Shown: piece by piece, positions 1-64,000 of the stretch
Position numbering within the stretch: position 1 is the first letter of the stretch
Layout: every line of letters starts with the position of its first letter
Assembly (NCBI GenBank): GCA_951812925.1
Contig: OX638368.1
Coordinates: 77,792,909-77,856,908, forward strand
Source of the DNA: Calliopum simillimum
Lineage: Eukaryota > Arthropoda > Insecta > Diptera > Lauxaniidae
Length of the DNA: 64,000 bases
Direction: 5' to 3'
Position numbers and translations under genes: made by a program
The notes under the pieces: generated by a model
The model's input: the letters and a program-made list of their open reading frames with translations, nothing else
Database searches by the model: none
What the model was told of the DNA's origin: nothing

Positions 1-462
1 AATAATTTGCGAATAATGTAATAAAAAGGGAAAATTTATTAAAAAGTCTTGATGCGGGTTAATAGTATATGTGACCACAAATGTTTTTTGGTACAATAAC
101 TGAAGATCAAGTGGGGAATCTGGAAAAGAAAAAAAGACTTAACTGAGAAAACACTGAAAAATCGCCGTTATATTATAAATAGGTGAATGAAACTAGTTGC
201 ATCGCATGTCTAACACAAAATATAGCTTACATACTAAATTTCACTGTAATAGCTATACTAAATGCACAGATATTTAAAAAGAACCTTTTCCTGTAAAATT
301 TACTTTTTGTCAGTTAAGTCTTTTTGGCGGTTAGGGCTCGATATGTTATGAAAAAGTCATACCCCTAAGTAAATAATGTTTTATTAAGACTATTATAGTG
401 GAGTCAATAAAGCCACAATGAGGAGGTCCTCAACAGCTCCGATTTTGATGATTTTTTTTTTA
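1..462. repeat. Non-coding repeat-derived DNA left of the PLE
   Basis: No gene is visible. Positions 395-460 match, in inverted orientation, the stretch at about 17345-17425. Both carry 'gtggagtcaataaag' followed by a conserved segment ending 'cagctccgattttgatgatt'. This dispersed repeat appears to be the sequence into which the 5'-truncated Penelope-like element inserted. Its class is unknown. Confidence 0.5.
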
Positions 463-2511
463 TTTAGACAAACATAAAGATCAAATAATTGTGACAACAG
501 CAGATAAAGGTAACAAAACGGTCATGATGTACAAGGAAGAATATGAAAACAATATGAAAAAATTACTTGAAGACAAAAACACGTATAAAACCATACGAAT
601 AGATCCGTCACAAAAACTAGAAAGAACAAACAACGATATCGTCAATCACTTATACAAAAAAGAATACATAGATAAACGGACCAAATTCAACTTATCCTGC
701 TCAACAGGCAGTGCCCCGAAGTTATATGGCTTACCCAAGATTAAAAAGCCCGACATGCCACTACGTCCAATTTCATCGTCTGTGAATGTCCCTTGCTACA
801 AATTAGCAAAACATGTAGGTGAAATACTTAAACACATAAAGGGGATACCTTTAATCTCGTAAACTCGTAAACCATGAAAAACTCGAAAGTTTACGAGCTT
901 GTTTTCAGGAACACACATTTCTAAAAACGTGTAAGTAACGTATCAGCTGTCATATAATTTGAAAAATATTCAATTCAAATTCAATTTTCAAAACAAAAAT
1001 ATTTTTTCAATACATTTATTTGACAACAATCGCTCTCGTATTTTTTCGAGGCTATTTACGCATCGAATTTGCCTCGAAAGTTTACGAGGCCTGGTAAACT
1101 TTTTTTTCATACAAATTTTTAAATTTTGATTACGAGATTCGAAAGTTTTCGAGGTTTACGTGCTTTTCGAGGCTTTTACGAGTTTAAAGGAATCCCCTTA
1201 TAGTATCATCGGATATTAACATCAAAAACACGCTTGAACTTCAAAACAAGATTGAAAATACAACATTGGACACAAATGACAGACTTTTTTCCTTTGACGC
1301 GGTGTCGTTATTTACAAATATACCAACAACATTAGCAATAAGGATTATAATGAATCAATGGACGACGATTGAAAAACACACCAAAATTCCTAAAAGCAAT
1401 TTTTTAAAAATCTTAACTTTTTGTCTAAAAGACAACAACTATTTCCAATATAAAAATAAAATATACAACCAAACGTTTGGAATGCCAATGGGTAACCCCC
1501 TTTCACCCACTATAGCCGATATTGTACTAGATGACCTGATTAAATGTGCAATATTAGATTTAGAAAAATAGGCATTAAGATAAAATTTCTTGTAAAATAC
1601 GTTGACGACATTTTCACCATTATAGATAAAAATAACTTGACCATGATACTTTCAGCTTTTAATAAATACCACAGCAAATTGCAATTTACCGTCGAAGAGG
1701 AAATCAACAACACGCTACCCTATTTAAATACAACAATACACAGGATACAAAACACAATAACATTTAACTGGTACACAAAACCAACAGCATCCGGCAGAAT
1801 TATAAATTTCAATTCAACACAGCCATACAATCAAAAAAGAAACACAGCAAACAACATGATAAAAACCGCACTAACAATAAGCCACACAAATTTTCAAAAA
1901 CAAAACATAGAAAAACTCAAGAAAATTCTACACAAAAACAACTACCCACCAAAATTAAAAAACCATCTTATAAATAAAAATCTCAGAAATATACAAAATC
2001 CTCAACCGAACTTAAGAAACAATGATACTGCTGGTCACCCTAAACAATATTTCATATGTACCAAGACTTACAGATGACACAACAGTAAAAAACATTAGGA
2101 AAGAGAACGCAGCATTTGCATACAAAGCAAACAAAACACTTACATCGATATTTACCAACAACAAAGATAAAACAGAGAAATTAAAAGAGAACAACGTCGT
2201 TTACGAAATAAAATGCAAGGGAAAAGTGCAATGCGATCTACATAGGGACAACAAAACGAGCTTTCGGCATAAGACTAAACGAACACAAAGCAGACGCAAA
2301 ACACAAAAGAGAGACCACAGCTTTAGTTAAACATTTAACAGCAACTCAACACACAGCTGATTTCGAAAATTCGAAAATATTAGACAGAGAACAGAGATAT
2401 AATGTTAGAATGACGTTGGAGAGCCTTAGAATAAGGCAAAATGCAAAAACAGCTGTGAACGATAGGGAGGACTATAATAATATTAGTCAGTGTTATAGTG
2501 TGATCTTGTAA
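463..2511 (+). pseudogene. PLE reverse transcriptase / GIY-YIG endonuclease, broken
   Basis: Known role of the family: target-primed reverse transcription of the element's own RNA after nicking by the GIY-YIG domain. Seen here: an N-terminal RT block with 'YGLPKIKKP' and 'PLRPISS' (about 720-775), 'LFSFDAVSLFTNIP' (1285-1326) with the first catalytic Asp, 'TFGMPMGNPLSP' (about 1470-1508) and the catalytic 'YVDD' (about 1600). Near the C terminus are 'VVYEIKC' and 'YIGTT' of the GIY-YIG nuclease, with stop at 2509-2511. The reading is broken by the MITE at 839-1200 and by frameshifts near 1550-1570, 2020-2075 and 2230. Not expected to be functional. Confidence 0.85.
839..1200. mobile_element. 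Palindromic MITE inserted in the PLE reverse transcriptase (TSD TA)
   Basis: A 362-bp non-coding insert with terminal inverted repeats (left AAGGGGATACCTTTAA, right inverse AAGGGGATTCCTTTAA). Its interior is rich in short inverted motifs such as 'ctcgtaaa', 'tttacgag' and 'tttcgagg'. The dinucleotide TA flanks it at 837-838 and 1201-1202. Removing the insert and one TA joins the RT reading frame exactly, so the boundaries are well supported. TA duplication fits Tc1/mariner-type MITEs, but the TIR is not one I recognise. Confidence 0.8.
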
Positions 2512-2682
2512 CAGTCATAAATGTTTTAATGTTTAATGTTTTTATTGTGTTTTTATTAAAAATTTTTTCATTAAATCTATTCATTTCAATGTAAATTTTA
2601 ATGTAAGTGCATTTTTCTAAGTGTCATTTGTTAAAAATGTTAAAAAATTTATTTTCATTTAGTTTTTGTTCCAATAAATATA

Positions 2683-2721
2683 CCCCTGAGGAAGCCTAAA
2701 ACCAATAGGCGAAACGTTGGG
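2683..2721 (+). ncRNA. Hammerhead ribozyme at the 3' end of the PLE
   Basis: The parts appear in order: stem I strand CCC (2683-2685), core CTGAGGA (2686-2692, fits CUGANGA), stem II GCCT/AGGC (2694-2697, 2707-2710) closing a 9-nt loop, core GAAA (2711-2714), self-complementary ACGT for a two-base-pair stem III, the cleavage triplet GTT (2716-2718), and stem I strand GGG (2719-2721). One extra A separates the core from stem II. Such very short stem III variants are known in Penelope-like elements and cleave as dimers. Activity here is an inference. Confidence 0.75.
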
Positions 2722-2960
2722 AAATAGCGGAATGAAATTGTTTTAATTTTATTTAGCGTTTTAAAAATCTTGTGACCATCAAGCTCAATGCAACAAATTG
2801 ATGCAAAAAACACTCATTAAAAACAGAAACATTTTGGAGCTGGGATGGAACTATTCATATTTTTAAAGAAATATCTCTGAAACTAAAAAAAATCAGTAAG
2901 GGTGTAACCTTTGGCCTGATCAAACATTAAATACCCTACACAGCAGTATTTCGAAAATTT
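2722..2960. other. Intergenic, no gene seen
   Basis: The end of the PLE 3' region and AT-rich DNA. No open frame or recognisable repeat beyond short A/T runs. Confidence 0.5.
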
Positions 2961-3640
2961 TGCTTATATGGAAGGTGCCACGTCCAAGTTCACCCAGTTT
3001 TTGCTCAGACCTTACATTTAGTTGGATTAGTTGGATTATCTCAAAAAACTCTTTCAGTATATCATTTTAAAACTTTTGGTTATAAGGGAGGTGCCACTCC
3101 CCCTTGTCCGATTTTGCTGGGATCCTGTATTTACTGTTCTTAGTATTTGGCAGAAATTTGGTAGAATTATCTCAAAAACACTTTCCGTATAGCATTTTGA
3201 AACGTTTGCTAATATGGGAGGTGCCACGCCCTCTTGTCTGAGTTTACCCAGTTTTTGCTCAGAGCTTGCATTTATAGTCCTTAGTGTTTGGTTGAAATTT
3301 ACTTGAATTATCTGAAAAAAATCTTTCAGTATAGCATTTTGAAACTGTTGCTTGTATGGGAGGTGCCACACCGTCTTGTCCGAATTCGCCTAGTTTTTTC
3401 TCAGAGCTTGCGCTAACTATTCCTAGTATTTATATGTATTTTGGTCGTGAAAATACTCTTAAAGTTGCATTTTGAATATATTTTTTGTATGAGAGGTAGG
3501 CGTGGTCGTTGACCGATTTCGCTCATTTTCAATTCCTCGAGCTAACTTTGACGACGGAGGCAGAGTACCAAATTTCATTAAATTATCTTGCTCAGTTTTC
3601 CCCAGACGGAACTCAGGAAGTGAAGCTGATCAAGAATATA
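2961..3640. repeat. Degenerate tandem repeats around 'aggtgccac'
   Basis: Four diverged copies of a unit of about 115-145 bp can be seen, each with 'ttatatgg(g)aggtgccac' followed by 'cagtttttgctcagag' (motif at about 2974, 3090, 3220 and 3362). A related block at 3490-3640 contains 'gaggtaggcgtgg'. This is an old non-coding repeat of the kind common between fly genes. Open frames across it look accidental. Confidence 0.65.
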
Positions 3641-3643
3641 TAT

Positions 3644-4692
3644 GGGTCGTTCCACGGTGGATTTTCATAAAATTATTATTTTTTTTCGCATTCTTTGACT
3701 CAAAATAAAGGACACGTATTTTTTCTTTTCGTCAGGATATGCACATTTCTCAAGTTATGAATATTTAAATTTTTCAAGTTCATAAAAAGTTCGTCTTTAT
3801 ACTTGCTAATATGCAAAATAAATATTTAATTAACAATGCATCAAAACATGATGAAATGTATGCTTTTTTCTCAGCTTTCGAATGAAGGATATTACAAATC
3901 GATCCAAGTAATTGCTTATAAAAAAAAATGACATTTTCCTAAACAAATTAATTTTTTTCAAATTTGGCCCTGTTTTTTTTTCGATTTTTTTGTGGGAAAA
4001 TGTTTTCTTTACACTTATGCAGATACCCTCAAAATTTCAGAATGGATCGTCAAGAATTGTGGCTGCAATGAATCTTTAAACTTTTGCGTTCGCCCTGGGA
4101 AACGCGCGCGCACGCTCAGGTTCGCGTCAAGCGTGTTCATTTCTGTCGCGTTTGTCGATTTATGATTGCCAAAGCAAGAAAACTGAAAAATGAAGGTGGG
4201 ATTTTATCGCGCGCGCATTTCCCAGCGCGAACGCACAAGTTTAAAGATTCATTGCAGCCACAATTCTTGACGATCCATTCTGAAATTTTGAGGGTATCTG
4301 CAAAAGTGTTAAGAAAACATTTTCCCACAAAAAAATCGAAAAAAAAAACAGTGCCAAATTTGAAAAAAGTTAATTTGTTTAGGAAAATGTAATTTTTTTT
4401 TATAAACAATTACTTGGATCGATTTGTAATATCCTTCATTCGAAAGCTGAGAAAAAAGCATACATTTCATCATGTTTTGATGCATTGTTAATTAAATATT
4501 TCTTTTGCATATTAGCAAGTATAAAGAGGAACTTTTTATGAACTTGAAAAATTTAAAAATTCATAACTTGAGAAATGTGCATATCCTGACGAAAATAAAA
4601 AATACGTGTCCTTTATTTTGAGTCGAAGAATGCGAAAAAAAATAATTCGGGTCAAAAAAATTTTTGAATGAAAATCCACCGTGGAACGACCC
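3644..4692. mobile_element. Foldback element 1, about 1.05 kb
   Basis: A near-perfect inverted repeat. The left arm starts GGGTCGTTCCACGGTGGATT and the right arm ends with its complement. The arms of about 480 bp can be followed through 'cgtattttttctttt', 'cattcgaaagctgag' and 'ttgacgatccattctg' on both sides. The spacer of about 100 bp near 4130-4190 lacks coding potential. Flanks are AT repeats (left ends 'atatat', right starts 'atatac'), so a TSD is possible but not provable. Non-autonomous; family unknown. Confidence 0.85.
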
Positions 4693-4762
4693 ATATACAT
4701 TTCCATACTTGCTACGCCTTCTTCTCTGCGTTACAAACGGAAAGACAAAGTGAATACACCCT

Positions 4763-5055
4763 GGGTGCAGGGAGGGTGCAGCACTTTTTCGAAATAATGG
4801 GAAAATTAAAGGATGCATCAAAGATTATCTTAGGAGCAGGCCTTATAACAAAGACTGCATACTTAGTTTCGGTCAAAACCCCCGAAAAGATGGCCCGCCC
4901 GGAGCTTGAATGAAGGTTTAAACGACAAAAATCATTGTTTTTTCACAGTTTTTTCACTTATCTCGAAAACCATGAAATTATTGGTAGTAATTCATCCTGA
5001 ATCTTTGAAAGGGATTAATTTTCTACATCTTTTGTTTTTTCTCATTGCTCTTCAG
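4763..5055 (+). repeat. Dispersed repeat S, copy 1
   Basis: Shares most of its length, in inverted orientation, with 12490-12785: 'gggtgcagca', 'gatgcatcaaa', 'caaagactgcat', 'ccccgaaaagatggcccgcc' and 'cttgaatgaagg'. No coding capacity. Its boundaries are approximate. Confidence 0.7.
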
Positions 5056-5570
5056 TGACTATCAAATAACCTTATTTGATAGTTTTCTAAGACACTCGAA
5101 GGTTCTCGAAGGTCATCCGAAGGCTTGAAAGCGAAGAATAGATCGGTATACTAGAGGAAAAATATCATTGGCCAACTATCAAAAAGTCTAACTGGTAGTT
5201 TTTTGGGACACACGAAGGTTCCAGAAGTTCACCCGAAGGCTTCAAAATCAAAACAAAGAATTCCTAGGTATACTAGAGGGAATGAATGATAGTTTTCTAA
5301 GGCAGCCGAAGGTTGCCTAAAACCGCCCGAAGGATTCATTGTCAATACGAAGAATATCAATGTATACTGATGGGAAAACATTAATAGCATCTATGAGTTC
5401 AGTTACTCTGGGTACTTTATTATTATAAACTTTGTACATCAATTTAATGTTTTAAATTGTTGTTAGCTGCTGATTGTCACCACTTTTATGATAATCTTCC
5501 ATACAAAACATAAACATTTTCGTTCAAATTTTTGACCAATCCAATTAACTTTCTTTGTAAACGTGTACCT

Positions 5571-6947
5571 CACACCTCCCGGGAAAATAGGGACATCCTC
5601 GACTTGGAGTCACTGAAGAATTTTTGATGAGGTTTTGTTTGTTTACCTCTCTTGAGTTGGTAACTGTAAAAAAGAAAATCCCGACTCGCCCTTCTTGCAA
5701 TTAAACTGAGTTTAAGTCTTTTTTTACGATGCAAGTTTGAATTACTAATTGACAATACATGTCTACAAAATCAAACTAATTTATGAATTTAATATAAAAA
5801 ATATAAAAATTTTTCTGACAAAGCATAGCATTTGCGCTGATTTATCAATGAATAAAGCATTGGTTTTCTAAAATATTTGATGAAAATAGTTATATGTATG
5901 TACCATAAACATTTCTCTATATAGATATCTTAAATAAAACGACTGTGAGCTTAGTTATTGCGAGTAAAAAGTAGTATGTTTTATTCAAAATTTAGAGGCA
6001 AAAAGGGTGCTTAAAGCCGATTTCTGCGCAAGAAGGAGTTGTTTTGATTCATTTTTTCACCTTATCTCACTCAAGCAAACTTAGTGAACAAATCCTCATC
6101 AAAAGTTTTCACTGCCAGTATTTCGAGGTCGATTGAATATTAATAGTTTAAACCAGGGGTTGAAATAAGAAAAATTTATTACTGCAGAATTTTTTTTTTT
6201 TTTTGGTTTTAATTGCAATTTTTAGCAAAATTTTTTTAATGTCTTATTCAAGTGATGAATATTATATATTAATATTAAATAACAGATATCATGGCAATGG
6301 CTCAATTTAAAATTGAAAATTTATAGCGAAATTTTCTTCGAATGCATTTATAAAAATATGTGTAAAGTGGAGTTGCCGAGTACTTATTGTGGTTGCTACA
6401 TTTTAGCCCAAATTGGTGAGGTTAGACAACTAAAACAACGGTTATAAGCTAAATAAAATGAGTATTTAGTTTCAACGATTAACGCAAAACAAAGTAATAT
6501 GAATTAAGGTGAAAATTATTATTAAAATTTTTTACAATATTCTGAAGATATTACTGCAAATTTGAAGTTATTACTGCAGAAATAGGGTATTATTACAGCT
6601 TATTTCAATGCCTGGTTTAAACAAACAAAGAAAAAAGGCGCTTAAGCTCGGCTTATTCGCAATAAGGATCTATTCCGATTTAATTTTCTTATTTTCCGAC
6701 TCTGAGCAAATAAATGAACAAAACCTCATCAAAAAAATTTCACTTCCAAGGCTTCGAGGTCACTATAATATTAGTAATTCAAACTTGCATCGTAAAAAAG
6801 GACTTAAACTCAGTTTAATTGCAAGAAGGACGAGTCGGGATTTTCGTTTTTACAGTTACCAACTCAAGAGAGGTAAACAAACAAAACCTCATCAAAAATT
6901 CTTCAGTGACTCCAAGTCGAGGTTGTCCCTATCTTCCCGGGGGTGTG
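5571..6947. mobile_element. Foldback element 2, about 1.38 kb, nested in element R
   Basis: Terminal inverted repeats begin CACACCTCCCGGGAAAATAG on the left and end with 'cttcccgggggtgtg' on the right. The arms of about 190 bp are nearly identical. Diverged internal repeats of about 165 bp ('aaacctcatcaaaaa', 'cttcgaggtc') lie between them. It carries a hAT-type MITE at 6154-6614. Apparent open frames inside the arms are mirror copies of each other and are not genes. Confidence 0.8.
6154..6614. mobile_element. hAT-type MITE with 8-bp TSD
   Basis: A 461-bp non-coding insert flanked by a perfect 8-bp duplication GTTTAAAC (6146-6153 and 6615-6622). Its TIRs are CAGGGGTTGAAATAAG and CAGGCATTGAAATAAG (14 of 16 matching). 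TIRs of the CAGGGNTN type plus an 8-bp TSD are typical of hAT-derived MITEs. It lies within foldback 2, giving a three-level nest. Confidence 0.85.
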
Positions 6948-7405
6948 TCCTCTTCATTTAATATTGAATAACTTTTTTTTAGGAAAAAAATTTTAAAATG
7001 AAAAGACCTAACACACAAAACTACCCAAGAAACAAAGAAAATAAAAAAATAAATCCTAGAATGAAAATTGCTGATAGTTTTTGATGTAAATTGCATTTAA
7101 AGTTTTGTTAAATGTTTGGCGTATCAAATTTTATTCAGTTTTTTCCATCTCCTGTAAAGTATTGAAAATGTGAGATACGCCTTTTCCATACTAAGCTAAC
7201 GTTATATTAGTTCCAAAACTTACTCAAATTTTTAGTAAAAGCCTAAAGAAAAAGTAAAGGGCTTTTGAACGTGGTCTTCCAAGTAGAAATTGGCTAAAGT
7301 TTACGCAAGATATAAGAGTTATAAGAGTTATTGTAAAGATATGATTTTTGGTTATTTTTATGTATCACAGAGTATATATAAACTGTCAAATCTCCCGATT
7401 TCTAT

Positions 7406-9247
7406 TTAGTGCAGGCAAATTAGGTATTCATTTCTAATTTTGATGAACACGCACCGATTTTGATCCGACAGGGCTCATTTTGTTTGTAATAAAATTTAGA
7501 ACAAAACCAACACATTAGTTTTTTCCGGCCTTTCCCCAAAATTTCTTTGGTCCCCCGTGAACCTTCAAACTCGGATAAATTCAATAAAACTGTTCTAAAA
7601 TGCTTAGAAATGGAAAGTTATGCTATTCACGGGGTTCTCTAGATTGCTGAATCCAAATATGATATTGGAAAATGAAAAAACTCAAAATAGCGCTCGGAAA
7701 ACTGCGTACATACCCATTTTAAGCACCAAAAATGGGAAAAAATCGTTACAGGGGGTTTTAGCCCAGAAGACTTGTTACATTGAATGAATTTATGCGATTG
7801 GTGTGGGATATTGTTTTTTATACTATAAAAAGTAAAGTTTACCAAAAATTTTTTTGTGTTTTTGATTTGTTTATTATTTAAGCAATAACTATAAAAAGTT
7901 AATACAACACAAAATTAAAAATATTTGTAACATTTTGCAAACCATTTTTTCTAAACTAATTTGAGGTCGATGAACACGAAAAACTCAATTATTCTTTTAT
8001 CCTTGCGGCCGTTCCCGAGTTATTCGTTAATTTATATTTTCGAGTTTATAGATATTAAGGTTTTAGTGCAATAAGGAAGATGTGAGAATTTTTGAAATGT
8101 TCGGCCTAAATCAACAGATCCAATTTTTCAGCCTCCAGATAGGACACCCGACACTTATTGGACACTTTGAGGATGTTTTAAGTAACTTCTAGTCATTCTC
8201 TGTAGAAGAACATTGCGGATTGTATCAAAAATATTAATTTTTGAAAGAAATCGAAATTTCCCTATCGCACTAAAACCCTAATATCTTTTGGAAATTTCAT
8301 TCGATTTTGCTTAAAATGTTTGCAATTATATGCGCCATTTAATAAAATTACTAAAAAACAAGTATTAAAAAACATTATATGCCAAAAACCAAATGTTTCA
8401 TTTAAAGTTGATGTGAAAAATTTCAAAAATTTGTGAAATTTCAAACTCTTTCCTGCTATAATTCAGTCAATTTTGTTCGAAGCATAATCATTGGTATACT
8501 TGTTAGAAGCGCCATTAATCACTCTTTGTAAACGTGGAAAAATAAAATTGATCGAACTTGGCGTCATAGAAATATATTGATGTATATGAAGCTATAACCT
8601 CGAAAATATAAATTAACGAATAACTCGGGAACGACCGCAAAGAAAAAAAAATAATTGGGTTTTTCGTGTCTAGCGACCTCAAATTAGTTTAGAAAAAATG
8701 GTTTGCAAAATGTTACAAATATTTTTAATTTTGTGTTGTATTAACTTTTTATAGTTATTGCTTAAATAATAAACAAATCAAAAACACAAAAAAATTTTTG
8801 GTAAACATTACTTTTTATAGTATAAAAAACAATATCCCACACCGACCGTATAAATTCTTTCACTGTAACAAGACTTCTGGGCTAAAACCCCCTGTAACGA
8901 TTTTTTCCCATTTTTGGTGCTTAAAATGGGTATGTACGCAGTTTTCCGGGCTCCATTTTGAGTTTTTTCATTTTCCAACATCATATTTGGATTCAGCAAT
9001 CTAGAGAACCCCGTGAATAGCATAACTTTCTATTTTTAAGCATTTTAGAACAGTTTTATTGAATTTATCCAATTTTGAGGGATCACGGGGGACTAAAGAA
9101 ATTTTGGGGAAAGGCCGGAAAAAACTTATGTGTTGGTTTTGTTCAAAATTTTATTACGAACAAAATGAGCCCTGTCGGATCAAAATCGGTGCATGTTCAA
9201 CAAAATTAGAAATGAATACCTGTTTTTACCTAATTTGCCTGCACTAA
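7406..9247. mobile_element. Foldback element 3, about 1.84 kb
   Basis: Long inverted repeat with ends TTAGTGCAGGCAAATTAGGT on the left and the complement on the right. Arms of over 600 bp are shared, for example 'gatccgacagggctc', 'cttacagggggtttta'-like blocks and 'ataactcgggaacg'. The centre is near 8320. It has no intact gene; predicted frames are mirrored arm sequence. A diverged part of the same family lies at about 18040-18180. Confidence 0.8.
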
Positions 9248-9376
9248 GGAAAAAATTAAAAGGTCGCTTCGTTAGCTGTGGAAACAAGATCTTCAGGAAC
9301 AAAATATAGCAAATTATATATCCTACAGTTTTATTAATATAACTGTGCACATTTTTACGGTTTTTAGGGTATACAG

Positions 9377-10701
9377 TAGGGTGGTCCAAAATCCGAAAGT
9401 GTTAAAAAGTCAAGGTGCGCGCGACTTTTCTGAATCCTTGGATCCTGCTGATTACAAAAAGTGCTTTGGAACCAAAAAAAAATTGCGTTTAGATATTCCG
9501 CAACGAGCTTGAAGGTACTTTTTTAGGAATTTTTGAGTTTTTGAGTACTTCTTTTAATTTAAACGCTATATCTTTTTAATCAGATAAGGTAATTGCAAAA
9601 ATTAAATCGCATTTTTTTAAGAATATTTTGAACCATATTTTGCATTAATAATAATTAATCTACTCTTTCCCAATTTTTTTTAGCGGCACTTTAAACTTAA
9701 AAATTTGTTAATTTTTTGAGGTGTTTGCACGTTTTTGCTCTTTTTAAAGTGATATTACAAGTCAAGTTTACATCCAACCACAAAAAGTGGTATAATGGTT
9801 AAAAGTGCCAGTCTGTTTCTTTAAAAATCAATTTAAATTATACCAATATTTTATTTATTCTCGGAGTTATTCTAACCTAAAAAGTTAAAAAAGTGCGAAA
9901 AATAGGTTTTTTTTTGTTATTTCTGCTTACGATATTTCAGAGAAACAAAGAGATATCGATACAATTTAAATTGGGTTTTGAAGAAAAAGGCTGTCACTCT
10001 TAACTTCAGTACCAGGCTGAAAGTTACCATGTCGTGATATATCACCTTCAAAAATAGCAAAAACGGTGTTTTTTAAATTTTTAGATTAGGATAGCTCTAA
10101 AACCAAATGAGGTAGAGCAATTCTGAGACCGGATTCAGAATTTTCATGAACGCATACATCGCAAATGACTATTGTTGTTTCGGTTTCACCATGAAAATTT
10201 TAAACTCAAAGTTTTTTTTCTGGCCAAATTTGATTACACTTTACGGTTTTTTGTAAGTAAAGTGAAGCTTATGGATTAGTTCTTGAAGTCGGTTGATAGA
10301 TAAATGTCTAAAAAAAAAACCAAAAAAAAAAATTTGCTAGAGCAAAATAAGAAAAAAATTGGTTCTTGAATGTGCAAACACCTCAAAAATTAACAAATTT
10401 TGAAGTTTGAAGTGCTTCTAAAAAAAATTGGGAAAGAGTAGATTAACTATTATTAATGCAGAATTTGGCTCAAAATATTCTTAAAAAAATGCGATTTAAT
10501 TTTTGCAAATATCTTATCTGATTAAAAAGATATAGCGTTTAAATTAAAAGAAGTACTCAAAAACTCAAAAATTCCTAAAAAAGTTTCTTCAAGCTCGTTG
10601 CGGAATATCTAAACGCAATTTTTTTTTGGTTCCAAAGCACTTTTTGTAATCAGCAGGATCCAAGGATTTTGGTTTTTCCATACAAAATTTGGACCACTCT
10701 A
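9377..10701. mobile_element. Foldback element 4, about 1.33 kb, TSD GTATACAG
   Basis: The 8-bp sequence GTATACAG is present directly on both sides (9369-9376 and 10702-10709). TIRs begin TAGGGTGGTCCAAA and TAGAGTGGTCCAAA. The arms of about 340 bp are almost the same, for example 'ggatcctgctgattac' against 'gtaatcagcaggatcc'. The 8-bp TSD suggests a hAT-like or Merlin-like mobilising transposase. Non-coding. Confidence 0.85.
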
Positions 10702-10796
10702 GTATACAGTCACTCATACTCAAAAAAAGGCGTTTTTGACAAAAAATTTAAAAATATCGGAACTCTCAGGCTAATTTTGACGTTCTTGGTCTTGAA

Positions 10797-11617
10797 GGGG
10801 TTGAGGAGGTTGGCGCTGGAGTTTTTGTACTGAACTCCAACACTTGCGAATCCTACAATCTACCTACTGACTGCAGCATTTTTCAGGCAGAGGTAGTTGC
10901 AATTCAAAAAGCCGCAGATCTTTTAGTAGGAAATATTTCTTATAAAAAAATAAACATTTACGTTGATAGTCAAGCAGCTCTTAAAGCACTTAAAAGCAAC
11001 ACTATTAATTCTTAAACGGTATTAAACTGTTACGAATCTTTACAAAGCTTGAGCAATAATAACTCAGTACGATTACTGTGGGTTCCTGGACACTGCAACA
11101 TTGTTGGAAATAAACGGGCTGACGAGCTTGCAAAACAAGGTGTGCAGTTACTCAATGCTACCTTGATTGTAGAAGCACCACTTAAGTTTTATTATACGCA
11201 AAAAAATAAGCAACTAGAAATTTTAGCAAATACAAAACGGCCAAAATATTCTGGCCCTCTTACCATAATAACAAAACTACATATGTACTCTCTCTTAGCA
11301 AAATTAATTGCAGACTGTTGATTGGTGTTACAACTGGACACTGCCTAATTGGACACCATGCATACAGAATGGGATTAATTTCAAACAACTGGTGCAGAAA
11401 CTGTTCCGAACCCGAGGAGGAAGAAACGGTAGAGCACGTCTTGTGCTATTGCCCGGCGCTTACCAGACGCAGAATGGCTACTCTTGCGCAGGCTATGTTC
11501 GGTTCCATAAATGAGATAGCTGGAACAGCATTATCGAAACTAATGAATTTCGACTTAAAAACTGGAACCTTCGATATAGATGAAAATCATGAAGCCAGAG
11601 CACTGCTATTCTCCTAA
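10797..11617 (+). pseudogene. LINE ORF2 fragment: RNase H and C-terminal Cys-rich region, broken
   Basis: The RNase H domain is visible from 'GAGVFVLNS' (about 10815) through 'IYVDSQAAL' (about 10960) to 'LLWVPGHCNIVGNKRADELA' (about 11073-11132), with the D, D and H/E landmarks of that fold. The C-terminal segment carries the 'CLIGHHAYRMG' and 'CRNCSEPEEEE' zinc-finger-like motif typical of I-group ORF2 proteins. A stop codon lies near 11013 and a frame change lies near 11225-11320. Compared with the minus-strand copy at 61.3-62.9 kb, part of the region after the RNase H is deleted. Dead. Confidence 0.85.
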
Positions 11618-11707
11618 CAGAAAGGAGTTTGTGGTAACGCTATGGACCTAGTTGGTCTATGTGAGGTTTTTGCTCACGCAATTACCGCCACCCTAACCTA
11701 ACCTAAC
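10797..11707 (+). mobile_element. LOA-like non-LTR retrotransposon, 5'-truncated, with TSD
   Basis: A 911-bp 3' fragment flanked by CTTGGTCTTGAA at 10785-10796 and 11708-11719 (12-bp TSD). It holds the RNase H end of the second ORF and a short 3' UTR ending in tandem CCTAA units. The same family occurs on the other strand at 61245-63370. The RNase H domain and tail place it in the I superfamily; LOA is my best clade guess. Confidence 0.85.
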
Positions 11708-11989
11708 CTTGGTCTTGAAAAATGCGCCTCTTATCACGCTTTGACGTAATGTAGTTCACATAAAAAAATTTTACATTTTGGATGCAAAATACGCTGTGAA
11801 ACAAAAATACCCAAAATCACACCTTTACAAAAAATACGAAGTATGTAAGAATTGTCATATCTCGCGCAATTTTAAACCGATTTCCATTTTGAAGACCATA
11901 TTTGAAAGCTTTTGATTTTTTCATTATTTTCTTATCAAAATTTTGGGTATATTTTAAAACAAAAACATAAAAAGGTCGCTTGTTCATGA

Positions 11990-12412
11990 TATACAATTGT
12001 TTTTAACAAATTTCGGCCTCTAGCGGGAAACCGTTTACTTTTGGAATAAAGATTTGAAAGCAAAACTATGGAAAAACAGATTTCCTACATTTATTGAGGT
12101 TTTTGTTTTTGCAATTCGGGAGTGGAACAATCTTCCACACGAATTGCAGACTATTAGGTCATCGACACAATTTCGAAAGAAACTTTTTGTACTTTTAAGT
12201 ACTTATTTTATAATTAAAATAAATTTTTGCTTTGATTATTTTTTTCTTTTTGCCAATTTTTACTTTTTCATTGCATTTACCTCATTAGTTTAGTTATATG
12301 TTACAAATTCACTGTCATATAATGTTATGCTAATTTATAAGATATGAAATCTTGTAGCATATGGTAAATTCTATTCAAATAAATGAAATGAAATGAAAAT
12401 GAAATAAAATTG
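11990..12412 (+). pseudogene. 3' end of a second LINE type (CR1/Jockey-like ORF2 end)
   Basis: The frame around 12054-12240 reads 'FAIREWNNLPHELQTIRSST' followed by 'FRKKL'. This matches the closing motif of many LINE ORF2 proteins (W-N-x-L-P ... F-K/R-x-x-L). It is followed by an AT-rich 3' UTR and a tail of (AAATG)-like units at 12378-12410. Only the end of the element is present. The clade is uncertain. Upstream DNA (11720-11990) is ordinary degenerate repeat. Confidence 0.65.
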
Positions 12413-12489
12413 TGCGTCTCTTGTATCTTGAGTTATAGGAAAAAAAAACCGTTTTTTGAATCAAAAAATTTTAACTTCTTCCAGGACTT

Positions 12490-12785
12490 CCATAGAGCAA
12501 ACTTCACTGAAGAGCAATGAGAAAAATGCAAAAGAAAATTAATCAATTTCAAAGATTTAGGATGAATTACTATCAATAATTTCGTGGTTTTTGAGATAAG
12601 TTAAAAAAACTGAAAAAACAATTCTTTTTGTCGTTAAGACCTTCATTCAAGCCCCGGGCGGGCCATCTTTTCGGGGTTTTTACCAAAACTAAGCATGCAG
12701 TCTTTGTTTTAAGATCTTAATCTATGATAATTTTTGATGCACTCATTTTTTTTTTTTTTTAAATTTTGCTGCACCCTAGAGCAGG
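12490..12785 (-). repeat. Dispersed repeat S, copy 2
   Basis: Inverted relative to 4763-5055 and alignable over most of its length ('ggcgggccatcttttcgggg', 'catgcagtctttgtttt', 'ctgcaccctaga'). Non-coding. Confidence 0.7.
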
Positions 12786-13245
12786 GTATAAAAATATACA
12801 AAAATCGTATTTTTCGATGTATTTTGCGATATTGAATCCGAATCTGGCATCAGAATTTTTATATCTCGTATGGTTTTTGAGATATCTTCTCTCCTACGAG
12901 AGTTGCATTTTTCTCAAGAACGGCTGAAGCGATTTTAGTGAAATTTTGGAAAATGATGCACATTAGCATAGAATGAAGAATGAGCTTGGCTATAACTTTG
13001 TAGATAGTCATAAGGAGAAGTGGGACCGCCCTAAATTTTAAATTTTATTCGGTCATATCTCACGGACCATACAAGATATTTTGATAAAATTTGGTACACA
13101 GCTACTGACTATCAGTGCCTTATAATGAGCAAAAAAAAAGCGAAATCGAAATAATGCCACGCCCTTTTTTGGAAAAATTTTCAATCGATAAAAAGTAGGT
13201 GTAGCACTCTTTCGATTTCGCTCTTTTTTGCTCATTACGTAGGCT
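12786..13245. repeat. Degenerate intergenic repeat
   Basis: Contains 'tatctcgtatggtttttgagat', 'gtgggaccgccc' and a weak inverted repeat 'gagcaaaaaaaaagcgaaatcga' / 'tttcgctcttttttgctc'. This is the same style of degenerate repeat as at 2.9-3.6, 14.3 and 55 kb. No gene. Confidence 0.5.
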
Positions 13246-13249
13246 GCTA

Positions 13250-13545
13250 TATATATTTCTGGCCTAGGCAACACTAATGTCAATAGTTAAAATCTGGCAA
13301 CACCATAATAAAGTTTGACATTTTTTAGCATAAACGTACTCAGAACGTTTTGACGTACGACCATCATTTGTGCTGTTTACAGTGACTTGAAAAAATCAAT
13401 TTGGCAAAAAAATGGAATTAACTCGTGAACATTTTCGTACGATAATTTTTGACAACTTTCGACGTGGATTATCACGACAAGAGTGCATCGATGAGCTTAA
13501 ATCTTTGTATGGCGATTAATTCATAATTTATAGAGCGTACATCAA
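13250..13545 (+). pseudogene. Mariner-like transposase, N-terminal remnant
   Basis: An ATG at 13412 opens a frame reading 'ELTREHFRTIIFDNFRRGLS' then 'RQECIDELKSLYGD'. This is the first helix-turn-helix of mariner transposases, which bind the element's TIR. A stop follows at about 13518 and the match ends at about 13545. The upstream 160 bp may be the mariner 5' end. Everything after the first HTH, including the DD34D catalytic core, is missing. Confidence 0.75.
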
Positions 13546-14270
13546 TGAAGGTCATTCCGGGAACGCCTATATTTTTTTGAAATGATGAAAAAATACCTTT
13601 AAGGGTACAAAGTTAATTTACTACCATAAAATATTTTTATCATGTCAAACCACAACTAAAATTATAACTGTAAAAATAAAGCGCGCTTTTAGTTGAAATC
13701 GTCATTCCGGGAACGGTCATTCCGGGAACGCTTATATGATATGATGAAACGTTCCCGAAATGACGATGTCGTTCCCGGAATGACGGTTACAGTTTTTCAA
13801 TAACTAACTATGTGCTTCTTCGCTCAAATGCACCTCAAGAAAAAATACTATGCATAGGCAAGAAAAGCAAATAAATAATTTCATGTCCCTATATCAAATA
13901 TGTTATATTTCATGAATTGATCATTTCCAGGAACGTTACTTAAATCAGCTTAAAACCTTACAACTTTAAATATCTTCCTAAAAATACCGTAGTCACATTA
14001 AAGAGCTTTAGTTCTATGCATGTACAATAAATTTGAACATTGAAGTCATTAATATAGTTGTATATCCTAAATTTCATTCTAAAAAAATGAATTTTTTTTT
14101 TAAATATCATGCATTTAACTTCAGTAGGATTTTGTTTGCAAAATTTTTTATATTTTTGGATTTATTATTGATAAGTATATCTTTTGCCATAATATTTAGT
14201 AAAAAAAAAAAAATTAATTAGGTATTTTTTGGACCTTTCATGAACTTTTCAAAAACGTTCTTGAATGACT
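13546..14270. repeat. Element with GTCATTCCGGGAACG repeats
   Basis: The motif 'gtcattccgggaacg' occurs at 13551, 13704 and 13719. It occurs inverted at 13746 and 13769, and as diverged forms at 13928 and about 14252 ('aacgttcttgaatgac'). The outer inverted pair suggests a small TIR element of about 0.7 kb. The end duplications do not let me fix boundaries. No gene. Confidence 0.45.
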
Positions 14271-14591
14271 ATTTTCAGTGAGGGGGCGTGGCATCGCCCA
14301 TTTTTGATACAATTAACTCAAGCATTGTTCATATACATGCCAAATCCCATTTACTTATGTCAAATAGTTTCAAAGATAGGACTGATTCCTTACCCTTCCC
14401 CTACTTATGAAGAGGCGTGGCACCGCCCCAAGCTTTTAATTTGATTTGGTCATATCTTTTGAACCGTATAAAGTTTTTTGATGAAAATTAGTACACAGCT
14501 ACTATCAATGCCTTATAATGGGCAAAAATTGGGCGAAATCGGAAAAGTGCCACGCCCACTTTTAACCATTGAAAATTTTGATTTTTATCAA
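14271..14591. repeat. Degenerate repeats with 'cgtggcaccgcccc'
   Basis: Three diverged units ('ggggcgtggcatcgccca', 'gaggcgtggcaccgcccc', 'aaagtgccacgcccac') spaced about 125 bp apart. Related to the blocks at 2.9 and 55 kb. Non-coding. Confidence 0.6.
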
Positions 14592-14778
14592 AATCTGTAT
14601 TCGAGCAATATTAAAATCAAAATATTAAAATCTGTTATTAGCTACCAACAATGAAAGTACATTGATGGTCGGAGCTTACTGTTCAGTGTTTTTGAGTAAA
14701 AAACAATAAAAAAACAAAAAACAAGGCAAAAATACACATAAATAAATCTGTATTCGAGTAATATTAAAATCAAAATAT
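14592..14778. mobile_element. 119-bp insert between 34-bp direct repeats
   Basis: The 34-bp sequences at 14592-14625 and 14745-14778 are identical except for one base (they start AATCTGTATTCGAG and end AATCAAAATAT). The DNA between them (14626-14744: 'agctaccaacaa', 'gagcttactgt', 'tttttgagtaaaaa', 'aacaaggcaaaa') is homologous to 19310-19410, next to a hammerhead ribozyme. The structure reads as a short insertion of that family with a long target-site duplication. Confidence 0.65.
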
Positions 14779-14839
14779 CGCAATTTTTGTTTGTTGTATT
14801 TTTTTCCAATTTTTTTTATGACAAAATTTATTTTGGACA

Positions 14840-14851
14840 TTGTTAAATATT
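14840..14851. repeat. Target-site duplication, left (HHR array 1)
   Basis: TTGTTAAATATT, repeated at 16157-16168. Its last bases AATATT also occur in the repeat unit just before the junction-equivalent position, giving microhomology at the element's 3' end. Confidence 0.75.
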
Positions 14852-14990
14852 TAATGATTTTTCACAAATTAAAATGATTTCTAATTTTGCTTTTTAAGAC
14901 TGCTATTTTTGAATATTCCATTAATACGAACTTGTACAGTCAAATTTACAATGAACAACAACCGACGCTACAAATATTAACTTGAAAATT

Positions 14991-15073
14991 GGTGACATAT
15001 GTTTCGGCTATTACCACATACACATATATATGTATATTTGCATATATATATATGTACATAGCCTCATCAGACC
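14991..15073 (-). ncRNA. Hammerhead ribozyme, array 1 copy 1
   Basis: Read on the minus strand: stem I GGT, core CTGATGA, stem II GGCTAT ... ATAGCC with a long AT-rich loop, core GAAA, a self-complementary CATATG segment for stem III, cleavage triplet GTC, and stem I ACC. All core nucleotides are canonical and the first stem II pair is G-C. Stem III is short and palindromic, so cleavage may need a dimer of two ribozymes, as described for other small hammerheads. Confidence 0.85.
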
Positions 15074-15101
15074 TATTTTTAGTTAATCTTTGCTTCTTAC
15101 T

Positions 15102-15178
15102 AGAATCGAACCTGCAGCCTTCTGCATTCTAATGAAAGAGTGCAGTAGGCCTCTACCACTTAGGCCACGCTACGGAAC
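15102..15178 (-). ncRNA. tRNA-like sequence with A and B boxes, array 1 copy 1
   Basis: On the minus strand, 'TGGCCTAAGTGGTAGAGG' fits the Pol III A box (TRGYnnARnGG). 'GGTTCGATTCT' fits the B box (GGTTCGANTCC, one mismatch). Their spacing of about 37 bp is as in tRNA genes. The acceptor and T stems are not well paired, so this is tRNA-derived rather than a functional tRNA. It probably drives Pol III transcription through the downstream ribozyme. Confidence 0.7.
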
Positions 15179-15607
15179 GATCTACCTCGTCAAAGATCCT
15201 CACATAAATAACACTGTTGTTGTTGTTATTTATGTAAGTACACTTGTTGCTATCAGCTGTGTTCATTGGAAATATTTTCTTAATTGTTTATTATGTTGAA
15301 TGCACTCTCAAATTTGGTTTTGAGACATGCTATATTCCACAATTCACAATTAATATCCCACTGTTGTGGATTATTTGTCCACTGCTAGTGAGATTCTTGC
15401 TCTCGCAAGGTTATAATTGTAAATGTTAGAATTCTAACATTAATAGGCGGGTTCACCTCTTCAATATTAAATGATTTTTCACAAATTAAAATGATTTTTA
15501 ATTTCGCTTTTTAAGACTGCTATTTTTGAATATTCCATTAATACGAACTTGTACAGTCAAATTTGCAATGAACAACAACCGACGCTACAAATATTAACTT
15601 GGAAATT

Positions 15608-15694
15608 GGTGACATGTGTTTCGGCTATTAACACATACACATATATATGTATATTTGCATATATATATACATATGTACATAGCCTCATCAGACC
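15608..15694 (-). ncRNA. Hammerhead ribozyme, array 1 copy 2
   Basis: Same layout as copy 1: GGT, CTGATGA, stem II GGCTAT/ATAGCC, GAAA, GTC, ACC. Here stem III reads ACACATGT, so its palindrome is spoiled by one base compared with copy 1 (ACATATGT). Core intact. Confidence 0.8.
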
Positions 15695-15722
15695 TATTTT
15701 TAGTTAATCTTTGCTTCTTACT

Positions 15723-15799
15723 AGAATCGAACCTGCAGCCTTCTGCATTCTAATGAAAGAGTGCAGCAGGCCTCTACCACTTAGGCCACGCTACGGAAC
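15723..15799 (-). ncRNA. tRNA-like sequence, array 1 copy 2
   Basis: 621 bp from copy 1 and nearly identical, with the same A and B boxes on the minus strand. Confidence 0.7.
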
Positions 15800-16044
15800 G
15801 ATCTACCTCGTCAAAGATCCTCACATAAATAACACTGTTGTTGTTGTTATTTATGTAAGTACACTTGTTGCTATCAGCTGTGTTCATTGGAAATATTTTC
15901 TTAATTGTTTATTATGTTGAATGCACTCTCAAATTTGGTTTTGAGACATGCCATCTTCCACAATTCACAATGAATATCCCACTGTTGTGGATTATTTGTC
16001 CACTTCTAGTGAGTAAATGTTAGAATTCTAACATTAATAGGCGT

Positions 16045-16156
16045 GCAAATATACATATATATGTGTATGTGGTAATAGCCGAAACATATGTCACCAATTT
16101 CCAAGTTAATATTTGTAGCGTCGGTTGTTGTTCAATGCAAATTTGACTGTACAAGT
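16045..16156 (+). repeat. Inverted 5' end of HHR array 1
   Basis: Here the unit sequence runs on the plus strand: part of the stem II loop, AATAGCC, GAAAC, ATATGTC, ACC and the following about 65 bp. It abuts oppositely oriented unit sequence at about 16044. Inversion at the 5' end of a retrocopy is the signature of twin priming and is also common in Penelope-type insertions. Confidence 0.75.
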
Positions 16157-16168
16157 TTGTTAAATATT
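16157..16168. repeat. Target-site duplication, right (HHR array 1)
   Basis: TTGTTAAATATT, identical to 14840-14851. Confidence 0.75.
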
Positions 16169-16189
16169 GTCTAAGAAATATGAAAAAAA

Positions 16190-16674
16190 ATTTTTTTTTT
16201 TTTATTTTTAGTTTCCCTTGGCTGCTGTACAGGGCGTAATCCAAAAGTTACTTTTTAAACTGGTAGGAAATTTTTCTCCGAATCTACTCGACCGATTTTA
16301 AAAGACAAAAGAGCATTCGATTACTCATAAAAAATATTAAACAATAAGCCTCTGAAAGTTTTAAAAAATACCACCCCGTTTTTTTTACGGGGGTGACTTA
16401 CCCTCAAAAAATGCCATTTTTCGCATTTTTCATAAATATTCATACAAAAACTTCAAAATATAAAAAAGTATGAATTTTAGATGCTTATTGTGTAGTTTTG
16501 AGTCTCAAGAATAAAATCCATTTTGAGTTTTTCAAAAATCGGTTACAGGAGGTCTACAACATTTCCTACCGTTTAAAAAGTTACTTTTGGATGACGCCCT
16601 CTACAGCAGCCAAGAAAAACTATAAATAAAAAATAAAAATTTTTTCATATTTTTTACACAATATTTATAGTACG
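16190..16674. repeat. Palindromic repeat, host of array 1 and of foldback 5
   Basis: The sequences 'ggctgctgtacagggcgtaa', 'ccaaaagttactttttaaac' and 'taggaaat' at 16212-16270 recur inverted at about 16560-16618. The inverted arms seem to continue outward beyond the two insertions: 'ttttggacattgttaa' at 14832-14846 against 'ttaacaatgtccaaaa' at 17197-17212. This implies that array 1 and foldback 5 each landed in one arm of a larger palindromic element. Confidence 0.65.
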
Positions 16675-17189
16675 AGATCCGGCAGTAAAAAAACGTATCG
16701 ATCGAGTTTTTAGTTAAAATCTAGTTTTTATATATATTTATGAATGGGGGAACATATTTTTGGCGGGTTGCCTCTCGAAATGTGGCCGTAAATATTATCA
16801 AATTGCGATAACTTATGAACCGTGAGTCGCACGAGAAAAAATGTCGAGATCTTTTTATGGAGAGTCATATGCTCTACAAATAATTTTCATTATATGTAAA
16901 AAAAAAAAAAATTTACATGAGAAGCCCCCCTTAATAAATAATTCTTAAACGGTAAATTTTTTTTAGCATATAATGAAAATTACATGTAGAGCATATGACT
17001 CTTCATAAAAAAGATTCTGACACTTTTCCCCGAGAGACTCACGGTTCATAAATTATCGCAATTTGATAATACTTGCGGCCACATTTCGAGAGGCAACCCA
17101 GCAAAAATATATTCCCCCATTCCTAAATATATGAAAAAACTAGATTTTAACTAAAAACTCGATCGATAAATTTTTTTACTGCCGGATCT
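16675..17189. mobile_element. Foldback element 5, about 515 bp
   Basis: TIRs begin AGATCCGGCAGTAAAAAAA and are mirrored at the right end. The arms share 'tgtggccg', 'cgcaatttgataat'-type and 'gagcatatgactct' blocks around an A-rich centre (16895-16920). Non-coding. Confidence 0.75.
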
Positions 17190-17428
17190 TAGACTATTAA
17201 CAATGTCCAAAAGAAATTTTGTCAATAAATGTAATAGTTTTTTCATAATAAAATTTTTAAGTGTTTTTTAAATATTGTTTAAAAAGTTATATAATTCCGA
17301 ACGCGCTCCAAAATGTTTCTGATTTTAAATAAAAAAAAAAACAAATTTTTTCTTAAAAAAATCATCAAAATCGGAGCTGTTCTTGAGGACTTCCATCTAA
17401 AAAGCTTTATTGACTCCACCATAATGTA
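17190..17428. repeat. Outer palindrome arm and dispersed repeat
   Basis: 17345-17425 is an inverted match to 395-460. No gene. Confidence 0.5.
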
Positions 17429-17647
17429 TTGAAGAAAATTCGACCCATCAGAGTAGCAGCACATCAAGTGGATTGGCTAGACGAGGACTATTTAAATTTC
17501 AATGGGTTAGCGGCTATTTCGAAGGAAAAGGAGGACAGCGGAGAATCGGAAACTATTCCGATAAATTCAGCACAACTCAAACAACGCGAGTTTTGCGTTA
17601 GTGATGCAGAACTAAGTATTCCTTATGTCATTCTCCATATTATGTGA
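17429..17647 (+). other. Unrecognised short open frame (72 codons)
   Basis: Reads 'RVAAHQVDWLDEDYLNFNGL' early and ends shortly after 'LKQREFCVSDAELS'. It has more balanced codon use than the surrounding AT-rich repeats, with several acidic and polar residues. I recognise no domain. It could be an exon or a fragment of a transposon-coded protein. Without homology it is only a candidate. Confidence 0.25.
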
Positions 17648-17649
17648 AA

Positions 17650-18789
17650 ATTTCAAATTAATATCTTTTACGGTCACCGTTTGAGAACGAAATAACTTTT
17701 TCAATTGAAAACTAAACGTATTTTCTGCAAAATCGAGTTTTTTTACTTGTGCCGTTCTTCTAGTAAATGACCGATATGTTTTGAAAATCCGTGGCAAGCG
17801 ATTTGAAAGAAAATCCTTCCGACTTGTATTTTATTGTTATTTTTGAAATATCATAAATAAATGTTTCTTTTAATGGCTATGAGTTCTATTTGCTTTTACT
17901 TCTATTTATTTACCACATGCTATTGACGATATTAACCGCAAAATCGTGTTTGATTTTAATTTTGTGACGTGACATAGGGGGGGGAGGGGTCTGGAAAAAT
18001 GTGACCATTTGTGACGTCTTTTATGGACGGCCACTTATTACTGCTTAAATAATTAACAAATCAAAACCACAAAAATATGTTTGGTAAACTTTTTTTTTAA
18101 TAATAGTAACAACAAAATTCCACCCCGACCTTATGAATTCATTCACTCTAACAGAATTCCTAGGTTTTCATGTTTTTAACGCCGTGGGAACTCCACTACA
18201 GCAAAGAAAACAATAACAAGTACAACGCCTACGAAAACTACACAATAACACCAATACTAGTTTTTTTTTTTTTGATTTAGCTTAAAATAATGAAAAGAAT
18301 AGATGAAACAATTTTCAACAGTATGTTACTTCTGTTGTTGTTTTATTATTGATGTTGTTTTGTTATTGATGTTGTTGTATTTATTGTGTTGTTAGTCGTG
18401 ATGGGTGCAGTGTTTTTTCAAATAAACTTTAAATTTACGCTCCTGAAAAATTATGAAAAATTGCGATAATAGCTTTTGCCATCTGAGCACCGATTTAAAG
18501 AAGGCAAATAGATATTTGTTGAAGTTTTTTTATCAAATTGGTCTTAATTTTCGAAAACTCGACATATCTCGACCACCACAATTCAGATTTAAATACTGTT
18601 AAGTACCTTTCATGTGAAATATTTTTAAGTCCACCAAGGGGTTCTGAAGTTATACCGGTTTACTTATAAGCTATATTCGGAACTTTTAATTGCTATATCT
18701 ACAAAGCTAGGACTGAGAGACACTTTTTGATCACACAGCCTTTGTTAGAATTAGTTACCTATAAGCTTAGCAAAAAAAAAATAAGGAAC
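17650..18789. other. Non-coding, repeat-derived
   Basis: Contains a diverged piece of the foldback 3 family (18040-18180), a simple 'ttgttgttttattattgatg' stretch (18320-18400), and sequence similar to the arms of foldback 6 ('gatatagcaattaaaag'). No gene seen. Confidence 0.5.
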
Positions 18790-19286
18790 AGATACAGTTT
18801 AGCTCCCAATCGAAATTGATTACAAACCAAATATTTTCTTAAGTGCTTTTGAAATTTAAGAAAAAATATGGAATCAAAAAGTGTCGCTCGGATCTGGTTT
18901 CGGAGATATAGACATCGGAAGTTGGGGATATAGCTTTTCTAAAAATCTATATAAGTTGAAAACGGCTACAATGATTTCCAAAATATGGGTGTCATATGAA
19001 AGGTAATTTAACAAGCTAGATCCGAAAATTTTTGAAATTTGGCTCGTAATTTTCGAGATATTAGGACTTTTCTGATATTTGGACCGAATTTTTTTTAAAA
19101 AACTGTTTTTTCCAAAAAATCCGTTCCTAACGTACAGTTTTAATAACATATTTATAAAGCTCAATTCATCTTCTTTAAAATGATATAGCATTTAAACACA
19201 AATTTTTGATATTAACCCTTTATATCCAAAAAATTAAAAATGATTTTGATGAATTTTTTAAATTTTGTTGATATGATGTGTTCTCT

Positions 19287-19886
19287 TTGACAATATGAAC
19301 ATTACAATATATTAACTAGCTACCAACAAATCACGTGCCAAGTGGTTTTGTGGTGTGAGCTTACTGTACTATGTTTTTGAGTAAAAACACCAACATTACA
19401 AAAACAAGGCAAAACGCATAGGTAAAAAAACCAAAATATTGTTGGTAGGTTGGTTTTCGATACGTTTCACCCATAACCATATGGGATCTTCAGTCGAATT
19501 CACCTACAAATTAAGAACTCGACCAAGCATGCTTTATTCATTTTTTGCATAGATTAGACGAGAATCACAGCAAAAAATTCAATGCAGCATATGCAAAGTT
19601 CTAATTTTTTGTTTTTTCCCCTGTTATGCATCGCCCCGCTGTTTGTAAGTCGTTGATATTATACTTTACAAAAATCCAACACCGGTTTCGCGGCGGCCTT
19701 TGGCCGCGGATCAGTCTATAATATTTCCAACACCGTAGTTTGCTAGCCACAGTATTTTTACATAAGAGTAGGGGTAAGTGGGCGGCCTGTGGCCGCATCT
19801 GAGGATTTAAAACTCCCGCCGCGTAGCCGGTGTTGGATTTTTGGATCAGTCTTTAATATTTCCAAGACCGTAGTTTGCTAGCCACA
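19287..19886. mobile_element. Insert with hammerhead ribozyme and GC-rich inverted repeats
   Basis: A 600-bp non-coding insert. It holds a part shared with 14626-14744 (19310-19410), an HHR on the minus strand (19456-19498), a 45-bp direct repeat ending 'tttgctagccacag' (19708-19752 and 19843-19887), and an inverted repeat AAAAATCCAACACCGG (19670-19685, mirrored at 19827-19842). Two GC-rich hairpins 'ggcggcctttggccgc' and 'ggcggcctgtggccgc' lie between. It may be two inserts abutting. Class unknown. Confidence 0.55.
19456..19498 (-). ncRNA. Hammerhead ribozyme, third family
   Basis: Minus strand: stem I TTCGA, core CTGAAGA (fits CUGANGA), stem II CCCATA/TATGGG with a U-U mismatch next to the core and a 4-nt loop, GAAA, ACGT for stem III, cleavage site GTA, and stem I TCGAA (five pairs). 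The short self-complementary stem III is again of the dimeric, Penelope-associated type. Sequence around it is unrelated to arrays 1 and 2. Confidence 0.7.
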
Positions 19887-19921
19887 GAGAACACATCATA
19901 TAAAAAAAATTTAAAAAACTT

Positions 19922-20300
19922 CCCATTCCTGTGAAATAAAAGACTATTATCTGGACACACCTATAATAAAAAATACCTTAATCTAATTAACGCCATTAAT
20001 TCAAATATTTGCGATCTTTGTAATACAATTGAAGATTCACAACACTTAATCTTTCAATGCACCAAATTTTCTATATTTCGCACTAAATATAATATCTTCT
20101 TACGATATAAGAATCTTTTTCAAATTTTAAATTCTAAGAATCTAAATGATTATACTTCATTAATTGATTTTATTAAAGAAACTAAGATTATTGATCTTTT
20201 ATAAATTGTCTTTTTTTCACAACCTTTCCTTCAATCTAGAGTTTACCCTGGCACTTTAAGAACATTTTTTTTCCGCCAACCAATTCAATAATTAAAAAAA
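19922..20300 (+). pseudogene. 5'-truncated I-clade LINE: C-terminal end of ORF2
   Basis: The frame 19941-20204 encodes 'RLLSGHTYNKKYLNLI', 'CDLCNTIEDSQHLIFQCTKF' and ends 'FIKETKIIDLL'. This aligns with the last 86 residues of the I-clade LINE at 47201-47467 ('LLAGHAYDKKYLHLI', 'CELCNVVEDSQHLIFDCSKF'). A poly(A) run at about 20294-20306 and a possible TSD AAAAAACTT (19913-19921, 20301-20309) mark the ends. It is a related but distinct subfamily; only the Cys/His motif end survives. Confidence 0.8.
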
Positions 20301-20768
20301 AAAAAACTTGCCAAAATTTATTAAAATGATTTTTAGTTTTTTCGGTTATAAAAGGTTAATATCAAAAATTTTTCTTGAAGTGTTATATCATTTTAAAATA
20401 TGTTTATAAATATGTTATTAAATCTGTAGGTCAGTAACGGATTTTTTGGAAAAAAGGTCCAAATATCAGAAAAGTCGTAATATCTCGAAAACTACGAGCC
20501 AGATTTCAAAAATTCTTGGTTCAATATTGTAGCTTATTAAATTACCTTTCATATGACACCCATATCAATGCAGCCGATTTCAACTTATATAGATTTTTAG
20601 AAAAAGCTATATCCGTAAAGTCCGATAGCTATATCTCCGAAACCAGATCCGAGCGACACTTTTTGATTCCATATGTATTCTTCAATTTTAAAAACACATC
20701 AGAAAATATATAATCAATTTCTATTGGGAGCTTAACTGTATTTAAGCCTCCAAATTTATAAAACTTAC

Positions 20769-20949
20769 TTCAACTCTTTGAAATGGCAAGCAATTAACTG
20801 CATTTGAAAGATTTTTTTTTATGCATTCAACTCGATCTCTGTGATCCTCTAGGGGTAGAGTAGGATCATGCTTAACAAATACTTTTACAACGATAAGCCC
20901 CTCATCGGATTTTGCTTTGGCCACCTTAAAGAATCGTGTGCTTCCCATA
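20769..20949 (-). CDS. Vps15: Vps15 (PIK3R4-type) kinase, N-terminal exon
   Basis: A 181-bp exon reading '[20 protein letters not shown]' then '[12 protein letters not shown]' and 'NCLPFQRVE'. This is the start of the protein kinase domain of Vps15, the regulatory pseudokinase/kinase subunit of the class III PI3-kinase complex, which acts in autophagy and endosomal sorting. In flies the gene is also called ird1. It is bounded on the minus strand by an acceptor (…TGTAG before TATGGG) and a donor (GTAAGT after GTTGAA). The Harbinger transposon at 21261 sits in the intron preceding this exon. Other exons are not in the window. No damage in this exon. Confidence 0.85.
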
Positions 20950-21257
20950 CTACATTAAAGAAAACAATTACTTTGATAAGGCATGCCATTGTTTGATTAA
21001 TCATAATTTTTACTTTGAATCAAAAGTTATTTCAGTGCCAAAAGTTCCAGAAAAGTAATGCTCTACTGGGTAGATTTGCGAGGGTGCGATACCCACAAGT
21101 TGATTGCCCATACTCTTTTTGCCTTGTTTTTTAAATCAAATTACGACTAATATATATTTTACACTTGACAAACAAAACTATTTTCGTCAGTTGTTTTTGA
21201 CTAATACATGCAGGGCTACCAGACAGTGTAGGGCCGTTCGCACTGTCAAATTTTGTG
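20950..21257. other. Intron sequence of Vps15, upstream of the exon
   Basis: AT-rich, no gene. It ends at the TSD ATT (21258-21260) of the large Harbinger element. Confidence 0.6.
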
Positions 21258-21439
21258 ATTAGGCCTTTTTACATTAACAGTGTAGCCATCAATATTTCAA
21301 AAAGTGCTGCCAAATTTAGTTTGATGGCTTAGCGTTTACATTTTCAATAAATTCATCAAACTGCAGTATGTGATGACAAGTCGATCGTTAAGGTTTTAAT
21401 TTTTAGTTCAGTCTTGTACTTCAAAAAGACAACATCGTG

Positions 21440-21874
21440 ATGGCAAAAAAATTAGTAGCAGCTCTGGTGATTGATATTTTAATGGAGGAAGAAGAAGAGA
21501 AATTGCAATTAAATAAAAGGAAACGGATTTGGATGAAAGATTGGTATAAGCAAAGGCCAACATATTCCCATACGCGGTTGTTGAAGGAATTGAAAGTGAG
21601 TTGTCCAGATGACTTCAAGAATTTTTTAAGAATGGATGATGTCGTGTATGCTGAGTTACTGGAGAAAGTAACACCGTACATCCAGCGGCAGTGGACAAAG
21701 ATGAGGGATCCCATTTCTCCACATGAAAGACTTTCAACAACCCTTAGGTTTTTAGCAACTGGGCAATCTTACTCAGATTTAAAATTTGGCAGTTGTATTT
21801 CTGTACCATCGCTATCCAATCTTATAATAGAAACTTGTGCAGCCATAACAAAAGTTTTGAAGGAATTTATCCGC
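21440..21874 (+). CDS. Harbinger A transposase, exon 1
   Basis: The ATG at 21440 opens 145 codons ending at a GTAAGT donor (CGC|gtaagt at 21874/21875). It contains an acidic-then-basic start ('EEEEEKLQLNKRKRIWMKDW') and 'RPTYSHTRLLKEL', 'DFKNFLRMDD' and 'TTLRFLATGQSYSDLKFG'. This is the N-terminal helix-rich region of arthropod Harbinger transposases, which contacts DNA or the partner protein. The reading is intact and the splice is in phase 0 with exon 2, 9.5 kb away. The long gap is explained by later insertions in the intron. Confidence 0.85.
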
Positions 21875-22009
21875 GTAAGTTATTTTATAAGTAAAACAAA
21901 TAATTTTTTCCTGTCTAGTCAGATTCGAAAGCAAATTTTATTTTATTTTTTTGTATTAATTGGTAAAAGGCTTATTTTCGACAAAATTACACTATTTATT
22001 GTTTATTGA

Positions 22010-22490
22010 GTATTAATTATAAGCTGCTCTACTAATATCATGGTCAGACTCTAATGTATTTTATTTTTTTATAAAAAATTTCTTCATATTTTGAGAAGGT
22101 TAGAATAAGTTAAACGGACTGTCCAGTAAAAAAAAGGCTTATAGTCACAATTAGGCCAAAGCTGGTACCCTAAAGATAAAATTTGAAATGGACTGATCCG
22201 AAAGTTAGTTTTAAAAGTTAATTTCCATTCATCGTCTTATGTTCAATTTGTTTGGGAATCTGATTTTGTAATCGCAAATCGTATGTGCAAACGCTACTGA
22301 AAATAGAATTTATTATTTAGTTGTGAGTGCTTACTATATTGGCAATCCTAGTTTTAAATGTGGAATAATCATAATAACCTATCTACATATATAGGCTTTA
22401 TCATTAATAAATATTCTGAAAAATTTTTTCTCAGACTACCTTGCATTCTCCATTGCTCAGTGTTTAGCTTCCAAAAATTAATAAAAGCTT
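22010..22490. other. Harbinger A intron, no gene
   Basis: AT-rich intron sequence without recognisable content. Confidence 0.5.
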
Positions 22491-22491
22491 A

Positions 22492-22636
22492 GCCACTCAG
22501 AAAGCGATCTGCGATCGTCGCTTCGATCTAAGATATTGGGACGTCATACACGACGCCATATATTTGCGGAACGACGAGCAGATATATCGCTAGGACCCAA
22601 ATAGACGCTTCAGATTGCTTTTTGTGTGGCCTGGCC
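22492..22636. mobile_element. Small MITE, TSD TTA
   Basis: 145 bp with imperfect TIRs (left GCCACTCAGAAAGCGATCTG, right inverse related to GGCCAGGCCACACAAAAAGC) and TTA on both sides (22489-22491, 22637-22639). The TSD and GGCC-type ends fit a Harbinger-type MITE. The interior has several 'cgatc' motifs. Confidence 0.5.
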
Positions 22637-23334
22637 TTAAAGCTTGCTGAAGCGAAAATTAATTTGAAAATATGGCAAGGCTTTGTTTGGTTGACAATCT
22701 GCAATTAAAATTCTAATTTCAACAATAAAGGGTGTGTGCCAAATCGAAACTTTTTGCTTAAGCAAATAGAGGTGAAGAAAATTTTACTCTGGTGACTAAA
22801 ATTTTTTATTTTTGCTGTGCCAAATAGATTACAAATTTTGACAGATTGAATTTTTGACATTATAGCAAATCGGAAACTGCAAACTATTTCGTACGGTTTT
22901 TCGCAATTGGAGGAAATAAATTCGTTAAAAATATTCCAGAAAAATGAGACCAATGATAAGGAAATATTTTCCATTAATTTTGAATATGATGGAGGAAGCT
23001 GAATCAGCAGACGATGCCATTGTGGAGTTCATTTTTAGTGAAGGAAGTCTGACTCAACGGGTTGGTATATAGAAGGTCCCCCAAAAGAAAGTTGTGATGG
23101 CTGCTATTGCGTGATGGATATGTTCTTTGAAATATGCCAAAGAAGTTCAGAAAGAAAAACTTCATATGTGTTGATTCGAGGCTGTGTGGAAGCCAATTTT
23201 TGTCACCTCTCTTGGCGATCAATTTGCTAGGAAGCCAAACAAATATAAACTATCTTTTGGGACACCTTATACTATAACTCTGTTTTTAAAGTTTTAAAAA
23301 CTAACGTAATTGCTTTTAGACCAATCCAAGTGTC

Positions 23335-24348
23335 TTGTATATGCAGCCAACAGTCACATCCGTAGACATATCCGATATCCTTAACGGACATGAAAAGAAG
23401 ACTCGAATGCATTTGAGGATATCCGCAGGAAGTTTTAGGAAAATCGTTCTGTATTTACCTCAAAAGCATCACGGATGGTCGGTTGATTTTGAACTTATAT
23501 GCTTATTATATTGGATGGCTTGTGGATGCAGCTATCGTGTTGCAGCAGGATTTATGGGTCTTAGCCGATATACTGTTCGCAACATCATTCATAAGATGCT
23601 TGATCAATTTATTGGAATGAGTCACATCATAAGCCACGGAACGGTAAATGAATATCCACAGATTGGACAAAAATTTGCCCGCAAAGCGAATTCAAGGAGT
23701 TTCGTTAAATTCGTTGGTGCAATAGATGGAACTCATATAAGAATAAAATGTCCGGTGGAAAAACACGATGAGTATATTAATCACAAAAAGTTTTACTCTA
23801 TTCAAGCGCAAGCTGTGGTTGACAGTAACTATAAGTTCACTGATGTATTCGTTGGGTTCCCGGGCTCTGTCCACGATACGCGAGTTCTTTTTAATAGTCC
23901 TCTTTACAAAAACGGAAATTACCCACCAAGTGGATATTATTTGCTCGGCGATAAGGGTTACCCTTGCCAAATTACCCCTGTGGCAATAATTACGCCTTTT
24001 AAGGAGCCACTTTCACGTGACCAAGCTCGGTTCAACTATGCGCATAGCAAAGCCAGAATTGTTGTTGAATCAGCATTTGGGATACTAAAAAATAGATGGC
24101 GGAATATTTTTAATAGGGATTTGGAATTAAAACTGGAAAATTGCATAAAAACAATTTTTAGTGCATTTGTTTTGCATAATATTTGTGTGATGCAAGACGA
24201 TTTTGACCCCTCAGCAGCTTTAGGTGAATTAGAAAATACGTTATTTATTAACGAACCAGCTAGCCAAGTAGCTGATTCTGAAGAAGGGATAAGAGTGCGA
24301 AACGAAATTCTGCAAGACCTTTTGCTGGAAAGGCAAGAACTGGAGTAG
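23335..24348 (+). CDS. Harbinger B transposase (HARBI1-like, DDE_Tnp_4)
   Basis: A 337-codon open exon following an acceptor (…TTTTAG at about 23320). The N-terminal half has the HARBI1 helix-turn-helix region ('CLLYWMACGCSYRVAAGFMG', 'LSRYTVRNIIHKMLDQF'). The catalytic DDE residues are visible in 'VGAIDGTHIRI' (D), 'LLGDKGYP' (D) and 'ARIVVESAFGILKNRW' (E). The family cuts and pastes the element with a 3-bp TSD and needs the Myb-like partner for nuclear import and binding. Length is near the family norm of about 350. A short upstream exon around 22992-23065 ('MEEAESADDAIVEFIFSEGS') is possible but unproven. No stop or frameshift in the catalytic domain. Confidence 0.9.
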   Translation: MYMQPTVTSVDISDILNGHEKKTRMHLRISAGSFRKIVLYLPQKHHGWSVDFELICLLYWMACGCSYRVAAGFMGLSRYTVRNIIHKMLDQFIGMSHIISHGTVNEYPQIGQKFARKANSRSFVKFVGAIDGTHIRIKCPVEKHDEYINHKKFYSIQAQAVVDSNYKFTDVFVGFPGSVHDTRVLFNSPLYKNGNYPPSGYYLLGDKGYPCQITPVAIITPFKEPLSRDQARFNYAHSKARIVVESAFGILKNRWRNIFNRDLELKLENCIKTIFSAFVLHNICVMQDDFDPSAALGELENTLFINEPASQVADSEEGIRVRNEILQDLLLERQELE

Positions 24349-25069
24349 AAGTTCTACAGCGACATCTGCATCAGTGTTCCTCGGAGGATCTAGAGTATGT
24401 ACTTCGAAATTTGTATAAATATTCAATCATTCAGTCAGTATATTGAAAAGATGTAAATTTATTGTGCTGCGTAAATAAATGTGGTTTTTTGCACATTGTT
24501 TCTTTTTGCACGATATTTGATGAGCTTTTATTTAGTGAAAGGGTGGTGACTGTCAATACCTTTCAATGGATCGAAAATGGGGGGTTGAAGAATTGCCACG
24601 CCCAATTTTTAACAATTTTATGCATGAAAGGGGCGTGACATACCTAACAACTATGAATTACCAAGACTGAAAAACAGTATTGCCCACAAGGACACCGTAA
24701 CTGCAATTATCTCAAAATCGCAAAAAGTGAAGGCAAGACTATTGAATTCGAGGTAATCTTTCATTGAACCAATCATTTCATATACTCAATTCAATATTTA
24801 TTTATTCAAATTTCATTTCAGTCTTTTCTTTTAGTTAAACATATTCATAAATGCACAATAACAATTCATAATGCATAATAACAAAAAAAAAAAAAATAAT
24901 AAAAAATAATAAAAATAAAAAATAGTAAAAAAAAAACAGCGTTTTCTCCAACAGTCGGCTTCAGTGTCGAAAAGTACGCAATAATGCGTATAAAAAATTA
25001 AAAGCTTATTCTACTTTTTTTTTGTGGTTCTGTAGATGATTAAAAATAATTAAAAATAAACTAAAAAAA
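24349..25069. other. Space between the convergent Harbinger B genes
   Basis: Holds the shared 3' region with degenerate 'gccacgccc' repeats (24590-24640) and an A-rich simple tract (24880-24940). No gene. Confidence 0.5.
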
Positions 25070-25583
25070 TTATTCAGAATCTGAGGCAGATGATGCTACC
25101 AGAAGTCCAGAAACGTCAATATTTGGATAATCGGTTTGAACCATTTGTCCGAATACCGCAAGCATAGAGTTGAATTTTTTATCCCTACGCTTTGCTCTCT
25201 TCTCAAGGCGCTTCAGCACCTTTTGTTTTTTATTTGATCCAGACCGGGATGCCGTCGACTGGTTGCGATTATCACGCAGTGGCGTGGATATCGAAGGCTC
25301 ATTAGTAGCTTCACTTTCCTCCCCCGCTCTCATAGAAAACGCACCTCTCGTGCTGTCAATAACGAAGGGGGGGTAAAAGTTGTCCTTCTGCGAGGCATAA
25401 GCATGAATTATGCCGTAGAATTCCCAATCATTTGGATCTTCTCCTGTAGCCTCACACCCCGTTCCCTCACCCGTCTTGTAGCGGGAAAAGCTTTTGTACT
25501 TACGGAGGAGGGAGTTCCACTGCGACTTACAGTTAATATGGTCCTTTCCCATAAGCTTTCCGCTTAACTCCTCTGCAAGTTTT
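25070..25583 (-). CDS. Harbinger B Myb/SANT-like protein, exon 3
   Basis: Last exon of the partner gene. Acceptor ACAG precedes 25583; the stop is at 25070. It completes the trihelix Myb/SANT domain ('CKSQWNSLLRKYKSFSRYKT') and then runs into a linker and a basic region 'KKQKVLKRLEKRAKRRDKKF', ending acidic. Proteins of this kind bind subterminal repeats of Harbinger elements and bring the transposase into the nucleus. With exons 1 and 2 the reading is open throughout, so element B looks coding-competent. Confidence 0.85.
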
Positions 25584-26928
25584 CTGTAAATAAAATGTAT
25601 TATACAGGGTGTATCGCTTTAGGTTACGAAACTTCTAGAGGAGGCCTAGACTAAAAAAAAATTTCACCTGGAGAGGGGGGCTAAAATGCACCACTGAGGA
25701 TTTATGGGGTAAAACTGATTTTCTTACTTGTTTTAGAAAAAAAAGTTATTGGGGCCGCCCTAAATAGCCATTTAAAAAAAATGATATAGCTTTTGTAGTG
25801 CCTTTTAATTTAAATATTATATGGTGTAAATTTCATGTAAATCGATTATGAGGTCTTAGATTAAATGCGGCTTAAAACAAATTTTTATATGACAGCCACC
25901 CTTAATATCCGCTCTAACTAAAATTTCTTGCCTTTTAAACCACCTCAGTGTTGTTGAAAACAAACCAAAACAAAAATTATTCAAATCGGTAAGTCGTTTT
26001 CGAGTTTTAGCCAGACTAACGAACGGAATTAATTTTTACTAGAGTTCACTTTGTGTCGGAAATTCGACCATTTCGATTTGACTATATTTGCAGCGGCTTA
26101 GCAGTGAGAGCGATTATTCCATTTACAAAATATTTTAAAAATATAGTCCTATGCACTGCTCCTTCTCACAACCTTTCCAACAAAAAAAGAAAATCATACA
26201 AATCGGTTGAGATTTAGGTATAGAAACAGGGACTGAACCGATTTCGTTTGCCTATTTATATATAGATACTCGTATATGTAGATAGATAGATGGAAAGGGA
26301 AAGTGATTTGCTTGCATATATGTTCATCATGGACTTAGAAACTAACCAACCGAACTTGAGTTACCAACTTTTACGTTGTACGTATCAATGTACATATAAA
26401 TGCATAGACAAATAACATCCTTTTTATTCCCTACTCCCATGGTATATTCACTTTGTCCTTCCGTTTGTAACGCAGAGAAGGAGACGTGGCAGGTATGGAA
26501 AAGTATATATATTCATGATCAAAGTCGATATAGCAATGTCCGTCTGTCTGTCCGTCTGTCTGTCCGTCTGCCTGGCTAGCTGTCATTTTAACATTTTTTT
26601 AAAGCAAGATAATTCGATAAATGTTGTATAAAAGATTGCGATTGAAAATGAGCAACAGTCAAAGGACACACCTACCACCCATACGAAAAATCATTTGAAA
26701 TGCTATATTAAGAGCAGTATATACGGTAATGCAACCAAAACATATTCAAATACTAGAAATAGTAGGCAAAAGTGCTGAGCATAAACTTCGCGAAATGCTA
26801 GTGGAGTATAAAACATTTCATTGCTTTACTTTATTTTTCTAAATCTGTACGTTAATTTCACGCTCTTTCTAAAACTACGAATTTTTATGCACTGCACCAA
26901 GTTTTTTTTTTAACTTACTTCCAGGCTT
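25584..26928. other. Intron 2 of the Harbinger B Myb-like gene
   Basis: Filled with degenerate fly-type intergenic repeat. It includes 'tatacagggtgtatcg', the stretch 'cactttgtccttccgtttgt' then 'aacgcagagaagg' (26450-26480, also at 4725-4750 inverted) and the tetranucleotide tract at 26537-26580. No gene. Confidence 0.6.
26537..26580 (+). repeat. (GTCCGTCT)n microsatellite
   Basis: About five units of GTCCGTCTGTCT type, a tract that commonly accompanies the 'tatatattcatgatcaaagtcgatata' repeat in fly genomes. Confidence 0.8.
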
Positions 26929-27012
26929 GGTTCATATTTGCATTTTTGCTGATGAAGTCTTCGTTATTTTTTATACGTCCTTCTATAAGAGCCATCCGCT
27001 CAGCATTGTTCC
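26929..27012 (-). CDS. Harbinger B Myb/SANT-like protein, exon 2
   Basis: Acceptor ATAG before 27012 and donor GTAAGT after 26929. Encodes 'AERMALIEGRIKNNEDF' and 'NMNQAWK', the first two helices of the trihelix domain. Splices in frame to exon 3 (W-K-K-L-A-E-E-L). Confidence 0.8.
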
Positions 27013-27070
27013 CTATAAATAATTACCAATAATTAACAACCAATCACACCACGCATTTCATTATACTTAC

Positions 27071-27104
27071 ATGTGGAATAACTCTTTTTGTTATTTGCAC
27101 TCAT
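27071..27104 (-). CDS. Harbinger B Myb/SANT-like protein, exon 1
   Basis: ATG at 27104, 'MSANNKKSYST', then a GTAAGT donor. Joining to exon 2 completes a Trp codon (T|GG), giving the first Trp of the Myb-like domain. It lies about 260 bp inside the right TIR, which should hold the promoter. Confidence 0.75.
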
Positions 27105-27436
27105 ATTTTGCTTTTTTATTTCACAAATTTTAAATTTTATTTTAAATTTTTTAAGTTGTTTATTTATTTTTAACTGACAACTGACACAACTAAATTTCTT
27201 TTGCTACCCCACATTTTCTACTTCGATTGTCACAATTTTCAGTAGCCCCTGGGGCTAGTACAAATTTTGACACAACAAATTCACCTCATATACTTCAAAA
27301 ATTGTATTTGGGACGTCAGAATTTGTATAGGTGAGTGAAATGTTTTCAATTGGCACAGGCCCAAAAGTGAAAATTGTTTTAAAACATATAATTAAACATT
27401 TGAAAAGCTTTGCAAGTCTTGGAAACAAATATTGAA

Positions 27437-28745
27437 ATGGATATAACCGAGGAACATGTAATAACTACCGCATCTACTTCAACCGGTAAAACTGGCATCA
27501 CTGAGGAGGAACCAACTCAAACAATTAAAACAGTTTTCGATGATTTAACAAATGAATCTAATGTGGATGAAATGAAAGTTGAGGAAGAGCATCTCGGCGT
27601 TATGAATGAAAAGGACGATTTGCCATCTTCAACTAAGGATATTATTGCTGTTTAAAGCATTGAGCTTGCTAAAAGTGAAGCAATGGAGGTGGGTACCGAA
27701 ATGGAAGAATCTAAGGATACAGAAGGAGGCGACATAAAACAAACAGAAAGCGATGTTACATCAACTGCGCTACACACGGATCTTGACGAATCAGTTTTAG
27801 AATGTGAAGTAGAAAATAATCAAAACGATCCATTGAAAAAAACAACTGATGTCTCTGAAAAACCAGCAGGTGAACTAGAAACGGAAGAATCAAAAATGGC
27901 AGCAACGTGAAATGCTGATACACCGATAGAATTCATTCAAAATGTAAGCGAAGCTCTACAAAAAAATTTTGGAATGCCAGACGAAGTTAAGTCAACAGTA
28001 AGTGAAGCAGAAACAGAAGTTAATAAATCGCTTGATATATCTAAAGAAAGTGATGCGCATATTGAATCCAATATTAAAATAAAAGAACCTCAGGAAAATA
28101 ATGATATTGAATGAAACCGAAACGCCATTAACTGCTGAAAATCCGAATGTAATCGAGATTGATGACGAACCACAAGTTCCAACAAAAAATAATGAAAATG
28201 ATGCCAATGAAAAGCCGCTAATTTCTTTAAATGAAACCGAAAAGACATCTGAAACTGCTGAAAATTCAAATGTAATCGAAATAAATGAAAATGCCATTGA
28301 AAAGCCGCTCAATTCTTCAAATGAAACAGCAAAGACATTAACTGGAGAAAATCCAAATGCAATCGAGATCAATGATGAAACAAAAGCTTTAGCAAAAAAT
28401 TATGAAAAGGTAAGCGAACAACCGATAGAAAAAAAAGTTAAAAATTACCCAAACTCTGACGATGATGTTCAAGTTGAAAAACCGAACATAATGGTAATTG
28501 AAATTGATGATGACGACGACGATGATGATGATCAACATGGCTCAGCAACCATAAATACAGTCAAAAACGACAGCACTTGCAAGGAAAACGTCGAATCAGC
28601 CAAACTATTTACAAGAAAATACAACTGAGAAATTAGATGCAATGGATGTTGATATTGCATCAATAAAATCAACGTTGCCTACTTCATTATCAAATTTATT
28701 TATCAAATCGAGCCCTAACCGCAACAGTAAGCGTATGCGACATTT
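27437..28745 (+). pseudogene. Acidic protein with repeated VIEID motifs, broken; in the Harbinger A intron
   Basis: An ATG at 27437 opens a Glu/Asp/Thr-rich frame that continues, with stops at 27653-27655 and 27908-27910, to about 28110. It then shifts by one base and runs to about 28600, then shifts again to a segment with 'EKLDAMDVDIASIKSTLPTS' ending at a possible donor (CAACA|GTAAGC, about 28729). It contains four diverged copies of a motif: 'NVIEIDDE', 'NVIEINEN', 'NAIEINDE' and 'MVIEIDDDDD'. These resemble SUMO-interaction motifs (hydrophobic core followed by acids). I do not recognise the family. It is not a normal Harbinger gene, so it is probably a captured or inserted host-gene piece, now dead. 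Confidence 0.55.
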
Positions 28746-30639
28746 TTTCAAAATTTTTTTTTTATGCAAATATGTTCTAAAATGTCATTCATTTTCAATT
28801 TGTATGTCGTAAGAGCCACATATGTTTTTTTGTTGACCGCAAAAAGAACGTAAGCACCTCAAAAACCAGAAAAGGAGGCGAGGTATGAAAAAGTGTATAT
28901 ATTTCTCGTCAGAATCACCTTTTAAGTCGGTATAGCCATTTCCGTCTGTTTGGATGGATGTTTGAGTGTCCGTGGAAATATTATTCACGGGAAAACTTAG
29001 ATAATTCGGCGAAATTTTGTAAAGAGGGTTCGTTGTAAAAGTTAGCTCGAAGGATTGAAAATGAAGCTTGAAGCCCCAGTCTTTTACTTTGAAAATTAGT
29101 TTGAATTATATAGATATCTTTTTTTGTCTTCGAAATATCGTAAGCTGAAATAACAAAAAAACGTGGATTTTTCCTTTTTTCACCTTTTCAGGTTTGAATA
29201 ATTCGAAGAAAAAATATATCGATATAATTAAAGCTGGGTTTTGAAGTAAAATAATACGGCTTTAAGGTGTTTTTTAATGTTTTATGGCTAAGGACTTCCT
29301 TGTTCTATTATATAACCTCAAACGAATAAAAAAAAATTTTATTTTAACTTTTCAGAAAATGGATGGAAAATTAGTCTTTAGGCTAGGATTTCTCTCAAAC
29401 CATTTTAGATATAGCAATTCTAAAACCAGATTCGGATTCAACATCAAAATTTACATTGAAAATAACTTTTCTTGTTTTCGTCCGTTGCTAATTTTCTAAA
29501 AAAACGCGAAAGTTCATTTTTTTTAACATAAAAATTTCAAAAAAAGTTGTTAAAAATACAATATCTCGTTAACGCGATAGTTTAAACTTTCAAAAACAAT
29601 ATTTTTGAATCTACAAAAAAACAGAAAACTAACTGCACACCCAGTTTTTAGTTAGTTTTTGTCAACCTTTTTTGTTTTATGCAGAAACAATGTGAAGACC
29701 ATTTGGTAACCTGAATTCGACTCGGAAAATCGATTAGCTCGTTGACCGATTTTAAAAAGAAAATTTTTCTGTATATTTGGACCTCTATGAACAACTTTGC
29801 AAAAAAAAAAATACCTGTAGTGGGACTACATCGGAGTAAAACCAAGTTTAAACGATATGTGTGTGTGATATTTTGTAAGTTTTTAATACTAAATAGTACT
29901 GTAAATTAATAATATTACAGTCAATCTGACCGTTTTTGTGGGTTGTCAAATAGTTTCAACTAAAACTTAAAATTTGAAGGCACAGTTCATATTCGAACTC
30001 ATAAATATAGCTAAATAAACGATCATAAATCAAAACATCAGAACTCTGCTGCGCTCGAAGTTGAAATATTATAATTAAAATAAAAAATTTATGTTTAACA
30101 TTTTTTTTTTATTAATTCGTTCAATATCTTAAAATAATATGTTTAAAACACATTTAAAAAATCAGGTTTAACATTTCTCTATTCATTGGGAAAGCCTTAA
30201 TAATAAATATTTCATTACTAAATTGCGTAAAATTTTTAGTTTGAATCACAGATTCAAAATTATTAATTCATTATAAAAGCTTAATGATAAATAATGCATA
30301 TATTAGTTTATCAAAACTTTAAATTAATATCACATTTAAATTGAATAGTCTCAAAATTTTTTTAATTCATGTTTAGAGCTTAAATTAAATATTTGTTTCA
30401 TTTATTCCTTAAAACTTAATAAATCATTTAAAACATATTCATTTTCAACTGGCATTAAATTAATTCATAATTAAACATTTCATTATTTCTTTCATTAGTT
30501 TAAACTTAAAATTAAAAAAAATTAAATATTTTATTTAAATAAAAAAAAACCTTAACACTAAACATTTCATTTCATTTAATTAAACTTAAAATTAAATATT
30601 TTATTGAAATATAAAAAAAGATTTTCTGACCACATTCAT
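28746..30639. other. Harbinger A intron, repeat-derived and AT-rich DNA
   Basis: 28790-29640 is degenerate intergenic repeat ('ggtatagccatttccgtctg', 'agataattcggcg', 'caccttttcagg'). 30060-30640 is very AT-rich with recurring 'tttaaacttaaaattaaa'. No gene seen until the MADF 3' exon. Confidence 0.5.
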
Positions 30640-31296
30640 TTATGAATAATCGAATTCATTAAAAAGCTCTTGCGCTGATGAGTAGTGGTATGTAGTGGGC
30701 TGGACTGTGTCTTGTATGATTTCAATATTTGGTGGTCTGGTCATAGCATATGAGTCATTTAAATCTTCGCTTAATGGGAGTTCATCGTCATATTTGCTGG
30801 TTGTTTCTGTGTTAAATGGAGATGGTTCGTCAAAGTTATTGCTGCTGTAGTCATATTGCCTCTCAGTGTATGATCGTTGCTGTCTGGGGCGGTAGGACCT
30901 TTCATTTGAATTGAGTGGTGTAGAGCGGTATGATGTTATTATGTATGGTGGTGTGCGGACTCTGTTTGGGTTTGGAGTGTTATACAAATTTTGATTTGCT
31001 AGTGGTGTGCGGACTCTATATATCGGTGGAGGTGATGGTGTTGGTTGCATTTGCAAATGAGTGCCTTCTGTTAAGCGGCCTAAAGCGCCCTCCGTCAGCA
31101 CTTGCTGAATTAGCATGTTTGCCAGGATCCGCTGTTTTTTTTCTAAATTGTTGTATAGCGTCCCAACAAAATTGCCAAATTGAGTGCCTTCGTCAGGTTT
31201 CGGTTGGCTCTCTAAATGCTGCATGGCCTTACTTAGCAGTTCATCGCGTTTTTGTTTTGTTTTTTGCGACGGCTCCTTTGCTCTTTTCTGTATTTC
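30640..31296 (-). CDS. Harbinger A MADF protein, exon 2 (C-terminal half)
   Basis: Acceptor CATAG lies before 31296; the stop is at 30640. It starts 'EIQKRAKEPSQKTKQKRDEL', then 'FVGTLYNNLEKKQRILANML', a BESS-like helical segment for protein contacts. It ends in a Pro/Ser/Tyr-rich tail ('PSPPPIYRVRTPLANQN', 'RVRTPPYIITSYRST'). It splices in phase 0 to exon 1 at 34478. In Harbinger and related elements MADF-BESS partners replace the Myb-like protein in binding DNA. Confidence 0.8.
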   Translation of the reverse strand, partial: EIQKRAKEPSQKTKQKRDELLSKAMQHLESQPKPDEGTQFGNFVGTLYNNLEKKQRILANMLIQQVLTEGALGRLTEGTHLQMQPTPSPPPIYRVRTPLANQNLYNTPNPNRVRTPPYIITSYRSTPLNSNERSYRPRQQRSYTERQYDYSSNNFDEPSPFNTETTSKYDDELPLSEDLNDSYAMTRPPNIEIIQDTVQPTTYHYSSAQELFNEFDYS

Positions 31297-31421
31297 CTAT
31301 GGAAAAAAAAAACATACTATTTTTTAAAATTTAAAACTTATCCAAAAACATAAAAAGAGCACCAAAACCTTATATGTTCCTACAATTCTATCTGTACTAA
31401 TATATTTGTAACATTTTTCAG

Positions 31422-32198
31422 TTTCCACAAAATGAAAATGAATGGATGGCTGTTGGAAACGATTTTGATGAGATGTGGAATTTTCCTAATTGCATAGGTG
31501 CTATTGATGGGAAGCATATCAACATAATAAAGCCAAAAGATTCGGGTGCATATTATTTTAATTATAAGAAAACGTATAGTATTGTACTGATGGCGCTCGT
31601 TAATGCAAACTATGAATTTTTAATGGTTGATGTAGGCGCCAATGGCAGAGTTTCTGATGGCGGAGTGTTCTCAAATACAGAACTTAGTCGTAGACTTAAA
31701 GACGGCAAACTCCATATTCCCGAGCCAAGACAAATTGGAGATTACAAACATAAGTTACCGTATGTTTTTGTAGCAGACGACGCATTTCCTTTGAGCGAAA
31801 ACATTATGAAACCCTACAGCTATACTGGATTGAGCGGGGATCAGGAGAATTTCAATTACCGCCTATCACGCGCGAGAAGAATGGTCGAAAATGTGTTTGG
31901 AATTATTGCATCCCGTTTTCGCATTTTACTTACGACAATAAATTTAAGCCCTGCTAAAACAACCACAGTAGTCTTGGCAATTTGTTACCTACATAATTTT
32001 TTAAGAAAAAGAACTTCAAATTATATTCGCAGCACCGAAATTCCACAAAGCAACAGAAATATTTCAGAACACGCATCAAGAAATCCACCCGGCAGAACCA
32101 ATAATTCTACTAATATTGCAAAAGAGACTCGAAACAACTTTTGCGAATATTTTAATACTTGCGGATCGCTTGAAAGGCACACAAACTCAGAAGAATAA
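31422..32198 (+). CDS. Harbinger A transposase, exon 2 (catalytic)
   Basis: Acceptor TTTCAG at 31416-31421 and stop TAA at 32196-32198. It carries the whole DDE domain: 'FPNCIGAIDGKHINI' (first D), 'YVFVADDAFPL' (second D) and 'ARRMVENVFGIIASRFR' (E). It ends with 'VVLAICYLHNFLR', typical of the family, and a polar tail. With exon 1 the protein is 403 residues and unbroken, so the transposase could be functional although the MADF partner is frameshifted. Three histone-like stem-loops follow the stop within 20 bp. Confidence 0.9.
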   Translation, partial: FPQNENEWMAVGNDFDEMWNFPNCIGAIDGKHINIIKPKDSGAYYFNYKKTYSIVLMALVNANYEFLMVDVGANGRVSDGGVFSNTELSRRLKDGKLHIPEPRQIGDYKHKLPYVFVADDAFPLSENIMKPYSYTGLSGDQENFNYRLSRARRMVENVFGIIASRFRILLTTINLSPAKTTTVVLAICYLHNFLRKRTSNYIRSTEIPQSNRNISEHASRNPPGRTNNSTNIAKETRNNFCEYFNTCGSLERHTNSEE

Positions 32199-32215
32199 AT
32201 TAATAAATTTGAATT

Positions 32216-32301
32216 GGTCCTTTTAAGGGCCAGAGCACCAGTCAACAATTGGCCCTTTTCAGGGCCAGAGCACCAGTCAACAAACGGCCCTTTTCAGGGC
32301 C
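32216..32301 (+). promoter_or_regulatory. Three tandem histone-type 3' stem-loops after the transposase stop
   Basis: GGTCCTTTTAAGGGCC (32216-32231), GGCCCTTTTCAGGGCC (32251-32266) and GGCCCTTTTCAGGGCC (32286-32301) recur with a 35-bp period. Copies 2 and 3 are exact matches to the metazoan replication-dependent histone mRNA 3' hairpin (six-pair stem, TTTC-type loop). Copy 3 even has the usual flanks CAAAC before and ACCA after. Copies 1 and 2 are each followed by 'agagcaccagtcaac'. In histone mRNAs this hairpin binds SLBP and replaces the poly(A) tail. AATAAA at 32194 overlaps the stop region. Use by the transposon is inference. Confidence 0.75.
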
Positions 32302-32557
32302 ACCATTTCAACTTAACAAAAAGATTAAAATTATTTTATGTACCAGCCGTCACAACATAAACTATAACCTTAGCAGATTCCACTCCGTCTAGGTTCACAA
32401 AAATTTTATCAAAAGGTAAAATTGTCATTTTCAAAATGATATGGTATGCTCCAGCAGTAAGTTATGCAACAACAGCGATATCGCTTACAGCTTTCCCTAA
32501 CAGTTTCTATTAAAATGTATGGTATTAAAACGGCAATTATAGTGTCATTTAAGGCTT
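32302..32557. other. Harbinger A sequence, no gene
   Basis: Non-coding DNA between the stem-loops and the nested TIR element. Confidence 0.5.
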
Positions 32558-33042
32558 CCAGTACACACTGGGCCTAAAGGATAGATAGGTTGCATTAAAA
32601 TGGCAACGAAATCTGAAAGCACTATTGTTTTTATGCTTGATTATAGACAAAAAATCAGTTTGAATTAAAATCCTAGCTGATCCTGTTTCGAAAATATTGA
32701 TATTTTTCGCTTTTTGATACATACGGTCACGTTTATTAAAGTGTTCTAATTGATTAGTAGACTCCATATATATGTATATAAATACATATATATATATTTC
32801 CAAACCAGGAGCACCTAGCATTCTATGTAGAAATATATATATATACATTTGAATAGATATTTGAAATATACTGCGCATACAATTAATTCCTATTCATTAT
32901 ATAGTTTCTGATACAATTTCCACACCATCTAATGAGATATATGTCATGGCGATTTTTTTTTTACAGTGGTATCCCCTATAGGCCTAATCCACCTTGAAAG
33001 TATTTTATACCATTTAAACAATTACTTTATATCATGTAAGTA

Positions 33043-33692
33043 TTACATGTGTTGGGAAGAAAATGTTACTACCGCTTTTTTCAATCTGCTTATAAATGAA
33101 GGATCTTCGATAGAATTCAATTTGAATCTTTCCCAAAATTTGAGGAATTCGCGATGTACCGATTCACCAACCTGCTCCGACCGCAATCCCAAACCATCGT
33201 TGTTCAAATACAAAAGACCATCTTTGAGATGTTCCAGAATAACATGGATTTTAAGTGTCTGAGATACACCAGTACTTACAATAGCTTTGCGAAGCTCCAT
33301 TAAATGATTATCTATATTGCTAATATCAGCACGCTTCGTAGAGAAACAAGCATCTACAATTTTGTTAAATGAGTTAATGTTAATGACACTTTACCTTCAA
33401 GACCATTATTCGCTGTAATTGTAGAATTCGAAAAACTACGTACATTGCCGCTGCCTTTAATTGTTTTTGAATGTCCCTTAAATCGAGCAGTTGAACAAAC
33501 ATAACATTTGCAAAACAAGGTTCTAGTTTCTTTAGCTAGATTTATATCATCATATTTGGGCATTGTAGAAAGAGGTCTTTTTAAAATACCTTTTTCTCGT
33601 TCAGTAATACTATGTCGACAAGAGGTACAAATGCTCAAAGGAAATTTGGAATTATTTGTATGAAATTGATTATTAAGATGCTTTTTAATCAA
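33043..33692 (-). pseudogene. Transposon-associated Cys-rich protein, broken
   Basis: Two frames joined by a shift near 33360. The first has 'CTSCRHSI' and 'CKCYVCSTARFKG', with paired cysteines. The second reads 'KIHVILEHLKDGLLYLNNDG', 'LGLRSEQVGESVHREFLKFW' and ends 'AVVTFSSQHM'. This combination (Cys pairs, then 'GLGxxSEQ...ESVH.EF..W') resembles hypothetical proteins repeated many times in insect genomes and thought to be transposon-coded. I cannot name the superfamily. Both ends look truncated. Confidence 0.5.
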
Positions 33693-34102
33693 AACACTGA
33701 GATTTTGAGTTATAGAAAATTATGAAATTTTGCGTTTTCCAAAATTAATTTTTTTGCCACATGGTGCACATACTTTTGCCCTATTCTCTTCATGATCACA
33801 TTTATGATCTATGTGAGGATTCAAAAATGTACCATTGTGCAAAAGATTACTTTGTTACATTTTTAAATTAACGGCAACAATTATTATCTAGTTTTATCCA
33901 CATTTATTTCAATTAATACAAGTGCCAATTTTTAAATAAATCGGAAATATTTAAACACAGAAAAGAGCTGCTTATATCTTTTAAGCTTCTTAATTTGTAT
34001 TGCGAGTACGCAAATTAATGTTACGCGCAACCTAGTGTCAAATGTTTTAATTTTGTTATTGTTAATTTATAAATGAAATAATTAAAATTATTAAAATAAA
34101 CA

Positions 34103-34113
34103 AATATATATAT

Positions 34114-34144
<31 letters not shown>
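34103..34144. repeat. (AT)n microsatellite
   Basis: Alternating AT with a few C interruptions, inside the nested TIR element. A similar tract lies at 32766-32860. Confidence 0.85.
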
Positions 34145-34145
<1 letters not shown>

Positions 34146-34477
34146 GAAGTCTACTAATCAATTAGAACACTTTAATAAACGTCGATACATGATTGCTTGT
34201 ATCAAAAGGCGAAAAATATCAATATTTTCGAAACAGGATCAGCTAGGATTTTAATTCAAACTGATTTTTTGTCTATAATCAAGCATAAAAACAATAGTGC
34301 TTTCAGATTTCGTTGCCATTTTAATGCAACCTATCGATCCTTTAGGCCCAGTGTGAGTACGTTTTCTAATCCACTTCGCTAATCTTACAATTTATTCGGA
34401 TAATAAAAAAAAGTTACAACCAATAATTTTCAAGTTAAACTAAATCACAAACATAAGAAAATGTAACATAAACATAC

Positions 34478-34886
34478 CACATCCGTGTCAATGTTTTCTT
34501 CCAATTGCATAGAGCTAACGCCTTCCTCTTGCTCCTCTTGGTCCATTAGGAAGCTTAAATCAGAAAAATGTTTCATACGTGAAACATACACTTCCTCGGC
34601 CCCACATCCAGACCTTTCAGAGTCCTTTATTTTTTTTACTTCCTTGCGGAAGTTTGTGCGCATCACATTTATTTTTTTTTTTTACTTCGTCCAGAGTAGC
34701 CTTAGGGCATACTTCCTGGTATTTTTTTAACAACATTCCGTAATTTTTGTGTTTTAAAGTTCTATTTTTATAAAGTTTTTCATTTTTAACTTGCCATACT
34801 GCTGGCAGGCTTTTATATAGTTCTATAAAGTCTTTCCAAAATACGTCGTTTTTATATAACACTTTATTGTTAGTTTGCGTATCCAT
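34478..34886 (-). pseudogene. Harbinger A MADF protein, exon 1, frameshifted
   Basis: The ATG at 34886 starts 'MDTQTNNKVLYKNDVFWKDF' and continues through 'LYKSLPAVWQVKNEKLYKN' and 'KNYGMLLKKYQEVCPKATLD', a MADF DNA-binding domain. The reading then shifts at a run of T's (about 34670-34684). It resumes in another frame with 'RTNFRKEVKKIKDSERSG', the usual end of MADF, and an acidic stretch up to the GTATGT donor at 34477. A one-base slip in a homopolymer could be real or an assembly error. It is preceded by the right TIR (35147-35181), the likely promoter side. Confidence 0.8.
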
Positions 34887-35184
34887 TTTTTTTTATTTGC
34901 CGACGCGATGTGTACACTAGTAAAATATTTCATCTACTGAAAAAATGCATACATAAATTCAACTTAGCGTTTACACGTTCAGCGTGACCATCAATAAAGT
35001 CATCAATACAGCAGAAAGTCAAAAAATTTTGTTTTTCGGCAAACAGATTGTCAATACAGATTGATGAGTGTTTACATTAACAGTTTCTCATCAATCTGCA
35101 TACATTCTCAGATTGATGGAAAAAAAGTGAACTTGGCATCATTGGCATATTGATGGCTACACTGTTAATGTAAAAAGGCCTATT

Positions 35185-36360
35185 TTTAATTTGATGAATT
35201 CGAATTTGTTTGGCATCACTAATTTTGCAGTAATGCAGGGGAAAACTGTTAAATGGCCATTATTCGTCAAAACTTCCCAAAACGGTCAAACTTCCGAAAT
35301 CAATGAAACCAAAAAGTCCCAGCGGGAAATTGATTTTTGGTGACTAAAAACAAGTCACATATGTCAGCGAGAAAATTTATTATGGTGACTAAAAACAAGT
35401 CACTTATGTCAGCGAGAAAATTTATTATGGTGACAAAAACAAGCGAGAAAATTGGTCATTCATCAATATATGACAAAAAATATTAACACAAGCCGCCCAA
35501 CGTCTTTTCAATTAATTTTGCTTTTTTAAAGCTGTTTTAGTGATTTTTATATCGAGTAATTCTAATTTTTATTACAAACAAAAAATTCCAACTAAAATTT
35601 TTTTTCCGATAACAAGTAAAAAGTCGGCGTTTTGGCATCTTCGAAGTCATTATTTGACATTTCATTATATCTTTTTGTTCGAAAACAATATGCCACCTGA
35701 TTTTATTTCTTAAATTATAATAGACATCCAAAAAAACTTTCTTAAGAAGAAACCCCATAATACGATACTTCCTTTAAAAGTTATGGCCGATTTAATATGA
35801 CATCTTAAAATCCCATAAAACGGGTAAAACGACACAACTTTGGACTTAATGAATATCATCTTAAATATGCGATAACTTTTGAAAAAAGTATTGTATGACA
35901 CTTTTTAAGAGCTCGTTTTGAAGGTAAAAAGTTTTACTCTATTTTTCAAAAAACCAAATGCAAAAATTATACGCACTTTTACCCAAGCTACTTGGACTAG
36001 TAGTATGTAATGGGAGGTGAAAGAAGCGTGGCACGCTGGCGAATGAGAGCCCTGGCTTAAGCTCGCCGGAAAATGGTGGGACGTTTTCGCTTCCATGAAC
36101 CGTTACATTTAAAAAAAATTTTAAAACGTGCGAAAAAAAAACTGTCAAAAACAAACCCCAATAATAAAAGTGGTAGAGAACGCAAGCAGGGGGCTGCGCA
36201 AGAAATTGGAACATAAAACACTTAACCGTTGACAAAAGATAGAACATGACATTTCCCTAGAGCATCTGATTTTTTTTTTCAAATTAAATTTACTGGAGAC
36301 ACCAGATGGCAATGGCTCTCCTCGGCGGCCCACCCCTTGACTTTACTGTCAACCTTCAGC
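35185..36360. other. Non-coding flank of Harbinger A
   Basis: Includes a 45-bp tandem repeat (35341-35450, two and a half units of 'tgactaaaaacaagtcac' plus 'tatgtcagcgagaaaattta'). The rest is AT-rich DNA with no recognised gene. A GC-richer stretch at 36000-36350 shows nothing I can name. It is presumably Vps15 intron or intergenic sequence. Confidence 0.5.
35341..35450 (+). repeat. 45-bp tandem repeat, about 2.5 units
   Basis: 'tgac(t)aaaaacaag' recurs at 35341, 35386 and 35431. The third copy is shortened. Confidence 0.85.
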
Positions 36361-37640
36361 ATCCATATTGCCGATACAAGAATTAATGAATGCCCCTAAT
36401 ATTCTAATCCGATTGACTGCAACTCACCTTAAACCAGTACTAAAATATCTAGCAATCCATTTCAATTAAGCAGACGACTCAATATTTAAAGTTTAAAGAA
36501 AACATTACAAATTTTATTAAGAAATTAATTGAAAACTAAGTAAATCAATATGCTTATTGATACACTTACAATCACACATAACTAAATAAGGGTAAGTATA
36601 TTCATAAGTATGAGGTAATGTAAGGAGTAAGGTAGGTAAGATTACTGGTAAGACATAGGTAAGTATATATGGTAAGTATGTAAGGTAGGTATATAGCACT
36701 TAAGGTATTTATAATAACAAATTATTATTTTACTTTTCTTTAGCCTTTAATTTACAAATGACATTTTTTAATATCTATTAATTTCTTTTTTTTCTTTAGA
36801 TTTTACTTTAACAATTCAATTTTCTTTTTCCTTCTTTTAGCAAAAAAAAAAAACAAGTAATAATTATAATATATATATATATAAGTAATATAAAATATTA
36901 TAATTATGTTGTTTGTTTCACTATTTAATTCTAATATTTAATCTCTTCTTTTTTTTTTTTGTTTAATTTATTTTCTTATAGAAACTTTCTTTTGTAGTTA
37001 CATATTTTTTACATTTGTATTAGTTATTTTTAGGACAGGCAAAAAATAAACATTAAATACATAAGAAACATAAAACGTCAATAAATATTATACATATATA
37101 ATACACACATAAGCCGTTTGAATTTTATTTTAAATAAGCAAGGATGCATAGCAATATTAAATTTTTAGTTAAGGTTTTTCTTTCTTTACTGCATTTCTTT
37201 CTCAAAAATCTGTCTTTATAATTTTGTTTTAAACCTACTACCTAAGAACTGGGCGCCAAGTTACTAACTGTAGTATTTTGTTTTTTTTTTTTTTTAGAAT
37301 TCAAAAAGAAAAATAAATCCTTAGTTTAAATTTCTATTATTTTTGAGCCTGCCTAATGTTTCTTTTTATTTTCTTTTGTTTCTCTTACGTCATATGGTTA
37401 TATTATAAGTTTTCAAACATTTAATTTCTAATTGAATCTGAAGCTTATCGCTTTTAAATCAAAAAAAATACTGAATATTAAATTTTCTTTTCGAAACTCC
37501 CTAATCTAGGAAATTTCCTTTTTTTCTTATTTTTATCATTTACTTTTTTTTAAAAATTCAAATTCATATACTTATTTTATTTTTTTTCTATTTAATCAAT
37601 TATATATTTTGTTTTTTTTTTTTCTTGTAATATTTTTATC
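36361..37640. other. AT-rich non-coding DNA
   Basis: Contains a 'ggtaagtatNtaaggtaggt' simple tract (36590-36700) and long T and A runs. No coding potential. Confidence 0.5.
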
Positions 37641-38210
37641 TTTTTAGGTTTTACTTGCGTGTTGTTACTGCTGTTGATGATATTTGTTGCATAGTTGGTG
37701 AATGTTGAAACTTTGTAGTTGGTGTAGCTGTGTGATGTTAGTCGTAGTAGTAATTATTTTTCGTTGTTGGTGATTTGTAGTTGTTAGTTTGTTGTCCTCA
37801 CTGGTGTTCTGATATTCTATGTTTTGTAGCTGTTTCTACACTTAGATGTGTTGTCGTAGTTGTAAAGTTTTGTCGGAGTTGGTGATTTGTAGCTTTTAGA
37901 TTATTCTGTTGGTGTTTTGTAGCTCAAATTTTTGTTGTTATTGGTGACTTGTAGCTCTGTTAAAATTCGTCTTCACTGGTGTGTATCATTCGTCGTCGTT
38001 GGTGTCTTGTAGCTATGTTGGGTTTTATCTTCGCTGGTGTTTTGTAGCTCAGATTCTGTCGTTATTGGTGACTTGTTGCATTGTTGGAATTCGGTCTTCG
38101 TTGATGATTTGTGGCTGCGTCGAATTGGTGTTTTGTTGCTACGTTAAATTGGTGTTTTGTTGTACAGATTTTTGTCGTAGTTGATGTAGCGTTGTCGTAG
38201 TTGTTTTTTA
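37640..38210 (+). repeat. Degenerate GT-rich minisatellite
   Basis: About a dozen diverged units of roughly 35-45 bp built on 'gttggtgNNttgtagct'. No homology to a gene. Short frames here are repeat translation only. Confidence 0.65.
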
Positions 38211-38560
38211 ACACTTTATTTTTATATTGCCTTTTTAGTTTTAACGTTCTTCCTTTTTTTCAAATATTTTTAGGTTTTTTTTTTTATATTTTTAGGTTTT
38301 TTTTTATATTTTTAGGTTTTTTTTTATATTTTTTTTTCTTTTCTTTTTTTTTCAGTGCACTTTTTGGCATAACACTTTTTTTATATTTTTCATTTTTTTT
38401 TTTTTTGTTCTTTTTTTTTCCTTCTAGCTCACTTGTTTTTCTGTTAGTACCCTTTTTTCTGTTTTTATGTTTTTCTGTTTGTGTTTTTACCGTAAAATTT
38501 ATTTCGATTTTAATATTTTAGTTTTTTTTTTTTTTAGAGTAACTTTTCGGAATTTTTTTG
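38211..38560 (+). repeat. T-rich low-complexity tract
   Basis: Runs of 'ttttatatttttagg' and poly(T). The Phe/Leu-rich open frame it produces is an artefact. Confidence 0.8.
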
Positions 38561-40371
38561 TTTCAAGTTACACACATAAAACTGTATATTCTTTATTAAG
38601 AAATTTAGGCCAACAAGAAGTTGCTGTTAATATTATAAATAATTATGCTTAGCGTAATGCGCAAATGAAACTATTAAGTATTGATTAATGTTGTCTGCAA
38701 ACTAATGTAAAATACCGTCGATATAATTGAGTAAATATGTTTTTTTTTTTTAATTCGATGAAATTAAACTTTTTATTGTGTTTTACACGCAGACACGACT
38801 TTTCTTAACACGCGGCGGCTACTGACAAAACTCAACTCTTGACGAGTGCATGTTTCGTTGAATTTTTTTGTTCTTTTTTTTTTTTTCTTTAAGTTGGCAT
38901 CTTGCGTTTTGCTTTTATCGCCTGATCCCAAGCAAAAAAAAAAGATGGCTGTCAATTTGCTATCCCGCGAAGTTCAAATCCTACTCGTTCCATGATCACT
39001 CTATTGTGAGCCGTCCATCTCGCCCGATCTTACATCTGTCAACTTGGCTGCGTTCACACTGAACAATTTTAGTGTAAGTTGTCCAACTACTGCAGGTGTC
39101 CGCCACAAGTATCTTCAGTATTTTCTATAAAAAAAAATTAAAAAATGCTTCTTCTTTTTCTATCTTGTCTGTCTTTTGCAACCAGACTTCGAATAAATCG
39201 GAATTGCGGAAAAAAATTTACCTGATAAAAATTCAATTCTTGGGTTTCTTAGGACTAATAAATTCCAACACAATTTTAAAGGTTAAAAGAAGCTCAAAAT
39301 TTAAAAAAAAAACTAAAAGTCAGGGGTCTAATTTGAATTTATAGATTTTTCCACAGAAAATCAAAATACATCTGCATACATTGCATTACAATTTGATAAA
39401 AAAACAAATTACTTTTATTACTTTTTATTAATTGAAAAAAAGACCTAAAATCTCGACTTTTTTGAGTTATCTCAGTAAAATGCAAATGCATCAATTTTGA
39501 CACATCGCTGAGGAACGAAAAATTATTTTTTCCCAAAACAAAATTGGCCAATTTGAAAAGTTAAAAGATAAGATTTATTGAGGATATGCGCCAATATCTG
39601 AAAATAACGTCTTTTGAACTTTAAATTAAGGATTATTCGGATCACAGACCTGAGAGAAAAAAATGGTTGGCAGATTTGGACTCAGCTACCACAAAAAAAA
39701 AAATCAATCAAATTTTTTTTCTCTATATGTTGCTTTGTATAATTAACTTAAAATCGAAATTACTTTATTGGAATTTGGTTTATTGGAGTACAAATCCGAT
39801 TTAATCTTTTTTCACCTTAAATTTTATTTAATTCCGATAGCAAAGTGAATTGGATTTCAAAATATGGCTGTATTTAACGTTTTAAGAATAATTCAAAAAT
39901 TCAAAATCATCAATATAGTTAGATTAGATAAGAAAACTTTTGTTTTTTTAAATTTTTCGCGCCCCCCCCCCCCCCCGAATTGTCTTCACTCCCTGCTAGG
40001 AGGGCGCACCCCACCAGCTCAGAACCACTGTTCTAAAGCAACTCATTGGTCGGCCAACGCTCCATAGGTAATCCGATAATCCAACACTGGAACTTTTATA
40101 AAATAAACAAAGGCTGAAAAAATTTTTAAATTTTTCGCTGAGAGTAAAATTTAGCTTACTTTTTATTTTTACTTCACTAATTTACTAGTTTACTAGTACT
40201 AAGGTACTAAGTTATCAAAAAAAAAATAGTAATAGGGAATGACCGTATTTCCTACAGGATATTTGTATATTATATACAAATTTGACAGCTATTATATACA
40301 ATTTTGACAATTGTTAATTGTCAAAACACGTCAGTTTTTTGTGAATCAAAAAAGAAAAAGAAATGATTTTG
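38561..40371. other. Non-coding region upstream of the LINE and Derlin-2
   Basis: Unremarkable AT-rich DNA. 38790-39070 is more complex ('cacgcggcggctactgac', 'tcaacttggctgcgttcaca'). 39960-40035 has a 16-C run and 'ctcagaaccactg', which may be the end of a hAT-type MITE. Sequence near 40270-40340 ('tttgacagctattata', 'gtcaaaacacgtcag') could be the Derlin-2 promoter or 5' UTR, but no 5' exon is recognisable. Confidence 0.4.
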
Positions 40372-40383
40372 AAAGAAAGTTGC
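40372..40383. repeat. Target-site duplication, left (I-clade LINE)
   Basis: AAAGAAAGTTGC, repeated at 47776-47787 after the poly(A). Confidence 0.8.
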
Positions 40384-40647
40384 CATTCGATCGTAGCAAG
40401 CCAAGTGATTTGCATGAAAAAAAAAAAAAAAATCCAGAAAATTTTCTTTGAATTAAAATTAAATAAAAAAAAAATTAATAAATTGGAGAAACGGCTGTAA
40501 TCGGGCAGTACCTTTGTCCTTTTTTTTAATACATTGGTAAGTTTAGTGATTTTGGTTATTCGTGTATTTTTTCTTGTGTGTGTTTTTCTTTTTTCTCAAG
40601 ATAAGTTATTAATTTTTTTTCTGATACATTTGTTCGTTCATTAAATT

Positions 40648-42248
40648 ATGGGGGACGCGGCGTCGCCCTTAACAAATGCCGAACTTTTTGAAAACTTTTG
40701 TGTAGCTAATGGGTATTTTCCTTTAGACTCAACAAAGAGGAAAAGCTCTTTAACAATGGACAATAATAAAAAACCAAATGTGTGCGATTCCTCCATTGTT
40801 CCGATGGTGCAGGAGCCTCTTCCTCCACCGAACTATCATTTTTCACAAGATAATGTAGATGTTTTTAGTATGGGCTTGTCCATGGAGCGAGTTGCTCAAA
40901 ATTCTCCTCAGCCTCCAATTATTACTCCCTTTCAAAATAATGAAAAAGATAATAGTTCTTTTGCGTCCACTTCTAATCAAGATTTAGCTCAATCATCTAT
41001 TTCCTCTTTGCATAATAATACAAATATTCCATTTATTCCACCTAATCAAGATAATACTAAGTCTTCTTCGCCAACCAGTACAATTAAAATAAAAGCAAAT
41101 TACCCTGATAACCATGAGGGCGATTTCTTTGTCCTTTTGGATGCGAGCAGAGCCTCTCAATCCAATAAATTTTTAAATGAACTTTTTCTTTTTGAAAAAA
41201 TAAAACTCTAATTAAAGCTATCGGCAGATCTTTATTTAGACTTAAATTTGATTCAGCTGTTAATGCTAATTTCTTTGTTAATCTTAATCTGTCTAGTGTA
41301 GGATTAAATGCTTTTATCCCTGACTCGTTTATTTTTAATTATGGTGTTATCAAAAACATCCCTTTGGAACTTTCCGATGAGTTCATTTTTAAAAACATCA
41401 TCTCTGAAATTCCTTTGATTAATGTTAGTCGTTTTTTGAGGAAAACTTCTGAGGGCACCTTATCCCCTACCTATTCTGTCAAACTTGCTTTCAATTCCAA
41501 AGTTATCCCTAATAACATTAAACTGAATTACTCAGTCATTCCAGTCGATATTTTTTTTATGCCGGTAAGGCAATGTAAAAACTGTGGTCGTCTTGGCCAT
41601 TCTGCTATGTCTTGCAGATCGAAAAAACGATGCATGAAGTGCGGCTCAGATAGTTGCCCAGGGGATTGCACCATTTCTAAATGTGTGTTGTGCAATAATA
41701 CAGATCACTCTGCTTCTGACAAAAACTCTTGTCCAAAATGGATCTCTGAAACTGAAATTTCCAAAATTATGTCGATTAAGAAAATTTCCCGTAAAGAAGT
41801 CATTACTAATTATCCTGTCAATAGATTCGACTTATTGAAAGATTACGACAAGGAGTTTCCTGAAATGAAATCATCTGCCAAAGTTAAAAATCCTGACTTC
41901 GAAATTAACAAAATTTTAACAAAAAATAAGACTAAGTTTAGCAAAATTCTGCAACCACCCAGACCTACTGTAATTAAATCCAATTTTCAAACTGGAGAAC
42001 AAATTAATATTGTTCCTTCCAAGCCTGTTTACTTCCACAGTAGTTTCCAAAAGGTCTCAGAATTTGAAAAACTTATAAAAGAAATGACAAAATTTGTTAC
42101 CGATATCTTTAATAAAGATAACAACGAATCCTGCTTATCTGCTATTAATCATTTTTCAAAAAGAATTAATAACTTCTTTTTAGACTTTGACAGTGCCTAT
42201 ATATCAAACAATTCTAGTACTTCGAACCCTAATAGTGAAAAAGTATAA
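40648..42248 (+). pseudogene. LINE ORF1 (Gag-like, CCHC zinc knuckles), one frameshift
   Basis: ATG at 40648. The N-terminal half is Ser/Pro/Asn-rich and probably disordered. The frame shifts within the A-run at about 41196-41206 and then continues to 42248 through a conserved Gag-like fold and three Cys/His motifs ('CKNCGRLGHSAMSC', 'CMKCGSDSCPGDC', 'CVLCNNTDHSASDKNSC'). ORF1 proteins of this kind bind the element RNA and form the RNP. The stop TAA (42246-42248) overlaps the ORF2 ATG by one base (TAATG), suggesting termination-reinitiation. Confidence 0.85.
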
Positions 42249-45200
42249 TGCAAATTTTACAGTATAATTGTCAAAGCTTTAAATCCAATGAGAACAAAAT
42301 CGAATTCTATATCAATAATTACAACATTGATGTATGTATTCTGTCCGAAATTTTTTCAATTGATGACAATGATCCTAATCTTAAACTTCTAAATTTCAAC
42401 ATTTTACACAAAATCCGCCCTGATGGATATGGAGGTGTAGCTATCTGTTTTAATAAATCCATTTCGTTCAAAAAAATTCCTTATTCCTCGAATTTTGATA
42501 TTATCATTGCCTCTACACTTAATCTTCATCCAAATTTTACTTTAGTGTCTGTCTACTTTCCTCCTAACCTCTCTCAAACAAATTTTAATTTGGAAATCAA
42601 CAGGCTTCTTAACTTTATTGCCCCTTTACCTAACACTATTCTTGCTGGTGACTTTAATGCTCGTCTATGTCTCTGGGGTGATTATGTGGATTCTCCGAGA
42701 GGAAAATCCCTTTTTGACTCTGTGAATAAATCAAATTTTGTGTGTCTTAACAATGGCAATTTTACCTTCAAACAAAACATTCAAAGTTCTAGAGCCTCGG
42801 TTCTTGATCTTTCTTTCTCTAATTGTCATTTCAATATCATTTGGGAGACTTGCCCTTTTTGGCTCAAAGGCAGTCATCATTTTCCTATCATCCTTACCTT
42901 TGACAATGTTAAAACTTCTCCTAACAAGTTTATTTCTAAAAAGAAACTTTTTTCAGATCTAAACAATTTGGTTCTTAGTCCTGATCTTAATTCTATTCAA
43001 TCTGAAATTTCATCTTCTATTGACAAAGCTACCATTATTGTTAAAAAATCTAATTTTTCTCAATTTTGGTGGAATGACAAACTCTCCAAACTTTTTCGTT
43101 TAATGGTAGCTGCTAGGAAAAAAGCCACCAAATTTCCTTCTACAATTAATCTTCATTCTTATGCCATTTCGCTTAAAAACTGGAATTTAGAGGTTAAAAA
43201 TGCCAAATCTATCTCGTTTAAACAGAAGATAAATGAACTTAATGGTTCCCCTCAAACCAAGTCTGCATGGAGATTTGTAAACAGTTTAAAAGGTTCTTCA
43301 ATTCCTTTTTCCAAATGGAATTCAGATAATAACTTATTGTATCTTCAACTTCTTAAAAATCATGTTCCTTTAAGCTCATCCTTTGTTTTTTCAAAATTAC
43401 CCTTTTCCAATACGGACTCTTTTTTTTCTTTTGATGATCTTTCTAATGTTTTACTTAATAAAAAACAATCTTCTTCTGGAGGTTTAGACAGAATCACGTA
43501 CTCTATGCTAAAAGCTCTTTCAGTTGATGCTAAAAAATCCCTCCTCAAAGCTTTTAATTGTAATTTTTCCAAATGCTTAATTGAAGATTCTTGGAGATTA
43601 ATCAAAATTGTACCTATTCCTAAAAAGTCTTGTGATCTTGATGACTACAGGAATTTTCGTCCTATTGCACTTATCTCTGTTCTAGTCAAAACTATAAATC
43701 TGATGGTTAAAGAAAAACTTACTTCCTTCATTCAAACTAATAATATTCTTCCTATGCGCACTTTTGCTTATCGAAAGCATTTTTCTTCTTCTATGTGCAT
43801 TAATGAAATTCTTCACAGAGTTGCATATCTCAAATCTAATAAGTTTAATGTTGTTATGTGTACTATAGACATTAGTAAAGCATATGATTGCGTCAACATT
43901 TCTATCCTCTTAAAGATTCTTAAATCTTACAATATTGACACTAATATTACAAATTGGACAATAAATTTTCTACACAAAAGGACCCTATGTCTTGGAAGTG
44001 AGAGAATTACTGTTGCTAATGGTCTTCCTCAAGGCAGCTGCCTTAGTCCCATACTATTCAATCTGTACACTGCTTCTCTTCACTCTATTGAAGACTCCAA
44101 CACTCTCCTTTTTCAATTTGCAGATGACTTCGTCATTCTTTCTTTTGCGAAAAGTTTTGATCTTGCTGTCAAAAACCTCGCTATTAAAATTTCAAAATTT
44201 TATAGTTCTTGTAAGGCTAAAAATCTCTCCTTTAATATTGATAAAACTAAATCACTTTATTTTGCTAAAGGAAGTAGGAAACAAATAAAATTAATTTTCA
44301 ATAATCATAATATTCAGCAAGTTGCATCTTTCAAATTTCTTGGTAGGTACATCTCTGATAGTCTTTCCGTTTCTGAACATTATGCTAAGATTATTAAAGA
44401 TTCCTACAAAGCCTCTAATCTTCTCAAGATGCTTTCTACCATCAAAGGTGGTTTAGATCCCAAAATTAGTCTTTATATTATAGAAGCTTTTAAAGAAGTA
44501 AAATTGAATATGCTCGAACTTCATCAGCTCATGGTCCTCAATCCATCAATAAAAAAATTTGCACTTTTCAAAATTCTGCACTTAGGAGATGCCTTGGTCT
44601 GACTCCATCAACTCCAGTTCAAATTATTTATGCTCTTGCTAATGAATTTCCTCCCCATCTGCGAGCCATTTTACTCACTGCCAAGGAAATTATCAAAATT
44701 TCACTCTTCAACCCTTCGCTTTTTAAGCTTATTTCCGAAACTATAGCTAATTTCAGTTACAGTTTCGTCTTCCAAAAATTTCAATCAATTTTTTGCCATC
44801 TCGTCAAACCTTTTTCACCCACTCTGATCTCTAAAAAATCTAAGGTCTTAATTGATAAATTTGCTAACAAAAAACAGGACACTCCTAACGAGATTTTCAA
44901 AACTTTCTTCGCTGAAAAACTTCACACTTACATCTCTGAAAAATTTTCCGTTTTTGCGACTGATGCTTCTATTTCTGGCAATCTGACTGGGGTTGCAGTC
45001 TTCAATATTACGTGTAACCAATTTTTTCTCTTTAGAATTAATTTCAAATTATCTTCCTTATCTGGTGAATTGTGTGCAATTAAAAAAGCTATCGAAATTG
45101 CAATTGAGGATAATTTGGAAAATATCGCGATTTTTACAGACAGTTTGAATGCTTGCATTCTTCTTAAAAAAGACTATTCTGAAAATTTTCTTGTTTTAGA

Positions 45201-45519
45201 AATTATGAATCTCATTGAAAACTCCTCTATTAAAAATATTCACTTTATCTGGGTTCCCAGCCATGTTGGTATCTCATTTAATGAGAATGTTGATTATATG
45301 GCTAAAGCTGCTGTTAACAATGGCGCGCCCCTTAGACTAAGACTATCTGCTAAAGATGCTATATCTTCTATTGCTAATTCTTTATGGATTGAATGGAATG
45401 CTGATTTCATTAATGTCTCAAGGACTAAGGGAAAATTTTTTCACAACATTTTCCCTAATATCACAACTAAACCGTGGTATCATCGAGCTGTTCTTGATCC
45501 ACAGGACTTAAAAACTATA
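42248..45519 (+). pseudogene. LINE ORF2 (APE, reverse transcriptase, RNase H), frameshifted and interrupted
   Basis: Starts at the overlapping ATG. The endonuclease domain (about residues 1-220) shows 'LQYNCQSFKSNENKIEF', 'ILSEIFS', 'GDFNARLCLWGD' and 'KGSHHFPI'. The RT follows with 'IVPIPKKSCD', 'FRPIALISV', 'IDISKAYDCVN', 'NGLPQGSCLSP' and the catalytic 'FADD' (about 44120). A frameshift lies near 44500. In the new frame come 'NSALRRCLGLTPSTP' and an RNase H with 'ATDASISG', 'GELCAIKKAIEIA', 'IFTDSLNACILL' and 'FIWVPSHVGI'. At 45519 the coding sequence is split by HHR array 2 and resumes at 47201. Confidence 0.9.
45504..45519. repeat. Target-site duplication, left (HHR array 2)
   Basis: GGACTTAAAAACTATA, repeated exactly at 47185-47200. 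The final TATA is shared with the unit sequence ('aaaattata|ctaatt'), giving microhomology at the element's 3' junction. Confidence 0.9.
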
Positions 45520-45631
45520 CTAATTTTATGAACTTTAGTCAATGTTTTGCAAGAATCGAAAATTCCATGCATTTTCCAACTTAGAATATTATGACAATTA
45601 GGAGAAGAGAAAAAACTACTGAACATGGCTA

Positions 45632-45677
45632 TGGTGACATATGTTTCGGTTACCGCCACGTAACCATCATCAGACCA
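45632..45677 (-). ncRNA. Hammerhead ribozyme, array 2 copy 1
   Basis: Minus strand: stem I TGGT, CTGATGA, one extra T, stem II GGTTAC/GTAACC with a short GTGGCG loop, GAAA, self-complementary ACATATGT for stem III, cleavage triplet GTC, and stem I ACCA. The extra base between the core and stem II matches the position of the extra A in the PLE ribozyme at 2693. The palindromic stem III predicts dimeric activity between neighbouring or paired transcripts. Confidence 0.85.
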
Positions 45678-45747
45678 ATTTATGTTTTATTTAATTTATT
45701 TTAAATTAAATGAAATAACAATTGAAAAATTTTTGAACTTTTTGTCT

Positions 45748-45827
45748 GAGGCCGGGATCGATCTATGAACCTTTCGAAATCAATCTCTCTACATAGCGCA
45801 TTTATCAACGGACTGCGCTGTGTGCCC
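45748..45827 (-). ncRNA. tRNA-like sequence, array 2 copy 1
   Basis: Minus strand: 'CAGCGCAGTCCGTTGATAAA' then 'TGCGC' gives a D-arm-like hairpin (GCGC/GCGC) over an A-box-like motif. 'AGATCGATCCCGGCC' about 50 bp later resembles a B box. It lies upstream of the ribozyme on the same strand, as expected for an internal Pol III promoter. Not a functional tRNA by its stems. Confidence 0.6.
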
Positions 45828-46161
45828 TCGGAAAAATTGGTAGCTTAAGTGCCTATATGCATGTAGCGTGGTTTCATTCTCTATACTCCTTTGTCATCAT
45901 TCATGTTGTGTTTGTTTGGTAAGGCTCAGCCATTGGCTGAGAATCAATACCGTTACATTATATGACTGACAAGTGTTGCCAGTTGCACATATTTGGCGTG
46001 TTCTCCATTATTACTTAAAATGGTTTATGTTGACTATATGAAAATTATACTAATTTTATGAACTTTAGTCAATGTTTTGCAAGAATCGAAAATTCCATGC
46101 ATTTTCCAACTTAGAATATTATGACAATTAGGAGAAGAGAAAAAACTACTGAACATGGCTA

Positions 46162-46207
46162 TGGTGACATATGTTTCGGTTACCGCCACGTAACCATCAT
46201 CAGACCA
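46162..46207 (-). ncRNA. Hammerhead ribozyme, array 2 copy 2
   Basis: Identical in sequence to copy 1, 530 bp away. Confidence 0.85.
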
Positions 46208-46277
46208 ATTTATGTTTTATTTAATTTATTTTAAATTAAATGAAATAACAATTGAAAAATTTTTGAACTTTTTGTCT

Positions 46278-46357
46278 GAGGCCGGGATCGATCTATGAAC
46301 CTTTCGAAATCAATCTCTCTACATAGCGCATTTATCAACGGACTGCGCTGTGTGCCC
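46278..46357 (-). ncRNA. tRNA-like sequence, array 2 copy 2
   Basis: Same sequence as copy 1, offset by 530 bp. Confidence 0.6.
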
Positions 46358-46691
46358 TCGGAAAAATTGGTAGCTTAAGTGCCTATATGCATGTAGCGTG
46401 GTTTCATTCTCTATACTCCTTTGTCATCATTCATGTTGTGTTTGTTTGGTAAGGCTCAGCCATTGGCTGAGAATCAATACCGTTATATTATATGACTGAC
46501 AAGTGTTGCCAGTTGCACATATTTGGCGTGTTCTCCATTTTTACTTAAAATGGTTTATGTTGACTATATGAAAATTATACTAATTTTATGAACTTTAGTC
46601 AATGTTTTGCAAGAATCGAAAATTCCATGCATTTTCCAACTTAGAATATTATGACAATTAGGAGAAGAGAAAAAACTACTGAACATGGCTA

Positions 46692-46737
46692 TGGTGACAT
46701 ATGTTTCGGTTACCGCCACGTAACCATCATCAGACCA
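46692..46737 (-). ncRNA. Hammerhead ribozyme, array 2 copy 3
   Basis: Identical to copies 1 and 2. Confidence 0.85.
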
Positions 46738-46807
46738 ATTTATGTTTTATTTAATTTATTTTAAATTAAATGAAATAACAATTGAAAAATTTTTGAACTT
46801 TTTGTCT

Positions 46808-46887
46808 GAGGCCGGGATCGATCTATGAACCTTTCGAAATCAATCTCTCTACATAGCGCATTTATCAACGGACTGCGCTGTGTGCCC
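46808..46887 (-). ncRNA. tRNA-like sequence, array 2 copy 3
   Basis: Same sequence as copy 1, offset by 1060 bp. Confidence 0.6.
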
Positions 46888-47078
46888 TCGGAAAAATTGG
46901 TAGCTTAAGTGCCTATATGCATGTAGCGTGGTTTCATTCTCTATACTCCTTTGTCATCATTCATGTTGTGTTTGTTTGGTAAGGCTCAACCATTGGCTGA
47001 GAATCAATACCGTTATATTATATGACTGACAAGTGTTGCCAGTTGCACATATTTGGCGTGTTCTCCATTATTACTTAT

Positions 47079-47184
47079 CATAATATTCTAAGTTGGAAAA
47101 TGCATGGAATTTTCGATTCTTGCAAAACATTGACTAAAGTTCATAAAATTAGTATAATTTTCATATAGTCAACATAAACCATTC
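47079..47184 (+). repeat. Inverted 5' end of HHR array 2
   Basis: 'cataatattctaagttgg' through 'gtcaacataaaccatt' is the reverse complement of the part of the unit that runs from just before the start of a unit to about 45595 in the first copy. It abuts direct-orientation sequence at about 47078. Consistent with a 5' inversion formed during target-primed reverse transcription. Confidence 0.85.
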
Positions 47185-47200
47185 GGACTTAAAAACTATA
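47185..47200. repeat. Target-site duplication, right (HHR array 2)
   Basis: GGACTTAAAAACTATA. Also part of the LINE ORF2 coding sequence. Confidence 0.9.
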
Positions 47201-47467
47201 AACAGATTGCTTGCTGGTCATGCCTATGACAAAAAATATCTTCATCTGATAAGGGCTGTTGATTCAGATCTTTGTGAATTGTGTAATGTTGTTGAGGATT
47301 CGCAGCACTTGATTTTTGATTGCTCCAAGTTTAATAATATTCGTTCTAAATTTAGCTTTTTCTCTGATTTCTCCAATCTCTCTGATCTTCTACGCACACA
47401 AGACTTAAACTTATACACTTATTTAATCAAATTCATTAAAGAAGCCAATATTCTTGATTTAATTTAA
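47201..47467 (+). pseudogene. LINE ORF2, C-terminal segment after the array
   Basis: Resumes with 'NRLLAGHAYDKKYLHLI', the Cys/His motif 'CELCNVVEDSQHLIFDC', and ends 'FIKEANILDLI' with stop at 47465-47467. It is in the same frame as the part before the array once the insertion and one TSD are removed. Homologous to the fragment at 19941-20204. Confidence 0.85.
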
Positions 47468-47574
47468 CTTTACTTTTTAATATTATTTTGTTTACTTTTA
47501 AACTTTTACGAAGCTTCTCCTTTTCTATAAATCCTATTCCTATCACTTGCATTGATATTAAATAATTGGAATTA

Positions 47575-47712
47575 TATATCCAATCTTCGATACAACCTGT
47601 TATTTTGGATACACCCTGGTCTGTTGGACTTTAACCACTAATTCAAATTCTACCTGATATTTTGGATACTTCCTGATAAATTGGATACAACCTAATTTTT
47701 TGGATACAACCT
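47575..47712 (+). repeat. Short tandem repeats in the LINE 3' UTR
   Basis: Five diverged copies of a 20-30-bp unit around 'ttttggatacaacctg'. 3' UTR repeats are common in LINEs and may help RT recognise the RNA. Confidence 0.75.
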
Positions 47713-47775
47713 GGCGATATGATCATTTATGTTCAGCCAACCTAAATCAACAATCAAAAAAAAAAAAAAAAAAAA

Positions 47776-47787
47776 AAAGAAAGTTGC
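47776..47787. repeat. Target-site duplication, right (I-clade LINE)
   Basis: AAAGAAAGTTGC directly after the poly(A). The first A's may belong to the tail; GAAAGTTGC is unambiguous. Confidence 0.8.
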
Positions 47788-47824
47788 GAAAAATTATAAA
47801 ATTTAGGTATAAAGTCTGTAAGAA

Positions 47825-47903
47825 ATAGTTTTGAATTAAATTTTCCAAATCGCAAACCACACATCGCTTTTGGCTATGGCTTGTGTTATCAACGCTTGCA
47901 GTG
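47825..47903 (+). CDS. Der-2: Derlin-2, exon before transmembrane region 1 (start uncertain)
   Basis: The last codons read 'VLSTLAV' before a GTATGT donor at 47904. They splice in phase 0 onto '[12 protein letters not shown]', matching the conserved Derlin-2 junction (…VL-T-AAV|QLDLVSP). Only the end is certain. The upstream residues are weakly similar and neither an initiator ATG nor an acceptor could be fixed. The LINE's right TSD lies just upstream. The intron is only 65 bp. Confidence 0.5.
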
Positions 47904-47968
47904 GTATGTTGGCAGATGTTATCCTTATCCCAAAGATCTAACATCTCGTTTTATCATTTCTCATATAG

Positions 47969-48322
47969 CAATTGGATTTGGTATCTCCACTGCAGTTGTA
48001 CTTTCACCCCACTTTGATACTACGCAAATTTCAGCTATGGCGTCTCGCCACCACATTTCTCTTCTTCGGGTCGGTGGGCATTAGTTTCTTCTTTAATATG
48101 GTTTTTACATATCGATATTGCCGTATGTTGGAAAAAGGTTCATTCCGTGGTCGTAGCTCTGATTTTGTGATGATGTTCCTCTTTTGTGGGGCACTTATGA
48201 CGTTTTTCGGTTTGTTTGTGAATTTGCTGTTTTTAGGACAAGCGTTTACGCTAATGGTATGTGTTTGGTCACGTAGAAATCCATTTGTTCGTATGAACTT
48301 CTTTGGTGTGCTGAATTTCCAA
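47969..48322 (+). CDS. Der-2: Derlin-2, main exon (transmembrane core)
   Basis: Acceptor ATAG, 118 codons, donor CAA|GTAAGT. It reads '[20 protein letters not shown]', then '[20 protein letters not shown]', '[20 protein letters not shown]', '[20 protein letters not shown]' and '[17 protein letters not shown]'. These are the hallmark Derlin sequences, including the loop-1 'WR' motif of the rhomboid-like superfamily. Derlins are catalytically dead rhomboid-like ER membrane proteins that help retrotranslocate misfolded proteins in ERAD. One residue appears lost in the usually longer 'FTIMLVYVWSRR' segment ('[11 protein letters not shown]'). The exon is open. Confidence 0.9.
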
Positions 48323-48386
48323 GTAAGTGGATGCCGCGCTTTGTATATTTAATGATATTTTCAATTTGGTACATTTCATATTGTAG

Positions 48387-48545
48387 GCTCCCTACTTGCC
48401 ATGGGTTTTACTATGCTGTTCTATGATTTTGGGCAACACGGTTTGGATAGATATGATCGGCATGGGTGTTGGCCATATTTATTACTTCTTAGAAGATGTT
48501 TTTCCATTTCAGCGGAACCGTTACATATATATAGAACTCCTTCTT
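48387..48545 (+). CDS. Der-2: Derlin-2, third exon; 3' end disturbed
   Basis: After acceptor TGTAG it reads 'APYLPWVLLCCSMILGNTVW', 'IDMIGMGVGHIYYFLEDVFP' and 'FQRNRY', the last transmembrane regions and the conserved 'GHIYYFLEDVFP'. The expected 'R-x-L-K/R-T-P-x-F' follows only in another frame ('RTPSF' at 48534-48548). No GT donor is seen where the exon should stop; a dispersed repeat begins about there. Either a small deletion or insertion broke this copy, or the sequence has errors. Confidence 0.8.
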
Positions 48546-48554
48546 TTGAGGAAA

Positions 48555-48770
48555 AAACGGCACACCTCCGATTTTTGGCCCAATTTTGCAGAACTATTTC
48601 GAATTTTGTGAAAGAACTCCAGAACTACATATTTCCAACGGACTCCGAACTTTGAAAATTATTTCGGTATTGAAAAATTTTGGATGGTTCTGCCTTAGAA
48701 ACTCGCCTAAAAATAACTCGAAATTTGTACGATAAAATATTAGCATTTTGGGTCTTTTTTTACTAAGACC
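48555..48770 (+). repeat. Dispersed repeat in the Derlin-2 intron, copy 1
   Basis: 'gcacacctccgattttt' to 'cattttgggtct' is shared with 49205-49410 (direct orientation, about 85 percent similar by eye). Non-coding. Confidence 0.7.
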
Positions 48771-49204
48771 AAATAATAATAGGACCAACAAATAATGGGT
48801 TTAATCCGAATCCGAATCTGAGGTCAGAATTGGATCATCAGCTGTAGATTTTGAAATATTTGAGGTTAAGAACACGAACACGGTTATTTTTGGGGTTAGA
48901 TCCAGACTGCATAAATCTTTTATTTTGAAAGAATAGAGCTACGTGATGAATTACACAGCAAATAATTTAATGTTATAACCATACAAAAATCTTTTATACT
49001 ATTTTTGTATAAATTTTATATTGAAGTTCATATGAAAGTTTTTTAAATCATTAGTAGTAGTATTTTCGTTAGAACTCTTTTGAGCGCTACCCAGAACTCT
49101 AATCAAAACTCTTTCTATACAAGACATTTTTTTAATGAAAAATTTTTCACCAAAAAAAAAATATTTAGAACTCCAGAACTCTTTTTTTTTGTTTTTTTGA
49201 GCAA
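48771..49204. other. Derlin-2 intron
   Basis: AT-rich, nothing recognised. Confidence 0.4.
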
Positions 49205-49410
49205 TAAACTGCACACCTCCGATTTTTATCCCAATTTTGCAGAACTATTTCGAGTTTTGTGAAAGAACTCCAGAACTATTTCCAACGGACTCTGAACTCT
49301 ACAAATTTTTTCAGTTTTCAAAAATTTTCGATGGTTCTGCCTTAGAAACCGCCTAAAAATAGCTCGAAATTTCTGCTATTGAATATTACCATTTTGGGTC
49401 TAGGATAATT
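49205..49410 (+). repeat. Dispersed repeat in the Derlin-2 intron, copy 2
   Basis: Second copy of the 48555-48770 repeat. Confidence 0.7.
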
Positions 49411-51049
49411 ATAAATAAATTAATTATAAAAGCAGTTTTTTTAAACTAAGCAGCTTAAAAATACTGCCCGATAGCTCGAAATTGTCGAGTTGACAGTTTT
49501 TCGAAATTACACTTTATAAGTTAAGCTAGCTGACCTAGTCAAAGTATTTGTGAATCTTTTTCCTTGAGCTTTGTGGAAAAGCTTGAAATAGGCAGATTGA
49601 ATTAAGTCGATGAAAATTACAATTACACAGTATCAATACTGCAACTGGCTGACAAGAAGAATGACAAATCAAAAGGTGACACAAACCATAAGCTAGTTAG
49701 CGTTCATCACAAATACACTGAATATTTACAGTGCGAAACAAAAACACACACATACATATGAGTAGTATAATAGCAGTTGGCATCTGGTCGAAAAGCAGGG
49801 GACAAGAATCCATTGAAATTGTACACTCATACTTCCGTAAAGGTTGCAACCAGAGTAAAAGCAGGAGTAAAGGCGCAGGCGCGAACTTTTTTTTCTATCT
49901 TTATTTTGAACCAGCACTGTTTAGACTCTGGTTATGGCTTAAGAAGAATGAGCGTCGTCTGCATACAAATACATTTCAGGTTCGACGCACCAGGCGAGAT
50001 AAATAGGTAAAATTACGTTGTTGGCTCACCTCCCCCCCATGAGATTGTTCGTCAGCATAATTACATATATTTTTGTTTCCAGTTCCATAATCAGCAAACG
50101 AAGGAAAACGAGCGCACGAATGATTGAACTTTAAAATGAATATGTTCCTTTCGGTAAAACCAGTTGGCTGCTGGCAGAACCAATTCGTTCGTTCTTTCAT
50201 TCGGTTAAATAAATGGATTTAAGATCCTTTTTGTGAGCAGCGTTAATGCATTTGTTCTCTTGCCATTTAGAGTTTGCTTGCTGAGGCTACTCTCCTAAAA
50301 TTATGTACCGTGTACATATTGAATTCCTTTTTTTTCTTAGTTGTTTTTGTTATTTGTTAAGTCACGCTCTTTTCAATATTCGTTCATTTCCTTTTTGGTA
50401 TGTGTTTGTTTGTTGTATCTCGGGTAATTCGTAGCCATGTTGAAAAAATTAATAAAAATACTCCTTGCCGTCATCGCGCGTTGCTATTGTCGTACTCGTC
50501 GTATATCCTGTCAAAAAGGAGCGTGCGTCCCTTTGTTATTTTGTATCCTTACGTTGGTTATGTACATGTTTTTTGTTTTTTTTTTTGTTTTTTTTTTTTT
50601 GTTCTTTTAAAAACTTTTGTTACATTTGTTGTTTTTGTAACTCCAGTTAATATTTTTCAATTGCGCACGCTCTAAATTTTTATTATTCAACTTTTGTCAG
50701 CGGCATAATTTCATTTGAAGTTGCTAGAAATTGTCTGGAAACTACTGTAGAAGATTCCTTAAAACGCCAAATTTCTTGTAAGTAGTGCAATATAATTTTA
50801 ATTCTTATCTATGATCATTTAGTTAAAATAATAACCCAACAAAAATAGTTTTCTAACCATAACGAGATCAGGAGTTGAATCTCCGCATCAGTGAAAGTAT
50901 TACTAAATACATGATTTTACGTCAAGAGTTGTACGTTCACTGATGCGGCGATTGGACCACTGATTACTGCGTAAAAGTTTCTATATGTCTAGAAAAATAC
51001 GTATATTGGTATTAACATTTTGAGTTCATACTATTTTAATCGTGATAGT
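49411..51049. other. Derlin-2 intron
   Basis: Simple T-rich tracts (50570-50610) and a 12-bp inverted pair 'ccgcatcagtga' / 'tcactgatgcgg' (50884, 50938). No gene; open frames are T-rich artefacts. Confidence 0.4.
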
Positions 51050-51212
51050 CAAGGGCGTAGCCAGGAGCACGGAAGGGCTGCGCCCCCCCCCCCCCCCCTC
51101 CCTACAGCTTACAAAATTTACCAACATATATTTTGGATGCAAAAAAAAAAACAATTATTAAGAAAAAAATAATACCATCTCCCCCCTAACTTCGATCTTG
51201 GCTACGCTCTTG
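51050..51212. mobile_element. hAT-type MITE in the Derlin-2 intron
   Basis: TIRs CAAGGGCGTAGCCAGG and CAAGAGCGTAGCCAAG are flanked by GTGATAGT (51042-51049) and GTGATTGT (51213-51220), a 7-of-8 match duplication. The interior has a long C run and an A run. 163 bp, non-coding. Confidence 0.75.
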
Positions 51213-52348
51213 GTGATTGTTATAAATTTTACAAATCTTTCGCACACTGTGAGACAAGTCAGAAAGGTCATAGTAATACTGCTAAAAAGAGAGATAAAGC
51301 TGATCAGAATATGGATACTTTAAATAGTCCAGCGAAATCATGGAATCATGGAATCCAAGGTGATGTCGTACATCCTTTCTTGCATTATTTACATTTTCTT
51401 GTTATTTCAGAACTAATTGGAATAGAAATTGGCCGAAATTATTGCCATTTGGTGGATATGTATTTTTGTTACTCTTCCGTCGTCGTCGTCGTCGTTGTTG
51501 TTCGTTTTGCTTTTGTACTCTTCTGTAGGCAATTCGGTGGTTAAAAGGTGCAAATTTGAATTCAATCGAAAGCCAAGCTGCGCTGCAGTAGAAAAAACCA
51601 CAAACAGTTAAACAATAGCTTTATATAGCTATATAAAATCTATAGAATGTGGGATGTACAAAGACTTTTGGCCAAATTATTTGAGCACCACATTCAACAT
51701 TGGTATTACTCTTTTTCGATGAGCTTTTGGCGCTTCGTAGGAAACATTATGCGAGTAAAAGCAATATTATTTAAGTGCAAAATTAATAGGATCGTGTTGA
51801 AACAAAAAGCCAACAGGTAGTCAACATTGTTGTGAACTTGAATAACATAATTTACCACTATCCACAGAAAAACTTGGACTATTCAATACATCAAGCTATC
51901 AAATTGATCATCAACACAACTTGGAGTATATGTATGTTATGCTGATCGATTTCGTTTGAAATTATCGAAGTTTTACTGTATTTAAGTTATATCTGAGCTT
52001 ACAAAAATAACATAGGCCTATAAAATTTCAACCCATTGGATCAGACCAGGTGAGATAATTACGATCAAAATTAAAGTTTTATAGTATGATATTAAAAAAA
52101 TTTTTTCAAAATATATTTATATTTTTATATTGACATTGTCAAAATGCACTTCCAATTTTAATACTGAAAATGGCATTGCAAAATGTGCCTCTAAGCAAAA
52201 GTATAAGTTGTGTACGTATACTTTTGTTTGGTTGTTAATAAATTGTTAGTGTTAACTTCTTAAATTTGCAATGTTGCTTTAATCACACTAGAAAGGAAAA
52301 TGTATGATTTTATTGTCATATTAATACACTACTCTTTTTACATTACAG
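51213..52348. other. Derlin-2 intron, 3' part
   Basis: A (GTC)n microsatellite at 51478-51502. The rest is AT-rich without recognisable content. It ends with the acceptor TTACAG at 52343-52348. Confidence 0.5.
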
Positions 52349-52523
52349 AAAAGTACTTTTCAACGAGCACATAGACATTAATTATCAACCTTTACCCGAA
52401 GATCGGCCAGGTGGTTTTAATTGGGGTGGTGAAGAGCCTGCGGCTCCAGCCGCCGCTGGTCCAGAAGGTGATGTACAAAATGGTGAAGCACCACAACCGC
52501 CAAGACCACCAGCTCAAAATTAA
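52349..52523 (+). CDS. Der-2: Derlin-2, last exon (cytosolic tail)
   Basis: Reads 'KVLFNEHIDINYQPLPEDRP' then 'GGFNWGGEEPAAPAAAGPEG', ending in a Pro/Gln tail and TAA at 52521-52523. 'YQPLPE-RPGGF-WG' is the invariant Derlin-2/3 C-terminal motif; the tail binds p97/VCP in related proteins. The exon is intact. It lies 3.8 kb from the previous exon because of intron insertions. An AATAAA signal lies at 52725-52730. Confidence 0.9.
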
Positions 52524-52724
52524 CCATGTCTTATCTATAGTCTGCCCCCTCTTAATGGTGTTATCCAAAAAAACTAAATGAAACCAAAACAATTACAATA
52601 ATTGAGTAGAAAGAGTTCTTTTTTGTTTTAATCTTATATGTGCTTTCAACATTAAGCATTCTAAACTTTTTTATAATTCGTTAAAACTTTATACATATGT
52701 TTATGTAGATTTCTTTACCTATAT

Positions 52725-52730
52725 AATAAA
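52725..52730 (+). terminator. Probable Derlin-2 polyadenylation signal
   Basis: AATAAA about 200 bp after the stop, the first clear signal downstream. Confidence 0.5.
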
Positions 52731-52940
52731 ACAGTACATTGAAGGGTTAAAAGAAATTGAAACTTAATTAAAGCCAGATAAAGCTTTTTTGTCATGAAGT
52801 TTTAGTATTAGTTAATTAACAAAAAAATGTCAACTAAGTAATCAGACTTGATAGAAAAAAAAAAATGAATAAAATAATATTTTAACTCTTTATGTTGGAA
52901 TATCATAAATTGTATTGTTGTTTTTTTTTTAAAACTTTCG

Positions 52941-53672
52941 ATTTAGTCCGGGAGCCGGCAATAGTCCGGGAGCCGGCAATACTAAAAGTGCCGTCATCGC
53001 GGATTCTGAAATTTTTAATGCAAAATGGTAGTTTACACTAAGACGAATAAGAAAAGCTTGGTCAGCATGGTTAAAGCCTGGCAGAAATATTTTTAAATGA
53101 TTTTTGAATCATTAAATTTTCGGAATGTTTTGCCGTCATCGCGGATTTTATCAATCTTAATAGTAATCAATGAAAAATTTCATAACCATTCAGAAAAAAT
53201 CCGGCCGACCTAATTTTTTTTGCCGAAAATGACCGGCGGACCTATTTTAATAGTGCTACAGTGGATACAATTTCTCTGTTATCACGGAATTTTTTTTTTT
53301 TAATTTACGTGTTTTAATGTCAAATTTAAAAATATTTTGGTATGTGAGCTTAAAAACTGCCGGAAGTACCCACTGTCGCACCATTAAAATATGTCTGCCG
53401 GTCATTTTCGGCAAAAAAAATTTGGTCGGCCGTATTTTTTCTGAATGGTTATGAAATTTATCATCGATTAATATTAAGATTGATCAAAATCCGCGATGAC
53501 GGCAAAACATTCCGAAACTTAATGATTCAAAAATCATTTAAAAATATTGCTGCCAGGCTTTAACCATGCTGACCAAGCTTTTCTTATTCGACTTAGTGTA
53601 AACTACCATTTTGCATTAAAAATTTTAGAATCCGCGATGACGGCACTTTTAGTATTGCCGGCTCCTCGCATA
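52941..53672. mobile_element. Foldback element 7, about 0.73 kb
   Basis: Left end GGGAGCCGGCAATA (partly duplicated in tandem), then 'gtgccgtcatcgcgga'. The right end mirrors both. The arms of about 300 bp share 'ccatgctgaccaagc', 'tgccgtcatcgcgga' (twice per arm) and 'tgccgaaaatgaccggc'. Non-coding; TSD not clear. Confidence 0.8.
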
Positions 53673-53806
53673 ATTTGAAATGTAGCCTATTGACTGTAAA
53701 GCATTGTTAGGTGCAGATTTGACAATAAGTTTTTATATTGGGCCTTATCGTTAATCTGCCTGGAAACTCTTCTCGAGAATATACTCCCTCTCTAAAGGGA
53801 ACATTT

Positions 53807-54996
53807 CGTTAGCTTAATATGGAAAAGGCGTAACTCACATTTTCAATACTTTACAGGAGAAGGAAAAAACTGAATAATATTTGGTACGCCAAACATTCAA
53901 AAAAACTTTAAATGCAATTTACAACAAAAATTATCAATTATTTTCATTCTAGGATTTTTTTTTTTTTTTTTGTTTTGTTTTTTGGGTAGTTTTGTGTGTT
54001 AGGTCTTTTCATTTTAAAATTTTTTTTAAAAAAAAAGTGAGTTAGGCCTTTTTACAATAAATCAAAAATTATGAATAAAATTAAAGTTATTCAATATAAA
54101 ATGAAAAGGAAAACCTTTACAAAGAAAGTTAATTGGATTGGATAAAAATTTGAACGAAAATGTTTATGTTTTGTATGGAAGATTATCATAAAAGTGGTGA
54201 CAATCAGCAGCTAACAACAATTTAAAACATTAAAGTGTACATCAAGTAAAGTTTATGATAATAAAGTACCCACAGCAACTAAACTCATAGATGCTATTAA
54301 TGTTTTCCCATCAGTATATCTTGATTCGTATTGACTATGAAGCATTCGGGTGACTTTCGGGAACCTTCGGATGCCTTAAAAAACTATCAATTAAGGCTTT
54401 TTGATAGTCCGCCATAGATGCTTTCCTTCTAGTATACCTAGGAATTCTTTGTTTTGATTTGGAAGCCTTCGGGTCAACTTTTGGAACCTTCGGATGTCCC
54501 AAAAAACTACCAGTTAAACCTTTTTGATGGTCCGCCAATAATATTTTCCCTCTAGTATAACGAAATATTGTTTGTTGGCTTTCGAGAACCTTCGGGTATC
54601 TTAGAAAACTATCAAATAAGGTTCATTGATAGTCTACCATAGATGTTCTGACCAGAAAACCTTTGGATGACCTTCGAAAACCTTCGTGTATAGCATAAAA
54701 AACTTCTCATATTTGAGATTCACTCACTGCCAAGTTTTCAGCTTAATTAACAGAATAATTTCTGAGTGATTTTGACACTATTTAAACGCTACATATTGTG
54801 AGTTAGGGCTTTTTTCTTTCATGAAATTTTTGTTATGTGTTAAGTATTTTTTAAAATTGACTATAACTTAGCTATTTTTGATATTATCATGCCTAATTTT
54901 TGTAGGGAGGTGTATTAGAGAGTGGCCAACCAGAATGTGCAAAAAAGTCAATTTCGAAAAAAAATTGAGATACGCCTTTTCGATATTAAGCTAACG
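53807..54996. mobile_element. TIR element R, copy 2 (uninterrupted)
   Basis: TIRs CGTTAGCTTAATATGGAAAA then GGCGTAACTCA, mirrored at 54962-54996. ATTT is found on both sides. The interior has three or four degenerate units of about 115 bp around 'ccctctagtata' and 'cttcggatg'. The other copy, inverted, is at 5045-7206. Non-coding. Confidence 0.7.
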
Positions 54997-55640
54997 ATTT
55001 GCAATAATGAATATTTTATGAATGCAAACTCCCTTTCCAACAGAGATACTTTTTTTCCAATATCATTGACATTCAGGCCTGTTCTGAAATCCGTGTAGTT
55101 TCAATTACTTTTCATTTCGGAAGCTTTTTGATGAAAATTTTGAGCGATAAAAAGTATTAGATTCTTTTATGTGGAGAATTACAGGTTCTACAAATAATAT
55201 TGATTTGTAGTGATGAAAAGGTTGAATACGTGTTCAAATAAGTGCCAAGCCCACTTTTTAACGATTAGAAATTTCAACGATTAGACATTTCAACACGTTG
55301 TATCTCGCTATCTATTGAAGTTATTCTGATGAATTTTTGTGTAATACACCTTGGACGAAAAGTGGGTGTAAGCAGATGCCACGGTCACTTTTTTGTGACA
55401 TTTAAATACGTTATATCTCGTAAGCTTTAAGAGCTATTTCAATAAAAATTGGTATGTAAGATACTAAACGCGAGTACTTTACATTGTTTGTGAAATGGGC
55501 GTAATAAAAATGAACCGTGCTCACATTTTAACGATGGAAAATTTTCAAACAATACATCTCGCAAGCTATTTTGGTGAAACAGAAATATCATACACTGGTC
55601 GAAAAAAATATGCTCTAAATGTTAGAAGAAATATTCCAAG
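54997..55640. repeat. Degenerate intergenic repeat
   Basis: Units with 'cgttatatctcg(t)aagct' and 'agtgccaagcccactttttaacgat' recur about every 120 bp. Same type as at 2.9, 13 and 14.3 kb. Confidence 0.6.
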
Positions 55641-58170
55641 AGAAATGCATGCAAAAACCACTTGAATATATCATTACCAGGTCATGAAGTCGTCATTGCC
55701 TCGTTACCATGTTCCATTATTTTAAGTAGTCTCGATAATTGTTGACATCTTTGTTTTTTTTTCTTTGAAGTAAAGAAAAAATGCATTTTGTTTTGTTTCT
55801 TAATAAAGAATTGATTTTATTTGAGTATTACAAAAGATAAAGTTAACTTCATTTTATCATATTAATATTTACAATATCATAAAATAATAAATCAATAAAT
55901 ACGAAATAGATGCTATAGGAGAAAACAAGAGAATTTGCTATACTAATTACACTAAAATACCATAAACTGGAAATTGGCGGGCATGCAATACAAGTTTCAT
56001 TTAAAGAATTTCGTCTAAGCAATTTGTAAGTAGTATACTCGTACTATAATATGTTTGCGTTTTACTAAGCGTAATTGCATATTATCTCATAAATACATAA
56101 ATATACCATTGTATATTGTTAACTCTGTGGGTGTTGTTGCTTTTGTATAGTAGCAATTGGTGTTGATTAATTTTTGGTCTCTCACGTAACTTGTAAGTAA
56201 AATTCGTGTTTTGGCAATTTTCGGTAACTTAAGGTTTTTCAAATAACCTCACCTTACATTTCCGATTTTTCTTAACATTTTGCAAACTACCATGAACTCT
56301 AAAACCCAAAAATAAATGAAACATAATGCAGTATTAGATGCGGTTTCCCTTCAACTTATGGCCATTTAAACCTTGTAGCGGTAACCGAATCGTGTGAACT
56401 TTATTCTACGTTTTCACCAGATACTTAGCTGTGACGGCATTTATAAATCTAGTCGTTAAATCCTACTCGTTTCCACCGGCCGAAAGATATTTATTTTTGA
56501 CAGTAAATTTCATAAGCGGGAAATGAATGTTGTTCGTCCTTTTCTTCTGAATGTTTATCTTCCATTTGCTCTTTTTTTAATGGCTTTTGAAGCCAGTTGT
56601 CAAAGTTGAGGGTCGAAAATAGCCAAAATCGGCAGCCCTCTTGAGATTTTTATGAAAATTTAAAAAAAATCTCGTCAGAAGTAGATTTATTTTTGTATGG
56701 TAAATCACGTGATTTTCAGCGAGATTTAGACCCAAAATTCAAAACAGCCGTAAATAACCTTATAAATCTCCGGTAGAAACGTAGTACTATTTTATAAATA
56801 TTCCTCATGACTCATTCAAAATATTTCAGCAGGATTAGGTAATAAGCCAAAATTGAAGCTCAGCTATCATTGGATTTATTTGGAATTATTGAATATATTT
56901 AAGGTACTAGTCCAAAAATAAATGGCAAAAAGTAATACAATTTTTAAAATTTTTTATTTCCTTTATTTATAAAAATTTTTGTACATATAAATAAAGAATT
57001 AAAGATTTTGAAAAAATTGTTTTTTTTAATTTTTATTATAAAGTCCATTTTATAGAGGGCGCCAAAGTTTTCTTCTTAAAAATTTTATCGTCCCATGGCG
57101 TAGAGATGTTCTTGAAAACGGCTTGTTTGAAAAAAAAAATACAAATGGGATCTTAAAAAAGAAGGTCAATGACACCGTAATCCACCAGAATATTATAAAA
57201 AATCGATAAAAAAAAAATTGTGGCAATATGAAAAAAAAAAATTTTTTTTGATGTTTTTTTTCGACTTTATTATCAAATTACAATTTTTTTTTTTTCAATT
57301 TTTTTTAATTTTCTGGCGAATTACGATGTGGGATACATAAACAAAGCTACATGCAAAAAATTAGAACAGTCGGACTTATAGTTTCGGAGAATAAGTCTAC
57401 GCCGACTTGAAAAATGTAGTTTCGAGAAAAACGCGAAGATGAACACCTGTCGACAGCTGCGAGAGCACGCTGTAGCGAAGAAAAAGTCAAAAATGTGCGC
57501 GCGCAAAGAGAGCTGTAACTTTGTCATTTTTTCAAATATCTTTAAAAAATTTTAGGAGGTTATTCTTGAATGTATAAGGAATCAAAATCTGTAAAAAAAA
57601 TAATTAAATAATTTTTATATGCCAAAAATTCCTCAACAGAGACACTTTAACTTTAAGGTTTTTCAATTGTAATGCTTCATGAATTTTTCAATAGTCAGTG
57701 CATAAAAGAATATATCCTGTACAAATTTCGGGTTTTTTTTTACAAAAACTATGGGTATGCAATTGTAAATTGTTCCATTTTAGTATTCAGAAAAAATGTA
57801 TTTTTGGAGCAAGATGTAGAGATTCTTGGAAAAAATATGTAAATATTTATTACAGCTTAGGGAATACAACGGTTTATTTTTCTGAAATCAACAAATCAAA
57901 TCAAATCAAATCACTCTTCAAATTTAAGTTTTGTTCAGTGTTGCCAATAAAAAACTTTCAAAATCCTCAGAAATGGAGAAAAAATCCTCAATTTTAAGTG
58001 AAATTCCTCCAATCCGAAAAAAGACGGCGAAATGTGATACGTCCAATTTTAAAGATTTTCAAAGAAACGGAATTTAAACTTTAATTTGATGGGAAAAGTC
58101 ATAAAATTTGTTTTATCATATTCTTTGGTATATTATATTCTCTCATATCTGCTTCAGTTTATACACAGAT
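55641..58170. other. Non-coding DNA
   Basis: AT-rich with A/T runs (57000-57310) and a short (AATC)n tract at 57895-57916. Nothing else recognised. A frame at 57321-57527 on the minus strand lacks any motif. Confidence 0.5.
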
Positions 58171-58362
58171 TGTGGCAACACTGAAATTAGCAACAAATAT
58201 ACTACAACGGTTGCAACTGCGAACTGACGTTCAGCTGATAATGACACTTGAATGTTGTTGTAAATTAAAAAGTATTCTTGTAAAAGAAAGTATTTTTGTT
58301 AAATTAAAGTATTCATTATTCTTAATAAACATATTTTGTAAATTGATTCACGGGTTATTACA
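58171..58362 (+). repeat. 5' LTR
   Basis: 192 bp, TG…CA ends. The A/T-rich end has 'aataaaca'-type signals. It differs from the 3' LTR by a few small indels and substitutions. Confidence 0.85.
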
Positions 58363-58424
58363 TTGGCGACGATTGCGTGCAGAGAAAAGTACATTTACTT
58401 GGAGCGACCGGCAAATTGATGATC

Positions 58425-59275
58425 AGGGGTACATTAAATTGTGTAGGCAAAGCACAATAATTTGTGAAGGTGAAGCACATTCAATTGTGCAGGCGAAGTA
58501 CATTAAATTGCACAGGATAAGCGCATTCAATTGTGCAGGAGAAGTGCATTAAATTGTAAAGGTGAAGCATATTAGATTGTGCAGGTTAAACACATTAAAT
58601 TGTGCAGGTGGAGTACATTAAATTGTACACGTAAAGGGCCGTCCACACGCACGGTTTTACCTCAAGACTTACCTGCACAAACCACTTTGCGCAGGTAAGT
58701 CTGTATGTATGGACGGCAAAAGTCAAGTTTGCACAGTCGAAAAGTGCGGCCTGTGCTTTCTTTGAATTTCCAAAGATTTTTTTGCACAAACTAGTCTTGC
58801 GCAGGCAAGTTGGAACGTGTGGACGGCGTACAGGCCGTGCCTTCAATCTGTCGCTTAAATTTCACTCTTCAAGTGCATTTATATTGCATGTGATAGCTCT
58901 GTCATAAACATTTTCACTTTTTTTAATTAATCCATTATAGAAAATATGCAAAGAAAAAATAATTCAAATGAAAATTAAATTTTTGCTAGACGTCATGTTG
59001 CTATGAAAATGAATTATACTGAAAACTGCTAAGACTTGCCTGTGTCGTATTGACGCAATAAAAAAGTATGCGCGAACCCTTTAGTTTGCACGAACTAGGC
59101 TTGCGCAGGTAAGACTGTACGTGTGGACGGTCCTTAAAGCATATTAAATTGTGCAGGCAAGGCGCTTACGGTTAAAACGCATTAAATTGTACAGGCAAAG
59201 ACGCATTAAATTTTACAGGCAAAGACGCATTAAATTGTGCAGAGAAGACGCATTAAATTGCATAGACAAATTGTT
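58425..59275 (+). repeat. Minisatellite in the LTR-element leader
   Basis: About 14 diverged units of 24-30 bp, 'gcattaaattgtgcaggNgaa', before and after the MITE at 58635-59134. Such leader repeats lie between the primer-binding site and gag. Confidence 0.8.
58635..59134. mobile_element. MITE inserted in the leader minisatellite, TSD TAA
   Basis: TIRs AGGGCCGTCCACACG and AGGACCGTCCACACG, with TAA on both sides (58632-58634, 59135-59137). The subterminal motif 'cttgcgcaggtaag' / 'cttacctgcgcaa' recurs four times in both orientations, like transposase or Myb-partner binding sites. A 3-bp TAA/TTA duplication fits Harbinger-type MITEs. Confidence 0.75.
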
Positions 59276-59299
59276 GAGTTGATTTTCAAATCCTTAACA

Positions 59300-59674
59300 A
59301 TGTCCGAGATGAAACCATTTTTATGTGATGTCATAGATAAATCACTGTTGCGAAATGAAAGGGAAAAATGGCTCCGATCGTTTAATCTATATCTTGCATC
59401 GGAAGAGATAACATCTGCTGTTAAAAAGAAAAATAAACTGCTACATTTGGGAGGAGCACAACTTCAGGAAGTGATATATAATATACCAGGTGCTTTGGTT
59501 GAATATAATACCCTGTTACTCAGCTCGTTACTCCAGATCGTGAATAACTCTACTATATTTTTTTGTAGCGTACTATATTTTTTTAAGGCTTATTCGAAAC
59601 AAATACTATATTTTACAGAAAAAATGTTGGTAACCTTAATCACAAGCAATCGTCAAAACCACCTACAAGAATAG
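59300..59674 (+). pseudogene. gag remnant of the LTR element
   Basis: ATG at 59300. About 70 residues resemble the start of a Ty3/gypsy capsid region (W-x-x-R/S-F-N-x-Y-L-A and a K-x-x-L-L-H-L-G segment). After about 59510 the sequence no longer looks like gag, and the zinc knuckle, protease and RT are absent. Not functional. Confidence 0.6.
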
Positions 59675-60822
59675 AACGATGGCTCTTGAGATTGCAGTCC
59701 TTTAAATTTAAAATAATATACCGAGCAGGGAAAGAAAATATAGCAGATTCGGTCTCCAGACTTTGTAAAATATCTAATACGAACTCATTTGACTGCAACT
59801 GTGAAGAAAACATGTTTCATATTGTTTCGAATTCCACCCCTTTGCCGCTTACCATCACTGAGATTGCTAAAAATAGTAAAGAAGACGTGGAAATAGCAAA
59901 TGCAGTAGTACACTGTAGTAATGAATCTTGGAGTTCTGACACATCTAATATCTATCATCCATTTCGATTTGAACTTTTGGTTGTTGGTAACATAATCCTA
60001 CGTGGATCTCGTATTGTGATACCAAAATCGCTACGGAGGAAGTTGCTTGAACTGGCTCCAATGCGCAGGCACCCGTTTCCTAATGGACCTTGGCAGTGTG
60101 TGGCAACAGATTTGCTGAGGCCTTTACCTAACAACGATTACATCCTTGTTTTGATAGACTATTATTCGCGGTATCAAGAGGTCGTATTTTTGAGGACGAT
60201 CTCATCCGAAGCTATTATCAAGTCAATGGAAGCAATATTTTGTAGGCTGGGCCTGCCTAAATCACTGACGACAGACAATGGCAGACAATATGTAAGTAAC
60301 GAATTTAAGTCCTTTTGTAAACGGAACAATATTGAGCTGATCACAACACCGCCTTAATGGCCGCAAGCCAACGGAGAAGTTGAGAGTATGAATAGATCAT
60401 TGGTAAAACGATTGAAAATTGCTCACACTAATAAAAACAACTATAAACAAGAAATCCAGAAGTTTATTCTTATGTACAACGTAGCACCCCATGGTACAAC
60501 TGGATCACCACCATCCGAATTAATGTTCAACCGAGTCATTCGAGATAAAATTCCTGGAATAAATGACATAACAGAGGATATGATTGACTCGTCAGCGCGG
60601 GATTTGGACTCTATTAATAAGTAAAAGGGAAAAGAAAAGAGAGACAAGAAAAGGCGATCGAGGGAACCAGACATCATGGTTGGAGATAAAGTTCTGCTTA
60701 AGAATGTTGTCTTCCCTCACAAGTTAACACCAACTTTTGATGCAACCGAACACGAAGTTTTGCATAGAAATGGAAATGAAGTGGAAGTATTCGGCAATGG
60801 GAAAACATATAAGAGAATATAA
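59675..60822 (+). pseudogene. pol remnant: RNase H end and integrase, broken
   Basis: Begins within the end of RNase H ('AGKENIADSVSRL'). The integrase core follows with its catalytic acids in 'ATDLL' (about 60107), 'TTDNGRQY' (about 60275) and 'GEVES' (about 60375), then a C-terminal region with 'GDKVLLKN'. The zinc-binding HHCC segment is largely missing. Stops at 60355-60357 and 60622-60624 interrupt it. Closest in feel to the mag-like Ty3 lineages; lineage not certain. Confidence 0.8.
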
Positions 60823-61029
60823 GCCACATAAAGAAGATTACAACAGCGGTTCCTGAACAGCCATCCGCAACTGCTCCTGACAAATCCATAAGAATCGCAC
60901 CATTATCATTACCTGGCAGAAGTCCAACTGCAGTAACTCCACCACGAAGTCAATAAAACGACGCATCAGAAGAGGTAGCTCAAACCCCGGATCCTGTGAT
61001 GAAGTTAAAGCTGAAATAGGTGGAAGGGA

Positions 61030-61218
61030 TGTGGCAACACTGAAATTAGCAACAAACATACTACAACGGTTGCAACGCTGCGAACTGACGTTCAGCTGAT
61101 AATGACACTTGAATGTTGTTGTAAATTAAAAAGTATTCTTGTAAAAGAAAGTATTTTTGTTAAAGTATTCATTATTTTTAATAAACATATTTTGTAAATT
61201 GATTCACGGGTTATTACA
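61030..61218 (+). repeat. 3' LTR
   Basis: 189 bp, same ends as the 5' LTR, with a short deletion in 'ttaaattaaag'. Confidence 0.85.
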
Positions 61219-61244
61219 CATATAAATGTACATGAAATAACATT

Positions 61245-63370
61245 TAGGTTAGGTTAGGGTGGCGGTAATCGCGTAAGCAAAAACCTCACATAGACCAACT
61301 AGGTTCATAGCGTTACCACATAACTCCCTTCAGTTAGGAGAATAGCAGTGTTCTGGCTTCATGATTTTCATCTATATCGAAGGTTCCAGTTTTTAAGGCG
61401 AAATTCATTAGTTTCGATAATGCTATTCCAGCTATCTCATTCATGGAGCCGAACATAGCCTGCCCAAGAGTTGCCATTCTGCGTCTGGTTAGCGCCGGGC
61501 AAAAGCACAAGGCGTGCTCTACCGTTTCTTCCTCATCGGGTTCGGAACAGTTTCTGCACCAGTTATTTGATATTAATCCCATCCTGTATGCATGGTGTCC
61601 AATCAGGCAGTGTCCACTTGTAACACCAATCAACAGTCTGCAATTAATTTTGCTAAGAGAGAGTACATATGTAGTTTTGTTATTATTGTAAGAGGGCCAG
61701 AATTTTTTGGCCGTTTTGTTTTTAGTGTTGTTTAGCCATCTATTTTCCGCTAAAATTTCTAGTTGCTTAGTCTTTTGCGTATAGTAGAACTTAAGTGGTA
61801 CTTCTACAAACAAGGGATCATTGAGTAACTGCACACCTTGTTTAGCAAGCTCGTCAGCCCTTTCATTTCCCACAATGTTGCAGTGACCAGGAACCCACAG
61901 TAATCGTACTGAGTTATTATTGCTCAGGCTTTGCAATGTTTTGTAACAGTTTGATACCGTTTTAGAATTAATAGTGTTGCTTTTAAGTGCTTTAGGAGCT
62001 GCTTGACTATCAACATAAATGTTTATTTTTTTATAAGAAATATTTCCTACTAAAAAATCTGCGGCTTTTTGAATCGCAACTACCTCTGCCTGAAAAATGC
62101 TGCAGTCAGTAGGTAGCTTGTAGGATTCGCAAGTATTGGAGTTCAGTACAAAAAATCCAGCGCCAACCCCCTCATCTTGCTTCGAACCATCTGTGTATGT
62201 ATTTATTTCATTTGGTGGGTCTAGGTGATGCGATGTCCAGTAGTCCCTGGATGGAAATTTAACTGAAAACTTCATGTCGAACCGTGTTGTTGGTGGTAAA
62301 TAATCTGTTGTGATATTTTTAATATCATCTATATTGCTATGTCCAAAAATTTTGTGTTTGAAATGATTCGCTTCTTTCAGTCTAAGGGCATTTCTATACA
62401 CCACACTTTTGGCAAAAAGATCTATTGGTAGTAAGTTTAGAATAATGTTGAGTGAATCGGCTGATGCTGTTTTAAGCGCTCCTGTAATTCCTACGCAAAG
62501 CTGGCGTTGTACTTTTCCTAAGTTTTTCAGGTTTCCCTTATTATCAAGAGCTTTCCAACAAATCACCACCCCATATAATAAGATAGGTCTTACAATAGAG
62601 GTGTAGTTCCAGTGTGTCACTCTTGGGCTTAGTCCCCAAATACAGCCAAATATTTTTTTGCATGCATAGAAGGCATTATTAGCTTTGTTTAATCGTTCTT
62701 CTATGTTGGTTTTCCAAGACAATTTCTTATCGAGAATTATTCCCAGAAATTTGGCTTGATTGAGAACTGGTAACTTAATATTATTTAAACATACATCCCT
62801 AAACGTGGGTATTTTATATTTTCTTGTAAAAAGGACTAGCTCCGTTTTTTGAGCATTAATGTTTAGTCCTTTACTTGAAACCCATCTACACATGATTGTG
62901 AGTGCATTTTCATGTACATAGCTCACTTAATTCATTTAGGAAACGACCCCTTACTAAAATAACTACATCATCTGCATAGGCCACTGTTTTGACCCCCCTG
63001 CTTTGAAGAGTCTTAAGTATAGGATCTAAAACGAGTATCCATAGTAGAGGAGACAAAACTCCGCCTTGTGGAGTGCCTCTTGTTGAAAATTTTTGGGTAC
63101 TAGTTTGTCCCCATTCGGCTCTGATTATGCGGTTGCTGAGCATGGTATCGATCCATCTACATATACTGGAATCTACCCCCGCACTCATAACGGCATTTAT
63201 TAGCGCTTCTTTTGTTACATTATTGAAAGCTCCTTCGATATCTAGGAAAGCCGCTAAATTCTTTATACTGCAGGGAAGATTCGATCGATTGAACAACCGT
63301 ATGTAAAGCTGTTTCTACGGATTTCCCTTTTTGATATGCATGCTGAGATACACATGGGTGATTCTCAGAT
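61245..63370 (-). mobile_element. LOA-like non-LTR retrotransposon, 5'-truncated
   Basis: Second copy of the family at 10797-11707, on the minus strand, about 2.1 kb. It runs from inside the RT to the 3' UTR, which ends in CCTAA units (61245-61260). There is no poly(A), as in the other copy. Confidence 0.85.
61334..63366 (-). pseudogene. LOA-like LINE ORF2: RT (partial), RNase H, Cys-rich end; frameshifted
   Basis: Reading from the right: 'VSQHAYQKGKSVETALHTVV' (RT motif region), a frameshift near 63265, 'AAFLDIEGAFNNV' with the first catalytic Asp, 'RGTPQGGVLSPLLW', 'AYADDVVILV' with the catalytic YADD, and a second frameshift near 62915. Then come 530 open codons containing 'FLGIILDKKLSWK', the RNase H ('NTYTDGSKQDEGVGAGFFVL', 'INIYVDSQAA', 'LLWVPGHCNIVGNERADELA') and 'CRNCSEPDEEETVEHALCFC'. 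The stop is at 61334. The endonuclease and ORF1 are missing because of truncation. Confidence 0.9.
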
Positions 63371-64000
63371 AACTGTACTTTTTGTGTCCTCTGGCGATTT
63401 CACCCATACAGTAGGCTTTTTTTTCACAAAATATTACGCTATAAGTTAGAAACTATGTTTTTCTAATAGAGCGGATCAATTTTACCACCAAATAATTATT
63501 GGTCTACTTTGAAAGTTTGCAAATATACCACAAATGTCACAAACGTGGCATGTCTTACCCCTACTTTTTATACACAAAACGATGAAAAACGACCAAAAAA
63601 CGGAAATAGAACAGAAAACAAGTTACTACACATATTAAGTAAATACTTAAGGCTACAATATTCTGAGCTCATCTGCAGTTTTAAATTATTTTTAGGGGGC
63701 ACAATTTCGAATTAAAAACTGTCCCCTAGTTTTGGAAAAAAAAAATTTCTTGAAAGCATTATGCTACTACTGCATGGTACTACTGTTTCACTCAATAGAT
63801 TGCGATACATATGCATTAATTCTGATCACTATCTATCAACCAAAGGTCATCATGTCCAGACGCGTCCAAAAAGTAATCTGTTTGCGTTTTATAGGGCAGT
63901 TTATAAACAAAAACAGTTTTTTTAAAAAATTATGGTCACAAACGTGGCACTCGACACTCCCAGGTAGTACATTTTATTGAATGCATGAAACAATTTTTTT
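63371..64000. other. Non-coding window end
   Basis: AT-rich. 'gtcacaaacgtggca' occurs at 63536 and again at 63933. No gene seen. Confidence 0.4.

Follow-up and report, generated by a model that had tools for sequence, protein, structure and literature searches.

An inserted element of 1,665 bp, located within a LINE in the window (the whole stretch of 64,000 nucleotides analyzed here), is most likely a non-autonomous, non-coding retrozyme copy with a 530-nt unit and a minus-strand hammerhead, moved in trans by a Penelope-like element (PLE). For the more specific reading, in which a dimeric PLE enzyme would have used one ribozyme-made circle for rolling-circle reverse transcription from both target ends, with each end starting at its own hairpin and the two hairpins lying 30 nt apart, we put the chances at about even.

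Structure of the inserted element and its host LINE

The element lies between perfect 16-bp repeats (Table 1), and joining its flanks in silico with one repeat copy gave a single open frame to the end of the LINE. Both results bear out an earlier reading of this DNA, made from the sequence only, which had described a perfect duplication and an insertion inside a LINE whose frame is restored upon removal. The host LINE carries endonuclease and RT within the frame 42248-44602, and RNase H in the frame from 45070 scored 25.6 bits, slightly under the Pfam cut-off of 25.8.

Units are numbered u1-u530 from the predicted hammerhead cleavage point, along the minus strand. The tandem period of the array is 530 bp, as the sequence-only reading had it, and the unit has 34% GC; the three whole units that it proposed did not hold up, as the long half is composed of a u149-530 piece, two complete units and a 3' partial unit. 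By alignment this half amounts to 2.96 units and runs to u125, with u117-125 overlapping the flanking repeat. Also overlooked, where the array had been taken for direct units only, was a 112-bp piece at its right end, which is an inverted copy of u36-147 of the 530-bp unit. The corresponding inverted repeat was detected with arms at 46019-46141 and 47061-47183, and base 47184 is one extra C with no match to the unit. This inverted half points to the PLE type of two-ended target-primed reverse transcription as the route of insertion. The longest ORF in the 530-nt unit is 40 aa, and no ORF for an RT or a GIY-YIG endonuclease was found in the unit, which has none above that length. The element is not a PLE and was only moved like one.

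Table 1. Features of the inserted element; u, position in the 530-nt unit
Feature	Positions	Strand	Remarks
Left target-site duplication GGACTTAAAAACTATA (16 bp)	45504..45519		exact match to 47185-47200
Whole inserted element, two head-to-head arrays	45520..47184		
Long half: u149-530, two complete units, then partial unit to A-type end u116	45520..47077	-	
Hammerhead core 3	45636..45673	-	motif
B hairpin u143-161, one copy shown	46005..46023	-	circular fold, pair probability 0.89-0.99
A hairpin u109-125, one copy shown	46041..46057	-	circular fold, pair probability 0.57-0.74
Hammerhead core 2	46166..46203	-	motif
Region ~u355-418, taken as the tRNA-like part of the sequence-only reading; degenerate	46278..46341	-	no box pair
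Hammerhead core 1, predicted cleavage between 46696 and 46695	46696..46733	-	motif; compensatory changes
Short inverted half u36-147, ending at B-type site u147	47072..47183	+	
Right target-site duplication (16 bp)	47185..47200		exact match to 45504-45519

Paired ends and target duplications across the family

A family search of the source genome (690 Mb, 334 contigs) in which 40 of 1365 first-look candidates were scored, yielded at least 267 matches, a copy number that is a lower bound. Twenty-five loci were examined, comprising the window, 20 others and four (L047-L050) added after the pattern described below had been noticed; they were drawn from the best matches to a long query, and short or old copies are under-represented. 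When copies were listed with their flanks, as the sequence-only reading had proposed, target duplications of 13-16 bp were found at 21 of the 25 loci. Its claim that the multimer inserted as one unit by retroposition is supported and holds for 20 of the 25, which are two-ended with 13-16-bp duplications. Duplication lengths in 19 loci were 13 bp (five loci), 14 bp (eight), 15 bp (four) and 16 bp (two), and L016 adds another of 13 bp. As a control, junctions of different loci were compared and matched by at least 13 bp in 2 of 300 draws. The duplications are 85% A+T compared with 72% for the flanks, with AAT or ATT common at one side, and the flanks differ among the 19 loci compared.

The outer ends of all 20 two-ended loci consist of one A end (u105-120, mode 119) and one B end (u146-151, mode 149), with positions counted after removal of the duplication and uncertain by 0-8 bases of microhomology, and with the L016 ends assigned by eye. 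If ends were independent and equally frequent, the chance of one A and one B end in each of 19 loci would be 1.9e-6. All four loci fetched after the pattern was noted fit this rule, with the L047 end, where an extra base causes 7 mismatches with the unit, read by eye. The inner ends, at the 5'-to-5' junction of the two halves, occur at scattered unit positions. Among the other loci, L012 has a duplication and one B end with no inverted half, L014 and L024 each have one B end with neither duplication nor inverted half, and L013 (B end) and L021 (A end) are interrupted by assembly gaps. Gaps of 200 N were observed in or beside the arrays of L016, L013, L021, L023 and L027, which suggests that head-to-head arrays are difficult to assemble and that their count may be too low.

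The commonest ends of both types fall at two adjacent hairpins in the predicted circular fold of the unit (z-score -4.0 against 30 shuffles). The commonest A end, u119, is the base after the loop of the A hairpin, and the commonest B end, u149, is the base before the loop of the B hairpin. Pol III termination at T-runs was considered as a cause of the two end types and rejected, since the unit contains longer T-runs at which transcripts would already have ended.

Sequence variants among units

In order to characterize the template, variants were called per unit in the 25 loci (154 pieces), with 18-base edges trimmed and the L016 piece beyond a nested insert excluded. At sites covered by at least three units per locus, 61 variants were confined to one unit, 25 were carried by all units and 9 had frequencies in between. 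The 25 all-unit variants compare with a mean of 0.05 and a maximum of 2 in 1000 shuffles of units among loci. Thirteen of them are private to one locus, and the 12 common to several loci may mark subfamilies. Of 99 crossings from one unit to the next (21 loci), 93 have a junction that is exact over 30 nt. Fifteen variants could be compared between halves (at least two units, sites covered in both halves), and 12 of these are present in both halves, including 11 in every unit of both, from 9 loci. From these sequences we infer, as the simplest reading, that one circular monomer per insertion was copied repeatedly from both cut ends. Homogenization after insertion is a less likely source of the all-unit variants, because the duplications are intact and singletons outnumber intermediates.

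Divergence is 0.22% for units within a half, 0.39% for the halves of one locus and 0.68% between loci. Of 19 comparable loci, 9 have a short half that is closer to at least one other locus than to its own partner, most of all L018 (23 of 24) and L047 (20 of 24), in a comparison where short pieces carry few sites. This disagreement makes the circle readings slightly less probable and a linear or two-molecule template slightly more so. The nine intermediate-frequency variants (four in L018, three in L019 and one each in L015 and L027) suggest, for the most part, unit duplication after insertion. A dimeric circle was considered for L018, whose units alternate in markers, and was rejected in favor of later unit duplication because the terminal piece carries neither marker. 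In L018, L019 and L015, groups of units in one array share variants that are absent from the other units.

The predicted hammerhead ribozyme and a second family

Three hammerhead-like cores were found by motif in the window, compared to none in 50 mononucleotide shuffles of it. Their layout consists of the core CTGATGA, stem II, GAAA, the palindrome CATATG and TC, with stem I open. The sequence-only reading had placed a hammerhead on the same strand of each unit and expected all three to score with Rfam covariance models. The three minus-strand cores stand, and the covariance score does not: Rfam hammerhead models gave no match on the window at the gathering score or at E<=10, leaving no motif with a significant score, which is the outcome that reading had itself named as contrary evidence. 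Rfam hammerhead models expect a longer stem III. What supports the putative hammerhead is instead a set of compensatory changes relative to a second family, in which the core and the loop GTGGCG are kept and 5 of 10 stem pairs are changed on both sides. All 40 of 40 stem-pair cells are paired, and none is broken, in this two-family alignment of four rows, three of them from one family. The second family itself scored 22.7 bits with Rfam (E 0.033), below the cut-off of 48.5. As stem III is the palindrome CAUAUG, the hammerhead probably works as a dimer, an action reported for short-stem hammerheads of PLEs in the sections available of a published account (PMC7761336).

The second family was found at L016 5929-6434 (minus strand), nested in a family-1 array, and has 132 matches genome-wide from 40 scored of 1583 candidates, with tandem and inverted copies. 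The two families have the stretch u1-u110 in common. It also bears on the tRNA-like promoter boxes that had been described for the window element. These boxes could not be demonstrated in family 1, where no Pol III A/B-box pair with up to two mismatches each was found in the unit, and are present in the related second family, with one mismatch in each box (P 0.001, 2000 mononucleotide shuffles). The region at ~u355-418 in family 1 sits roughly where the second family carries its boxes. ARAGORN at default settings called no tRNA in the window unit or the second family, and the many low-score calls obtained with very loose settings were dismissed as noise. A two-ended copy of the second family (L051) has, read by eye, seemingly one end of each type and a near-perfect 12-bp duplication with one mismatch. 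No A/B hairpins were seen by eye in the second family, and the hairpins are claimed for family 1 only.

Penelope-like elements in the source genome

Likely PLEs are marked by 51 GIY-YIG matches in the source genome. Two of these loci, L042 and L043, share 99.5% identity across 2882 bp and an 841-aa frame, with RT and GIY-YIG identified by Pfam in L042. Duplications were observed for the L043 copy (14 bp) and for L045 (13 bp), and the two ends of L043, of which one is direct and the other inverted, are separated by ~31 nt (by eye, +/-4). No boundary duplication of at least 9 bp was found for L042 or L046; a 13-bp repeat at L042 position 866 was rejected as spurious, as it lies inside another repeat. 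The PLE insertion-mode features, namely paired ends a tail length apart, head-to-head inversion and a duplication, are present in all 20 two-ended family loci, and the element thus appears to move like a PLE, although we do not claim that it is one.

Using a relaxed motif, a minimal hammerhead with the same layout as that of the unit was found in 10 of 18 PLE loci (9 of 15 distinct places), and a stricter motif found none in 10 PLE loci. A search for a partner PLE by DNA similarity yielded no convincing match beyond the hammerhead in 8 loci and 10 shorter loci of the 51 GIY-YIG places. One PLE protein of the source genome has 474 matches; among the 120 listed, those with names come from flies and mosquitoes, with identities of 56% for Lucilia and 49% for Drosophila virilis and Musca, which makes a fly the very probable host. 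In the PLE family of L045 and L046, the inverted end seems to lie ~70 nt past the direct end, which would make the tail of this family longer than that of L043 (31 nt). A Penelope-like RT remnant with a KYVDDIF motif was also observed in the window at 1544-2077 (plus strand), 42% identical over 132 aa to the L042 PLE, and had no Pfam match at 0.001.

Proposed mechanism and alternative explanations

In the preferred reading, tandem transcripts would be cut by the predicted hammerhead, probably as a dimer, and the monomer would be closed into a circle by a host ligase. The RT/GIY-YIG endonuclease of a PLE would make a staggered cut in AT-rich DNA, as the insertion signature suggests, and reverse transcription would start inside the RNA ~119 and ~149 nt past the cleavage point, with one site per cut end; it is the insertion signature that points to two adjacent start sites. 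The cDNA of each end would then circle the same RNA zero to several times and stop at random, a repeated copying of one circle that is suggested by the haplotypes, and the two cDNAs would be joined 5' to 5'. The end product is the insertions flanked by 13-16-bp duplications. At a later step, some arrays may have changed their unit number through duplication.

A PLE might also have copied a linear tandem transcript of a donor array, or two RNAs might have served the two ends, and we consider this unlikely while giving it more weight than the explanations that dispense with a PLE. PLEs have tandem transcripts, and their insertion in vitro proceeds without need for hammerhead cleavage, as far as the sections available of the published work describe it (PMC11167929). 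Intermediate-frequency variants at 4 of 25 loci and the nearness of another locus to the short half, clearest in L018 among the 9 of 19 comparable loci, also favor such a template. However, the all-unit variants, over half of which occur at a single locus only, call for a bottleneck of one monomer, and linear copying would transmit the unit-to-unit differences of the donor, whereas only 4 single-unit variants recur in another locus compared to 52 that are private (21 loci).

Ordinary LINE machinery (L1/Jockey-type) with twin priming is improbable as the mover. It yields inversions, LINEs are present, including the host LINE in the window, and the duplication length taken alone is compatible with it. 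In twin priming, the second primer lands internally, at variable RNA positions, whereas the outer ends here have fixed positions in all 20 loci, with each type present once, and lie 30 nt apart, like those of the local PLE L043; no poly-A or repeat tail is common to the locus ends compared. A satellite expanded in place, or an insertion at the DNA level through an extrachromosomal circle or a foldback transposon, is very improbable, even though arrays of up to ~8 units (L009, L010) and inverted ends are reminiscent of satellites or foldback elements. The target duplications, seen at 21 of 25 loci and with flanks that differ in the 19 compared, fixed outer ends together with scattered inner head-to-head ends (a pattern of reverse transcription) and restoration of the LINE frame upon removal all speak against it, and expansion in place was rejected on the many genomic places and the target duplications.

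Relation to known elements

Comparisons with published systems draw on those sections of the sources that were available. Like metazoan non-LTR retrozymes, the 530-nt element is a small, non-coding, AT-rich tandem repeat with a type I-like hammerhead, occurs as dimers to long multimers and in more than one family per genome, and has target duplications longer than those of plant retrozymes (PMC7229834, PMC7761336). Its unit of 530 nt exceeds the ~170-400 nt of published metazoan retrozymes, and its short palindromic stem III resembles that of PLE and amphibian hammerheads more closely than that of the hammerheads in other invertebrate retrozymes (PMC7229834, PMC7761336). The life cycle inferred here is the one already proposed for metazoan retrozymes, in which reverse transcription of a circle gives tandem cDNA and PLEs are strong candidates (PMC7229834, PMC7761336). 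Retrozyme repeats are described as showing no motif that reveals their autonomous mover, unlike the paired end signature reported here, which points to one (PMC7761336). Plant LTR retrozymes share the hammerhead and a circular RNA as presumed template, and differ from family 1 in having type III hammerheads, LTRs, a tRNA-primer site and 4-bp duplications (PMC7229834, PMC7761336). The Sm-alpha repeat of Schistosoma, which has been called SINE-like, is likewise a short repeat with a type I hammerhead; family 1 differs in having no demonstrable tRNA-like promoter, which the second family has, and the sections available on Sm-alpha contain no mention of a paired-end head-to-head insertion structure (PMC8490949).

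For an Anolis PLE, two adjacent start sites of reverse transcription within the RNA are reported, with the sequence from one to the other forming a genomic tail of 30-40 bp; the target is AT-rich DNA, of which each strand is cut and extended (PMC11167929). Rotifer PLEs have direct and inverted pseudo-LTRs, one with an optional 31-bp tail, and duplications, and for one of them mobilization of an unrelated gene in trans via pseudo-LTRs has been reported, together with the empty site (PMC3846280). The family described here resembles PLEs in its direct and inverted head-to-head copies, 5' truncation, duplications, 30-40-bp tail on one end and hammerhead upstream of the ends (PMC11167929, PMC3846280). 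It differs in that the unit is repeated many times and lacks an RT, an endonuclease and any ORF above 40 aa, and in that the tail, optional in rotifer PLEs, is found on exactly one end in 20 of 20 two-ended copies (PMC3846280).

Hammerheads in PLE pseudo-LTRs and in non-LTR retrozymes of many animals, insects included, have already been published (PMC7229834, PMC7761336), as have animal hammerhead retrozymes with PLEs as a possible engine and a circular-template model (PMC7229834, PMC7761336, PMC8969392, PMC11722881). The novelty assigned to this element at first sight was therefore overstated, since insect retrozymes and PLE hammerheads are in print; of insertion-level evidence for the enzyme or a circular template, no published example was found in the sections available of the open-access literature. 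How animal retrozymes move is treated as an open question in the available portions of published accounts (PMC7229834, PMC7761336). Paired A/B ends together with the all-or-one pattern of variants provide a read-out at the genomic level, open to testing wherever a genome contains retrozymes. They also speak to the reason why PLEs have two start sites, for in each of the 20 two-ended insertions here both were employed once, which would fit a separate site for each cut end. Should the reading of a dimeric enzyme on a single circle be true, PLEs would be identified as what drives animal retrozymes, and two-ended rolling-circle target-primed reverse transcription would be demonstrated. A fly with many young copies offers a tractable system for the circles, the start hairpins and the dependence on PLEs.

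Other features of the window

A histone 3' stem-loop was observed at 32281-32326 (plus strand; Rfam 38.6 bits), overlapping its own 35-bp tandem repeat at 32212-32302. This stem-loop repeat is directly preceded by an ORF at 31446-32198 that appears transposase-like by eye.
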